DNA of 43,811 bases from Boseongicola sp. (lineage in GTDB: Bacteria > Pseudomonadota > Alphaproteobacteria > Rhodobacterales > Rhodobacteraceae), in assembly GCA_028824715.1 (NCBI GenBank), contig JAPPCV010000089.1, forward strand, positions 1 to 43,811, read 5' to 3'. Both the position numbers and the translations under genes were made by a program. Of the stretch, positions 1 through 43,811 are shown piece after piece (position 1 is the first letter of the stretch; the number at the start of each line of letters is the position of its first letter). Below the pieces are notes generated by a model that was not told where the DNA came from, made no database searches, and was given only the letters and a program-made list of their open reading frames with translations.

Positions 1-1
1 T

Positions 2-166
2 CCCGCCTATGACCAGTGCATCAAGGCTTCGCACCTGTTCAACCTTCTCGATGCCAGGGCCGTGATCTCTGTCACCGAGCGCCAGGCCTACATCGGGCGG
101 GTGCGGTCGCTGGCGAGGGCTTGCGCCGACGCGTTCGTGACAACAGAGGCGGCAGCGGGCGGGTGA
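2..166 (+). CDS. glyQ: Glycine--tRNA ligase alpha subunit, C-terminal end (partial)
   Basis: This is the last 54 codons of a gene that begins before the window. The visible protein runs [20 protein letters not shown] and continues to a TGA at 164-166. The segment 'YDxCIKASHxFNLLDARGxISVTERQxYIxRVR' is the characteristic C-terminus of the glycyl-tRNA synthetase alpha chain, the catalytic half of the bacterial alpha2beta2 enzyme that charges tRNA-Gly. The beta-subunit gene glyS lies about 720 bases downstream on the same strand, which confirms the call. A small DUF6446 gene sits between the two subunit genes, an order I associate with Rhodobacterales. Confidence 0.93.
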
Positions 167-290
167 CCGTGGCGATGCCTTGCGAACCGGGGCCCGGTCG
201 GGAATTCCCGCTGGGCGCGTGGGGAAAGAGCCTGACCCCGGTGACATGCACGCCGCGCCGCAGCCGGTGTCGCCCGGAACGGGAAATGGC

Positions 291-824
291 ATGAGCGGGA
301 AGGTGATTGCCCTTGTTCTCGTGATTTGCTGCGCGCTTGCCGGCGGTGGGCTGTACTACCTGCAGGTGTACGGGTTCTACGACGAGATTCCGCCAAGCGG
401 AGCGTCCGACGTGCTGCTGACCACCCTTCATTCTGGAGCGCCAGAGCCAATAAACCATGAGGAATTTCAAGCGATTGACGCGGAAAGCTCACCTTTGCGC
501 TACCGTGCTTGCTTCACGACCAGCATGAGCCTTGCAACGCTCACCGAAACCTATGCGGTCCATGACGACCCGGTGCCCAACGTGGCGCCCGGATGGTTCA
601 GTTGCTTCGACGCGTCGGAAATCGGTGCAGCGCTGGAAAGGGGATCCGCAATCGCGTTCCTGGGCACCAGGAACATCGCTTATGGATTTGACCGGGTTGT
701 GGCCGTCTCCGGAGACGGGCAAGGCTACGTCTGGCACCAGTTGAACCGTTGCGGAGAACGACACTTCAACGGGGAATCCTTGCCGGAAGATTGCCCGCCA
801 CCCCCGCCAAGGGAAAGCCAATGA
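291..824 (+). CDS. DUF6446 family membrane-anchored protein
   Basis: This encodes a 177-residue protein of unknown function. Residues about 3-24 (KVIALVLVICCALAGGGLYY) form one N-terminal membrane helix or uncleaved signal. The remainder is soluble and probably periplasmic, with several cysteines (RACFT, WFSCFD, NRCGE, EDCPP) that could form disulfides, and it ends in a proline run. The open frame extends upstream to 180, but the ATG at 291 puts the hydrophobic segment at the N-terminus and follows a purine-rich GGAACGGGA stretch, so I chose it. The gene sits between glyQ and glyS, the usual position of this family in Rhodobacterales. No catalytic motif is visible. The family name is from memory of that conserved gene order. 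Confidence 0.8.
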   Translation: MSGKVIALVLVICCALAGGGLYYLQVYGFYDEIPPSGASDVLLTTLHSGAPEPINHEEFQAIDAESSPLRYRACFTTSMSLATLTETYAVHDDPVPNVAPGWFSCFDASEIGAALERGSAIAFLGTRNIAYGFDRVVAVSGDGQGYVWHQLNRCGERHFNGESLPEDCPPPPPRESQ

Positions 825-890
825 CCCAGGAAGCGCTGATTCAGTTGCAATCTTCCCACCCTGGGTTCGGCCGATGCGAGGAACTGACCC

Positions 891-3044
891 ATGCCTGACC
901 TGCTGATCGAACTCTTGTCCGAGGAAATTCCCGCGCGCATGCAGGCAGCTGCGGCCGAGGACTTGAAGCGTCTCGTGGCGGACGGCCTCGCAGAGGCCGG
1001 ATTGTCCCATGACGACGCTGCCTCCCTTGTCACGCCGCGACGGCTGGTCCTGACGGTGTCGGGCTTGCCGAAGATGAGCCAGGCGACGCGGGAGGAGCGC
1101 AAGGGTCCGAGCGTCAATGCCCCGGAGAAGGCTCTGGATGGATTCCTGCGCTCGACAGGGCTCTCGAAAGAGGACCTCGAGGCGCGGGATGGCAAGAAGG
1201 GGCAGGTATGGTTCGCGGTCATCGAGCGCGAAGGACGCCCGACTTCCGCGATCGTGGCCGAAGTTCTGGACGTCGTCATCCGTCATTTTCCGTGGCCCAA
1301 GTCCATGCGTTGGGGTTCCGGAAGCCTCAGATGGGTCCGGCCGCTGCACTCGATCATCTGCCTTCTGAGCGACGCGGACGAGATCCAGATCGTTGACCTT
1401 GAAGTCGATGGCATACGTGCCGGCAACCGGACAGTGGGCCATCGTTTCATGGCCCCCGAACCAATCATCGTCACGTCCTGTGCCGACTACCTGGCGAAGA
1501 TGAATGGGGCAAGGGTTCTTGTCTCCGCCAAGGAGCGTGAAGAGATCATCGTGCGCAACGCAACTCGCCTGGCTGAGGAGCGGGGCCTGGAAGTGGTGGA
1601 CGACACTGACCTTCTCTCGGAGGTCGCAGGCCTCGTAGAATGGCCAGTGGTTCTGCTGGGCGAGATCGGGGAGGAGTTTCTGGATCTGCCGACCGAGGTG
1701 CTTCGAACCTCGATGAGGGTGCATCAGAAGTTCTTCAGCGCAGGAGACAGTTCGAGCCGGATCACCCATTTCATCGCGGTGGCGGATCGGGAGACGGCGG
1801 ACGAGGGAGCGACGATCATGGCCGGGAACCAAAAGGTCCTTAGGGCCCGCCTTTCGGATGCCAAGTTCTTCTGGGAAAACGATCTGCGCGTGGCCAGGGA
1901 CGGCATGAAGGCGTGGACCGACATGCTCGGCAAGGTCACGTTTCACAACAGGCTTGGCAGCCAGGCGGGGCGAATCGACCGGATCGCGGCTTCCGCCCGC
2001 GAGATCGCCTCGGCTTTGGGAGCCGACCCGGACAGGGCGGCCGCGGCGGCACGGATTGCGAAGGCTGACTTGTCGTCCGAAATGGTCTGCGAGTTTGCCG
2101 AACTCCAAGGGATCATGGGCGAGTACTACGCCCTTGCCGCGGGCAGGTCCGCCGAGGTTGCACGCGTTGCGCGCGAGCACTACCAGCCACTTGGTCCGTC
2201 CGATGATGTGCCGGACGGGCTACTGTCGGTCGCGGTCGCGCTTGCGGACAAGATCGACACGCTGGCGGCGTTCTGGGCCATAGACGAGAGGCCGACCGGT
2301 TCGAAGGATCCGTTTGCGCTGAGGCGCGCGGCGCTCGGCGTAATAAGGTTGATTCTCGAGAACGAACTCCGGCTTTCCATCTGCGAGATTGCGGTGGAGC
2401 CGAGCCGGCGGGCCGCCACGGACGCTGTTGAGCATGGTTCCAACGACGATGAGGGCAAGGAACTGCAGCTAATGGTCGTTGAAGAGGACTATCGTCAAGG
2501 CCCCAACGGGCCGCTACCGCGCGGGATCCTCGAATTCCTTCATGATCGCATGAAGGTCTTTCTTCGTGGCAAGGGCGTTCGTCACGATGTCATCGACGCT
2601 TGTCTTGCAATGCCGGGCGCTGATGACCTGACGCTGCTTGTAAGGCGTTCCACTGCCCTTGCTGCGTTCCTGGACACGGAAGACGGCGAAAATCTCACGC
2701 AGGGATACAAGCGTGCGCACAACATCCTGAAGCAAGCCGAGGAGAAGGATGGTGTCGAATATGCACTCGACCCGGACCAGAAGCTGGCGGAGACAGACGA
2801 GGAGCGCTCGCTGTTTGATGCCCTCGAAAGGGCGGAGTCCGCGATTCGTCCCGCAATGAAGTCCGAGGACTTCGAGGCGGCGATGCTGGCCATGGCCGAT
2901 CTCCGAGGGCCGATCGACGGTTTCTTCGATGCGGTGCAGGTGAACGCTGCGGACGAACGCCTGAGGCGAAACCGTCTCAATCTTCTGCATCGCATCAGCG
3001 AAACCTGCCTTGCCGTGGCGGACCTGAACCGGATCGAGGGATAG
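891..3044 (+). CDS. glyS: Glycine--tRNA ligase beta subunit
   Basis: The 717-residue product begins MPDLLIELLSEEIPARMQ, the signature N-terminus of the glycyl-tRNA synthetase beta chain, and has a normal length for the family. The N-terminal body corresponds to the tRNA_synt_2f region, including TPRRLVLTVSGL near residue 45 and an HRFM segment near residue 184. Residues about 590-690 form the helical DALR-type anticodon-binding domain. The subunit pairs with GlyQ in the cytoplasm and supplies tRNA recognition for glycyl-tRNA synthesis. The ATG follows a GAGGAACTGACCC leader. A long open frame on the opposite strand (489-2180) is only a codon-bias shadow. The gene is probably cotranscribed with glyQ and the DUF6446 gene. 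Confidence 0.96.
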   Translation: MPDLLIELLSEEIPARMQAAAAEDLKRLVADGLAEAGLSHDDAASLVTPRRLVLTVSGLPKMSQATREERKGPSVNAPEKALDGFLRSTGLSKEDLEARDGKKGQVWFAVIEREGRPTSAIVAEVLDVVIRHFPWPKSMRWGSGSLRWVRPLHSIICLLSDADEIQIVDLEVDGIRAGNRTVGHRFMAPEPIIVTSCADYLAKMNGARVLVSAKEREEIIVRNATRLAEERGLEVVDDTDLLSEVAGLVEWPVVLLGEIGEEFLDLPTEVLRTSMRVHQKFFSAGDSSSRITHFIAVADRETADEGATIMAGNQKVLRARLSDAKFFWENDLRVARDGMKAWTDMLGKVTFHNRLGSQAGRIDRIAASAREIASALGADPDRAAAAARIAKADLSSEMVCEFAELQGIMGEYYALAAGRSAEVARVAREHYQPLGPSDDVPDGLLSVAVALADKIDTLAAFWAIDERPTGSKDPFALRRAALGVIRLILENELRLSICEIAVEPSRRAATDAVEHGSNDDEGKELQLMVVEEDYRQGPNGPLPRGILEFLHDRMKVFLRGKGVRHDVIDACLAMPGADDLTLLVRRSTALAAFLDTEDGENLTQGYKRAHNILKQAEEKDGVEYALDPDQKLAETDEERSLFDALERAESAIRPAMKSEDFEAAMLAMADLRGPIDGFFDAVQVNAADERLRRNRLNLLHRISETCLAVADLNRIEG

Positions 3045-3277
3045 GGTTCCTGTCTGGTCTCGTGCCAGGATGGCAATCGCTCCCATGACGCGGCAGAAGC
3101 ATTCGGTCCCTTCGTTCTCTTGCAGGCGTTGGATCCGCATCACGTTAGTTGGGCGACGCGGCCGACTTTTGCGTCTCGAATCCCGGAAAGGTTGCCGTGT
3201 CGGGATGTACCTTGCATCACGGGAAGGCCGCACTTCCTGTGGTCTCATCGATTCTTGAACGTTGAGGTTTACTGCGT

Positions 3278-5851
3278 ATGCTGCGGGGCAAAGGAATCGC
3301 CGCAGTGCAGAAACGCTTTGAAATAGAAGATTTTGTTGCCGTGAACGCGACCGCGCCTGTCGCGACCGAGATGCATGGCGAACGGGCGAAGTGCCTGCAA
3401 CGGCTCATTCGGCTGGACTTGCCGGTGCCTACATCGATTGCGCTGTCCTTTGCCACGGTGCGGTCTCTGGCATCAGGCGGAACCGTGGATGCGGCGAAGG
3501 TGTTGGCGCATTTCGGAGAGGCGCCGCTCGTTTCGGTGCGTCCGTCTTCCGGCAATCCGGAGTGGGGCGGTCCAGAGGCGATCCTGAATATCGGCATGAA
3601 TGATGCCCGGCATGCGGAATATGCCAGCCTCCTCGGACCAGAAGCGGCTGACCGCCTGTACGGCCGCTTCGTTCAGACCTATTCGGTGCAGGTCGCGCAT
3701 CTTGATCCGGATGCCTTCGAGGCTGCCAGGGAAGCAGATGCCGAGGCCCTGAGATCCATGCTCGATGCCTATGAGGCCGAGATGGACGAGCCCTTTCCGC
3801 AGGATCCAGAGCGCCAGCTTACGGATGTGCTCAAGTCCATGGCCCGGGCATGGGAAGGCACTTCGGCCCGGCTCCTGCGCCAGGCGCGTGGCGCGCCACC
3901 CGAAGCGGGACTCGGACTTGTCGTGCAAGCCATGGCAGCTGGTCTTGGGCCGCCGGAATCGGGTTCTGGCGCGATTCAATTCGTTTCCGGTGCTACCGGT
4001 GAGGCACAGATCATCGGCCGATACCTGAGCCAGAGCCAGGGTCGCGATGCGTTGCGGAGCAAGGACGCGATCTGTCTTGCGCGCAATGCCCAGGGAGCGT
4101 CGTTGGAAGATCTCTGTCCGGAAGCGTTCGCCGAACTGGTTGGATTTGGGGCGACCTGTCGTGAAGGGCTGCATGAGGAAATGCAAATCGAATTCGCCTT
4201 GGTTGGGGGAGAATTGAGCGTTCTTGATGCACTCCGCGTCCAACGCCAGCCGCAAGCGGAGGTCCGCATTGCCGTCACGCTCGCGAACGACGAAGTGATT
4301 TCGAAGGACGAGGCTGTCTCAAGGATTGATCCAGGACTTCTCACGCAACTGATGCATCGCCAAGTGGATCCTTCTGCGCAAAGGGACGTGCTGGCTACGG
4401 GCGTTGCTGCAAGCCCGGGGGCTGCAACGGGCAAGCTCGTGTTCACGTCGGCGGCAGCGCAGGCGGCCCATGCCCGGGGCGAGCCCGCGATTCTCGTGCG
4501 GCGCGAAACCTCGCCCGAGGACATTCGTGGAATGCACGCGGCAGTTGGCGTCCTGACCGAAAGGGGCGGCATGACAAGTCACGCCGCGATGGTTGCGAGA
4601 GGCCTTGGCCTTCCCGGTGTCGTCGGGGCCTCGGGAATCGTGCTCAACCGTCGAGACAGGAGCCTGACCGCCGAGGACGGGCGGGTCTTCAAGGCGGGAG
4701 ATTGCGTGACCATTGACGGAACCTCGGGCACCGCCCTGGCCGGTAAGGTGCCGTTGCTTGAACCTTCTCAGGGCGAAGCATTCCGAACGATTCTGGACTG
4801 GGCGGACGAGGCAAGGGACATCCGGGTCAGGGCCAATGCAGACACCTATTCCGAGGCAAAGGTCGCCCTTGCGTTCGAAGCCGAGGGTATCGGGCTCTGC
4901 CGAACTGAGCACATGTTCTTCGAAGAGGATCGTCTTACGCTGATGCGCGAGATGATCTTTGCGGAGAACGCGGAGGGGCGGGCCGCCTCGCTCGAGCGTC
5001 TCGTGTCATTGCAGGTCGAGGATTTCACGCAACTCTTCGACCTGATGGAATGCAAGCCTGTCTGCATTCGGCTGTTCGATCCGCCGCTTCACGAGTTCCT
5101 GCCGAAGAGCCGCGACGGGCTGCGCGACCTGGCGGACGCGATGAACCTTCCGCTGTCCAAGGTGACGCGTCATGTCGAGGCGCTCGAGGAATTCAACCCG
5201 ATGCTCGGGTTGAGGGGCGTGCGTCTCGGCGTCACGATTCCCGAGATCTACGAGGCGCAGGCCGAGGCCATTTTCCTTGCGACGATCCACGCGAGCAGGC
5301 CCGAGCGTCCGGTGGTGCCCGAGATCATGATCCCGCTGGTCTCTGCAAGTCGCGAGGTCGAACTTGTGCGCAGCCGGATCGAGGCGGTGGCGGCAGCGGT
5401 GCGAACACGATTGGGCGTTCAGTTCGACTACAAGCTGGGCGTCATGGTCGAAACGCCACGGGCCGCGCTCAGAGCCGATGAAATCGCGCCGCAGGTCGCG
5501 TTCCTGAGTTTCGGCACCAATGACCTGACGCAGATGACCTATGGTCTCTCCCGGGACGACGCGGGCCGGTTTATGGCGGACTACGTGCGGCTTGGTGTGT
5601 TTCCGGAGGATCCCTTCCATCGGCTGGACATGGACGGCGTTGGGGAGCTCCTGTCATTGGGGGCGGATCGTGCAAGGGGCTCCAATCCCGACCTGGTCCT
5701 TTCCATCTGTGGCGAGCATGGCGGAGACCAGGAGTCGATCGCGTTTTGCCGCGCGGCGGGCTTCGACTACGTAAGCTGCTCGCCTTTCCGTGTTCCCGTG
5801 GCACGGCTTGCAGCTGCGCAGATCGCGATTTCCGAGCGAAATGCGACATGA
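3278..5851 (+). CDS. Pyruvate phosphate dikinase-like PEP-utilising phosphotransferase
   Basis: The product is about 857 residues, in the PPDK range (about 870-890). The swivelling phosphohistidine domain is clear at about residues 425-450 (TERGGMTSHAAMVARGLGLP, with the phospho-accepting His in TSHAA). The C-terminal PEP/pyruvate barrel is well conserved: CRTEHMFF, FGTNDLTQMTYGLSRDD and SICGEHGGD with its catalytic Cys. The N-terminal ATP-grasp part is divergent: the glycine-rich VRSGAxxSMPGMMDT block of classical PPDK appears here as VSVRPSSGNPEWGG. PPDK interconverts pyruvate and phosphoenolpyruvate, but nucleotide use by this protein is uncertain. ATG 3278 follows GAGG; GTG 3305, preceded by AAGGA at 3291-3295, is an equally plausible start. 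It lies downstream of glyS after 233 bases and is followed by a hairpin. Confidence 0.88.
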   Translation: MLRGKGIAAVQKRFEIEDFVAVNATAPVATEMHGERAKCLQRLIRLDLPVPTSIALSFATVRSLASGGTVDAAKVLAHFGEAPLVSVRPSSGNPEWGGPEAILNIGMNDARHAEYASLLGPEAADRLYGRFVQTYSVQVAHLDPDAFEAAREADAEALRSMLDAYEAEMDEPFPQDPERQLTDVLKSMARAWEGTSARLLRQARGAPPEAGLGLVVQAMAAGLGPPESGSGAIQFVSGATGEAQIIGRYLSQSQGRDALRSKDAICLARNAQGASLEDLCPEAFAELVGFGATCREGLHEEMQIEFALVGGELSVLDALRVQRQPQAEVRIAVTLANDEVISKDEAVSRIDPGLLTQLMHRQVDPSAQRDVLATGVAASPGAATGKLVFTSAAAQAAHARGEPAILVRRETSPEDIRGMHAAVGVLTERGGMTSHAAMVARGLGLPGVVGASGIVLNRRDRSLTAEDGRVFKAGDCVTIDGTSGTALAGKVPLLEPSQGEAFRTILDWADEARDIRVRANADTYSEAKVALAFEAEGIGLCRTEHMFFEEDRLTLMREMIFAENAEGRAASLERLVSLQVEDFTQLFDLMECKPVCIRLFDPPLHEFLPKSRDGLRDLADAMNLPLSKVTRHVEALEEFNPMLGLRGVRLGVTIPEIYEAQAEAIFLATIHASRPERPVVPEIMIPLVSASREVELVRSRIEAVAAAVRTRLGVQFDYKLGVMVETPRAALRADEIAPQVAFLSFGTNDLTQMTYGLSRDDAGRFMADYVRLGVFPEDPFHRLDMDGVGELLSLGADRARGSNPDLVLSICGEHGGDQESIAFCRAAGFDYVSCSPFRVPVARLAAAQIAISERNAT

Positions 5852-5884
5852 CTGGCTCGCGGTCCCGATCTTGCGACCGTGGTT

Positions 5885-5909
5885 CATGCCGCGCTGGACC
5901 CGCGGCATG
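5885..5909 (+). terminator. Candidate terminator hairpin after the PPDK-like gene
   Basis: A perfect 9-bp inverted repeat, CATGCCGCG / CGCGGCATG, encloses a 7-base loop about 35 bases after the PPDK-like stop codon. It is followed by CCATTTTCC, a short T-run. The position and the run fit an intrinsic terminator, but the T-tract is weak. No gene was found in the rest of the 205-base interval before the epimerase. Confidence 0.5.
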
Positions 5910-6056
5910 CCATTTTCCGCCGAGCGTGCACTTGCGCGGGGCAGGTTCGTGGGCGCAGGCTGTCGTTGCAGGATTCGCCACTGGGTGGGGACATTTCGCC
6001 AGTGCCGCACCGCGTCGCGCCACCTGACATGATGTTCATTGCAGAAGGGAACTCGA

Positions 6057-6464
6057 ATGATCGGTCAGCTCAACCATGTTGCAATCGCGGTTCCCGACCT
6101 GGCGGCCGCGGTGCGGCAGTACAGGGACTTGCTCGGTGCAAGCGTCGGCGCCCCGCAGGATGAGCCGGAACACGGCGTCACCGTCGTGTTCGTCACTCTG
6201 CCAAACACCAAGATAGAACTGCTCCATCCATTGGGGGACGACTCGCCGATTGCGAGTTTCCTCGAAAGGAATCCTTCTGGCGGCATTCATCACTTGTGCT
6301 ACGAGGTCGAGAACATCCGGGTCGCGGCCGATGCAATGAGGTCCGCGGGAGCGCGCGTCCTGGGCGACGGGGAACCGAAGATCGGGGCTCACGGCAATCC
6401 CGTGCTGTTTCTTCACCCGAAGGACTTCAATGGCACCTTGATCGAGTTGGAAGAGGCTGGATGA
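6057..6464 (+). CDS. mce: Methylmalonyl-CoA epimerase (VOC fold)
   Basis: This 135-residue protein begins MIGQLNHVAIAVPDLAAAV, the first metal-binding beta-alpha-beta module of the vicinal-oxygen-chelate fold. The candidate metal ligands are His in LNHVAIAVPDL, IHHLCYEV near the middle and the Glu of IELEEAG at the end. FLHPKDFNGTLIELEE is the characteristic C-terminal signature of methylmalonyl-CoA epimerase. The enzyme interconverts (R)- and (S)-methylmalonyl-CoA in propionyl-CoA assimilation. The ATG at 6057 follows AGAAGGGA. The next gene starts inside its stop codon (ATGA), so the two are translationally coupled. Confidence 0.92.
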   Translation: MIGQLNHVAIAVPDLAAAVRQYRDLLGASVGAPQDEPEHGVTVVFVTLPNTKIELLHPLGDDSPIASFLERNPSGGIHHLCYEVENIRVAADAMRSAGARVLGDGEPKIGAHGNPVLFLHPKDFNGTLIELEEAG

Positions 6465-6748
6465 GCGTCCTTTCTGCCATCGTCCTGCTTGCGGTCGTCT
6501 GGTTCATGGTCCTGTTTGTCGTGCTTCCAATTCGCCTTAAGACGCAGGGCGACGTTGGCGAAAGCGTCAAGGGCACGCACGCAGGCTCTCCGGCATCGTC
6601 ATTTTCCATGCTTCGCAAGCTGAAGATCACGACGCTTTGGGCGGTGCTGATCTGGGCGCTGATTGCCTCCGTCATACTCTGGGGAGGAATCACGGTCAGG
6701 GACATCGACTTTTTCGACCGGATGGGGCCTGCCGGCAGTTCTGGATAG
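6461..6748 (+). CDS. DUF1467 family small membrane protein
   Basis: A 95-residue protein with two hydrophobic helices: residues about 4-24 (SAIVLLAVVWFMVLFVVLPI) and about 55-75 (ITTLWAVLIWALIASVILWG). The sequence between them, RLKTQGDVGESVKGTHAGSP, is the recognisable DUF1467 loop. Start ATG 6461 overlaps the mce stop by four bases. The pairing with methylmalonyl-CoA epimerase is conserved in Rhodobacterales. The role is unknown, and nothing visible suggests enzymatic activity. Confidence 0.85.
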   Translation: MSVLSAIVLLAVVWFMVLFVVLPIRLKTQGDVGESVKGTHAGSPASSFSMLRKLKITTLWAVLIWALIASVILWGGITVRDIDFFDRMGPAGSSG

Positions 6749-7235
6749 CATCGGCGCCGAAATCACGATGGGGCGGCTCGGCTCTCAGGTTGGCGTGTGG
6801 CCGACCCGTTGCGTGATCGTGCAGCGCTGGCTCGCTGCGGCAGGTTGGCGCGAATGCAACTGGCCGGCGACATGCACGCAGATGCATGGTCGGGCGAACA
6901 AGATCAGACCGGCCAGGGCGAATTCAGTTCGCCGGGCATGGTTCCTGTCAACGGGGTTGTCCGTGCCGGTGCCAGGTTGCGGTCCTGTCCGTCCAGGCTG
7001 CCCGACGCGTTCAACCCATTCGGCACGGCCTCCCCTGAAACCGGACGGCGCATGGTCGACCTGCTGCCGGCAGTCGCAAGGACCACCAGGCAAGAGGAAT
7101 CACGTTCACTGCAGGACATCTGATCCGAAGTGAGGAAGGATGCATGGGCATGATCATGGATGTGCGGCGCAACGAACTTGAAGCCGCCAAAGATCAAGAT
7201 GCAGAGAATCGCCAACTGCCGCCATCGGCTTTGCG
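6749..7235. other. Intergenic stretch, no confident gene
   Basis: This interval of about 490 bases lies between the convergent DUF1467 and agmatinase-like genes. Several open frames exist on both strands, but none resembles a known family. The only one with protein-like character is a minus-strand frame that starts TTG at 7239 and is listed separately with low confidence. I see no convincing tRNA, terminator or repeat. Confidence 0.5.
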
Positions 7236-7239
7236 TCAA
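6904..7239 (-). CDS. Possible small exported protein (weak candidate)
   Basis: This 111-residue minus-strand frame starts with TTG overlapping the stop of the agmatinase-like gene (TTGA). Its first residues, MTQSRWRQLAILCILIFGGF, look like a signal or anchor segment with a positively charged N-terminus and a hydrophobic core. A histidine-rich stretch, PHIHDHAHAS, follows at about residues 25-34. The remainder is low in recognisable features. The overlap would allow translational coupling. No homologue is recognised, the start codon is weak, and chance open frames are common in GC-rich DNA, so this may not be a gene. Confidence 0.2.
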   Translation of the reverse strand: MTQSRWRQLAILCILIFGGFKFVAPHIHDHAHASFLTSDQMSCSERDSSCLVVLATAGSRSTMRRPVSGEAVPNGLNASGSLDGQDRNLAPARTTPLTGTMPGELNSPWPV

Positions 7240-8198
7240 TTTGGATCGGATTGCCGCCGCGCGATGATTCCCATCGTTGCGGCCACCAATCTCGACACGG
7301 TCAGACCTCCGATCCCGTCCACATCTGCCTCGGGCATGATCTCAACGAAATCGACGGCAGCGATGCGGCCGCGTTCCGAAGCCGCAACGATCAACTCCAG
7401 GACCTGGTAATACGTCAACCCTCCCGGAGCTCGTCCGATGGTGTTTGGCGCGACGGATGGGTCCATGGCGTCAATGTCGATGCACAAAATGACCTCTGCC
7501 CCGGGATCAATTCGGTCAATCGCGGGCCCAAGCCCGTGGCGATGGATATCTGGACCAGTGCAGAACCGCGCACCCCATGCCACGGCGTCCTCGTAGTCCG
7601 ATGAATGACCTGACCCAATGCCGCGTGCTCCTACCTGAATGATCTTCTTGACATGATCCATTTCAGACGCCCGGCGCATGGTGGACGACAGCCCGTGAGT
7701 CTCTCCCATGTGACTGTCCCGCCAGTCGATGTGCGCATCGATCTGCAGAATGGTGTAGGGTTTCCCGGTATCCCTCATCGCGTCGATCATGGGGATCGGA
7801 ACGGAATCGTCCCCGCCGATCAGGATGGGAACCACGCCGCGATTGACGATCATCGAGATCGCATCTCGGATGGTTTGCCGGTTTCCGGCAAAGTCACTGT
7901 CGCTCCAAGGCAGATCGCCGCAATCGACCGCACGCTTGGTCCCCGCCGGAAAGGTCGGTCCACCGAGGTCGAAATTGTGACGGTCGACATTGGCCGTCAA
8001 CGAGCCAATGGCCTGCCGTAGGGAATCCGGGCCATTCCGGGCATAGGCGCCAACCGAGCCGTATGGTGTCGCGCAGGGTGCGCCGATAAAGGCGGACGAG
8101 GCGTCAATCGTTGCAAGGTCGTCGCAGGCTTCAAGGCCCAGGAATGTCGTGGTCTCGGTCGCCCCGAACAAGGCAGAAAGATCCGGTTTGCCCGTCAT
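7236..8198 (-). CDS. Agmatinase/ureohydrolase family protein
   Basis: The 320-residue product has the arginase/agmatinase layout. The motifs are GGDDS (residues 128-132), DAHID (154-158) and CIDIDAMDP (239-247), which supply most of the dimanganese ligands. Family members hydrolyse the guanidino group of agmatine or related guanidino compounds to urea and an amine. The first motif is normally GGDHS: here Asp131 replaces the first metal-binding histidine, so metal occupancy or substrate may differ. The ATG at 8198 is preceded by GGAGG. The gene is 303 bases downstream of the nitroreductase and probably has its own promoter. I cannot assign the substrate from sequence. Confidence 0.85.
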   Translation of the reverse strand: MTGKPDLSALFGATETTTFLGLEACDDLATIDASSAFIGAPCATPYGSVGAYARNGPDSLRQAIGSLTANVDRHNFDLGGPTFPAGTKRAVDCGDLPWSDSDFAGNRQTIRDAISMIVNRGVVPILIGGDDSVPIPMIDAMRDTGKPYTILQIDAHIDWRDSHMGETHGLSSTMRRASEMDHVKKIIQVGARGIGSGHSSDYEDAVAWGARFCTGPDIHRHGLGPAIDRIDPGAEVILCIDIDAMDPSVAPNTIGRAPGGLTYYQVLELIVAASERGRIAAVDFVEIMPEADVDGIGGLTVSRLVAATMGIIARRQSDPN

Positions 8199-8501
8199 GT
8201 CACAGTCCTCCGACCTTTGCCTTGGTCAGGTTACAATCCGGCCTTCTGGTGTCTAGCGCCATTGTCGCATGACCGTTGCCGATTCAGAAAGAAGCGATGC
8301 GCGTACAGTGATTGCCCGGGAACGGAAACCTCGCCCGTTCAGGGCAACGCGATGGCGTCCGGAAGAACCCGGGGCAGGACATGCAGGACTGCGACATGGA
8401 AGGCGAACGGGATCAGGATCGTCAGCAGCAGGCCCGCGCAAGCGCTGTCCGAAGCCGCCGATCCCGGATCTGGCCAAGGGCAGCCAGAAACGCCCTCGGA
8501 A
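8199..8501. other. Intergenic stretch upstream of the agmatinase-like gene
   Basis: These 303 bases separate the nitroreductase stop from the agmatinase-like start on the minus strand. They must hold the agmatinase-like promoter if it is transcribed separately. The GGAGG ribosome site at its right end (8206-8210 region, minus strand) is the only clear signal. Open frames here have no recognisable product. Confidence 0.45.
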
Positions 8502-9080
8502 TCAGGATGCCACCCATTCGGTGATCGCGTCGAGGTCGGGCCGCGGTCGATCCGGCGGAGCGCTCGTTTCGCTGCCGACATGAATGATGCCGGCAATCCA
8601 CTCCCCGGGTCCCAGTCCAAGGTGCCGTTCCCGCCAGTCGCGATCGTGGCAGGCCCAGCCAGTAAGCCAGTTCGCTCCCCACCCGGCGGCGAGACATGCA
8701 TTCAGGAGCTGCATGCAAACGGCGCCGGCAGACAGTGTCTGCTCGATCTCAGGAATCTTTTCGGAAGGTTTCGGGCATGCCACCACGGCCACGGCGAGGA
8801 GCGAGCGTGAATACTCGTCCACCGACTTGGCGATCTTTTCCGGCTCGATTCCAAGCTCCTCCCCCCTGGCGGGCAGCGTTGAGGCAAGTCGCTCAAGCGC
8901 CTCTTTCTCCAGGACAAGGAAGCGCCAGGGTTCCAGCTTTCCATGATCAGGAGATCGGGCGGCGACGGTAAGCAGCTTGCGCAGCGAGTCGCGGTCGGGC
9001 GCCGGGGCCGCAAGCGTCTTTGCAGGACGCGACCGGCGTGTTTCGAGAAAATTCAGCACTTCAGGACGGGATGCGGGCAT
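8502..9080 (-). CDS. Nitroreductase family protein (YdjA-like)
   Basis: The 192-residue protein begins with the FMN-binding nitroreductase pattern: a conserved N-terminal LETRRSRPAKTL, then VAARSPDHGKLEPWRFLVLE at about residues 38-57. A central helix, SAGAVCMQLLNACLAAGWG, carries the usual AxxNLxLAAxxxGxG-like segment, and GWACHDRDWRERHLGL ends in a cofactor-proximal region. Size and the early SPDHGKLEPW segment fit the short YdjA group of NAD(P)H-dependent flavin oxidoreductases. The physiological substrate is unknown. ATG 9080 is preceded by GAGGAG. It lies 65 bases after ychF on the same strand and may be cotranscribed with it. Confidence 0.88.
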   Translation of the reverse strand: MPASRPEVLNFLETRRSRPAKTLAAPAPDRDSLRKLLTVAARSPDHGKLEPWRFLVLEKEALERLASTLPARGEELGIEPEKIAKSVDEYSRSLLAVAVVACPKPSEKIPEIEQTLSAGAVCMQLLNACLAAGWGANWLTGWACHDRDWRERHLGLGPGEWIAGIIHVGSETSAPPDRPRPDLDAITEWVAS

Positions 9081-9145
9081 GGGTGCTCCTCGGATGTCTG
9101 CGTCGACAGGTCTGGCCGGATCGGACCGCTGGAATCCTGGTCCGC

Positions 9146-10243
9146 CTACGCCGAATGCAGGAAATGCAACACATCGCCCTCCCTGACAACATAGTTCCTG
9201 CCCTCGGCACGCAGCTTTCCGGCATCGCGTGCGCCACTCTCTCCGCCAAGTTCGACGTAGTCGGCGAAGCTTGCCGTCTCGGCCCGGATGAAGCCCTTCT
9301 CGAAGTCGCTGTGGACGACTCCGGCCGCTTGATGCGCGCGCGCGCCCCTTTTCACGGTCCAGGCGCGCGCTTCCTTGGGGTTGGCCGTGAAGAAGGTTTG
9401 CAGACCCAGAAGCTCGTAGCCTGCACGCACCAGGCGGTCCAGCCCCGGCTCCTCAAGGTGCATTTCCGCGAGGAACATCGCTGCCTCTTCGGGCTCGAGC
9501 TGGCTGAGGTCCTCCTCGATCTTGGCTGAAATCACGACCGACGCCGCATGCTGGCCGGCCGCCATCCGCTCGACGGCTGCGGCGTGTTCATTGCCGGTAG
9601 CCGCCGCGTCTTCGGACACGTTGCAGACATAGAGCACGGGCTTTGCAGTCAGCAGCTGCAGCATGTTCCACGCGTTCGCCCTGTCGTGCGCGACCTCGAC
9701 CGTTCGTGCCGGCTGGCCGGATTCGAGAGCCGCCCTTGCTGCCGTCAGGAGGCCCTCCTGCATGATGGCCTCCTTGTCTCCGCCTCTTACCTTGCGGGCG
9801 ATGCCCTGCAAGCGCCTTTCGACCGATTCGAGATCGGCAAGCATGAGTTCCGTGTCTACAGTCCCGGCGTCCGCCAAAGGGTCGATGCGGCCCTCGACAT
9901 GGGTCACGTCGTTGTCCTCGAAGCAGCGCAGCACGTGCGCGATCGCGTCAACCTCCCGGATATTGGCCAGAAACTGGTTGCCGAGGCCCTCGCCCATTGA
10001 TGCGCCTTTCACGAGGCCGGCGATGTCAACGAATGTCATCCTGGCCGGGATCACGGCTTGGCTTCGCGCGATGTCCGCCAACCTGGGAAGGCGATCATCC
10101 GGGACGGCGACTTCCCCGACATTGGGCTGAATCGTGCAGAACGGGAAGTTCGCGGCCTGAGCCGCTGCGGTCCTGGTGAGAGCGTTGAAGAGGGTGGACT
10201 TGCCCACGTTCGGCAATCCGACGATCCCGGTTCTGAAGCCCAC
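9146..10243 (-). CDS. ychF: Redox-regulated ribosome-associated ATPase/GTPase YchF (OLA1 family)
   Basis: The 365-residue protein begins (GTG)GFRTGIVGLPNVGKSTLFNA, the P-loop of the Obg-like ATPase YchF. TAAAQAANFPFCTIQPN is the conserved switch segment. The TGS-like C-terminal domain (FFTANPKEARAWTVKRGARA, then SDFEKGFIRAE and ending EGDVLHFLHSA) is typical. The open frame extends to 10276. GTG 10243 gives the expected start and length and has AGGGGGA just upstream, so I chose it. YchF binds ribosomes and prefers ATP over GTP because its G4 motif differs from GTPases. Its promoter region runs leftward from the IS1595 element inserted about 280 bases upstream. Confidence 0.95.
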   Translation of the reverse strand: MGFRTGIVGLPNVGKSTLFNALTRTAAAQAANFPFCTIQPNVGEVAVPDDRLPRLADIARSQAVIPARMTFVDIAGLVKGASMGEGLGNQFLANIREVDAIAHVLRCFEDNDVTHVEGRIDPLADAGTVDTELMLADLESVERRLQGIARKVRGGDKEAIMQEGLLTAARAALESGQPARTVEVAHDRANAWNMLQLLTAKPVLYVCNVSEDAAATGNEHAAAVERMAAGQHAASVVISAKIEEDLSQLEPEEAAMFLAEMHLEEPGLDRLVRAGYELLGLQTFFTANPKEARAWTVKRGARAHQAAGVVHSDFEKGFIRAETASFADYVELGGESGARDAGKLRAEGRNYVVREGDVLHFLHSA

Positions 10244-10525
10244 GATGCATCCCCCTCGCGTGTCGCCACGGGGCAATATCCGGCGTCCGCCTTCCGTGCA
10301 AGGCGTGCAGCGGCGAGACTAGGCCATGGAGTGCGGGCGATCTGTCAATGGCGCGAGGCGGAGGCCGGGCACGTCATTGGTCGCATCCCGGCCGGATCCG
10401 GCGTCAGGGCGACGAGGAACGGCACCTCCACCCGAACGGCCCGCGGATTCGTTCCCCGTGCCTCGACTTCGCGGGCAGGCCGGCGAGGTGCTCGAACCCG
10501 GCAGGAGCGGGAACACACATTTTTT

Positions 10526-10550
10526 GGGGCTTATGACGAATAGGCACAAA
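10526..10550 (+). repeat. Left terminal inverted repeat of the IS1595-family element
   Basis: The 25-base left end begins GGGGCTTATGACGAATAG and differs from the right end at one position (G here, T in the inverted right copy). It directly follows the candidate target duplication CATTTTTT. Confidence 0.88.
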
Positions 10551-10596
10551 ATCCGAGCCGTGTTGCCAAACGCCGGAGCGGCGCTGTGGCGGTCGC

Positions 10597-11112
10597 ATGG
10601 AAGGCATCGGTTTGTTTGGCGTCAGGTTGGTCGTCCGCATGTTCAGGCGTCAGATCATGAGATCGGCTACCGATCGAGGTTGGTGGCAAGAGTGGCTGCC
10701 AGTGTCCGTGCGAGCGGAAATCGTGTGCGAGCTTGCAAGGCGGTGGATCAAATTGGCGCAGGTGCGTGACGGCGATACGCTTTCCTTGCTTGAACAGGCC
10801 GCCGTACTATACGCGAGAATTCGGAACCTTGGTCTTCCCACTCCCGAACCTCAGTACAAGTCAGAAAGCAGCCGACATTCCTTGGGGCGGGCGGTTGCGA
10901 ATCTCAATGCCATGTGTGCTTTGGCGGAGGATGATCGCTTCAGCAAAAGGCTGCTTGAAGACACCAAGGAATTTCTTGAAGTGGTATGCGCCGACCAAAG
11001 GACGAAATACCTGTTTCAACGCGCAGCGGCTTTCACACGCGACGGAATGAAGGCTGACAGACTTTCCCCTAATTTCGCGAGAAGTGAGCCGGTTTCTCCC
11101 GAAACTCCTTGA
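10597..11112 (+). CDS. Hypothetical cargo protein upstream of the transposase
   Basis: A 171-residue frame begins 47 bases inside the left end of the mobile element. The family is not recognised. The sequence is mostly helical in character, with segments such as WLPVSVRAEIVCELARRW and LLEQAAVLYARIRNLGLPTP, and it is rich in Arg and Glu without membrane segments. It could start at ATG 10597 or ATG 10657; neither has a strong ribosome site, and the later start removes an unconvincing Arg-rich leader. The gene ends exactly where the transposase promoter begins, so it is probably transcribed from outside or from the element's left end. Function is unknown. Confidence 0.5.
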   Translation: MEGIGLFGVRLVVRMFRRQIMRSATDRGWWQEWLPVSVRAEIVCELARRWIKLAQVRDGDTLSLLEQAAVLYARIRNLGLPTPEPQYKSESSRHSLGRAVANLNAMCALAEDDRFSKRLLEDTKEFLEVVCADQRTKYLFQRAAAFTRDGMKADRLSPNFARSEPVSPETP

Positions 11113-11138
11113 ATTTTCACGAGAAACATCTATATAAT
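11109..11138 (+). promoter_or_regulatory. Sigma-70-type promoter of the transposase gene
   Basis: TTGAAT (11109-11114) and TATAAT (11133-11138) are separated by 18 bases, close to consensus and strikingly AT-rich against its surroundings. Transcription would begin near 11145, just before the AGGGGGG ribosome site. This rules out ATG 11137, which lies inside the -10 box, and supports ATG 11164 as the transposase start. Confidence 0.75.
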
Positions 11139-11163
11139 GGTCACAACGAGAGGGGGGAGCCGC

Positions 11164-12168
11164 ATGGGCAATTTGCCGGGAAAATCTTTCCGCGAAGGAC
11201 TCAGCTTCATCGAAGTCGCAGACATGTTCAGCGATGAAGACAAAGCACGCGAGTGGATCGCGGAACACCGGTGGCCTGACGGCCCTTGCTGCCCCAAGTG
11301 CGGCTCGTTCAACGTCCAGTGCGACATCAAACACAAGACCATGACGCATCGCTGCCGCGACTGCTGCAGCGGCAAGAGCCGGACGATGTTCAGCATCAAG
11401 ACCGGCACGGTCATGGCAAGGTCGAACCTGAAATATCGCGCATGGGCGGTTGGCATCTACATGTTCATGACGAACATCAAGGGGATTTCATCGACTCACC
11501 TTCGCCGCGAACTCAAGATCAGCCAGAAAGCTGCCTGGTTCATGATGCATCGGCTTCGCAAGGTGTTCGAGGAAGACTCTGAACCGTATTCCGGACCAGT
11601 TGATGTAGACGAAACCTACATGGGCGGCCGCGTCCGCAACCTGAGCAGTGCGAAGCCCAGGGAACGCAAGAGAGCCGGACTTGCACAAGGGCCGAGCGGC
11701 AATACGGTAGTTGTCGGCATGAAGGACTGCGACAGCGGCAAGGTGACAGCGAAGATTGTTCAGAAGACAGACGCTGCGACGCTGCACGGTTTCATCGCCG
11801 ATCACGTTGGCGAAGACGTCACGGTCTATACCGACGAAGCCAGGGCGTACAAGGGAATGCCGTTCGACCACGAGTGCGTCAATCACTCGGTTTCCGAGTA
11901 TGTCCGCGACATGGCCCATACCAACGGCATCGAGTCCCATTGGGCCATGATGAAGCGCGGGCATGAAGGCATCTATCACAAGATGTCCCCAAAGCATCTT
12001 GACCGCTACGTCCAGGAATTCGCGGGACGCCACAACATCCGCAATCAGGACACCATCGACCAGATGAAAGAGACCGTGACCGGGATGGTTGGCAAGCGGC
12101 TTCTGTATCGGGAACTGGTTGCCGACAACGGACTGTCGAACGGGCTGGCGCCTGGCGCGAGATCATGA
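11164..12168 (+). CDS. IS1595-family (ISXO2-like) transposase
   Basis: The 334-residue enzyme has the two-part structure of the family. An N-terminal zinc ribbon (CPKC at 43-46 and CRDC at 64-67) is followed by a DDE-type catalytic domain: Asp149 in VDVDETYMGG, Asp224 in VYTDEARAY, and the Asn254/Glu257 region in HTNGIESHWAMMKRG. It cuts and joins the element ends. ATG 11164 is chosen because GAGAGGGGGGAG lies immediately upstream and the alternative ATG 11137 falls within the promoter. The reading frame is intact with no frameshift. The first cargo gene follows after 37 bases on the same strand, so at least the proximal cargo may be expressed from the transposase promoter. Confidence 0.93.
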   Translation: MGNLPGKSFREGLSFIEVADMFSDEDKAREWIAEHRWPDGPCCPKCGSFNVQCDIKHKTMTHRCRDCCSGKSRTMFSIKTGTVMARSNLKYRAWAVGIYMFMTNIKGISSTHLRRELKISQKAAWFMMHRLRKVFEEDSEPYSGPVDVDETYMGGRVRNLSSAKPRERKRAGLAQGPSGNTVVVGMKDCDSGKVTAKIVQKTDAATLHGFIADHVGEDVTVYTDEARAYKGMPFDHECVNHSVSEYVRDMAHTNGIESHWAMMKRGHEGIYHKMSPKHLDRYVQEFAGRHNIRNQDTIDQMKETVTGMVGKRLLYRELVADNGLSNGLAPGARS

Positions 12169-12205
12169 TCAACAAGGAACCCGTTCTGCCGAGGATGCAC
12201 ATCGC

Positions 12206-12655
12206 ATGGACATCAATTTTGAGGAAGCCGTTGCAACCTGGCTTGTTGCAGACGGGCGGACTTTGATCGCACCTGAATATTCGCTTGGCATTGGGGAGAA
12301 TCCAGCACTGAAGGACCCGGTAAGGTGGCCCGACATTCTCGCGGTTCGCCCGAAGGACAAGCACATATTCCTTTGTGAGGTCACGTGGGGTAAGGACTGG
12401 AGGAAGTTTCGCGATAAAATCGCCGATTACCATGACAGTCTCGACAATATACGCGCAAGCCTCGATCATTGGCTTGGGGTTGGGGACAAGGAATGGCGAA
12501 TATCCGTCTGGTACTTCGTGCCGAAACACCCCCATGTCGGCAAGATCCGGTCAATGAAACCTGACAATGGAATTGGTCTCTACGTCACTTCATTGGAGAC
12601 CATCACGCCGTGGAAATACACTTGGGGATTTCGAGACGCTGGCACAGAGAGCTGA
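12206..12655 (+). CDS. Cargo protein with a nuclease-like WPDILAVR...CEVTW core
   Basis: A 149-residue soluble protein. Residues about 34-56 read VRWPDILAVRPKDKHIFLCEV then TW, a beta-hairpin pattern of hydrophobic-Pro-Asp, about 15 residues, then Glu-x-Thr. This resembles the PD-(D/E)XK nuclease core, except that Thr stands where the catalytic Lys is usual. A basic helix (WGKDWRKFRDKIADYHDSL) follows, as in proteins of that fold. I did not recognise a named family, so nuclease function is inference. The ATG at 12206 follows GAGGA at 12191-12195. The open frame extends further upstream but overlaps the transposase end. It lies within the IS1595 element. Confidence 0.6.
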   Translation: MDINFEEAVATWLVADGRTLIAPEYSLGIGENPALKDPVRWPDILAVRPKDKHIFLCEVTWGKDWRKFRDKIADYHDSLDNIRASLDHWLGVGDKEWRISVWYFVPKHPHVGKIRSMKPDNGIGLYVTSLETITPWKYTWGFRDAGTES

Positions 12656-12729
12656 TGGCGAACGGCGTCTGCCAGGGGCGTACGGACGCAGGAGTTTGGC
12701 AAGCCGTACAACGGACAGAAAGGCGTGAA

Positions 12730-12873
12730 ATGATTTATGGAGTATTGGGTCCGGTGCTGATCACAATGGGCTTGGTGTTGGACGCAATTGGTGCTTTTCT
12801 GGTGGCATCCGTCTTGGTTGTATCCAAGACAGAAGCGGCAGACCGAACCGAGATGACCTGCCAACGAGGATGA
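12730..12873 (+). CDS. Cargo microprotein with one membrane helix
   Basis: A 47-residue frame, MIYGVLGPVLITMGLVLDAI and onward, has a single hydrophobic segment spanning about residues 3-30 and a short polar tail ending TEMTCQRG. GAAAGGCGTGAA lies just before the ATG. It is the first of three very short consecutive ORFs in the IS1595 element. The function is unknown. Its size makes it easy to miss or to over-call, but the hydrophobic segment and ribosome site are reasonable evidence. Confidence 0.45.
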   Translation: MIYGVLGPVLITMGLVLDAIGAFLVASVLVVSKTEAADRTEMTCQRG

Positions 12874-12907
12874 TCCTGCTCGCCACGAAACCCCGGCGGT
12901 CACGGCC

Positions 12908-13021
12908 ATGATGAGAGACAGGAAGCGCGGATTGTGGGGCGCTTCCATATTGGTCTTAGGATTTGGTCTTCAGATAGTCGGCGTATGGTACGGCTGGTTT
13001 TCATTGGAAGGAAAGCCATGA
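12908..13021 (+). CDS. Cargo microprotein with one membrane helix, coupled to the next ORF
   Basis: A 37-residue frame, MMRDRKRGLWGASILVLGFG continuing LQIVGVWYGWFSLEGKP, has a basic N-terminus and a single hydrophobic helix at residues about 9-30. Its TGA at 13019-13021 overlaps the ATG of the following ORF (ATGA), a common coupling arrangement. The positive-inside pattern predicts a cytoplasmic N-terminus. It is too short for most gene callers. Function is unknown. Confidence 0.45.
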   Translation: MMRDRKRGLWGASILVLGFGLQIVGVWYGWFSLEGKP

Positions 13022-13206
13022 CCAAGAAGGCCAAGATCCGCAAGCGTCAGCCGCTGCCGAAGCCGGTGACGATTACGCTGCCGGACAACAGATTCCAGCC
13101 AAGGAAGGCGGACATGGACAAGGAATATGACATGCCGGGAGCGTCGGCGGAACGGATCAGGCAGGCGTTCTTTCGTCCGGTGATCGTCCGGCGCGAGCGG
13201 CCCTGA
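13018..13206 (+). CDS. Small basic cargo protein (MTKKAKIRKRQPLPKPVTITLP)
   Basis: A 62-residue protein. The first dozen residues are strongly basic, followed by PLPKPVTITLPDNRFQPRKA, an acidic DMDKEYDMPGAS segment and a terminal FFRPVIVRRERP. The PKPVTITLP...QP.KA...DMPG...FFRPV pattern looks like a conserved small hypothetical protein I associate with mobile elements in alphaproteobacteria, perhaps with an antitoxin-like or regulatory role, but I cannot name the family. The ATG has GGAAGGAAAG just upstream and overlaps the preceding stop codon. Confidence 0.6.
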   Translation: MTKKAKIRKRQPLPKPVTITLPDNRFQPRKADMDKEYDMPGASAERIRQAFFRPVIVRRERP

Positions 13207-13487
13207 GCGCGCTGCAATTGAGTACACATTCCGGAGCGACCTTCGAGAATCTGCATCCGGGCACTGAGCCGGGGATCCTACTTCCAGGCTTTCGTACGTC
13301 TGGGGGGACTGGCCAGACTTCCAATCGGAGTCAAGACGGCCGTGACGCAAGGCTCGTTCATTGAAAGCAGCATGGCAAACCGGGCAAAATTCGTCCCGAC
13401 ACACGAATTCCCCTTTACAGCCGCGTTCCAAGCCACTTAGTTTCGTACGGAAACTCATGGGGCACTTTGAAACAGTTGGCAACACAT

Positions 13488-13766
13488 ATGCCTGAAGTGA
13501 ACTATCTAAAGGTCATTACGCCAGTGCTCAAGAAGCAGCTTGCACCGGCGCGGGTGCTTGATGTTCGGGTCGATGAGGCTTTTGACTCCGATGGCGATCC
13601 AATCCTTCGAATACAGGTCGTGTACGAGGCAGAGCAGGACAGACTCGATCCGTTCAAGGTCGTTAGCTTGATACGGCACCTGCGCGGGCCATTGAACGAA
13701 GAAGGTTCGGAACGCTTTCCCGTCCTGTCGTTCATGACAGAAGAAGAGGCACATGCTGCCACATGA
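13488..13766 (+). CDS. Small cargo protein, partner of the HEPN-like gene
   Basis: A 92-residue protein whose core alternates charged and hydrophobic residues: DVRVDEAFDSDGDPILRIQV, then VYEAEQDRLDPFKVVSLIRHL. This gives the appearance of a compact alpha/beta fold. It overlaps the next gene by 14 bases, so the two are almost certainly cotranslated. The arrangement (small protein first, HEPN-like second, overlapping) resembles type II toxin-antitoxin or HEPN/MNT-like modules, but no nucleotidyltransferase GSxxRG motif is present. An in-frame TTG at 13467 is an alternative start. Confidence 0.65.
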   Translation: MPEVNYLKVITPVLKKQLAPARVLDVRVDEAFDSDGDPILRIQVVYEAEQDRLDPFKVVSLIRHLRGPLNEEGSERFPVLSFMTEEEAHAAT

Positions 13767-14229
13767 CCTGATTGCTACCGCTAGGAAACTTGCGACCATT
13801 GGCGAGGTAGGTGCCCCGAAACAGTCAGACCTCAAAAGAGCGCAGAGTACCGTCTACTACGCCATGTTCCATGCCATTTGCCGAAATTGCGCCGATACAC
13901 TGGTCGGCAAGATCAAGACCCCTAGCAGAAGCCAGGGCGCATGGAACCAGGCATATCGGGCCGTGAATCATGCACATGCCAAGAAGCAATGCATGCAGAC
14001 ACCATCGTTGAGCTTTCCTGATGCAATACAGGATTTCGCCAACTTGTTCACGGCATCCCAGGAAAAACGGCACAAGGCCGACTACGATCCTTCGTTCAGC
14101 TTGACGCGGCGCGACGTCCTCACGGAAATAGAATCGGCCGCTGTGGCAATCGCCAGGTTCCAGAAAGCGCCAAGAAAGGACAGAACGGCGTTTGCGGTAT
14201 GGACTGTGGCACAATACCGGCGAGACTGA
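13753..14229 (+). CDS. HEPN-like domain protein
   Basis: The 158-residue all-helical protein contains SDLKRAQSTVYYAMFHAICR (residues about 25-44), the typical first-helix signature of HEPN domains. A conserved-looking RHKADYDP at 106-113 follows. HEPN nucleases use an Arg-x(4-6)-His motif; the segment YRAVNHAH (Arg69 to His75, spacing of five) is a candidate, though not certainly the catalytic pair. The family often cuts RNA as a toxin or defence effector, or serves as a non-catalytic binding domain. It overlaps the preceding gene by 14 bases and ends 112 bases before the right repeat of the element. Confidence 0.65.
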   Translation: MLPHDLIATARKLATIGEVGAPKQSDLKRAQSTVYYAMFHAICRNCADTLVGKIKTPSRSQGAWNQAYRAVNHAHAKKQCMQTPSLSFPDAIQDFANLFTASQEKRHKADYDPSFSLTRRDVLTEIESAAVAIARFQKAPRKDRTAFAVWTVAQYRRD

Positions 14230-14341
14230 TCACTCTGTAACGGCGCAGAAGGACCAGCCCGTCATTCACGACGACTCCGTACGCACCGATTATGCCGAAG
14301 TTCGATAGATCGTCCACCGCGAACCGAACGGCTAGATGCGG

Positions 14342-14366
14342 TTTGTGACTATTCGTCATAAGCCCC
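14342..14366 (-). repeat. Right terminal inverted repeat of the IS1595-family element
   Basis: The inverted copy of the left end, matching at 24 of 25 positions. It is followed by CATTTTTG, which matches the left flank CATTTTTT at seven of eight positions. Confidence 0.88.
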
Positions 14367-14635
14367 CATTTTTGAACGGAAGCCGTGGCCGGCGGCGTCG
14401 TTCGCAGGGCATCGCGTACCGGAGCGTCTTGCGGTCGCCTTGCTCGAAAGGGCACCGGCGAAGCCTTCGTCCGGCCAGGGTGGAAGCGAGGCATGTCAGG
14501 CGAGGGATGCAATTCCACGTTCCCAGCCAGGTCCGGCATCCGTTCGGCGATCTCGCGCGAGATCTTCTTGAGACGGACCAGGGCATTGCCAAGGATTGTC
14601 AGTCACGCCCATACGCTACAGAAATGCGGAGGCAC

Positions 14636-14669
14636 GCGCGAGCGCCGGGCAAGTGCCCGGCGCTCGCGC
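14636..14669 (+). promoter_or_regulatory. Perfect 15-bp stem-loop in the crotonase leader
   Basis: GCGCGAGCGCCGGGC (14636-14650) and its exact complement (14655-14669) flank the 4-base loop AAGT. The stem ends 21 bases before the crotonase ATG and just ahead of the AAGGGAGG ribosome site. No T-run follows on either strand, so it is not a standard intrinsic terminator. It could be an mRNA-stabilising structure, an attenuator element or a REP-like repeat. The remainder of the 324-base interval from the IS1595 element to this gene has no recognisable gene. Confidence 0.65.
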
Positions 14670-14690
14670 CATGAAGCAAGGGAGGATGCC

Positions 14691-15506
14691 ATGACCGGAT
14701 TGATAGAAGTGTCACAGCGTGAGCGCGTCCTGGAAGTGGCCATGAACCGCCCACCGGTAAATGCGATCAATCTGGATCTCAGCACGCAAATGTATAATGC
14801 GTTCAAGCGGTTGAACGAAGATGACCGGCTGTGCGCAGGCCTGCTGCTCAGTGCCGGCAACGACAGGAACATCTTTTCCGCAGGCTGGGATCTCAAGGCC
14901 TTTGCCGCGGGAGAGGGCGCTAGTGACGCAAACGGGTTCGATCTGGGTCCCGGCGGTCTTGGCGGACTGCCGGAGTACTTCGATCTCTACAAGCCCGTGG
15001 TCGTGGCGCTTGCAGGCGGCGCCGTTGGCGGCGGGTTTGAACTTGCTCTCGGCGGCGACGTGATCATCTGTGCCGAGGACGCCTATTTCTGGTTGCCCGA
15101 AATGCAGCGCGGATTCCTGCCTGATGGCGGGGCCATCCAGAAGCTGCATCACCGAATCCCCTGGAACGTGGCGATGGACCTGATCCTGACCGGGCGCAAA
15201 ATGTTTGCCGATGAGGCCAGGCACTGGGGACTTGTGCGCGATGTGGTGCCGGCTGACCAGTTGAAGGACCACGCACGCGGCGTCGCGGACACGATTGCGC
15301 AGGGTGCGCCCTTGGTGGCGGGGGCGCTCAAGGAATACATGCGCAGATATGGCCATCGCTCGGTCGAGGAGAGCCACGCCGCGGTGCGCCGGGCCTGGGT
15401 CGGGCAGAGCGACATGCCGCTCTATGAAAGGATGATCCAGTCCGACGACTTCACCGAAGGCTCCATTGCCTTTGCCGAAAAGCGCGATCCCGAATTCAAG
15501 GGCTGA
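14691..15506 (+). CDS. Enoyl-CoA hydratase/isomerase (crotonase), carnitinyl-CoA dehydratase-like
   Basis: The 271-residue enzyme has the crotonase hallmarks: FSAGWDLKAFAAG (oxyanion-hole loop, residues 63-75), AGGAVGGGFELALGGDVIIC (about 108-127) with the first acid Glu, and FWLPEMQRGFLPDGGAIQ with the second Glu. Two glutamates in these positions are as in hydratases such as CaiD, and LILTGRKMFADEARHWGLV is also CaiD-like. It would hydrate or dehydrate an acyl-CoA. The alternative is a hydroxycinnamoyl-CoA hydratase/lyase (FerB-like). ATG 14691 follows AAGGGAGG; the longer open frame upstream is not expected to be translated. Four bases separate its stop from the acyl-CoA synthetase ATG. 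Confidence 0.88.
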   Translation: MTGLIEVSQRERVLEVAMNRPPVNAINLDLSTQMYNAFKRLNEDDRLCAGLLLSAGNDRNIFSAGWDLKAFAAGEGASDANGFDLGPGGLGGLPEYFDLYKPVVVALAGGAVGGGFELALGGDVIICAEDAYFWLPEMQRGFLPDGGAIQKLHHRIPWNVAMDLILTGRKMFADEARHWGLVRDVVPADQLKDHARGVADTIAQGAPLVAGALKEYMRRYGHRSVEESHAAVRRAWVGQSDMPLYERMIQSDDFTEGSIAFAEKRDPEFKG

Positions 15507-15510
15507 TCGC

Positions 15511-17583
15511 ATGACCCACCGGCTATCCCCCATGTTCGACGCCGGTTCGATCGCCGTGGTCGGCGCTTCGGCCCGCCCCGGATCCTTCGGCGAGCGTCTG
15601 GCAAGGGCCGCGCTGTCGGCGGGTTTTGCCGGACAGGTCAGTTTCGTGAACCCGCGCGGTGGCGAAATTCTCGGGATGGAGGCGCTTCGTTCAATGCGAG
15701 AGCTTGACCACGCGCCGGACATGGCCGTGCTGGGCGTTGGCGCGCCAAATCTTGAAGCGGCACTGCTGGAGGCCATTGAAATTGGGGTCAGGGCGGCAGT
15801 GGTCTTCGACGCCTGTCATGGAACCATGCCGGACGGAACCTCGATTCTGTCCCGACTCAGGGATATCGCCTTCGAGGCGGACATTCCGGTCTGCGGCGGG
15901 GCGGGCATGGGCGTGATCAACACTCACAGCGGGCTGGTCGGGAGCTTTTACCCGGCCGATCACATGAAGTCCGGCGGCATTTCCCTGATCGCGCATTCCG
16001 GCAGCGTGTTCACCGTTCTGGGAATGAACGATCCGCGCTTTCGATTTGATCTCGTCGCTTCGCCCGGTCAGGAAATCGGAGCGACGATGGACGAGTACAT
16101 CTCCTATGCCGCCCGCCGCGACCCGACCCAGGCCATTGCCGTTTTCATGGAGAGCGCGCGCAATCCCGACGGGTTGGTGGACAGCCTGAAGCTGGCCCGT
16201 GACGCAGGTAAGCCCGTGGTGATCTGCAAGGTCGGGCGCACCGAGGAAAGTGCGCGGCTGGCGCGGTCGCATACCGGCGCGCTGGCGGGCAGCCACCAGG
16301 CCTACGAGACGGTGTTTCGCGAATGCGGCGCCATTTCGGTGGATACTGTGGACGCGCTGATGAACACCGCGCTGCTGTGCTCCACCGGGCGCAGCCCCGC
16401 ACCCGGCGGGGTCGGCTTGGTGACCGACAGCGGCGGCCTGCGTGAAATGCAGGTGGACCTGGCAGAGAAAATCGGCACGCCCCTCGCACGGCTGAGCGGT
16501 GATACGCTGACCGCCCTGCGCGAAGCCTTGCCGCCCGATCTGGAGCCCTCGAATCCGCTTGACTGTGCGGCGGACCTGACGGACGCGTTTGCCCGGGCGT
16601 TTGACAGTGGTCTGGACATATTGGCACACGCGCCGGAAGTCTCCATGCTGGGCCTTGAAGCCGATCTGCGCGATGATTTCGTCTATGCCCCGGAGCTGTT
16701 GGGTCATGCAATGCGTCTGGCGGACCGCACAAGCAAGCCTGTCTTTGTCTATGCAAGTTTCGGACAGACCCATAACCGCAGCATCGCGAACGAACTGGCC
16801 GAACTGGGCGTTCCCTGCCTGAACGGCGCCGGCATCGCCCTGCAGGCGGTCCGCGATTTCCAGGCCTGGGCCGATGCAGGTCGCGAGATGCCGGAGGCGT
16901 TGCCATTGGTTCCTCCCGCCGTGCCGCTGCCCTTGCCCCTGGACGAAGCCGCCAGTCTTGAAACGCTTGCCAAGTTCGGGGTTCCCGGTGCGCCGAGCCG
17001 TGTCTGCTCTGATGCGCAAACCCTCGCTGAAGCTGGGCGGGAATTGGGTTATCCGGTGGTGCTGAAGACTGCGGAAACCGGTGTTGACCACAAGAGCGAT
17101 CTGGGCGGCGTGGTCCTGAACCTGACGGACGGCCCATCGCTGTGCACGGCCTATTCTGACCTGTCCGTGAAGCTCGGGCCCCGCGTGACGGTCCAGAAAC
17201 AGGTCGGAATTGGTGTCGAACTGGCTCTTGGATGCGTGATCGATCCCGACTTTGGCCCGTTGGTCATGGTTTCCCCAGGCGGTACGCTGGTGGAGCTCTT
17301 CGACGAACGCATGTTCGCCCGCGCGCCGTTTGGTCCGGAACAGGCCGAGAAAATGATCCGCCGCCTGCGCATTGCCCGGCTGATGGATGGAGTGCGTGGT
17401 GGCCCTCCGAGCGACATCAAGGCAGCCGCCGCCGTGCTCAGCGACTTCTCGGTCGCCTGCGCGGCAATGCGGGATCATGTCGCCGAGATAGACGTGAACC
17501 CTGTTGTCGTTTCAGATGCTGGAGCCGTCGCGGTTGACGCGCTGATCGTAGCGGTGCGGGACCACGCAACCGACGCGGAATGA
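15511..17583 (+). CDS. NDP-forming acyl-CoA synthetase (fused alpha/beta)
   Basis: A 690-residue protein in the single-chain NDP-forming acyl-CoA ligase family. It begins with a CoA-binding Rossmann domain (GSIAVVGASARPGSFGERLA, residues about 12-31), followed by succinyl-CoA-ligase-like domains containing the phosphohistidine motif RSHTGALAGSH near residue 254. The C-terminal ATP-grasp domain includes GYPVVLKTAETGVDHKSDLG. It activates an acid to its CoA thioester with ATP. Members include acetate-CoA ligases, the feruloyl-CoA synthetase FerA and carnitine-type ligases. The next-door crotonase suggests a two-step activate-and-hydrate pathway, but the substrate is not visible. No clear gene follows for 640 bases. 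Confidence 0.9.
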   Translation: MTHRLSPMFDAGSIAVVGASARPGSFGERLARAALSAGFAGQVSFVNPRGGEILGMEALRSMRELDHAPDMAVLGVGAPNLEAALLEAIEIGVRAAVVFDACHGTMPDGTSILSRLRDIAFEADIPVCGGAGMGVINTHSGLVGSFYPADHMKSGGISLIAHSGSVFTVLGMNDPRFRFDLVASPGQEIGATMDEYISYAARRDPTQAIAVFMESARNPDGLVDSLKLARDAGKPVVICKVGRTEESARLARSHTGALAGSHQAYETVFRECGAISVDTVDALMNTALLCSTGRSPAPGGVGLVTDSGGLREMQVDLAEKIGTPLARLSGDTLTALREALPPDLEPSNPLDCAADLTDAFARAFDSGLDILAHAPEVSMLGLEADLRDDFVYAPELLGHAMRLADRTSKPVFVYASFGQTHNRSIANELAELGVPCLNGAGIALQAVRDFQAWADAGREMPEALPLVPPAVPLPLPLDEAASLETLAKFGVPGAPSRVCSDAQTLAEAGRELGYPVVLKTAETGVDHKSDLGGVVLNLTDGPSLCTAYSDLSVKLGPRVTVQKQVGIGVELALGCVIDPDFGPLVMVSPGGTLVELFDERMFARAPFGPEQAEKMIRRLRIARLMDGVRGGPPSDIKAAAAVLSDFSVACAAMRDHVAEIDVNPVVVSDAGAVAVDALIVAVRDHATDAE

Positions 17584-18224
17584 AGGTTGCCGCCAACCGC
17601 AATGGTCGCCGCGAAGGACGGGACCGGGAAGGTTCCGTTCAGATTCGGCAGAAAATCGAGCCGTTCCGTCTCCGTCAATTTCGCAAGATTCCGCAGCCAT
17701 GCTGGCGGCCGTCCGCCCGACGTTCAACCAGCCCTGGGTTCAGAGGCAACCCGCAATCGCCACTGACCCGCTGCTGGCATGCAACCTGGCCAAAACCGGG
17801 CTGCGCCAGTTCCGACACCGCGCGTTCGGGCTCTTCCCTGATCTGGGAAGGCAGCCTGTCTGCGGCCACGGGCAAGTCGCTCCTCCCTGTTGTTGGCCTG
17901 CCTGTTCTGACATCATGTCGTTGACTCCCTGATCGGCTTCGTAGGAAGCTCCTTCCTGCACATGTCCAAGCGTCCCGCCGTGCCGGGTCGCCCGCTGAAC
18001 GCAGAACCCCTGGACCCGGCACTGGACAAGCAGGCGGGATTCCTTGCACGCTCGGACCTGTGCTCTGACAAGACGATTTCGGCAAGCCCGAACATGCCGC
18101 CGCCTGAAACCGAAAGTGAAGCAAGGAGCGATGGAAACCAGGAGGCTCTGCGTCCTTCGGACCGGCACGTCTTCGGCTTGGACGTCCCTTGCCTTTCAAT
18201 GCACTGAATCAAGGAGGATGCACG
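17584..18224. other. Long intergenic stretch, no confident gene
   Basis: This interval of about 640 bases lies between the acyl-CoA synthetase and the VOC protein genes. Open frames on both strands have composition typical of frame-shadow translations (high Arg, Pro, Cys and Ser) and no recognisable motif. It may contain a decayed gene or a regulatory region. A strong AAGGAGG ribosome site at 18211-18217 belongs to the VOC gene. No tRNA or clear terminator was seen. Confidence 0.5.
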
Positions 18225-18638
18225 ATGCAAGTTACACCGTACCTGTTCTTCAACGACGGACTCTGCCGGGAGGCGATGACGAATTACGCAGACATCTTGG
18301 GAGGCGAGCTGGGAATGGTTGTTGCGGCGGCCGACATGCCGCCCGAGTTTCCCATCGACGAGGACAAGAAGAATTGGCTGGCCCATTGCGAAGTGAATTT
18401 TCCCGATGGCAAGTTGATGGGGTCGGATTCCATCATGGGACCATCGGACCCGATGGCCGGGGCGAACGTGATGGTGAGCTTCGAATCGAAGGAACCTGCG
18501 GAAATCGCCTTCAACAGACTCGTCGAGGGCGGGGAGACCACCATGCCGTTTGCGCCAACCTTCTGGAGCGCGGGATTCGGCATGCTGACCGACCGGTACG
18601 GCGTGCGCTGGATGATCGGCTGCGAAGAAGCGCCCTGA
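18225..18638 (+). CDS. PhnB-like VOC family protein
   Basis: The 137-residue protein begins MQVTPYLFFNDGLCREAMTN, the start of PhnB/DUF899-like glyoxalase superfamily proteins. It has the expected YADILGGELG, LMGSDSIMGPSD, EIAFNRLVEGGETTMPFAPT and FWSAGFGMLTDRYGVRWMI segments. These proteins form a vicinal-oxygen-chelate fold, but many lack metal ligands and enzymatic activity. The function here is unknown. The start is set by AAGGAGG at 18211-18217; an upstream in-frame ATG at 18189 lacks such a site. It stands alone, 57 bases before trpA. Confidence 0.85.
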   Translation: MQVTPYLFFNDGLCREAMTNYADILGGELGMVVAAADMPPEFPIDEDKKNWLAHCEVNFPDGKLMGSDSIMGPSDPMAGANVMVSFESKEPAEIAFNRLVEGGETTMPFAPTFWSAGFGMLTDRYGVRWMIGCEEAP

Positions 18639-18695
18639 GGCGTTGATCTTCCCTGGCTGATTGTGCACAGAGATTGGGACTGACGGAGAGGTTCC

Positions 18696-19487
18696 ATGAC
18701 CCGGATTGATGCCCGTTTCGCGGCCCTGAGGGCCGAGGGCCGAAAGGCCTTCGTCGCCTATGTGATGGCGGGGGACCCCGACTATGACGCCTCGCTCGAA
18801 ATACTGAAGGGCCTGCCCGGCGCTGGGGTCGACGTGATCGAGCTGGGCTTGCCGTTCACTGACCCGATGGCGGACGGGCCGGTGATTCAACTCGCAGGGC
18901 AGCGCGCCCTGGCTGCCGGTCAGACGCTCAAGAAGACACTGGCCCTGGTGCGGGCGTTTCGTGAGGATGACGACGAGGCACCGATCGTGCTGATGGGATA
19001 CTTCAACCCGATCATGAATCATGGTGTCGACGCTTTCTTGCACGATGCAAAGGCTTCTGGCGTTGATGGCCTGATCATAGTCGACCTGCCTCCCGAGGAG
19101 GACGACGAGCTCTGCATCCCGGCGCAGGAGGCAGGCCTGAACTTCATCCGGCTTGCCACGCCCACCACCGACGAGAGGCGCCTGCCAAAGGTCATGCAGA
19201 ACACGTCCGGGTTCGTCTATTATGTCTCGATCACCGGGATCACCGGCGCAGCCGACGCTGTTGCCGGCGAAGTCGGGCCGGAAGTGGACAGGATTAGGGC
19301 GTCTACGGAACTGCCCGTCGTGGTCGGGTTCGGGATCAAGACGCCGGAAGCAGGCCGAGAAATCGCCCGCGTAGCGGACGGTGCCGTGGTTGGATCCGCA
19401 ATCGTCGATCTCGTCGGACAGGGACGGCCGCCTGCAGAAGTGCTAGAGTTCGTTCGTGACCTTGCCGACGGGGCTCATTCGGCGTGA
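18696..19487 (+). CDS. trpA: Tryptophan synthase alpha subunit
   Basis: The 263-residue TIM-barrel enzyme shows all the landmarks: [40 protein letters not shown] with its catalytic Glu and Asp region, [23 protein letters not shown] with the second acidic residue, [10 protein letters not shown], and [11 protein letters not shown] for phosphate binding. It cleaves indole-3-glycerol phosphate to indole and glyceraldehyde 3-phosphate and passes indole to TrpB. trpB is not in the window. The ATG follows GGAGAGG. The alpha-galactosidase gene converges on it from the right. Confidence 0.96.
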
Positions 19488-19539
19488 AGCGCGCCGCGCA
19501 ACTGCGCAATCTGAGACCGATCGGGACAACGCACGGGCA

Positions 19540-19570
19540 GGGCGTCCAGGGAATTTCGGGCCGGACGCCC
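19540..19570. terminator. Weak hairpin between convergent trpA and alpha-galactosidase genes
   Basis: GGGCGTCC (19540-19547) pairs with GGACGCCC (19563-19570) across a 15-base loop, in the 93-base space between two convergent stop codons. Its position fits a two-way terminator, but there is no T-run, so the call is tentative. Confidence 0.3.
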
Positions 19571-19580
19571 ACTGCGCGCA

Positions 19581-21662
19581 TCAGGGGAGCGAGCCCTCGA
19601 TGACCCAAAGGGATGCGGGATAGCTCCAGGGAAGCGTGAGGCCCTTGGAGACCAGGAAGCGTCCTGAGAGCATCAGCGGCCCGTTCTTCAACGCCATGTT
19701 TCCGCGTGAGAGCCGTACGGCGTCGTCGCGGTTGGCAAGCTCGACTCGATAGGACGCATTCGGGTCGAGTTCCGCGAGACGGATCGGGCGGGGCAGGATC
19801 TGGGCCGAAGTCGCCGACTTGCCGATGAAGGCAGCGAAGCGGGAGCGGTCTGCCGCGATGTGCATCTCGGCAATGATCGCCGGGTCCGCGCTGTCAAGGC
19901 GCAGGATGTCCCCTTGCATCATCCAGCCGCGATTGCTCTTCCACCATGCAATGACCTTTGCAAGAACCTCCGTTTCGCCTTCGGTCAATTCGCGGGGATC
20001 CATTTCGATGCCCATGTGACGGCTCGCGGCGACCCATGCCCGGAACCGGATGTCCAGGTTCCGTCCGCTCGTGTGGCTGACGCGAGGCCCGACATGGCTT
20101 CCGGTCACGGCTGCAGGCAGGAAGAGCGCGGCGTTATGCTGCATGGAGAGGCGCTCCAGTGCGTCATTCGAGTCCGAAAGCCAGGCCCGCTGGGTGTGCG
20201 AGAGGATGCCCAAGTCGAGTCGTCCGCCGCCGGAGGCACAGGTCTCGATCTCGACGTCGGGAAATGCCTCGCGAAGCTGGCCCATCAAGACGTGCGTTCC
20301 CTCGGCTTGCGCGTGATCGGGAACCGGCAGGACGCGATTGTGGTCCCACTTGATGTAGTCGATGTCGTGGGCGCGAAGGATTGCCGCGATCTTCGCGAAG
20401 GCGTGTTCGCGAACAGCCGTGTTCGACATGTCGAGCGCCATCTGCTGGCGCCCGAGAATCTGGTCGCCTGGTCCGAACGCCCAGTCCGGATGCTTTCGAT
20501 AGACGCCGCTGTCGGGGTTGATCATTTCTGGCTCGAACCAAATGCCAAACGTCATGCCGAGGCCGTGAACGTGTTCGATGAGCGGATCCAGGCCGTCCGG
20601 GAACTTGCGTCGGTCAACATCCCAGTCCGGAATCGAGCTGGTGTCGTCATTGCGCGCGTCGAACCAGCCGTCGTCGAGCACGAAGCGCTCCGCGCCAAGG
20701 CGGGCGGCGCGACCGGCGATGTCCTTGAGCACCTCGGGCTTGTGGTCGAAGTAGACCGCCTCCCAGCAATTGTAGTGCAGGGGACGTGGGCGCTCCGGTC
20801 TTGGCCAGGTCACGACGTGGTCTCGGACGTGACGCTGGAATGACACCGCGCATCCGTTCAGCCCGGTTCGGGAATAGGCGAGATAGAGGGGTGCCGTTGC
20901 GAATTCCAGGCCAGGCCTCGAATCGATTCCCGTGGCGTGGCCGAACTGGACCTGGCGTCGCCCGTCCGGGAGCTCTTCGGCCACCATGCGGTGGCCACCG
21001 GACCAGCCGTAGTGAAACGCCCATGCCTCGCCCTGGGTGTTCGTCGTGCCACGTGCAGGCACGAAGAGCCCTGGAAAATGCTCGTGGCCGGATCGTCCCG
21101 TGCGATTCTCGCGGAGGCGGATGCCTGGGATCCACGGCGTGCGGTTCAATTGGAATTCGCCGCACCAACGGCCCGAGACGTCGATCATTTCGTCCGAGTG
21201 CTGGGCGGCAGGCATGACTGGAGCTGCCAGCCAAAGCACGCGGATTGGCTTGTCCGACCTAAGCGTGGCGGACGCCGTGATGACCCGGGTCGCGGAATCC
21301 ACGGCAAGTTCCGCAATATAGGTCATTCCGTTCGCGTCATCGCGGTAGGTCAGGCCGATGCGGCCGCCTTCGGCGTCTGCAGAAACAAGCAGCAAGGTTC
21401 CATGGATCGGCGTGCCGTCGACGGCATGCGCGATCAGGCCGGGCTGTCCTGGAAAGGTCCGTGCCGTTTCCGGGCAGATCGAGAGATCGGGGTTCTCGTC
21501 CAGCATGCCGCCCGTTACGTCGTGACCGCTCGCGTCAACGAGCGCGCCCAGGTCTTCTGACGCGGGCAAGGCGGCGCCCCAATACATGACTTCAGGCAGA
21601 CGATTCCCGCGTGCGGCCAGAACCACGGTTTGGTGGCCGTCGTCGAGTCTCCATGCGTGCAT
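19581..21662 (-). CDS. Alpha-galactosidase, glycoside hydrolase family 36
   Basis: The 693-residue enzyme has an N-terminal beta-sandwich and a TIM barrel with the GH36 signatures. The nucleophile is Asp440 in YIKWDHNR, the acid/base is Asp497 in WLSDSND, and ETCASGGGRLDLGIL (about 473-487) plus VLDDGWFDARNDD line the active site. It removes alpha-1,6-galactose from melibiose- or raffinose-type sugars. No signal peptide is present, so it acts in the cytoplasm after import. The start ATG overlaps the upstream permease stop (TAATG). The open frame continues upstream, but that part is translated permease sequence in another frame. It is the last gene of the binding protein-permease-permease operon. 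Confidence 0.93.
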   Translation of the reverse strand: MHAWRLDDGHQTVVLAARGNRLPEVMYWGAALPASEDLGALVDASGHDVTGGMLDENPDLSICPETARTFPGQPGLIAHAVDGTPIHGTLLLVSADAEGGRIGLTYRDDANGMTYIAELAVDSATRVITASATLRSDKPIRVLWLAAPVMPAAQHSDEMIDVSGRWCGEFQLNRTPWIPGIRLRENRTGRSGHEHFPGLFVPARGTTNTQGEAWAFHYGWSGGHRMVAEELPDGRRQVQFGHATGIDSRPGLEFATAPLYLAYSRTGLNGCAVSFQRHVRDHVVTWPRPERPRPLHYNCWEAVYFDHKPEVLKDIAGRAARLGAERFVLDDGWFDARNDDTSSIPDWDVDRRKFPDGLDPLIEHVHGLGMTFGIWFEPEMINPDSGVYRKHPDWAFGPGDQILGRQQMALDMSNTAVREHAFAKIAAILRAHDIDYIKWDHNRVLPVPDHAQAEGTHVLMGQLREAFPDVEIETCASGGGRLDLGILSHTQRAWLSDSNDALERLSMQHNAALFLPAAVTGSHVGPRVSHTSGRNLDIRFRAWVAASRHMGIEMDPRELTEGETEVLAKVIAWWKSNRGWMMQGDILRLDSADPAIIAEMHIAADRSRFAAFIGKSATSAQILPRPIRLAELDPNASYRVELANRDDAVRLSRGNMALKNGPLMLSGRFLVSKGLTLPWSYPASLWVIEGSLP

Positions 21663-22510
21663 TACTTGACGGCGCCAAGCGTGAGACCGGCAATGAAGTG
21701 CCTTTGCATCAGGAAGAACATCAGGACGGGCGGCAGGGCCGCGACGATCGAGCCCGCGCTCATCAGGTGATAGGCGGCGCGATACTGGGCATTGAAGGAC
21801 GTGATGCCGGCGGTGACGGGCTGGCTTTCCGGTCCTTGTGTCAGCACGACCGCCCAGAAATAGTCGTTCCAGATGAAGGTGAAGATCAGCACCGACAGAG
21901 CGGCCAAGGCCGGCTTCATCAGCGGCAGGACAACGAACCAGAAGATCCGCCATTCGGCGACGCCCTCCACCCGGGCCGCCTCGATCAGCGGGAAAGGCAG
22001 TGCGCGGATGAAGTTGCGCATGAACAGAGTGCAGAATCCCGTCTGGAACGCGATGTGGAAGAGGACGAGGCCCGTCTTGGTGTTGTAGAGGCCCATGTCA
22101 AGCGTGAGGTCCCGCACCGGCACCATGAGAATCTGGAACGGCACGAAGTTGCCCGCGACGAACATGAAGAAGATCCAGAGATTTGCACGGAACTTGTAGA
22201 TTCCAAGGGCGAATCCCGTCATCGAAGACAGCGCGACCGCCCCGATCACCGTCGGCACCGTGATGAAGACGGAGTTCAGGAGATAGCGTGGCATGTCGCT
22301 TTCGAGGAAGACCTTGCCGTAGTTGGCAAGGCCTTCGAAGGTCGAGGGAATCCCCCAATAGTTTCCGGTCGTGAAATCCGCATCCGGCTTGATCGAGAAG
22401 ACCGCGACCGCGAGCAATGGCGCCAGCCACATCAGGAGGGCAATTGGCAGCAGCGTCTTGTAGGCAGCCTGCGTGGTCCGGCCGGTGGATTCGATCGGTC
22501 TCGGAAACAT
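21662..22510 (-). CDS. Sugar ABC transporter permease (MalG type)
   Basis: A 282-residue inner-membrane protein with about six hydrophobic helices. The EAA loop, IEAARVEGVAEWRIFWFVVLP (with the conserved EAAxxDG-type Glu-Ala-Ala), contacts the ATPase. LLMWLAPLLAVAVFSIKP near the N-terminus and FIWNDYFWAVVLT in a later helix are typical of the MalG/LacG group. It forms the channel together with the neighbouring MalF-type permease for an alpha-galactoside importer. The alpha-galactosidase gene begins within its stop codon, and its start lies one base after the preceding permease stop, a tight operon. Confidence 0.92.
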   Translation of the reverse strand: MFPRPIESTGRTTQAAYKTLLPIALLMWLAPLLAVAVFSIKPDADFTTGNYWGIPSTFEGLANYGKVFLESDMPRYLLNSVFITVPTVIGAVALSSMTGFALGIYKFRANLWIFFMFVAGNFVPFQILMVPVRDLTLDMGLYNTKTGLVLFHIAFQTGFCTLFMRNFIRALPFPLIEAARVEGVAEWRIFWFVVLPLMKPALAALSVLIFTFIWNDYFWAVVLTQGPESQPVTAGITSFNAQYRAAYHLMSAGSIVAALPPVLMFFLMQRHFIAGLTLGAVK

Positions 22511-22511
22511 T

Positions 22512-23456
22512 TCAGCGCGCTCCCTTCTCTTCCTTCCACATCGACCAGAGGAAGTAGGCGATGAAGCAAAGCATGATCAGGAAGAGGACCACGGCGATGG
22601 CTGCGCCGTATCCCATCCTGAAGCCGTATTCGGAAAGCGCGACCTCGAACATGTAGAAGGCGAGTACGCGCGATGATCCGAAGGGTCCGCCCTGCGTCAT
22701 GATCGAGATCAGGTCAAATGAGCGCAGCGCGCCTATGATCGTCACCACGAAGGCGATGAAGGTCGCGGGCTTCAGCTGCGGGATGATCACGTGCCAGAGC
22801 ATCTTCCATCCCTTGGCGCCGTCGAGACGGCCGGCCTCGACCTGTTCGGGATCCACCGCGTTCAGCCCCGTGAGGTAGAGGATCATGCAATAGGCGGTCT
22901 GAGGCCACAGGCCGGCGGCGATGATCCCGTAGGTCACTAGGCGCTCGTCACCCAGGACGTTGACCGGCCCAAGGCCGACCCAGCCGATGATCGTGTTCAG
23001 GAGCCCGAAGGTCGGATCGTAAAACCAGGTGAAGACCAGCCCGACGACGACCTGGCTGATGACGAACGGAAAGAAGAAGAGCGACTTGTAGAGCCTGATG
23101 CCCCAGACGTTCTGGTTGAGAAAGAGAGCGATCATCAGACCCGCCGGGATCGCAAGGAGGTATAGGAACAGCCAGATCACGTTGTTCTTGAGAGAGACGA
23201 AGAAGGCGTCCCGGTCGACGAATTCCCAGTAGAGGTCCTGATAGTTCCGCAACCCGATGTATTCGGCCTCTCCGAGCCCGTCCCATTCGTAGAGCGAGAC
23301 GTTGAAGGACTGGAAGATCGGGGAAATTACGTAGAAGATGAAGAAGAGAACGCCGGGCGCAAGGAAGAGCCAAGGCGTGATCGCGATCTGGTTCCTGCGA
23401 AACCACGAGCCGCCGCCATTGACCGCGCGGACATCTTGAAGGCTGGACTCGCTCAT
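22512..23456 (-). CDS. Sugar ABC transporter permease (MalF type)
   Basis: A 314-residue permease with six predicted helices. ITPWLFLAPGVLFFIFYVIS forms the first, and PEQVEAGRLDGAKGWKMLWHV is the EAA motif that docks on the ATPase; LPAG-type loops follow. I chose ATG 23456 (MSESSLQDVRAVNGGG) because GGAGCAAGG precedes it; the longer frame to 23555 would include the intergenic stem-loop. It lies 108 bases after the binding-protein gene and pairs with the MalG-type permease. Substrate: probably an alpha-galactoside, inferred from the operon. Confidence 0.92.
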   Translation of the reverse strand: MSESSLQDVRAVNGGGSWFRRNQIAITPWLFLAPGVLFFIFYVISPIFQSFNVSLYEWDGLGEAEYIGLRNYQDLYWEFVDRDAFFVSLKNNVIWLFLYLLAIPAGLMIALFLNQNVWGIRLYKSLFFFPFVISQVVVGLVFTWFYDPTFGLLNTIIGWVGLGPVNVLGDERLVTYGIIAAGLWPQTAYCMILYLTGLNAVDPEQVEAGRLDGAKGWKMLWHVIIPQLKPATFIAFVVTIIGALRSFDLISIMTQGGPFGSSRVLAFYMFEVALSEYGFRMGYGAAIAVVLFLIMLCFIAYFLWSMWKEEKGAR

Positions 23457-23529
23457 TGCCTTGCTCCCGCAGGAAACCGTCCTGGAAACAGCACTCAAAA
23501 AAAACTGGAATTGAACTGTCGTTGTCAAG

Positions 23530-23551
23530 GGGCACCCCGTGAGGGGTGCCC
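23530..23551 (-). promoter_or_regulatory. Perfect stem-loop between binding-protein and permease genes
   Basis: GGGCACCCC (23530-23538) and GGGGTGCCC (23543-23551) form a perfect 9-bp stem with a 4-base loop, 13 bases after the binding-protein stop. No T-run follows in the direction of transcription. In many binding-protein operons such a structure protects the upstream message from 3' exonucleases or partly terminates transcription, so that more binding protein than permease is made. Confidence 0.7.
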
Positions 23552-23564
23552 GCAAAAGTCCGGA

Positions 23565-24830
23565 TTACCTGTAGATCCGCTGGCGCGCACGCTCGAGCTT
23601 GGCGAGAATGCGATCCAGGTTGTCTGGCTTGACCATGAATTCCTGGAAGCCTTCCATCGAGACCTTGGCCATTTCGGCCGGCGCATCGCGGTCCCAGAAC
23701 TGGGCGACGCCGCCGGGGCTGTTCGATGACAGCATGGCAAAGCCTTCGTTCAGGAACTTGTCGTCGTCGACCGACGACATTGCGTTGACCGGAAGCTGGC
23801 CCAGGTTGCTGCCGTTGTTTATTTCGGTCTGCTCGTCGGGCGAGACGACAAAGCGCAGGAACTCGCGTGCCGCCTCCTTGTTCGCGGCATTTGCCGGAAT
23901 GTGGAAGGTGTCAGTCGGCGCGTCCTCGGAAAGGGCGACGCCAGGGGTGATGACCGGAAACTGGTAGAAGTCCAGTTGATCATCGGTGAGACCGGCATCG
24001 CGTAGCGGAGCCACGGAGAAGTTGCCCATCAGGTAGTGCACAGCGTCACCGTTGACCATGAACGGAAGCGCTTCCTGCCAGCTGTAGGTCTGGTGGTTGT
24101 CGATGAATCCGCCCATGTCGATCAGTTCACGCCAGTTGGCGAAGGTCTGTTTGACACGGTCGTCATCCCAGCTGATTTCGCCGCCGGCGAGTTGCATATG
24201 GAAGTCGAACCCGTTGGTGCGCATGTTCAGGTAGTCGAACCAGCCGCCGGCAGTCCACAGGAACTTGGTGCCGATGGTGTAGCACTTGCGGCCCGATGCG
24301 AGGATGGCCTCGCAGTTCGCCTTGAACTCTTCCCAGTTGGACGGTTCGTTCAGGCCAAGCTCCTCGTAGATGTCCTTCCGGTAGTAGACCCCCCATTGGT
24401 AGTAGGTATAGGGCACGCCCCACTGCTTGCCGTCGATGGTCATTGCGCCTTTCGTCGAGGCAAGGTTCTCGGCGATTTCCGGCTCGTTCCAGAGATCAGA
24501 GACATCCTCGAACAGGCCTGCGTCCACGTAAGGGCGCATCCGGTTCGCTGCATACCAGGTTGCAACGTCTGGCGGGTTCGCAGTCAGGAAGTTCCTGATC
24601 TGCGTCTTGTATTCCTCCCTGTCGATCACGGTGGTCTCGATGTTGAGATCCGGATGCTCCGCTTGGAATCGGGCGATCACGGCTTCCATGGTCGCGCGCG
24701 GGGCAGGGTTCGAAGTGTCGAGGAAGATCTTCAGGTCTCCTGACAGCGACTGGCCGCTGGCAGAAGTTCCGCCGACCGTCATGGCCGCAAGGCCTAGCGC
24801 CGCGATGGACGCCTTTAGGATGGAACGCAT
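23565..24830 (-). CDS. Sugar ABC transporter substrate-binding protein
   Basis: The 421-residue periplasmic protein begins MRSILKASIAALGLAAMTVG followed by GTSASGQ, a Sec signal peptide with a probable cleavage after ASG or SAS. The mature part is a type-1 extracellular sugar-binding domain: RFQAEHPDLNIETTVIDREEYKTQ, WGVPYTYYQWGVYYRKDIYEE and TDTFHIPANAANKEAAREFLRF are family landmarks. ATG 24830 has GGGAGA upstream; the open frame continues into the regulator region but has no start signals. With the two permeases, the divergent ATPase and the GH36 enzyme, the ligand is likely an alpha-galactoside such as raffinose or melibiose (inference). Confidence 0.93.
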   Translation of the reverse strand: MRSILKASIAALGLAAMTVGGTSASGQSLSGDLKIFLDTSNPAPRATMEAVIARFQAEHPDLNIETTVIDREEYKTQIRNFLTANPPDVATWYAANRMRPYVDAGLFEDVSDLWNEPEIAENLASTKGAMTIDGKQWGVPYTYYQWGVYYRKDIYEELGLNEPSNWEEFKANCEAILASGRKCYTIGTKFLWTAGGWFDYLNMRTNGFDFHMQLAGGEISWDDDRVKQTFANWRELIDMGGFIDNHQTYSWQEALPFMVNGDAVHYLMGNFSVAPLRDAGLTDDQLDFYQFPVITPGVALSEDAPTDTFHIPANAANKEAAREFLRFVVSPDEQTEINNGSNLGQLPVNAMSSVDDDKFLNEGFAMLSSNSPGGVAQFWDRDAPAEMAKVSMEGFQEFMVKPDNLDRILAKLERARQRIYR

Positions 24831-24858
24831 GCTATTTCTCCCAGTTTGTCCCATGTTT

Positions 24859-24877
24859 GGTTCCATATAATGAAACC
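24859..24877. promoter_or_regulatory. Palindromic operator in the divergent IclR/binding-protein promoter region
   Basis: GGTTCCAT-ATA-ATGAAACC is a 19-base inverted repeat (arms matching at seven of eight positions) in the 141-base space between the divergent genes. On the minus strand, TTGACA (24920-24925) and TAGGAT (24895-24900), 19 bases apart, form a candidate promoter for the binding-protein operon, which would place the palindrome just downstream of the start point. It is the likely site for the adjacent IclR regulator. Confidence 0.6.
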
Positions 24878-24971
24878 TAGTTTTGCATATTGAAATCCTA
24901 ACACGATTCAGGTTACCCTTGTCAACACGGCATTGCGATTTCCTTGCATGCCGGGCGGAGGATGGAATCGA

Positions 24972-25742
24972 GTGTTGGGGCGAAACGGCACCGTAGGCAA
25001 GGCAATTGAAGTGCTTGATCAGGTGGCTGACCACGGCCGCCCGGTCCGGTTTTCCGAACTGCTGGACGGGTCGCGGTTCCCCAAGGCGACGCTGTACCGG
25101 TTCCTGCAATCGCTGGTGGGTCAAGGCATGCTTGCCTATGATGCCGAGCGGCAGACCTACATGCCGGGCTTGAGACTGGTGCGACTCGCCCATGCCGCCT
25201 GGCAACATTCGTCGCTGGCTCCGATCGCTCGCCCTCATGTCGATGCGCTGGCTGAAGTGGTGCGTGAGGCGGTCCATCTGGCGCAGATCGATCATGGGCA
25301 TGTCATCTTCGTGGACAAGCGCAAGAAAACGAACATGTTCGACACGCTTGCCCAGACCGGCCTGGTCGCACCCAGCTATTGCACGGGTGTCGGCAAGGCC
25401 ATCCTGGCATTCCTGCCCGAGGAAACCCGCAGCGAGGCTTTGAAGATGCAGGCCTTCGTGCCCTACACACCGCACACTCACAGGTCTCCAAGAAGTCTGT
25501 GGCCCGAACTTGACCAGATACGGGACGAGGGCATAGCATTCGACCGGGAAGAGCATGAACAGGGCATCATCTCCGTTGCTGCGCCCATCATCCCCGACCA
25601 GAGGCGCGTCGTCGGAGCGATTTCGATTGCGACCTCGACGTCCCGGCGGTCGCTCGACGAATTGAAGACGTTGAGTCCCACCCTGCGCGAGACGGCGTCG
25701 CGAATCGCGGCCGAAGTCCAGCCCTGGCAATTCCCCAACTAG
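24972..25742 (+). CDS. IclR family transcriptional regulator
   Basis: The 256-residue protein has an N-terminal winged helix (TVGKAIEVLDQVADHGRPVR, then FSELLDGSRFPKATLYRFLQ with the recognition helix) and the C-terminal IclR effector domain: VHLAQIDHGHVIFVDKR, APSYCTGVGKAILAFLPEE, and GIISVAAPIIPDQRRVVGAI near the end. I chose GTG 24972 because GGAGGA (24957-24962) sits nine bases upstream; ATG 24948 and TTG 24933 are alternatives in the same frame. It is divergent from the alpha-galactoside operon and 12 bases ahead of the ATPase gene, so it probably regulates both halves. The effector is unknown. Confidence 0.9.
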   Translation: MLGRNGTVGKAIEVLDQVADHGRPVRFSELLDGSRFPKATLYRFLQSLVGQGMLAYDAERQTYMPGLRLVRLAHAAWQHSSLAPIARPHVDALAEVVREAVHLAQIDHGHVIFVDKRKKTNMFDTLAQTGLVAPSYCTGVGKAILAFLPEETRSEALKMQAFVPYTPHTHRSPRSLWPELDQIRDEGIAFDREEHEQGIISVAAPIIPDQRRVVGAISIATSTSRRSLDELKTLSPTLRETASRIAAEVQPWQFPN

Positions 25743-25754
25743 AAGGAGCACCAA

Positions 25755-26810
<1,056 letters not shown>

Positions 26811-26982
26811 CGCGGACGCGCGCTTCGCAAACGCTGAGTCCAAGGCCCTGGGGCCGGAGCGCTGCGGCGACATTGCGCGCCTTGAACTCGTTCAGCATCC
26901 AATGACCAAAAGGCGCGGCGTGTAGCCATGGCCGCGGATCATGTTATCGGTTCCGACATGACTTCGTTGCTGCGGGCTCAAT

Positions 26983-28260
26983 TCAGGCGGGTGCCCTCTC
27001 GGAGTTGAGGATCTCGATCACCATTGCGGCGGTCCAGGTGAAATTGCTTCCACCGCAGGGTTCGGCAGTGCTGGGATCGTAGTATTCGGCAAAACCGCCT
27101 CTCTCAATCAGCCGGATGCTGTCGGCGTCGATGCGACGCGCCATGGCGTCTTGACCAGCGGCTTTCAGCCCGTCCGATATCATGTAGTTCACGATCAGCC
27201 AGACTGGGCCGCGCCAGTAGCGAAGACCGTCATATTCCGGCGCGGTCGGATCGTGGCTGGGCACCATGAACTGCGCGCTTTCGCCGAGCTTGGCAATGCG
27301 AGAGGCCAAGGCTTCGGCACGGGATTTCGGGATGGCGCAGAAGGCGGCCAGAATTCCGCCGATTGACGGGCTGTCAATCAGCTTGGCTGCCGCGCGGTCA
27401 TAGCACACGTATTGGCCAAGCCGTTGGTGCCAGAGGCTGTCTATCGCCTTGATGCCCCGTTCAGCGAAGGCACGGGACTCCGCGGCGATTTCCGACTCTC
27501 CGAGCCGTTCCGCAAGGTCGGCCAGATCGCAGCACGATCGGATAAGGATCGCGTTGAAGTCCGGATCGACCATGCGGAAGGGTGACGCATCGTGCAGTCT
27601 CGAGTTGTCCCAGCCGAGGCTGCGGAAGTGCTGAACCAGCCAGATATAGCGCTTGTACTGCTCATCCGTCGGTCGATGTGCGGGGTTCGCGTGGCTCGTG
27701 TCACGGCGCTGAAACTCGCCGACAGCTTCGGTCGGAACGCGGGCAAGGGCATCGTCCCAGTCAACCGAATTGTCTCGGCCCGATTCCCACGGGTGAATGA
27801 CCGCCACCAGTCCGGTGCCTTGCGGATCCCTGTAGCGGTAGAACCACTTGTGCCAGCCGTGAAGCCGCGGCAGCAAGGCACGAGCCCGCTTCTCGGCCAT
27901 TGCCCTGTCGCGGGAACGGTCGAAGATGCGCCGTACTGCAAAGCCTGCGACCGGCGGCTGGGTAATGCCCGAGGTCGGGACTTTCCGTGCCGTGCCCCAG
28001 ACATCCGGGCCTGGAAAGTAGCCGTCATCCGACTCGTGAAAGATGATGTGAGGAACCTTCCCGTCCTCCCACTGATGCGAGAACAGCGTCTCTATCTCGG
28101 TCCATGCGCGAGCCTCGTCGAAATGGGCAATGCCCAGGGCGCTCAGGGCAGAGTCCCAGTTCCACTGGAATGGATAGAGCCCGTGCGTCGGCACGGTATA
28201 GTGGCCGCGATCGTTGCGCGCGATTACGGCGCGGGCCCTTTCGATCAGATCCTGTTTCAC
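26983..28260 (-). CDS. GH63-type hydrolase resembling glucosylglycerate/mannosylglycerate hydrolase
   Basis: The 425-residue protein has an (alpha/alpha)6-barrel pattern: HGLYPFQWNWDSALSALGIA at the start, then PWESGRDNSVDWDDA, RYWRGPVWLIVNYMI (about residues 336-350) and FAEYYDPSTAEPCGGSNFTW near the end. These are features of GH63 and related amylo-glucosidase-like enzymes. Among those known to me, the short bacterial mannosylglycerate and glucosylglycerate hydrolases fit best in size and motifs. No signal peptide is present. The start is GTG 28260, with GAGGA overlapping the ATPase stop. It is the last gene of a LacI-controlled sugar import operon, so it probably cleaves the imported glycoside. 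Exact specificity is inference. Confidence 0.75.
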   Translation of the reverse strand: MKQDLIERARAVIARNDRGHYTVPTHGLYPFQWNWDSALSALGIAHFDEARAWTEIETLFSHQWEDGKVPHIIFHESDDGYFPGPDVWGTARKVPTSGITQPPVAGFAVRRIFDRSRDRAMAEKRARALLPRLHGWHKWFYRYRDPQGTGLVAVIHPWESGRDNSVDWDDALARVPTEAVGEFQRRDTSHANPAHRPTDEQYKRYIWLVQHFRSLGWDNSRLHDASPFRMVDPDFNAILIRSCCDLADLAERLGESEIAAESRAFAERGIKAIDSLWHQRLGQYVCYDRAAAKLIDSPSIGGILAAFCAIPKSRAEALASRIAKLGESAQFMVPSHDPTAPEYDGLRYWRGPVWLIVNYMISDGLKAAGQDAMARRIDADSIRLIERGGFAEYYDPSTAEPCGGSNFTWTAAMVIEILNSERAPA

Positions 28261-28269
28261 GGGCAGTCC

Positions 28270-29310
28270 TCAAGCGACGGCAAGCGTGGTATCGGGATCG
28301 AACCAGCGCATCCGGTCGGGTTGCGGCGCAAGAGTCAGTTGATCCCCCGGCTTGACGCTCATGTCGCTGTCAAGCACCGCGCGGAACATCGACCCTTGAA
28401 CCTCGCAGGTGATCAGCAGATGCGCGCCCAGCGGCTCCACCACCCTGGCCGTCGCTGTCAGGCCTTCGTCGGCGGGGCGCATGTCCTCGGGCCGAATCGC
28501 GAACTTGAGCGACTTTCCGCTGCTCGGACCATCCATGACCTGGCCTGCGACGGACCACTTTCCGTCGCCTGCCGGCGTGGCCGGCAGGAAATTCATCGGC
28601 GGGTTGCCGATGAACCCGGCGACAAACTCCGCTGCAGGATTGCGGTAGACCTCGATGGGGGAGGCTGCCTGCACGATTTCGCCCTGGTGCATCACGCTGA
28701 TCCGGTCGGCCATGGACATGGCTTCGACCTGGTCATGGGTGACATAGATCGCCGTTGTGTTGCTTGCGGCCAGAACGCCCTTGAGTTCGGCTCGCATCTC
28801 CATCCGCAGGAGCGCGTCAAGATTCGACAGCGGCTCGTCCATCAGGATCACGTCCGGCTCCATCGCCAGGGCGCGGGCCACGGCAACGCGCTGCCTCTGG
28901 CCGCCCGACAGCTCGCCGGAGTAGCGTTTCAGAAGTTGCTCGATGTGCATCAGCTCCGCGGTGCGTTCGACGCGGCGCTTCACCTCGTCGTTGGGCAGCT
29001 TCTGCATCCGAAGGCCGAAGCCAATGTTCTCGAACACCGTCAGGTGCGGAAAGACGGCGTAGTTCTGGAACACCATCGCGATGCCGCGATCCTTGGGGGC
29101 CAGGTGGTCCACCCGGCGCCCGCCAATCGAGACTTCGCCGGTCGTTGCGGTTTCCAGCCCGGCGATGATCCGCAGAAGCGTGGTCTTGCCGCAACCGGAG
29201 GCGCCGAGCAGCACCACGAATTCCTGATCCTGGATGGTCAGGTTGATGTCGTGCAGCGCCTGGTATGACCCGAAACGCTTGGCGACGTTCTTGATCTCGA
29301 TCTGAGCCAT
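28270..29310 (-). CDS. Sugar ABC transporter ATP-binding protein (UgpC/MalK type)
   Basis: The 346-residue ATPase shows Walker A GASGCGKTT, Q-loop VFQNYAVFPHLT, signature LSGGQRQRVAVARAL, Walker B VILMDEPLSNLD and switch His in YVTHDQVEAMSMAD. A C-terminal TOBE region ends MRWFDPDTTLAVA. It serves the second sugar importer. It lies 28 bases after the preceding permease gene and nine bases ahead of the GH63-type gene, on the minus strand. It is clearly distinct in sequence from the other MalK-type ATPase at 25755, so each importer in the window has its own motor. Confidence 0.94.
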   Translation of the reverse strand: MAQIEIKNVAKRFGSYQALHDINLTIQDQEFVVLLGASGCGKTTLLRIIAGLETATTGEVSIGGRRVDHLAPKDRGIAMVFQNYAVFPHLTVFENIGFGLRMQKLPNDEVKRRVERTAELMHIEQLLKRYSGELSGGQRQRVAVARALAMEPDVILMDEPLSNLDALLRMEMRAELKGVLAASNTTAIYVTHDQVEAMSMADRISVMHQGEIVQAASPIEVYRNPAAEFVAGFIGNPPMNFLPATPAGDGKWSVAGQVMDGPSSGKSLKFAIRPEDMRPADEGLTATARVVEPLGAHLLITCEVQGSMFRAVLDSDMSVKPGDQLTLAPQPDRMRWFDPDTTLAVA

Positions 29311-29338
29311 TTTCGTTTCCTTTCAGATATGCCCCGCT

Positions 29339-30178
29339 TCAGCGGTTGGCGATGCCCCACATGGCAAAGAGGTACTTGCGCACGGCGAAGATGAAAATCA
29401 GCGCCGGCACGACGAGGATGAATCCGCCCGCAAATTTCAGATGCAGGGGCGAGGTGTCGAGGTTCTGCAGCAGGAACGCCGTCAGAGTCCGGTTCTCGAT
29501 GGTCAGCACCGCGGCCGCGAAGACCTCGTTCCACGAGATCACGAAGGCGAAGATCGCGGATGCGGTGATCCCAGGCAGGATCAGCGGCAGCACGACCTTT
29601 GAAAATGCGGTGAGCCGCGTGCAGCCGAGCGTCCAGGCAGCCTCTTCCAGCTCCAGCGGAATGCCGGAGAAGAGCGCAAAGGTGATGAGCACCGCGAAGG
29701 GGATCGCCAGCGTTGTATGCACGAGAGCGAGACCGAACACGGTGTCGTCGAGCCCGGTCCGGATGAACATCACCGCCAGCGGGAGCGCCAGAAGCGGCAG
29801 CGGAAATGCCCGGGTCAGCAGGATCAGGAGCCGGAACAGCTCCTTGCCGTGGAAATCGAAGCGGGAGAGGGCATAGCCCGCCGGCGCCCCGATCGCGATG
29901 GACATGATCATGGTCAGCGCCGCCACGAGGACAGAGTTCTTCAGAGCTGTCAGCATCCCCGCGAAATTGGCAAAGAAGGTGAGGCTGCCGAGGTCGAACT
30001 CGGGGATGAACGGCTTGGGAAAGCTGTTCACCGTTTCCGGAGAGCTGAGCGTGTTGATCAGCAGGAAATACAGCGGCACGAGAACCCAGGCACAGAGCAG
30101 GGCAACCGCGCTGACATAGACCCAGCGGCCTGCCTGCCGCGCGTCGGGCGCGGCAGCATCGGTGGTGACGGCGGTCAT
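29339..30178 (-). CDS. Sugar ABC transporter permease (MalG type), second importer
   Basis: A 279-residue inner-membrane protein with six hydrophobic segments. VYVSAVALLCAWVLVPLYFL begins the first, and LEEAAWTLGCTRLTAFSKVV is the EAA loop, with Glu-Glu-Ala-Ala preceding the Gly. FVISWNEVFAAAVLT matches the MalG/carbohydrate-permease pattern. It overlaps the previous permease by four bases (ATGA), which indicates coupling. The substrate is presumably the glycoside of the GH63-type enzyme in the operon. Confidence 0.92.
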   Translation of the reverse strand: MTAVTTDAAAPDARQAGRWVYVSAVALLCAWVLVPLYFLLINTLSSPETVNSFPKPFIPEFDLGSLTFFANFAGMLTALKNSVLVAALTMIMSIAIGAPAGYALSRFDFHGKELFRLLILLTRAFPLPLLALPLAVMFIRTGLDDTVFGLALVHTTLAIPFAVLITFALFSGIPLELEEAAWTLGCTRLTAFSKVVLPLILPGITASAIFAFVISWNEVFAAAVLTIENRTLTAFLLQNLDTSPLHLKFAGGFILVVPALIFIFAVRKYLFAMWGIANR

Positions 30179-31020
30179 ATCGTGGCTCCTTTCGGGACGC
30201 GCAGGACGCGCAGGATGATCAGTGTGAAGGCGATGGAGATGGCCAGGATGATCAGCGCCATCGCTGCCGCTGCCCCGCTGTTCAGGAGATCGAACTGGTA
30301 GGCATAGGTTTCACCCATGAGGACGGGGAAGAGCGTGCCGCTAAGGGCGGCGACCACCGCGAAGATCTCGAAGGCCAGGATGACCCGCAAGATTAGCGCG
30401 GTTTGCAGGCTGGGGCGCAACAGCGGCAAGGTGATTCGCAGGAACCGTTTCCAGGGCGATGCGCCAAAGACCTCCGCCGCCTCGTAGTACTCCTTGGGGA
30501 TCAGCCCGATGCCCGCCACCAGGATCACCAGCATGATCGCGGTCGCGCGCCAGATCTCGGCCAGCATGATCGCCAAAAACACGATGCCTGGATTCTGGAA
30601 GGTCAGGAGGTTTACCGGCTTGTCGACGATTCCGAGGCCGCTCATCATCGAGTTCAGGAACCCTGACTGTTCGAAAATGGCCAGCCAGATGATGCCGGCA
30701 GCAAGGTCCGAGATGCCAAGAGGAATGGTCCAGACGTAGAGCACGAGGTCGCGGCCCTTCTGCATCCGGTTGACCATGGTGGCCATCAACAGCGCGAGCG
30801 CGAGCTGGATCGGCACCACCGCGGCCGCCAGAAGCAGCGTGTTGCGCATGGTGATCGGGAACTTCCAGTAGCTCGTCACCTCACGGAAGTTGTCGAGCGT
30901 GAAGCCGGCCCCGGTACTGAACGCCTGTTTCGAGACCAGCAGGAACGGATACAGGAAGAACAGGCACAGGAACAGTGTCACTGGCAGGATCAGGACATAG
31001 GGCAACAACCGAGCGTTCAT
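30175..31020 (-). CDS. Sugar ABC transporter permease (MalF type), second importer
   Basis: A 281-residue permease with about six helices, beginning MNARLLPYVLILPVTLFLCL. The EAA loop, EYYEAAEVFGASPWKRFLRI, contacts the ATPase. ATG 31020 was chosen because AAGGAGCGG lies just upstream; the open frame extends to 31305 but would run through the intergenic stem-loop. It is followed without a gap by the MalG-type permease and preceded, after 112 bases, by the binding-protein gene. Confidence 0.92.
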   Translation of the reverse strand: MNARLLPYVLILPVTLFLCLFFLYPFLLVSKQAFSTGAGFTLDNFREVTSYWKFPITMRNTLLLAAAVVPIQLALALLMATMVNRMQKGRDLVLYVWTIPLGISDLAAGIIWLAIFEQSGFLNSMMSGLGIVDKPVNLLTFQNPGIVFLAIMLAEIWRATAIMLVILVAGIGLIPKEYYEAAEVFGASPWKRFLRITLPLLRPSLQTALILRVILAFEIFAVVAALSGTLFPVLMGETYAYQFDLLNSGAAAAMALIILAISIAFTLIILRVLRVPKGATI

Positions 31021-31079
31021 CGGACCGCTCCTTTCTTGGCGCAGGGATGCGCCGTTGTCGGATTTTCTTCGGAGGATGT

Positions 31080-31105
31080 GCCCGGACCCAAGTTCGGGTC
31101 CGGGC
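31080..31105 (-). promoter_or_regulatory. Perfect stem-loop between second binding-protein and permease genes
   Basis: GCCCGGACCC (31080-31089) pairs perfectly with GGGTCCGGGC (31096-31105) around a 6-base loop. It lies 27 bases after the binding-protein stop codon, with no T-run. The placement is the same as the stem-loop at 23530 in the alpha-galactoside operon, and a role in raising binding-protein expression relative to permease is likely. Confidence 0.7.
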
Positions 31106-31132
31106 TCGGGAATAAGGCCCAGACGGCTCGCT

Positions 31133-32398
31133 CTATTCGACCGGGCAGGCCCCGTCGGAAGGTGCGTCGGGGGCCCAGCACGGCGCGCCGGTCTCCTCCA
31201 TGATTGCGGCCAGCCGGCCTTTCTGGTCGTCCAGGACGGCCCGGATGTCCTGGCCGGCCAGCACGATGCGCTCGAAACTGTCGACGAAAATGCGGTTGAA
31301 GTCACCGCCCTTGTCGCCCAGACCCGCGGGCAGCAGGCCCGGATTGGCGTCGGCCGAAGCGCTCATTTTCGCGACCGCGTCACCCGCGGCCTTCACCGAT
31401 GGCGGCAGGTCGCCGGGCAGTTCAACTTCCACCACGGGGAAGAAGTTGGTGGCGCGCAGCGTTGCGACTTGGGTTTCCGGCTTCAGCATGTACGCAACCA
31501 AGGCACTGGCCGCGTCCATGTCAGGCGCGGTGCGCGGGATGGCGACACCGGCCAGAACCGGCATGAAGCCGCGCCCGGTCGGGCCAGCGGGTGCCGGGAA
31601 GGCGACAAAGTCGTCGGGCCGCTCGTTGAATGCCTGGGCAAGGCGCGAGGTGTGGTCGAACACGATCCACGCGTCGCCCGACAGCAGCTGTTCCTGCATG
31701 AACGAGAAGTTGGTCGAGGCCGGGTTCGTGTGCGCCCAGAGCTCGCGCATCTTTTCCCACGCGGTCACGGCGGCGTCGGAGGCAAATGTGCGGACCACGC
31801 CATCGGTGAAGGAGGGGTAGAGATAGCCTTGGAAGAAGCGATGCTTCAGACCCTTTGGGCCGGCCGGGAAGCCGAACTTGGGCTCGCCCGCCGCCTCGTG
31901 CGCGTTGGCTGCCCACTGGATCAGCTGGTCGTAGGTGAGGGCGTCGACATCGGCGCCTTCTGGCAGGTACTGCAGCGCTTCCTTGCTGGCCGCCATGATG
32001 TAGCTGGCCTGCATCCAGGGAATGTACTGCATGCTGTCGGTGCCGAGCTTGGCAAGATCGTTGAACGTGCCCGAAGCGCTCATCACGCCAAGGTCGTCGA
32101 GGTCTACAAGATCATCGGGATTCATGGCGGAGAAGTCGCCATGCAGGGCGCCCAGGACCCCGATCGTCCCGGAACCTGCCTGAAGTTCGGCCTGAAGCCG
32201 GGTCAGCCACGGGCCGCCGTCGTTGGGCTGGTAGTCGACTTCGCCGGCACCGGCCAGGACCTGCTCGCGCATGGCTTGCGCCTCTTCGACGGGTTTTGCC
32301 TGCGTGGACCAGAACAGCACTTCAGCCTGGGCCGCGAACGCGGTGCAGGCAATGGCAACGCCGGACGCTGCGCCAAGAATTCTCGAATATAGGGTCAT
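31133..32398 (-). CDS. Sugar ABC transporter substrate-binding protein, second importer
   Basis: The 421-residue protein begins MTLYSRILGAASGVAIACTA, then FAAQAEV, a Sec signal peptide with AQA cleavage site. The mature part is an extracellular solute-binding domain: VLFWSTQAKPVEEAQAMREQ, IPWMQASYIMAASKEALQYL, GDAWIVFDHTSRLAQAF and GVAIPRTAPDMDAASALVAY are typical. ATG 32398 follows GGGAGGAAG. A C-terminal CWAPDAPSDGACPVE tail has two cysteines that could form a disulfide. It leads a LacI-controlled operon, and the ligand is unknown; a glucosyl- or mannosyl-glycerate-type glycoside is possible given the GH63-type enzyme. Confidence 0.9.
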   Translation of the reverse strand: MTLYSRILGAASGVAIACTAFAAQAEVLFWSTQAKPVEEAQAMREQVLAGAGEVDYQPNDGGPWLTRLQAELQAGSGTIGVLGALHGDFSAMNPDDLVDLDDLGVMSASGTFNDLAKLGTDSMQYIPWMQASYIMAASKEALQYLPEGADVDALTYDQLIQWAANAHEAAGEPKFGFPAGPKGLKHRFFQGYLYPSFTDGVVRTFASDAAVTAWEKMRELWAHTNPASTNFSFMQEQLLSGDAWIVFDHTSRLAQAFNERPDDFVAFPAPAGPTGRGFMPVLAGVAIPRTAPDMDAASALVAYMLKPETQVATLRATNFFPVVEVELPGDLPPSVKAAGDAVAKMSASADANPGLLPAGLGDKGGDFNRIFVDSFERIVLAGQDIRAVLDDQKGRLAAIMEETGAPCWAPDAPSDGACPVE

Positions 32399-32556
32399 GC
32401 TTCCTCCCTTGGGTGTCGGTCGGGGCCGGCCTTCGTGCCGACTCCCATCTGAAAACAGCCTCGCCTCGACCAGCGGTCGAATGGTCAGCCCTGTCGGGTG
32501 GCAAGCATTGGTCCATAGGCATGGCCATTGCGAATCGCCGCCCTTGGACACAGCCT

Positions 32557-32572
32557 GATATATCGTTATATC
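32557..32572. promoter_or_regulatory. LacI-type operator in the divergent promoter region
   Basis: GATATATCGTTATATC is a near-perfect palindrome with the central CG typical of LacI-family operators. On the minus strand a TTGACA (32576-32581) lies just upstream, so a regulator bound here would sit in the promoter spacer of the binding-protein operon. A second, weaker CG-centred site, TAAACGTTATA, is at 32668-32678, near the start of the lacI-type gene, and could mediate autoregulation. The rest of the 300-base divergent region contains no gene. Confidence 0.6.
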
Positions 32573-32698
32573 TCATGTCAAGAAAAATGTGAGACAAATT
32601 GGATTTTTTTTGCTGAGAAGCGATGATTCCCCTTGCGTATCTGAGCTTCCGCGCACAAAAATCAGCCTAAACGTTATACCCAATCGGAAGGTTCAACC

Positions 32699-33712
32699 GT
32701 GTCCGGCAAGCCAACACTGGAGACCGTCGCCAAGAAGGCGGGCGTTTCGGTTCCGACCGTGAGCCAGGCCTTGCGCGGCACCGGGAGGATCTCGGCTGAA
32801 ACCCGCAAGAAGGTGCTGGAGGCAGCAAGCAAGCTGCACTACGTGAAAGACTCCCGTGCCGCCTCCATGCGGTCGGGCGAAAACCACGAGATCGGATTCG
32901 TCATCAACCAGCTGCAGAACCCCTTCAATGCAGAGGTCATCAGCGGTGCCGTGGATCTGCTGGAAGCAAAGGGATACCTTGTCTCGATCGTTGACACGCG
33001 TGACGACTCCGATAGGCAGCAAAGGCAACTCGAAGCCTTCATCCGGCACGGTCGTGGCGGACTGCTTTGGGTTCCGGCGGCGGACACACGATCCGAGGCC
33101 TTGGAGCTGCTAAGCGCGCAGAGAATTCCCACAGTCACCTTTTTGAGACCCGTGCACCGTGACTTTGATCATGTAGGCATCCGCAATGCCGAGGCGACCG
33201 CAACAGCAACCGGCTACCTGGCGGATCTGGGTCACAGGCACATCGCCTATCTCGGCGGAACCGAAATGACACATGTGCGAAAGGAAAGGATCGAGGGATA
33301 CGAACGGGAGAGGGTGCGACGCGATCTGGCGCCGAGCGTGGTCTGGGACTGTGAGGATTACAAGCTGGCTGGGCTCAATGCCCTGTTGGACTTGCGTCGG
33401 GCGCATCCTGAAATCACTGCCGTGGTCTGCAATGGCGACGTGGTCGCACTCGGCGCCAGCCTTGCGCTCATTCGTGCGGGCCAATTGCCGGGCCACGACG
33501 TTTCAATCATCGGTTTCGACGACATTCAGGACGCAGCCGCTGCCACACCGCCGTTGACCACGATGGCCGTGCATCCCCAGAAACTGGGTCGCAAGCTGGC
33601 AAGGGTGCTGTTGGACCGAGTCGAAGATCCCAGCATGCCAGCGACCGTATCCGAGATTTCTGCGGAACTCGTGATCAGGGCCACGACGGGCCCACCGAGA
33701 GATCCCGCCTAG
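32699..33712 (+). CDS. LacI family transcriptional regulator
   Basis: The 337-residue protein begins with the LacI helix-turn-helix: PTLETVAKKAGVSVPTVSQA, then LRGTGRISAETRKKV and the hinge segment SKLHYVKDSRA. The rest is a periplasmic-binding-protein-like effector domain: IGFVINQLQNPFNAEVISGA, LLWVPAADTR and VSIIGFDDIQDAAAATPPLT are standard. The start is GTG 32699, nine bases after GGAAGG. It is divergent from the second sugar importer and is the obvious local repressor; the inducer is probably the imported sugar or a product. The downstream neighbour converges. Confidence 0.92.
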   Translation: MSGKPTLETVAKKAGVSVPTVSQALRGTGRISAETRKKVLEAASKLHYVKDSRAASMRSGENHEIGFVINQLQNPFNAEVISGAVDLLEAKGYLVSIVDTRDDSDRQQRQLEAFIRHGRGGLLWVPAADTRSEALELLSAQRIPTVTFLRPVHRDFDHVGIRNAEATATATGYLADLGHRHIAYLGGTEMTHVRKERIEGYERERVRRDLAPSVVWDCEDYKLAGLNALLDLRRAHPEITAVVCNGDVVALGASLALIRAGQLPGHDVSIIGFDDIQDAAAATPPLTTMAVHPQKLGRKLARVLLDRVEDPSMPATVSEISAELVIRATTGPPRDPA

Positions 33713-33815
33713 CCAGCCTGGAATCGTCCACCCGGAGGACCGGCTGCACTTTGTCGACAGGTCAGAAAAGTTCGTCTGATCACCGTCATTCTCATGTCAT
33801 GTGAACGGGATGGGC

Positions 33816-34385
33816 TTACCGCCCCCAGGTTCTGACCGGGCCGCAATCCATGTGGACAAAGCCGGAGCGCGAGTATCTGCCAACGCCGCCCGCAGAGCAA
33901 GAAACCGCCGCCCTGGCGACTTGGGCGACGCTGCGACCGTGCAGGCGGACGTCTGCCGCCTGGCCTTTCATGTGCAGCGAGTTCCGCGCAACGGCTCGGG
34001 AGCGCCGCCGCAGCATCGCGTTGGTCTTGGGTGACCGGTAGCCCGAAAGCAGGAGGAAGGGTGCATCCGCGTCCAGCAGCCGGTGGGACGCCGCGAGTAT
34101 GTCAATTGCACGCTTGTCTATCGCTTTCACCTGATTGGTGCGAACATCGCGCATGAAGGTGTTGATTTCCTTCAGAGCCTCGCGGATGTACTCGCCTTCG
34201 ATCCAATAGATCGTGTCGATGCTTTCGCCGGTCCGACCTGAATACATCTTGATCTTGCGGATGTCACCTGAGCCGCGCAGAAAGCCGAAGGCGTTGGTGT
34301 AGCTTGGTGCCGCGACCACTGCCGTGGCGCAGAACGCTCCCAGCAATCCTCGTCGCGTCAAGACGCTCGAATGGAAAGTTTCCAT
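33816..34385 (-). CDS. DUF882/YcbK family periplasmic peptidase-like protein
   Basis: A 189-residue protein with a twin-arginine-like leader: LTRRGLLGAFCATAVVAAPS, residues 9-28. The C-terminal part has the peptidase M15/YcbK-type zinc site pattern: LLSGYRSPKTNAML, NSLHMKGQAADVRL (His-x-x-Gly-x-Ala-x-Asp) and SGFVHMDCGPVRTWG (His-x-Asp). These residues bind zinc in D-Ala-D-Ala-type endopeptidases that trim peptidoglycan. I chose ATG 34385 so that the Tat motif lies near the start; the open frame extends upstream to 34577. It is convergent with the LacI gene and divergent from the amino-acid binding protein gene. Confidence 0.88.
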   Translation of the reverse strand: METFHSSVLTRRGLLGAFCATAVVAAPSYTNAFGFLRGSGDIRKIKMYSGRTGESIDTIYWIEGEYIREALKEINTFMRDVRTNQVKAIDKRAIDILAASHRLLDADAPFLLLSGYRSPKTNAMLRRRSRAVARNSLHMKGQAADVRLHGRSVAQVARAAVSCSAGGVGRYSRSGFVHMDCGPVRTWGR

Positions 34386-34739
34386 GCTCAAGCTTACGTC
34401 CCGTAATTTCTGCCTGCGATACCTACGCCGCACCGACAGATGCACCTTCGTTGTCCCCCAGGCACCACGTTCGTATAACTCAAACGGGTGCCAGTGGGAA
34501 CCTCTTTGTCTCAAGCGTTGCGGCCAAGGCGGCAAAATCGGCAAGAAACCGCCCATTGACACATTTCCTTGCGTCATGCGGCAACGCGGGGCACAAGATA
34601 GGCGGCATTTCGGCGCTGCGATGCGATTGCATACCCCCCAAATGGGGCTGGGGCGCTGGAATGCGTCTGCGGAACTGCCTTGCCGCCCTGGATCAACTGG
34701 CGCAGTCTGAAGTCAAGCTCATGACAAAGGAGAAAGCAA
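34386..34739. other. Divergent intergenic region, regulatory sequence only
   Basis: This stretch of about 354 bases separates the divergent DUF882-type and amino-acid binding protein genes. It contains TTGACA at 34556-34561 pointing toward the binding-protein gene, but no good -10 box at the usual distance. The AAAGGAGAAAG ribosome site is at 34725-34735. Open frames here are shadow-like. No RNA gene was recognised. Confidence 0.45.
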
Positions 34740-35528
34740 ATGAAGACAACGCTTGCGGCACTCATTCTGGCCGGGATCACTTCCTCGCAAGCGGTGCAGG
34801 CAGATGTGCCGGACCTAGGAGGTCGCGAAGTGGTGGTGGTGACGGAAAACGCCTATCCGCCACTGCAGTTCGTGGATCCGAACTCCGGTGAAGCGATCGG
34901 ATGGGAATATGACGCGATGGCGGAGATGGGAGAACGCCTGAACATCCAGATCGTGTACGAGAACATCAGCTGGGACGCCATGATCGCTGCGGTCAGCGAG
35001 GGCCAGTTTGACATGGGTATGACCGGCATCACCATCCGAGAGGATCGCATGGAAAAAGTCGATTTTTCAGATTCCTACATGGTGTCGCAGATGATGATGA
35101 TCGTCGCGGGAGACGAGGCCCGCTTCGATGATGACGAGAGCTTTGCCGCCAACGCTGATCTGCTCGCAGGTGCGCAGCCCGGAACGACGCCGTTCTATGT
35201 CACGATTTACGACATCCTGGACGGCGATGAGGCGAATCCCCGTGTCATTCAGTTCGAGACCTTCGGAGCCGCCCTACAGGCTCTGCGGACGGGTGATGTC
35301 GACCTTGTCCTGTCCGACAGCACGGCGGCGAACGGATATGTCTCCGCCTCGGAAGGCAAGCTGAAGATCGTCGGAGAGCCCTTGGGCACCGAGGAATTCG
35401 GATTCATATTTCCCAAGGGCAGCGATCTGGTCGGCCCGATGAACGCTGCGATCGCCGAAATGAAGGCGGACGGAACGCTCGATGCGCTAAACACCAAATG
35501 GTTCCTCGAGTACAAGCTGGGTCAGTAG
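34740..35528 (+). CDS. Polar amino-acid ABC transporter substrate-binding protein
   Basis: The 262-residue protein begins [20 protein letters not shown] then ADVPD, a Sec signal peptide. The mature part is a SBP_bac_3 domain: [60 protein letters not shown], and [17 protein letters not shown]. This is the lysine/arginine/glutamine-type family for polar amino acids. It has a strong AAAGGAG ribosome site. The next gene is its permease. No ATPase gene follows, so the system must borrow one or its genes are split. Confidence 0.92.
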
Positions 35529-35577
35529 GCGTGTCCTGCGGTTCCGGATGAAGTGACGGCTCCGGCCGGGTTCATGG

Positions 35578-36372
35578 ATGGACGCTCCAGCGCCTCAGGA
35601 TGATGAGTTCCCCTGGTGGCTCGTTGCCGTGTTGGCGCTGGGGGCTTACGCGTTTTGGCAGGTGCTGTCAGACAGCATGCACCGGCAGATACTCCTCACG
35701 CTCCTGAAGGGCGTGAGGATCACTGTATTCGTCACGCTGATCAGTTTCGCACTGGCGTCCGGTGTCGGCCTGCTTCTGGCGCTGGGCAGTTCGTCCAAGT
35801 GGCGTTTGGTGCGCCAGTCCGCGCGCTTCTATGTCGAAATCGTGCGTGGCGTGCCGATTCTGGTGCTGCTGCTCTACGTTGCCTTCGTGCTTGCGCCGGC
35901 ACTGGTGGAGTTGATCAACTGGGTCGGCGGGAGACTTGGAGTCGACCCCATTCGATCGCGCGACTTTCCGTTGCTGTGGCGCGCGGTGCTTGCGCTCGTG
36001 ATCGCCTACTCGGCGTTCATTTCCGAAGTCTTTCGCGCAGGGTTCGCATCCGTCCCCGCAGGGCAGGTCGAGGCTGCCAAGGCGTTGGGACTCTCTGGCT
36101 GGCATCGATTTCGGTTCATCGTATTTCCACAGGCTATCAGGACCGTGCTGCCGCCCTTGGGAAATGACTTTGTCGCGTTGGTGAAGGACAGTTCCCTGGT
36201 GTCGGTGCTGGGCGTGCTGGACGTGACGCAGCTCGGCAAGGTCACCGCCGCGAGCAATTTTCGCTACTTTGAGACCTACAATGTTGTCGCACTTATCTAT
36301 CTGGCGGTCACTATCAGCCTTTCACTTGCCTTGCGGCGGCTGGAACGCAGATGGCGGAAGCCGGCTGCCTGA
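35578..36372 (+). CDS. Polar amino-acid ABC transporter permease (HisM/GlnP type)
   Basis: The 264-residue inner-membrane protein has an unusual 60-residue lead-in with one helix (FPWWLVAVLALGAYAFWQVL). The family core follows: LKGVRITVFVTLISFALASG, ARFYVEIVRGVPILVLLLYV, SEVFRAGFASVPAGQVEAAKALG, the last part being the EAA loop. RTVLPPLGNDFVALVKDSSLVSV is the hallmark of HEQRo/PAAT permeases. It follows the binding protein by 49 bases. Only one permease is present, so it probably acts as a homodimer. ATG 35578 lacks a strong ribosome site. Confidence 0.92.
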   Translation: MDAPAPQDDEFPWWLVAVLALGAYAFWQVLSDSMHRQILLTLLKGVRITVFVTLISFALASGVGLLLALGSSSKWRLVRQSARFYVEIVRGVPILVLLLYVAFVLAPALVELINWVGGRLGVDPIRSRDFPLLWRAVLALVIAYSAFISEVFRAGFASVPAGQVEAAKALGLSGWHRFRFIVFPQAIRTVLPPLGNDFVALVKDSSLVSVLGVLDVTQLGKVTAASNFRYFETYNVVALIYLAVTISLSLALRRLERRWRKPAA

Positions 36373-36491
36373 ACCCGTCCCGAAATTTGCAAGAGTTTGC
36401 CAAACGGGTTCTGTCGACTGAATTTTGCGTTAGGAGTCAGTCATCTATGCAAATGACGACGCGGGAAGCCGACGGTGTCGAACTGGATTCT

Positions 36492-36506
36492 TGTAATTGA
36501 ATTACA
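36492..36506. promoter_or_regulatory. Perfect palindrome upstream of the transpeptidase gene
   Basis: TGTAATT-G-AATTACA is a perfect 15-base palindrome in a GC-rich context, ending nine bases before ATG 36516. It looks like an operator for an unknown dimeric regulator. If it works in the promoter, the true translation start is more likely a downstream ATG (36543 or 36591). Confidence 0.45.
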
Positions 36507-36515
36507 CAGATGTGA

Positions 36516-38210
36516 ATGGACAGCGTTGGCGTATTTGGAAAGATGTGGGATGGTGAGCCGACGGTGCGGCAAGATGCAGGTGCTTTGCAAATGATGGCAA
36601 CCGGACTGTTCCACTTGAGACGTGCCGTCCTCGGCGCGCTTTGTGCGCTGTTCTTGATGGCGGGCGGGGCGCATCCAGTTTTCGCCCAGAACGGATCTTC
36701 GGAATTCGTCGAAGCCGTGGCCAAGGCTGCGGCCGGGGACCGTGTCATCGCCGAATTCTATGAGGCCACGGGCTACAGGCCGATTTGGACGGACAGAAGC
36801 AGCAAGGCGACGCAGCGACGGGCCGCATTCCTGAAGGCGGCCGGTGACGCACCCTCCCATGGCCTTCCGTCTGACCGCTACCGGCCCGAGATCCTGAACA
36901 TCAATCCCCGCCGAGTACGTTCCGAACATGACCTTGGACGGCTTGAAGTCGAGTTGACCCGCCTGTTCCTTCGCTATGCGCGAGACGTGCAGACCGGCAT
37001 CCTGGTGCCAGGCCAGGTCGATGAGGAAATTGCGCGAATGGTGCCGTACAGGGAACGTGCGGCGATTTTGTCGGACTTCTCAAGATCATCGCCCCAAGCA
37101 TTCATCCGGGCGCTGCCGCCGTCCAGCCGGGAATATGCACAACTCAGAAAGGCGAAGGAGCGCTTGGAGAGACTGATCGGCCGGCGCGGCTGGGGGCCCA
37201 AGGTGCGGGCCAGTTTGCTGAAGCCCGGCGCGGAAGGCGCGGAAGTCGTGCAGCTACGCAACAGGCTTGTCGCAATGGGATATCTCGGACGGAACGCCAG
37301 GAGGGTCTACGATCTGAGGATGCAGCAGGCCGTGGCCGTATTCCAGTTCGACCATGGGCTTCCTGTCGACGGGGTGGCCGGCCCGGTCACGCTGCGTGAG
37401 ATCAATGTCGAGCCGACGAAACGACTCTCGCAGGTAATGGTCGCCATGGAGCGCGAACGCTGGATCAACATGCCGCTTGGTGACCGGCATGTCTGGGTCA
37501 ACATCCCGGACTTTCACGTGCGGCTCGTGGATGACGGCAAGGTCACCTACGTGACTCGCTCCGTCGTAGGTGCCAGAGGAGACAATCGCCGAACGCCCGA
37601 GTTTTCGGACGTGATGGAGCACATGGTGATCAACCCAACCTGGTATGTGCCACGATCGATCACGGAAAAGGAGTATTTTCCGAGGCTGAAGGTTGATCCG
37701 AATTCGGTTGCGCACCTGACGTTGTTCGATAGCGTCGGTGAGGTCGTGGAGCGGGACGGCGTGGAATTCGCCATGTTCGACGAGAAGACTTTCCCCTTCG
37801 AGTTGAAACAGTTGCCGGGCGAGAACAATGCGCTCGGCGTCGTCAAGTTCATGTTTCCGAATCGGCACAACATCTATCTCCACGACACCCCGCACAAACA
37901 GCTGTTCGGAGAAGACGTCCGGAGCTTCAGCCACGGCTGCATTCGCCTCCATGATCCCATCAACTTGGCCTACGCGCTCTTGAAGAGGCAGGTCGAGGAT
38001 CCGGACGTGTTCATCCACGAACGCTTGGAAGCGGGCGACGAACTCGTGGTTCAACTCGAAGAGCACGTGCCGGTTCATCTCGTGTACCGTACCGTGTTCA
38101 CGCAGACGGACGGCAAGATCCAGTTTCGGCCCGACATCTATGGGCGCGACGCACGCATCTGGGAAGCGCTGAAGAGTGCAGGGGTTTCGCTTCAGGACAT
38201 CAGGAGCTGA
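36516..38210 (+). CDS. L,D-transpeptidase, YcbB/LdtD type
   Basis: Up to 564 residues. A signal segment, LRRAVLGALCALFLMAGGAH, lies at about 34-53 and suggests that translation starts at ATG 36591 rather than 36516. The N-terminal region has the YcbB-type scaffold (EFYEATGYRPIWTD). A peptidoglycan-binding domain follows (GAEGAEVVQLRNRLVAMGYL, about 238-258). The catalytic YkuD domain includes PTWYVPRSI and HDTPHKQLFGEDVRSFSHGCIRL, with nucleophile Cys475. It makes 3-3 cross-links in peptidoglycan in the periplasm. It heads a plus-strand series of envelope genes, with lpxD following after 75 bases. Confidence 0.9.
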   Translation: MDSVGVFGKMWDGEPTVRQDAGALQMMATGLFHLRRAVLGALCALFLMAGGAHPVFAQNGSSEFVEAVAKAAAGDRVIAEFYEATGYRPIWTDRSSKATQRRAAFLKAAGDAPSHGLPSDRYRPEILNINPRRVRSEHDLGRLEVELTRLFLRYARDVQTGILVPGQVDEEIARMVPYRERAAILSDFSRSSPQAFIRALPPSSREYAQLRKAKERLERLIGRRGWGPKVRASLLKPGAEGAEVVQLRNRLVAMGYLGRNARRVYDLRMQQAVAVFQFDHGLPVDGVAGPVTLREINVEPTKRLSQVMVAMERERWINMPLGDRHVWVNIPDFHVRLVDDGKVTYVTRSVVGARGDNRRTPEFSDVMEHMVINPTWYVPRSITEKEYFPRLKVDPNSVAHLTLFDSVGEVVERDGVEFAMFDEKTFPFELKQLPGENNALGVVKFMFPNRHNIYLHDTPHKQLFGEDVRSFSHGCIRLHDPINLAYALLKRQVEDPDVFIHERLEAGDELVVQLEEHVPVHLVYRTVFTQTDGKIQFRPDIYGRDARIWEALKSAGVSLQDIRS

Positions 38211-38285
38211 GGCTCAGGTTGGAATGATGCCTGCTACTTGAAGGCCGGCAGGGCGAATTCTGCATTGCAAGCTCGCGGGTTCCAA

Positions 38286-39377
38286 ATGATTCAAACAGTC
38301 GAGGAAATTGCGGCAGCGCTGGAAGCGGATGCCTTCGGTGACATCCGGCTCTCCGTCAAGGGCGCCGCGGAGCCGAGCGAAGCCGCGCCGGACGAACTTG
38401 CGCTGGCCATGAGCCCGAAGTACGCGTCGGCCCTTGCCGGAGGCTCCGCACGAGCCGCAATTGTCAGGCATGATGCCGACTGGCAGGCTCTTGGCCTGGA
38501 GGCCGCCATCACGGTGAAGCACCCGAGAATGGCGATGGCGGCCCTGACGTCCTTGCTGGACGAAGGGCCAGAGATTGCCGTTGGAATCCATCCATCTGCC
38601 GTCGTTGACGCGAGCGCTGCAGTCGGCATGGGCGCGGCGGTCGGTCCCTTGGTCGTGATTGGACCTCGGGCGCGAATTGGCGCAAACGCCCGCATCGCGG
38701 CACATGTCAGCATCGCGGAGGATGTGGTGGTCGGACCGGACGCCCTGATTCACGCAGGTGTCAGGATCGGAGCCAGGGTCAGGATCGGAAAGCGCTTCAT
38801 TTGCCAGCCGGGCGCGGTCATCGGTGGTGACGGGTTCAGCTTCGTGGCGGGCGAATCGGACAGGGTCGAGCAGGTGCGCCGTTCGCTCGGAACGGAATCC
38901 GGTGCAATGAAGTCCGGCTGGAGTCGCATTCATTCACTGGGTTCGGTCGAGATCGGCGACGACGTGGAGATCGGCGCCAACACTGCAGTGGATGCCGGAA
39001 CGGTCAGCGCGACCCGAATCGGCGATCGCACGAAAGTCGACAACCTTGTGCAGGTCGGTCACAACGCGCAGATTGGCGAGGACGTCCTGATGTGCGGGCA
39101 TGCGGGCGTCGCGGGATCGGCCGTGGTGGGCAATCGGGTGATCATTGGCGGAAAAGCGGGGATCACCGACAATGTCACGATAGGCGACGATGTCGTGGTG
39201 GGCGGCGGTGCGATTGTGCTGTCGCGGGTTCCGGCCGGTCGGGTTCTTCTCGGCTATCCTGCCATGAAGATGGACCAATACATCGCCGCATCGAGAAACT
39301 GGCGCAGATTGCCCCGGATTCTCAAGGACATTGAAGCGCTCAAGAAAGCAGTTTCAATAGGCGACAAGGGCGACTAA
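38286..39377 (+). CDS. lpxD: UDP-3-O-acylglucosamine N-acyltransferase LpxD-like
   Basis: The 363-residue protein has a short N-terminal uridine-binding domain followed by a long left-handed parallel beta-helix of hexapeptide repeats (GIHPSAVVDASAAVGMGAAV and onward). VQVGHNAQIGEDVLMCGHAG holds the catalytic His region, and the C-terminal helices end IEALKKAVSIGDKGD. LpxD adds an ACP-borne 3-hydroxyacyl chain to lipid A precursor. ATG 38286 was chosen over TTG 38238 because it gives the usual N-terminus. This copy may not be the housekeeping one, because it is next to a private acyl carrier protein and ketoacyl synthase rather than fabZ/lpxA. Confidence 0.85.
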   Translation: MIQTVEEIAAALEADAFGDIRLSVKGAAEPSEAAPDELALAMSPKYASALAGGSARAAIVRHDADWQALGLEAAITVKHPRMAMAALTSLLDEGPEIAVGIHPSAVVDASAAVGMGAAVGPLVVIGPRARIGANARIAAHVSIAEDVVVGPDALIHAGVRIGARVRIGKRFICQPGAVIGGDGFSFVAGESDRVEQVRRSLGTESGAMKSGWSRIHSLGSVEIGDDVEIGANTAVDAGTVSATRIGDRTKVDNLVQVGHNAQIGEDVLMCGHAGVAGSAVVGNRVIIGGKAGITDNVTIGDDVVVGGGAIVLSRVPAGRVLLGYPAMKMDQYIAASRNWRRLPRILKDIEALKKAVSIGDKGD

Positions 39378-39415
39378 ACATTTGCCAACGGCTTCGATTT
39401 GGCGAATGAGACACA

Positions 39416-39679
39416 ATGAGCGGCGTCAAGGAACGGGTGATCGAAATCATCGCCGAACAGGCGGTTCTCGAGCCGTCAGACGTTTCACTCGATCTGTCTC
39501 TCGCGGATCTTGGCGTGGATTCCATGGGCCTTGTCGAGGCGATCTTCTCGATCGAGGAGAGTTTTGACATCCAGGTGCCCTTCAACGCGAACGAACCCGA
39601 AAAGAGCGACTTTGACGTTTCGTCGGTCGCTACGGTCGTGGCAACCGTCGAGAAACTCGTCGCGGAGCAAGCCGGCTAG
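39416..39679 (+). CDS. Acyl carrier protein (non-housekeeping)
   Basis: An 87-residue acidic four-helix protein. The phosphopantetheine site is Ser36 in LADLGVDSMGLVEAIFSIEE; the Met after Ser differs slightly from the DSLxxVE of AcpP, as in specialised carriers. The C-terminal part (FDIQVPFNANEPEKSDFDVS) is diverged from AcpP. It lies 38 bases after lpxD and two bases before the ketoacyl synthase gene. The carrier presumably holds acyl chains for this synthase and possibly for LpxD. Confidence 0.9.
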   Translation: MSGVKERVIEIIAEQAVLEPSDVSLDLSLADLGVDSMGLVEAIFSIEESFDIQVPFNANEPEKSDFDVSSVATVVATVEKLVAEQAG

Positions 39680-39681
39680 CA

Positions 39682-40890
39682 GTGCGACGAGTTGTCATCA
39701 CCGGATCCGGGACGATCAATCCTCTCGGCCACTCAGTGCCCGAAACCTATGAAGCCATGCGCGAGGGGCGGTGCGGAATTGGTGAACTGGACATTCGTGA
39801 CGTCGAGCGTCTTTCGATCCGAATCGGAGGGCAGGTCAAGGGGTACAATCCGGATCAACGGTTCAATCGGCAGCAGCAGGCCCTGTATGACAGGTTCACC
39901 CAATTCACCCTGATCGCCGCCGAGGAGGCGATTGCACAGTCCGGGCTTGAATTTTCCGGCCATGTTGCCGCCGAATCAGGAGTCGTGCTTGGCACGTCCG
40001 GTGGCGGCCTCAACACGCAGGACGAGAACTACCGAGCCGTGTACGAGGAGGGCAAGAACCGGGTTCATCCCTTCATCGTGCCGAAACTCATGAACAATTC
40101 GGCGGCGAGTCATGTGTCGATGAACTACAATCTCAAGGGGCCGTCCTTCACCGTCGCGACGGCATGCGCGTCCTCGAACCATGCCATGGGTCAGGCCTTC
40201 TGGCTGATTCGGTCTGGCGCGGCCACCGCGATCGTGACCGGCGGATCGGAAAGCATGCTCTGCTTTGGCGGCGTGAAGGCCTGGGAAGGTCTCCGCGTCA
40301 TGTCGAGAGACGCATGTCGCCCATTCTCCGCCAACCGGAACGGGATGGTGCAGGGGGAGGGCGCGGGCATATTCGTGTTCGAGGACTTCGAGCATGCGAA
40401 GGCGCGGGGTGCAGGCATTCTCGCGGAAGTCGTGGGATTCTCGATGACTTCCGATGCGGCCGACATCGTGATGCCGTCCCAGCAGGGCGCAACGCGCGCC
40501 ATCTCGGGCGCGTTGAAGGATGCGCGCATCGGCGCCGAGAAGGTAGGGTACATCAATGCGCACGGCACGGGCACGGCGGCAAACGACAAGACCGAGTGTG
40601 CCGCGGTGTCCAAGGTCTTTGGCCATCACGCGGACGAGGTCATGATTTCGTCCACCAAGTCGATGCACGGCCACCTGATCGGAGGCACAGGCGCCGTGGA
40701 ACTCCTTGCCTGCCTCATGGCGCTCAATGACGGGATAATCGCGCCCACGATCGGCTACGAGGAGCCGGATCCGGAATGTTCCCTGGACGTGGTGCCCAAT
40801 GAAGCTCGGGAGGCACAGGTTTCCCATGTCCTGTCGAACGCCTTTGCCTTTGGCGGGCAGAACGCGGTGCTGGCACTGAAAACCCTGTAG
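39682..40890 (+). CDS. Beta-ketoacyl-ACP synthase (FabF/KAS II type)
   Basis: The 402-residue condensing enzyme has the Cys-His-His triad: Cys162 in TVATACASSNHAMG, His294 in INAHGTGTAAND and His331 in STKSMHGHLIGGTG. It elongates an ACP-bound acyl chain with malonyl-ACP. The N-terminus, (GTG)RRVVITGSGTINPLGHSVPE, is typical. The start is GTG 39682, two bases after the ACP stop. Several positions differ from FabF consensus (SMHG for SMIG near the second His), as in specialised synthases. The partner ACP and LpxD suggest a dedicated acyl chain for an envelope lipid. Confidence 0.92.
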   Translation: MRRVVITGSGTINPLGHSVPETYEAMREGRCGIGELDIRDVERLSIRIGGQVKGYNPDQRFNRQQQALYDRFTQFTLIAAEEAIAQSGLEFSGHVAAESGVVLGTSGGGLNTQDENYRAVYEEGKNRVHPFIVPKLMNNSAASHVSMNYNLKGPSFTVATACASSNHAMGQAFWLIRSGAATAIVTGGSESMLCFGGVKAWEGLRVMSRDACRPFSANRNGMVQGEGAGIFVFEDFEHAKARGAGILAEVVGFSMTSDAADIVMPSQQGATRAISGALKDARIGAEKVGYINAHGTGTAANDKTECAAVSKVFGHHADEVMISSTKSMHGHLIGGTGAVELLACLMALNDGIIAPTIGYEEPDPECSLDVVPNEAREAQVSHVLSNAFAFGGQNAVLALKTL

Positions 40891-40969
40891 GGGCGCATGA
40901 CGTGAACTGGAACGGCATCTTGAGGAACCAAAACGCGGCGGTGAACGCCGTGCCTCGATGATGGCCTGA

Positions 40970-41383
40970 TCAACCGTCCTTGCGCCGGACACCGTAAAGT
41001 TCCAGCCTGTGTCCCTTCAACTGGTAGCCCAGCCTGGCGGCGATTCTCTCCTGGAGCGCTTCGATTTCGGCGTCAACGAACTCGAAGACTTCGCCGGAGT
41101 TGAGATCGATCAGATGGTCATGGTGATCGCGCTCGGCATCCTCGTAGCGCGCACGTCCGTCCCGGAACTCGTGCTTCTCCAGGATTCCCGCCTCTTCGAA
41201 GAGCTTGACGGTCCGGTAGACCGTGGCCAGCGAGATTCCCGGATCAACGGCGCAGGCCCTCGCATAGAGCTTCTCGACATCAGGATGATCGTTTGCCTCT
41301 TCAAGAACGGCTGCAACGACGCGTCGCTGGTCCGTCAGGCGCAGCCCCAGCGCCTCGCATCTTTGGAGTATCGTGTCCGCCAT
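40970..41383 (-). CDS. Fur family transcriptional regulator
   Basis: A 137-residue regulator. The winged helix covers LRLTDQRRVVAAVLEEANDH through ISLATVYRTVKLFEEAGILE, and the metal-binding motif HHDHLIDLNSGEVFEFVDAE is the typical Fur/Mur/Zur dimerisation segment. Its length and motif fit the alphaproteobacterial Fur/Mur class, which senses iron or manganese. I chose ATG 41383 (MADTILQRCEALGLRLTDQR), although the open frame continues to 41677. No CxxC pair for structural zinc is evident near the C-terminus, as in short Fur proteins. The ketoacyl synthase gene converges on it. Confidence 0.9.
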   Translation of the reverse strand: MADTILQRCEALGLRLTDQRRVVAAVLEEANDHPDVEKLYARACAVDPGISLATVYRTVKLFEEAGILEKHEFRDGRARYEDAERDHHDHLIDLNSGEVFEFVDAEIEALQERIAARLGYQLKGHRLELYGVRRKDG

Positions 41384-41992
41384 GCCCGTCTTTCCGTTGC
41401 GGCACCCTGTTCTATGCGAAGCGATCCCAAAGGGAAAGCGAATGGCGTGTCGGACCGTCCGAAACGCAACCCGGTCGCCATCGATCGCGATCGTGCGGGA
41501 GACCGTGCAGCTGTGCGATTCAATCCGGGCGGCAGGCCGGAATGCCGCAAGCGACCTCTGACCGATGACATGAACTGGATTGACGTGCACGATGACCAAA
41601 GAACGGACCTCCGTTCCAGGCGGAGTCCATAGTTCGGGGTGCACGAATGAGACGCCCTCCGAGATCCGTAAGGTCACGAGATTGGAGCAACTTCAAATTG
41701 CGCTCATCGCGCCGTGTATCGGCGCTCGCAGGAAAACCTGTCGAGTCGAGGCTGTCGTGAGAGGTCAAGGACACGGGACCGTGATCAGCCGGATGGGCGC
41801 GCGGTCCGGGCTTCCGTCATGACGATTGGGCGAAGGACGGAAATCTTGTCGGTGATCCGTGAATTCGGCCTTTGTGGTCCTGTTTCGAAGGCTGTGCTGC
41901 CCGTCGCGAATGTTCCTGGCATGGGTCAACGTACGACCACGCCCCGAGCCAGCGATGCCGCAGAACCCGCAGTGTCCGCCATGCGGAGCCGT
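41384..41992. other. Intergenic stretch upstream of fur, no confident gene
   Basis: About 610 bases between fur and the YceI gene, both on the minus strand. The fur reading frame stays open for about 98 codons upstream, but the translation does not resemble any family I know and has no good ribosome site. Other open frames look like shadows. It presumably holds the fur promoter. Confidence 0.45.
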
Positions 41993-42577
41993 TCAGTTGA
42001 TGGCGCGCATTGCCATCACCACGTTCAAGCCCACTTCGTCCCCGACCAGAGCCCTGTACCCGGAGGCGCCGAAACTTGACCGACTGATCTGGCCGGTCAG
42101 GCGAACCGTCAGGCGGCTAAGGTCATTCGGTGCACTGCCCGCCCGGGGCATGAAGACGGTGTCGAATGTTACCGCCCGCGTCACATCGCGTATCGTCAGG
42201 TCTCCGGCCAGCTTCGCGCCGTCCGAAAGTCGACCTGACGGGGCCGGCCTGACCGCGGTGGAGACGAAGCGAATTGTTGGGAACCGATCGGTGTCCAGCA
42301 TTGCCGCGCTCTTCAGGATTCCGGTGACAAGAAAGAACCCGGCTCGCACTCGGTCTGCACGCAGGGTCACATCGGTCGAGCTGGCAGCCAGATCGGACGG
42401 ATCGATTTGGAAATCGGCGCGACCGACTGGCATCTCGCCGTTCCGCCTGGCCCCGTTCATCCAGTATGTGAACCCTGCGCGCGAGGCACGAGGTTCCAGT
42501 TCGTAGCGTCTAAGCGATGCATGTGCAGGAAGGGGCAAGGTGCAGAAGCCCATCAGGATCAGTCGCCGGGACAACAT
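41993..42577 (-). CDS. YceI family periplasmic lipid-binding protein
   Basis: The 194-residue protein begins MLSRRLILMGFCTLPLPAHA, a Sec signal peptide. The mature part is an extended beta-barrel lipocalin-like YceI domain: LEPRASRAGFTYWMNGARRN, VTLRADRVRAGFFLVTGILK, FPTIRFVSTAV, LAGDLTIRDVTRAVTFDTVF and QISRSSFGASGYRAL are recognisable. These proteins bind isoprenoid or other lipids. ATG 42577 puts the signal peptide at the N-terminus; ATG 42625 is an in-frame alternative that would add 16 residues. The upstream neighbour is far away and the gene appears to be single. Confidence 0.88.
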   Translation of the reverse strand: MLSRRLILMGFCTLPLPAHASLRRYELEPRASRAGFTYWMNGARRNGEMPVGRADFQIDPSDLAASSTDVTLRADRVRAGFFLVTGILKSAAMLDTDRFPTIRFVSTAVRPAPSGRLSDGAKLAGDLTIRDVTRAVTFDTVFMPRAGSAPNDLSRLTVRLTGQISRSSFGASGYRALVGDEVGLNVVMAMRAIN

Positions 42578-43284
42578 CGCCGCAACGTGCCGCAGGCCCG
42601 ATGCGCTTGTCAAGATCAGCGCCATGAATGGTCAATTTGCCTCGGGATTTCCATTGGTTCTGAATGTCGTTTGCAAAGAGTGTGGCGCGGGCAGCGCCGT
42701 GAATGCGATGCGGCGCGAGACCGTCTGCCATCACGTCATGGTCGGGTTGGGCACCGATGATCCGGATTGAAATCCAACCCGCCCGATCCAATGGTCCGGA
42801 AGTGTCACGTCGGATACGACAATGTCCCATGGCATTGCGTCAGGGTGGCTGCCAGCATAGCGTTGCCGGAAAGCGCCATGCTGTTGCGGCGGCACGCCTT
42901 GGTTCCGTCCAGCGCCGCGGACACGGCGTGGCTTCCTTGATTCGACGTTGGTCCCCTGGTCGCGACCCTTTGGACGGACCCGGTGTCGGCAAGAATGTCA
43001 TTCAGTGCCAGGAACTCTGGGGCGACAATGACGAGCGAGGCCCCCGGGATGATGCTTGCCGTCTCTGGTGCGCGGCATCAGCCGCGCGACACCATCTTGC
43101 CTCCTTGCCGCCATCGCAATACGTGGGGCAACGACGGCGACACGGAGCGTTTCCCGCAGTTCATCCGTCAAATCGCAGTGCGCGACCGCCTGCCAGAGGA
43201 GACGCCTTGCGGGGCTTTGTCCTGGCAAGAAATCTCGCTGACAGGTTCACGCAACACGGTTGTGCGAACACGATGGTTGCCGGA
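42578..43284. other. Long intergenic stretch, possible decayed sequence
   Basis: About 700 bases with no supported gene between the divergent YceI gene and the truncated DMT exporter. A plus-strand frame in phase with the exporter is open from 42703, but its translation has no family features. Short open frames on both strands look like shadows. Decay of a former gene near the insertion at the right edge is possible. Confidence 0.45.
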
Positions 43285-43659
43285 ATGACGCGAAAGGACC
43301 GAATTGATGCGGCAGGAGCGTTTGCGCTTGTTGGTCTCTCCCTGTTGCTGGCCTTCAACCAGGTTGTCATCAGGGTTGTGAACGAGGGGCTGCAACCGGT
43401 CTTTTTCGCCGCCGTGCGTTCGGTGGGCGTCGTCATTTGCCTCTGGCTCTGGTTTGCCGTTCGGCGCCGCCCGCTGGGGCTCAAGCGCAAGAACCTGTTC
43501 TTTGGCTGCCTGATGGGGACGCTGATTTCGCTCGAGTTCGTCTTCCTGTTCGTGGCACTCGACCTGACGACAGTTTCGCGGACATCTGTCTTGTTCAACA
43601 CGATGCCGCTATGGATGGCGCTCCTGGCTCACGTGTTCATTGGGAATATACGTAAGTGA
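43285..43659 (+). pseudogene. Truncated DMT/EamA family transporter
   Basis: The 124-residue frame starts MTRKDRIDAAGAFALVGLSL and has the N-terminal four-helix half-repeat of EamA transporters: LLLAFNQVVIRVVNEGLQPV, FFAAVRSVGVVICLWLWFAV, LMGTLISLEFVFLFVALDLT, and SVLFNTMPLWMALLAHVFIG. Family members have about ten helices and 290-300 residues, so this is less than half. The frame stops (TGA 43657-43659) a few codons after HVFIG, exactly where the minus-strand TnpB sequence begins. The gene has therefore been disrupted by the IS element at the right edge, and the truncated product is unlikely to work. Confidence 0.75.
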
Positions 43660-43811
43660 CCATCAGGCCGCTCTCGCACTGATTTCACGGGTCGATGAGG
43701 TCGGCAACCCGAACGCCCCTCGCCGTGCAGACGCGCCAATCCCGGACGCCTCGTGCTCCGGGGCGCGGCCACGCGCCACGCACCGGATGTTCCTTGCCGC
43801 GTTGATGTCGG
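43645..43811 (-). mobile_element. Right-edge IS200/IS605-type element (partial)
   Basis: The exporter's sequence ends at about 43644, and from there the DNA belongs to an element read on the minus strand. Only its right end and the tnpB terminus are in the window. Its left end, and any tnpA, lie beyond position 43811. The exact boundary is not certain, because these elements make no target duplication. Confidence 0.6.
43663..43811 (-). CDS. tnpB: TnpB/IS605 OrfB protein, C-terminal end (partial)
   Basis: Read on the minus strand, the last 48 codons begin DINAARNIRCVARGRAPEHE and end TSSTREISARAA before a TGA (43663-43665). 'ADxNAAxNI' is the last RuvC catalytic motif (its Asp is the third acidic residue) of TnpB proteins, the RNA-guided nucleases of IS200/IS605 and IS1341-type elements. 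The upstream part of the protein, with the zinc finger and the other catalytic residues, is outside the window. The tail after the motif is longer than in minimal TnpB proteins, as in many full-length family members. The stop codon lies only about 20 bases from the disrupted exporter sequence, so any guide RNA would overlap the 3' end of this gene. Confidence 0.8.
   Translation of the reverse strand, partial: DINAARNIRCVARGRAPEHEASGIGASARRGAFGLPTSSTREISARAA

What the first reader, a model, noticed from the sequence alone, without database searches (positions are those of the whole stretch)
10526..14366. A 3.8-kb IS1595-family element carrying seven cargo ORFs
The sequence shows 25-base inverted ends matching at 24 positions, flanks CATTTTTT/CATTTTTG, and an intact zinc-ribbon DDE transposase. 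Seven other ORFs on the same strand fill about 70% of the element. IS1595-family members are known to carry passenger genes, but this combination (nuclease-like protein, two membrane microproteins, small basic protein, HEPN-like pair) looks like a mobile defence or addiction module. The link between cargo and function is inference.
Basis: partly seen in the sequence, partly recalled or inferred. Interest (0 to 1): 0.7.

Follow-up and report, generated by a model that had tools for sequence, protein, structure and literature searches.

The report
Transposon with swappable cargo and helper
A real jumping gene of the IS1595 type carries a small set of extra genes; relatives keep similar ends, a related transposase and a small conserved protein near one end while the genes in between differ, often being DNA-cutting defence systems.

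Summary
The element is real. Window 10526-14366 has 25-bp ends matching at 24 positions (0 expected), an intact IS1595 transposase, a 7/8 target duplication, and an unoccupied site in one congener. Another congener holds a 1.5-kb element whose two 22-bp ends equal the window's right end, with an 8/8 duplication; it keeps the transposase tail and the 62-aa "small basic protein" (SP) around different genes.
So SP is probably backbone, not cargo. It occurs in 18 of 32 complete elements compared (11 of the 18 served as seeds), its stop within 65 bp of the right end in 14. It co-varies with transposase and ends. Among 7 held-out hits outside the family, 5 have a transposase nearby.
Restriction-modification genes were found in 12 of 20 elements scanned. 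The window's cargo is a HEPN protein with an overlapping partner, an ORF that looks nuclease-like by eye, two membrane micro-ORFs and an unknown ORF. The HEPN pair also lies near repC on a Rhizobium plasmid.
Kind: transporter IS, known. The bracketed cargo site and small protein look new. Defence or addiction remains inference.

The parts
10526..10550 (+). left terminal inverted repeat GGGGCTTATGACGAATAGGCACAAA
   Evidence: 24/25 to the right end; the right-end version (22 bases) is at both ends of L263 with 8/8 TSD
10518..10525 (.). left target-site copy CATTTTTT
   Evidence: 7/8 to the right copy; left target copies of 31 elements are 73% AT against 39% for flank 8-mers
10597..11112 (+). ORF u171, 171 aa, unknown; between left end and transposase
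   Evidence: only weak hits (NCBIfam 0.02, Pfam 0.078, both far under cut-off); no relative in the loci searched
11164..12168 (+). IS1595 transposase, 334 aa, Zn ribbon + DDE
   Evidence: PF12762 2.9e-35, PF12760 4.7e-8; NCBIfam 6.5e-48; alignment A1
12206..12655 (+). ORF nuc149, 149 aa, nuclease-like by eye only (cargo)
   Evidence: no library hit; relative in L039 (65% over 106 aa), same strand and downstream of a weak transposase remnant; dN/dS 0.09 with saturated dS
12730..12873 (+). 47-aa membrane-like micro-ORF (cargo, unproven gene)
   Evidence: sequence only; searched without its first Met
12908..13021 (+). 37-aa membrane-like micro-ORF (unproven gene); stop overlaps the next start (ATGA)
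   Evidence: sequence only; searched without its first Met
13018..13206 (+). SP62: small protein shared by many IS1595 elements, probably backbone
   Evidence: 80% aa identity over 60 residues to the SP of L263, dN/dS 0.31; family hits
13488..13766 (+). HEPN partner, 92 aa
   Evidence: directly upstream of HEPN in 52 of 80 locus rows; model pLDDT 94.6, no clear fold match
13753..14229 (+). HEPN-fold protein, 158 aa; overlaps partner by 14 nt
   Evidence: model pLDDT 95.4, nearest solved 2hsb, profile 6e-7 to 2hsb and 4.8e-5 to 9xbd, Pfam HEPN at E <= 0.01 in 16 of 68 relatives
14342..14366 (-). right terminal inverted repeat GGGGCTTATGACGAATAGTCACAAA
14367..14374 (.). right target-site copy CATTTTTG

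Best explanation
The locus is a cargo-bearing IS1595-family transposon (a 'transporter IS'). Shown: its ends, transposase, near-perfect duplication, an unoccupied site in a congener, and a relative with the same ends and different inner genes. Inferred mechanism: the DDE transposase binds the two ends and inserts the unit into AT-rich 8-bp targets. Many elements of this group have a backbone of left end, transposase, a 50-70 aa small protein SP, and right end, with foreign genes mostly between transposase and SP, often in one apparent operon with both. SP is most likely an accessory or regulatory protein of transposition, possibly DNA-binding (some members carry an RGRP stretch that looks like an AT-hook, by eye and from memory), not cargo. 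In the window SP is not last: a HEPN-plus-partner module lies between SP and the right end. That module most likely works as an addiction or abortive-infection pair (inference).
For: Ends and transposase. Unoccupied site. L263: 22/22 ends, 8/8 TSD, transposase tail 88%, SP 80%, different genes between. SP in 18 of 32 complete elements (11 of these were model seeds, 7 not), stop <=65 bp from the right end in 14 of 18. Mantel transposase-SP r 0.36, p 0.002, n 16; SP-end r 0.46, p 0.0007. SP hits in 8 of 295 family genomes, all among the 45 with the transposase, 0 of 250 without; 5 of the 8 genomes supplied rows of the query, 3 did not. Fully held-out class search: 7 hits outside the family, 5 with a same-strand transposase in the fetched stretch, 3 with end pairs of 21-22/22 and 8/8 TSD. 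dN/dS of SP 0.05-0.39 in 8 pairs. In 8 of the 18 SP elements the methylase- or restriction-type ORF starts in a 4-nt overlap with, or directly at, the transposase stop. Restriction-modification genes in sisters. HEPN pair 2.3 kb downstream of repC on a conjugative Rhizobium plasmid, partner confirmed by hhalign 8.4e-17.
Against: 14 of 32 complete elements show no SP, so it is not universally required. SP and transposase share the same nearest neighbour in only 9 of 16 elements, and the window is one of the 7 that do not. Co-variation with cargo was not measured. TSDs are AT-rich without SP too (0.78 without, 0.69 with), against SP as the AT-targeting factor. Of 16 SP stretches fetched, two had a transposase listed before; of the other 14, one shows a same-strand remnant, three only an end-like site, ten neither. 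In L183 the SP hit lies on the strand opposite to the transposase. In several SP elements (e.g. L169, L170, L171, L227, L228) large inner ORFs lie on the other strand, so 'one operon' is not general. GC3 of SP is nearer to the transposase than the largest cargo ORF in 12 of 15 elements but does not correlate with it (r 0.05). The window's SP lies 1160 bp from the right end. The HEPN protein lacks the usual catalytic spacing in its conserved columns, so toxicity is uncertain.
Confidence: 0.72

Rival explanations
1. SP is cargo-related: it regulates or completes the carried restriction-modification or toxin systems and travels with them.
For: It is the last gene after restriction-modification genes, with overlapping starts in several elements.
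Against: Also present with other cargo (L169 lipoprotein-like ORFs by eye, L175 FGE-sulfatase, L263 aspartyl protease, window HEPN); co-varies with transposase and ends; L180, L230 and L033 have close SPs but carry Eco29kI, NotI and D12 proteins.
Confidence: 0.15
2. Ordinary IS1595 transporter IS with hitch-hiking genes; SP is a short passenger fixed by descent without a role.
For: Transporter ISs with passengers are an accepted class (PMC9330008, passages); 14 of 32 elements lack SP; ten SP stretches have neither transposase nor end nearby.
Against: dN/dS of SP 0.05-0.39 over 8 pairs and the place next to the right end in other families of the class point to selection.
Confidence: 0.2
3. The window element is a composite relic: an element ending after SP, later extended by a HEPN module and a new right end, and no longer mobile.
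For: SP to right end 1160 bp against <=65 bp in 14 of 18; L031 and L233 have the order partner-HEPN-SP-right-end-like sequence; TSD 7/8; no second full copy found.
Against: Ends match at 24/25 and the transposase is open with its conserved residues; 7/8 TSDs are also seen in L033, L180, L230.
Confidence: 0.25
4. The HEPN pair is a housekeeping or RNA-processing pair without toxic action.
For: Invariant columns R69, H73, R106, D110 do not give the usual Rx4-6H spacing (motif recalled); the partner matches no antitoxin or nucleotidyltransferase family convincingly.
Against: Scattered spread over Alphaproteobacteria, Chloroflexota, Rhodothermales, Acidobacteria, transposon and plasmid locations.
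Confidence: 0.3

Closest known systems
IS1595 family (ISXO2-like DDE transposase with Zn ribbon)
   Same: transposase domains, GGG-starting ends, 8-bp target duplication
   Different: 3.8 kb with seven other ORFs; a small protein SP shared with many relatives
Transporter IS (tIS)
   Same: single IS-type transposase, passenger genes inside one pair of ends (definition seen in passages of PMC9330008)
   Different: recurrent cargo site between transposase and a conserved second gene
HEPN toxin-antitoxin / HEPN abortive infection pairs
   Same: HEPN fold, two overlapping genes, mobile and plasmid contexts
   Different: partner not an MNT by Pfam, PDB sequence or clear fold match; catalytic spacing not canonical
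Type II restriction-modification systems on mobile elements
   Same: carried by sister elements, in 8 SP elements directly after the transposase
   Different: absent from the window element

Membership tests
IS1595 family | IS1595 DDE transposase domain and zinc ribbon | tested here: met
   PF12762 2.9e-35 and PF12760 4.7e-8, both above cut-off; NCBIfam 6.5e-48
IS1595 family | terminal inverted repeats and 8-bp target duplication | tested here: met
   24/25 ends; 7/8 in the window; 8/8 in L263 with the same ends
IS1595 family | listing in ISfinder under a subgroup | not testable with these tools
   ISfinder not available
Transporter IS | passenger genes not needed for transposition inside the ends | tested here: met
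   inner genes differ in L263; sister elements carry restriction-modification and other genes; that they are dispensable for transposition is inferred
Transporter IS | unit moves as a whole | tested here: inconclusive
   unoccupied site in 1 of 7 congeners, the other 6 uninformative; no second full copy (one search scored only the best 2 candidates a genome)
HEPN toxin-antitoxin | HEPN fold | tested here: met
   pLDDT 95.4; 2hsb prob 1.00, TM 0.55/0.66, though E 0.038 and no hit at E <= 0.001; profile 6e-7; Pfam HEPN in 16 of 68, not in the window protein itself
HEPN toxin-antitoxin | Rx4-6H catalytic motif (recalled) | tested here: inconclusive
   invariant R69, H73 (three residues between) and R106, D110
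HEPN toxin-antitoxin | MNT-type antitoxin partner | tested here: not met
   no nucleotidyltransferase family among 17 weak Pfam families; 1ylq, a putative nucleotidyltransferase, only rank 41 by fold
Restriction-modification carrier | methyltransferase or restriction enzyme in the window element | tested here: not met
   no such hit in Pfam, NCBIfam, PADLOC

The most novel reading that the evidence does not exclude
A clade of IS1595 transposons has a two-gene backbone: a transposase at one end and a dedicated 50-70 aa accessory protein at the other, bracketing a cargo site into which whole defence operons (type II restriction-modification, HEPN pair, others) are swapped and often expressed with the transposase, making a small modular shuttle for bacterial immunity genes.
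Probability: 0.5. Interest if true: 0.68.

Novelty: new variant of a known kind. Interest (0 to 1): 0.56.

Why it matters
Restriction-modification and toxin-antitoxin genes move often, but their smallest vehicles are poorly known. A compact transposon whose backbone keeps a second conserved protein while its interior is replaced would help explain how such genes spread, gives a sequence signature (SP plus right end) to find such carriers, and offers a testable transposition helper. Nine paper searches with IS1595, passenger, cargo, restriction, transporter-IS, subgroup or sponge terms showed no title or abstract start about this small protein, nor did the passages I opened of six listed papers; the other listed papers were not opened, no search term named the protein itself, and the library is partial. 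Siguier et al. 2009 on the IS1595 family (recalled) was not looked up; the 2014 review I looked up is not held.

Tried and rejected
Copies of the whole element: only the window copy in its genome, none full-length in 295 family genomes, with only 2 candidates a genome scored. The window's ends in 8 genomes of the genus: only G296 besides the window, plus one single 3-mismatch site in G300. Profile of ends (PWM): built from 64 ends, but the window's own ends score low (5.7 and 9.4) and the lowest training end is negative, so it was used only as a hint. By-eye resemblance of the P63C-type protein N-terminus to the SP core: not picked up by the SP model at E 5, dropped. The partner as degenerate nucleotidyltransferase: not supported. 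SP as the factor behind AT-rich targets: not supported. SP on plasmids: no match for the one member tried. The window transposase on plasmids: 6 records, all under 60% identity. GC3 test of backbone versus cargo: weak. A weak nuc149 match (0.011) on the opposite strand of L263 was disregarded. Rows dropped: one search printed 66 transposase rows; 31 were taken as complete (29 with GGR-type ends, IR of at least 18/24 and TSD of at least 7/8; L187 with 24/24 and 6/8; L032, right end shifted by one base by hand), and 35 were left out as cut by contig ends, decayed or without convincing ends, partly judged by eye (L218 has an end pair at both contig ends but no flanks). L037 and L213 look like one insertion in two species; L034/L050, L044/L066, L047/L052, L048/L233 are the same contigs seen twice. 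Two of the 18 SP elements (L170, L187) were left out of the Mantel test because my ORF picker gave no transposase protein for them.
Full report
Observation. The 25-base ends at 10526-10550 and 14342-14366 match at 24 positions; a pattern scan with up to 3 mismatches finds only these two in the window, none in 100 shuffles, and only these two in the 5.24-Mb genome. The flanks are CATTTTTT and CATTTTTG. The transposase 11164-12168 matches the IS1595 DDE domain (2.9e-35) and zinc ribbon (4.7e-8) and NCBIfam IS1595 (6.5e-48); D149, D224, E257 and the cysteines C43, C46 and C64 are invariant in an 8-row alignment. The seven other ORFs cover 56% of the element.

Insertion history. Eight genomes of the genus were searched with 726 bases of left flank. 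G295 matches to within 12 bases of the element boundary; five others match only positions 7-509 and one only 41 bases. In G295 the left flank runs straight into the right flank without an element. The site has diverged there (roughly CCTTTCGG where the window has CATTTTTG), so the exact single copy of the target is not visible. The flanking genes look like ychF and an enoyl-CoA hydratase; these names are recalled from the translations, not from a search. The genus includes a genome with a 4,415-bp contig that corresponds to VXPN01000173.1, titled Boseongicola sp. SB0662_bin_57; that such bins come from sponges is recalled.

A relative with the same ends. In G296, contig 144, a 1,510-bp element has GGGGCTTATGACGAATAGTCAC at both ends (22/22) and AAAGAAAT on both sides (8/8). 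It lacks the first two thirds of the transposase; the last 117 residues are 88% identical, SP is 80% identical over 60 residues, and 27 bases at the right end are identical. The ORFs in between are an aspartyl-protease-like one (PF13975, 4.1e-6, just under its cut-off) and a 159-residue open frame without a hit. So the inner genes differ while transposase tail, SP and ends are kept.

The wider group. Transposase profile A1 matches 45 of 295 family genomes at 1e-40 (at most 7 candidates a genome scored) and 8 of 8 genomes of the genus. From 66 transposase rows in 152 loci I took 31 elements as complete and added the window; they are 2.1-6.9 kb long. Their target copies are 73% AT, against 39% for 8-mers of the same flanks (31 sites, p 5e-5). 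I scanned 30 cargo proteins from 20 elements against Pfam (27 of the 90 ORFs listed, one more of L032 and two of L263; chosen partly because they looked recognisable). Restriction or methyltransferase hits came from 12 of the 20: L032, L037, L038, L168, L171, L214, L215 (N6/N4 methylase; with HNH in L037, L168, L171, T5orf172 in L038, Mrr in L215), L033 (D12), L180 (Eco29kI), L181 (MT-A70, BglII), L230 (D12, NotI), L231 (C5 methylase). L040 and L236 look like L038 and L181 but were not scanned. Other hits: P63C and DUF3800 (L043), DUF4258 and a sub-cut-off HTH (L228), FGE-sulfatase (L175), outer-membrane barrel (L170), aspartyl protease (L263). No Pfam hit: both ORFs of L041, the scanned ORFs of L177 and L226, and one ORF each of L032, L175, L214, L231 and L263. 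PADLOC hit 6 of 10 of these proteins (REase_II for the L032, L180 and L231 nucleases, MTase for L231 and L215, DUF3800_VII 3e-4 for L043) and missed the BglII-like, NotI-like, DUF4258 and protease ones.

The small protein. A model from 12 seeds, run over 28,733 open frames of 152 loci and the window, found non-seed members at E below 1e-4 in L042, L180, L181, L185, L236, L242, L228, L170, L031, L222, L223, L033, L171 and L183. All but L031 were fetched for an IS1595 transposase or a match to the window element near one; L031 has a right-end-like sequence; in L183 the hit is on the strand opposite to the transposase. Among the 80 loci fetched for HEPN only L048 had one, and L048 (same contig as seed L233) also has a right-end-like sequence. 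Of the 32 complete elements 18 have SP, 11 of them seeds; the stop lies 4-65 bp from the right end in 14, and 289, 303, 344 and 1160 bp away in L170, L171, L032 and the window. In 8 of the 18 (L032, L033, L181, L214, L215, L230, L231, L236) the next ORF starts in a 4-nt overlap with the transposase stop or directly at it; in others large ORFs lie on the opposite strand. Distances between SPs follow those between transposases (Mantel r 0.36, p 0.002, n 16) and between ends (r 0.46, p 0.0007), but the nearest neighbour agrees in only 9 of 16, and not for the window; relatedness of genomes and co-variation with cargo were not controlled.

Where SP occurs. 295 family genomes gave 24 hits in 8 genomes, all among the 45 with the transposase, none among 250 without (at most 22 candidates a genome scored). 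Five of the 8 genomes supplied rows of the query; G059, G109 and G209 did not. A search of 385 genomes of the class gave 7 hits outside the family, in genomes that supplied no query row: 5 have a same-strand transposase in the fetched stretch (L271, L272, L273, L275, L277), 3 of these with end pairs of 21-22/22 and 8/8 duplications; L276 has only an end-like site 44 bp away; L274 only a weak one 745 bp away. Against this, of 16 further stretches fetched, two had a transposase listed already (L262, L263); of the other 14, L250 has a same-strand remnant, L248, L252 and L256 only an end-like site, and ten neither. Some of the ten look decayed, others (e.g. L257) look intact. dN/dS of SP is 0.05-0.39 in eight pairs; for HEPN, partner and nuc149 it is 0.09-0.19, but with dS near saturation (1.5-2.8), so only a rough sign of selection.

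The HEPN pair. The 158-residue protein models with pLDDT 95.4. Its best solved neighbour is the HEPN protein 2hsb (probability 1.00, TM 0.55/0.66, E 0.038; nothing at E <= 0.001), followed among high-probability hits by 2q00 and the HEPN entry 4nqf. A profile of 68 relatives matches 2hsb (6e-7) and the HEPN chains 9xbd (4.8e-5) and 9xbc (3.8e-4); 16 of 68 relatives match Pfam HEPN at E <= 0.01 (best 3.6e-5; the window protein does not), and PADLOC HEPN_IX matches 1 of 68. Of 89 loci examined, 80 gave an open HEPN frame; a partner was found on the same strand in 54 and directly upstream in 52, with a 14-nt overlap as in the window in 23 (four contigs counted twice). The pair occurs in Alphaproteobacteria, Chloroflexota, Rhodothermales and Acidobacteria by record title; for many of the more distant loci no partner was detected. 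HEPN relatives are on 30 plasmids, 27 of them Rhizobium; in pPR5, the one opened, the pair lies 2.3 kb downstream of repC, and the upstream ORF is a partner homologue (hhalign 8.4e-17). The partner models well (pLDDT 94.6) but matches no family or fold convincingly. L031 (interrupted HEPN frame) and L233 have the order partner, HEPN, SP, right-end-like sequence without a transposase; in the window SP precedes the pair. So the module is seen in one complete element and two probable remnants.

Mechanism. Shown: ends, transposase, duplication, an unoccupied site, different inner genes between conserved parts. Inferred: the transposase mobilises the unit; SP assists or regulates it; the HEPN pair stabilises or protects. 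An addiction role fits its plasmid location but is untested, and the catalytic motif is not canonical.

Known or new. Transporter ISs are defined in PMC9330008 (passages). I saw passages only of PMC11092175, PMC7371123, PMC9296519, PMC10214660 and PMC6563490; none mentions such a small protein. The listings showed no title or abstract start on it. The element is a new variant of a known kind.

Noticed in passing
window 10452-10516: An imperfect ~65-bp intergenic repeat just left of the element; a 79% copy in the same genome (C141) and partial copies in G299, G201 and G296.
   Followed up: partly
L041, L043, L045, L177, L178, L179: A sub-group of IS1595 elements without SP whose second ORF (313-347 aa) overlaps the transposase stop; Pfam P63C in the one of L043, no hit in that of L041, the others not scanned. 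Its N-terminus 'IDATFDEVV' resembles the SP core by eye, not by model.
   Followed up: partly
L037 and L213: What looks like the same IS1595 insertion (TSD CAAGGATG) in two congeners, 5285 and 5271 bp long, with a tandem repeat of a 7-residue (about 21-bp) unit at the start of its methyltransferase-HNH gene.
   Followed up: no
L263 1323-2832: A 1.5-kb element with no full transposase and a perfect 8-bp duplication, so a probable non-autonomous derivative.
   Followed up: partly
L228 4287-5064: A DUF4258 plus helix-turn-helix pair, toxin-antitoxin-like, between left end and transposase on the opposite strand: perhaps a second cargo site.
   Followed up: no
window 14636-14669: Perfect 16-bp hairpin with a 2-base loop between the element and the downstream gene; no T-run follows, so not shown to be a terminator.
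   Followed up: no
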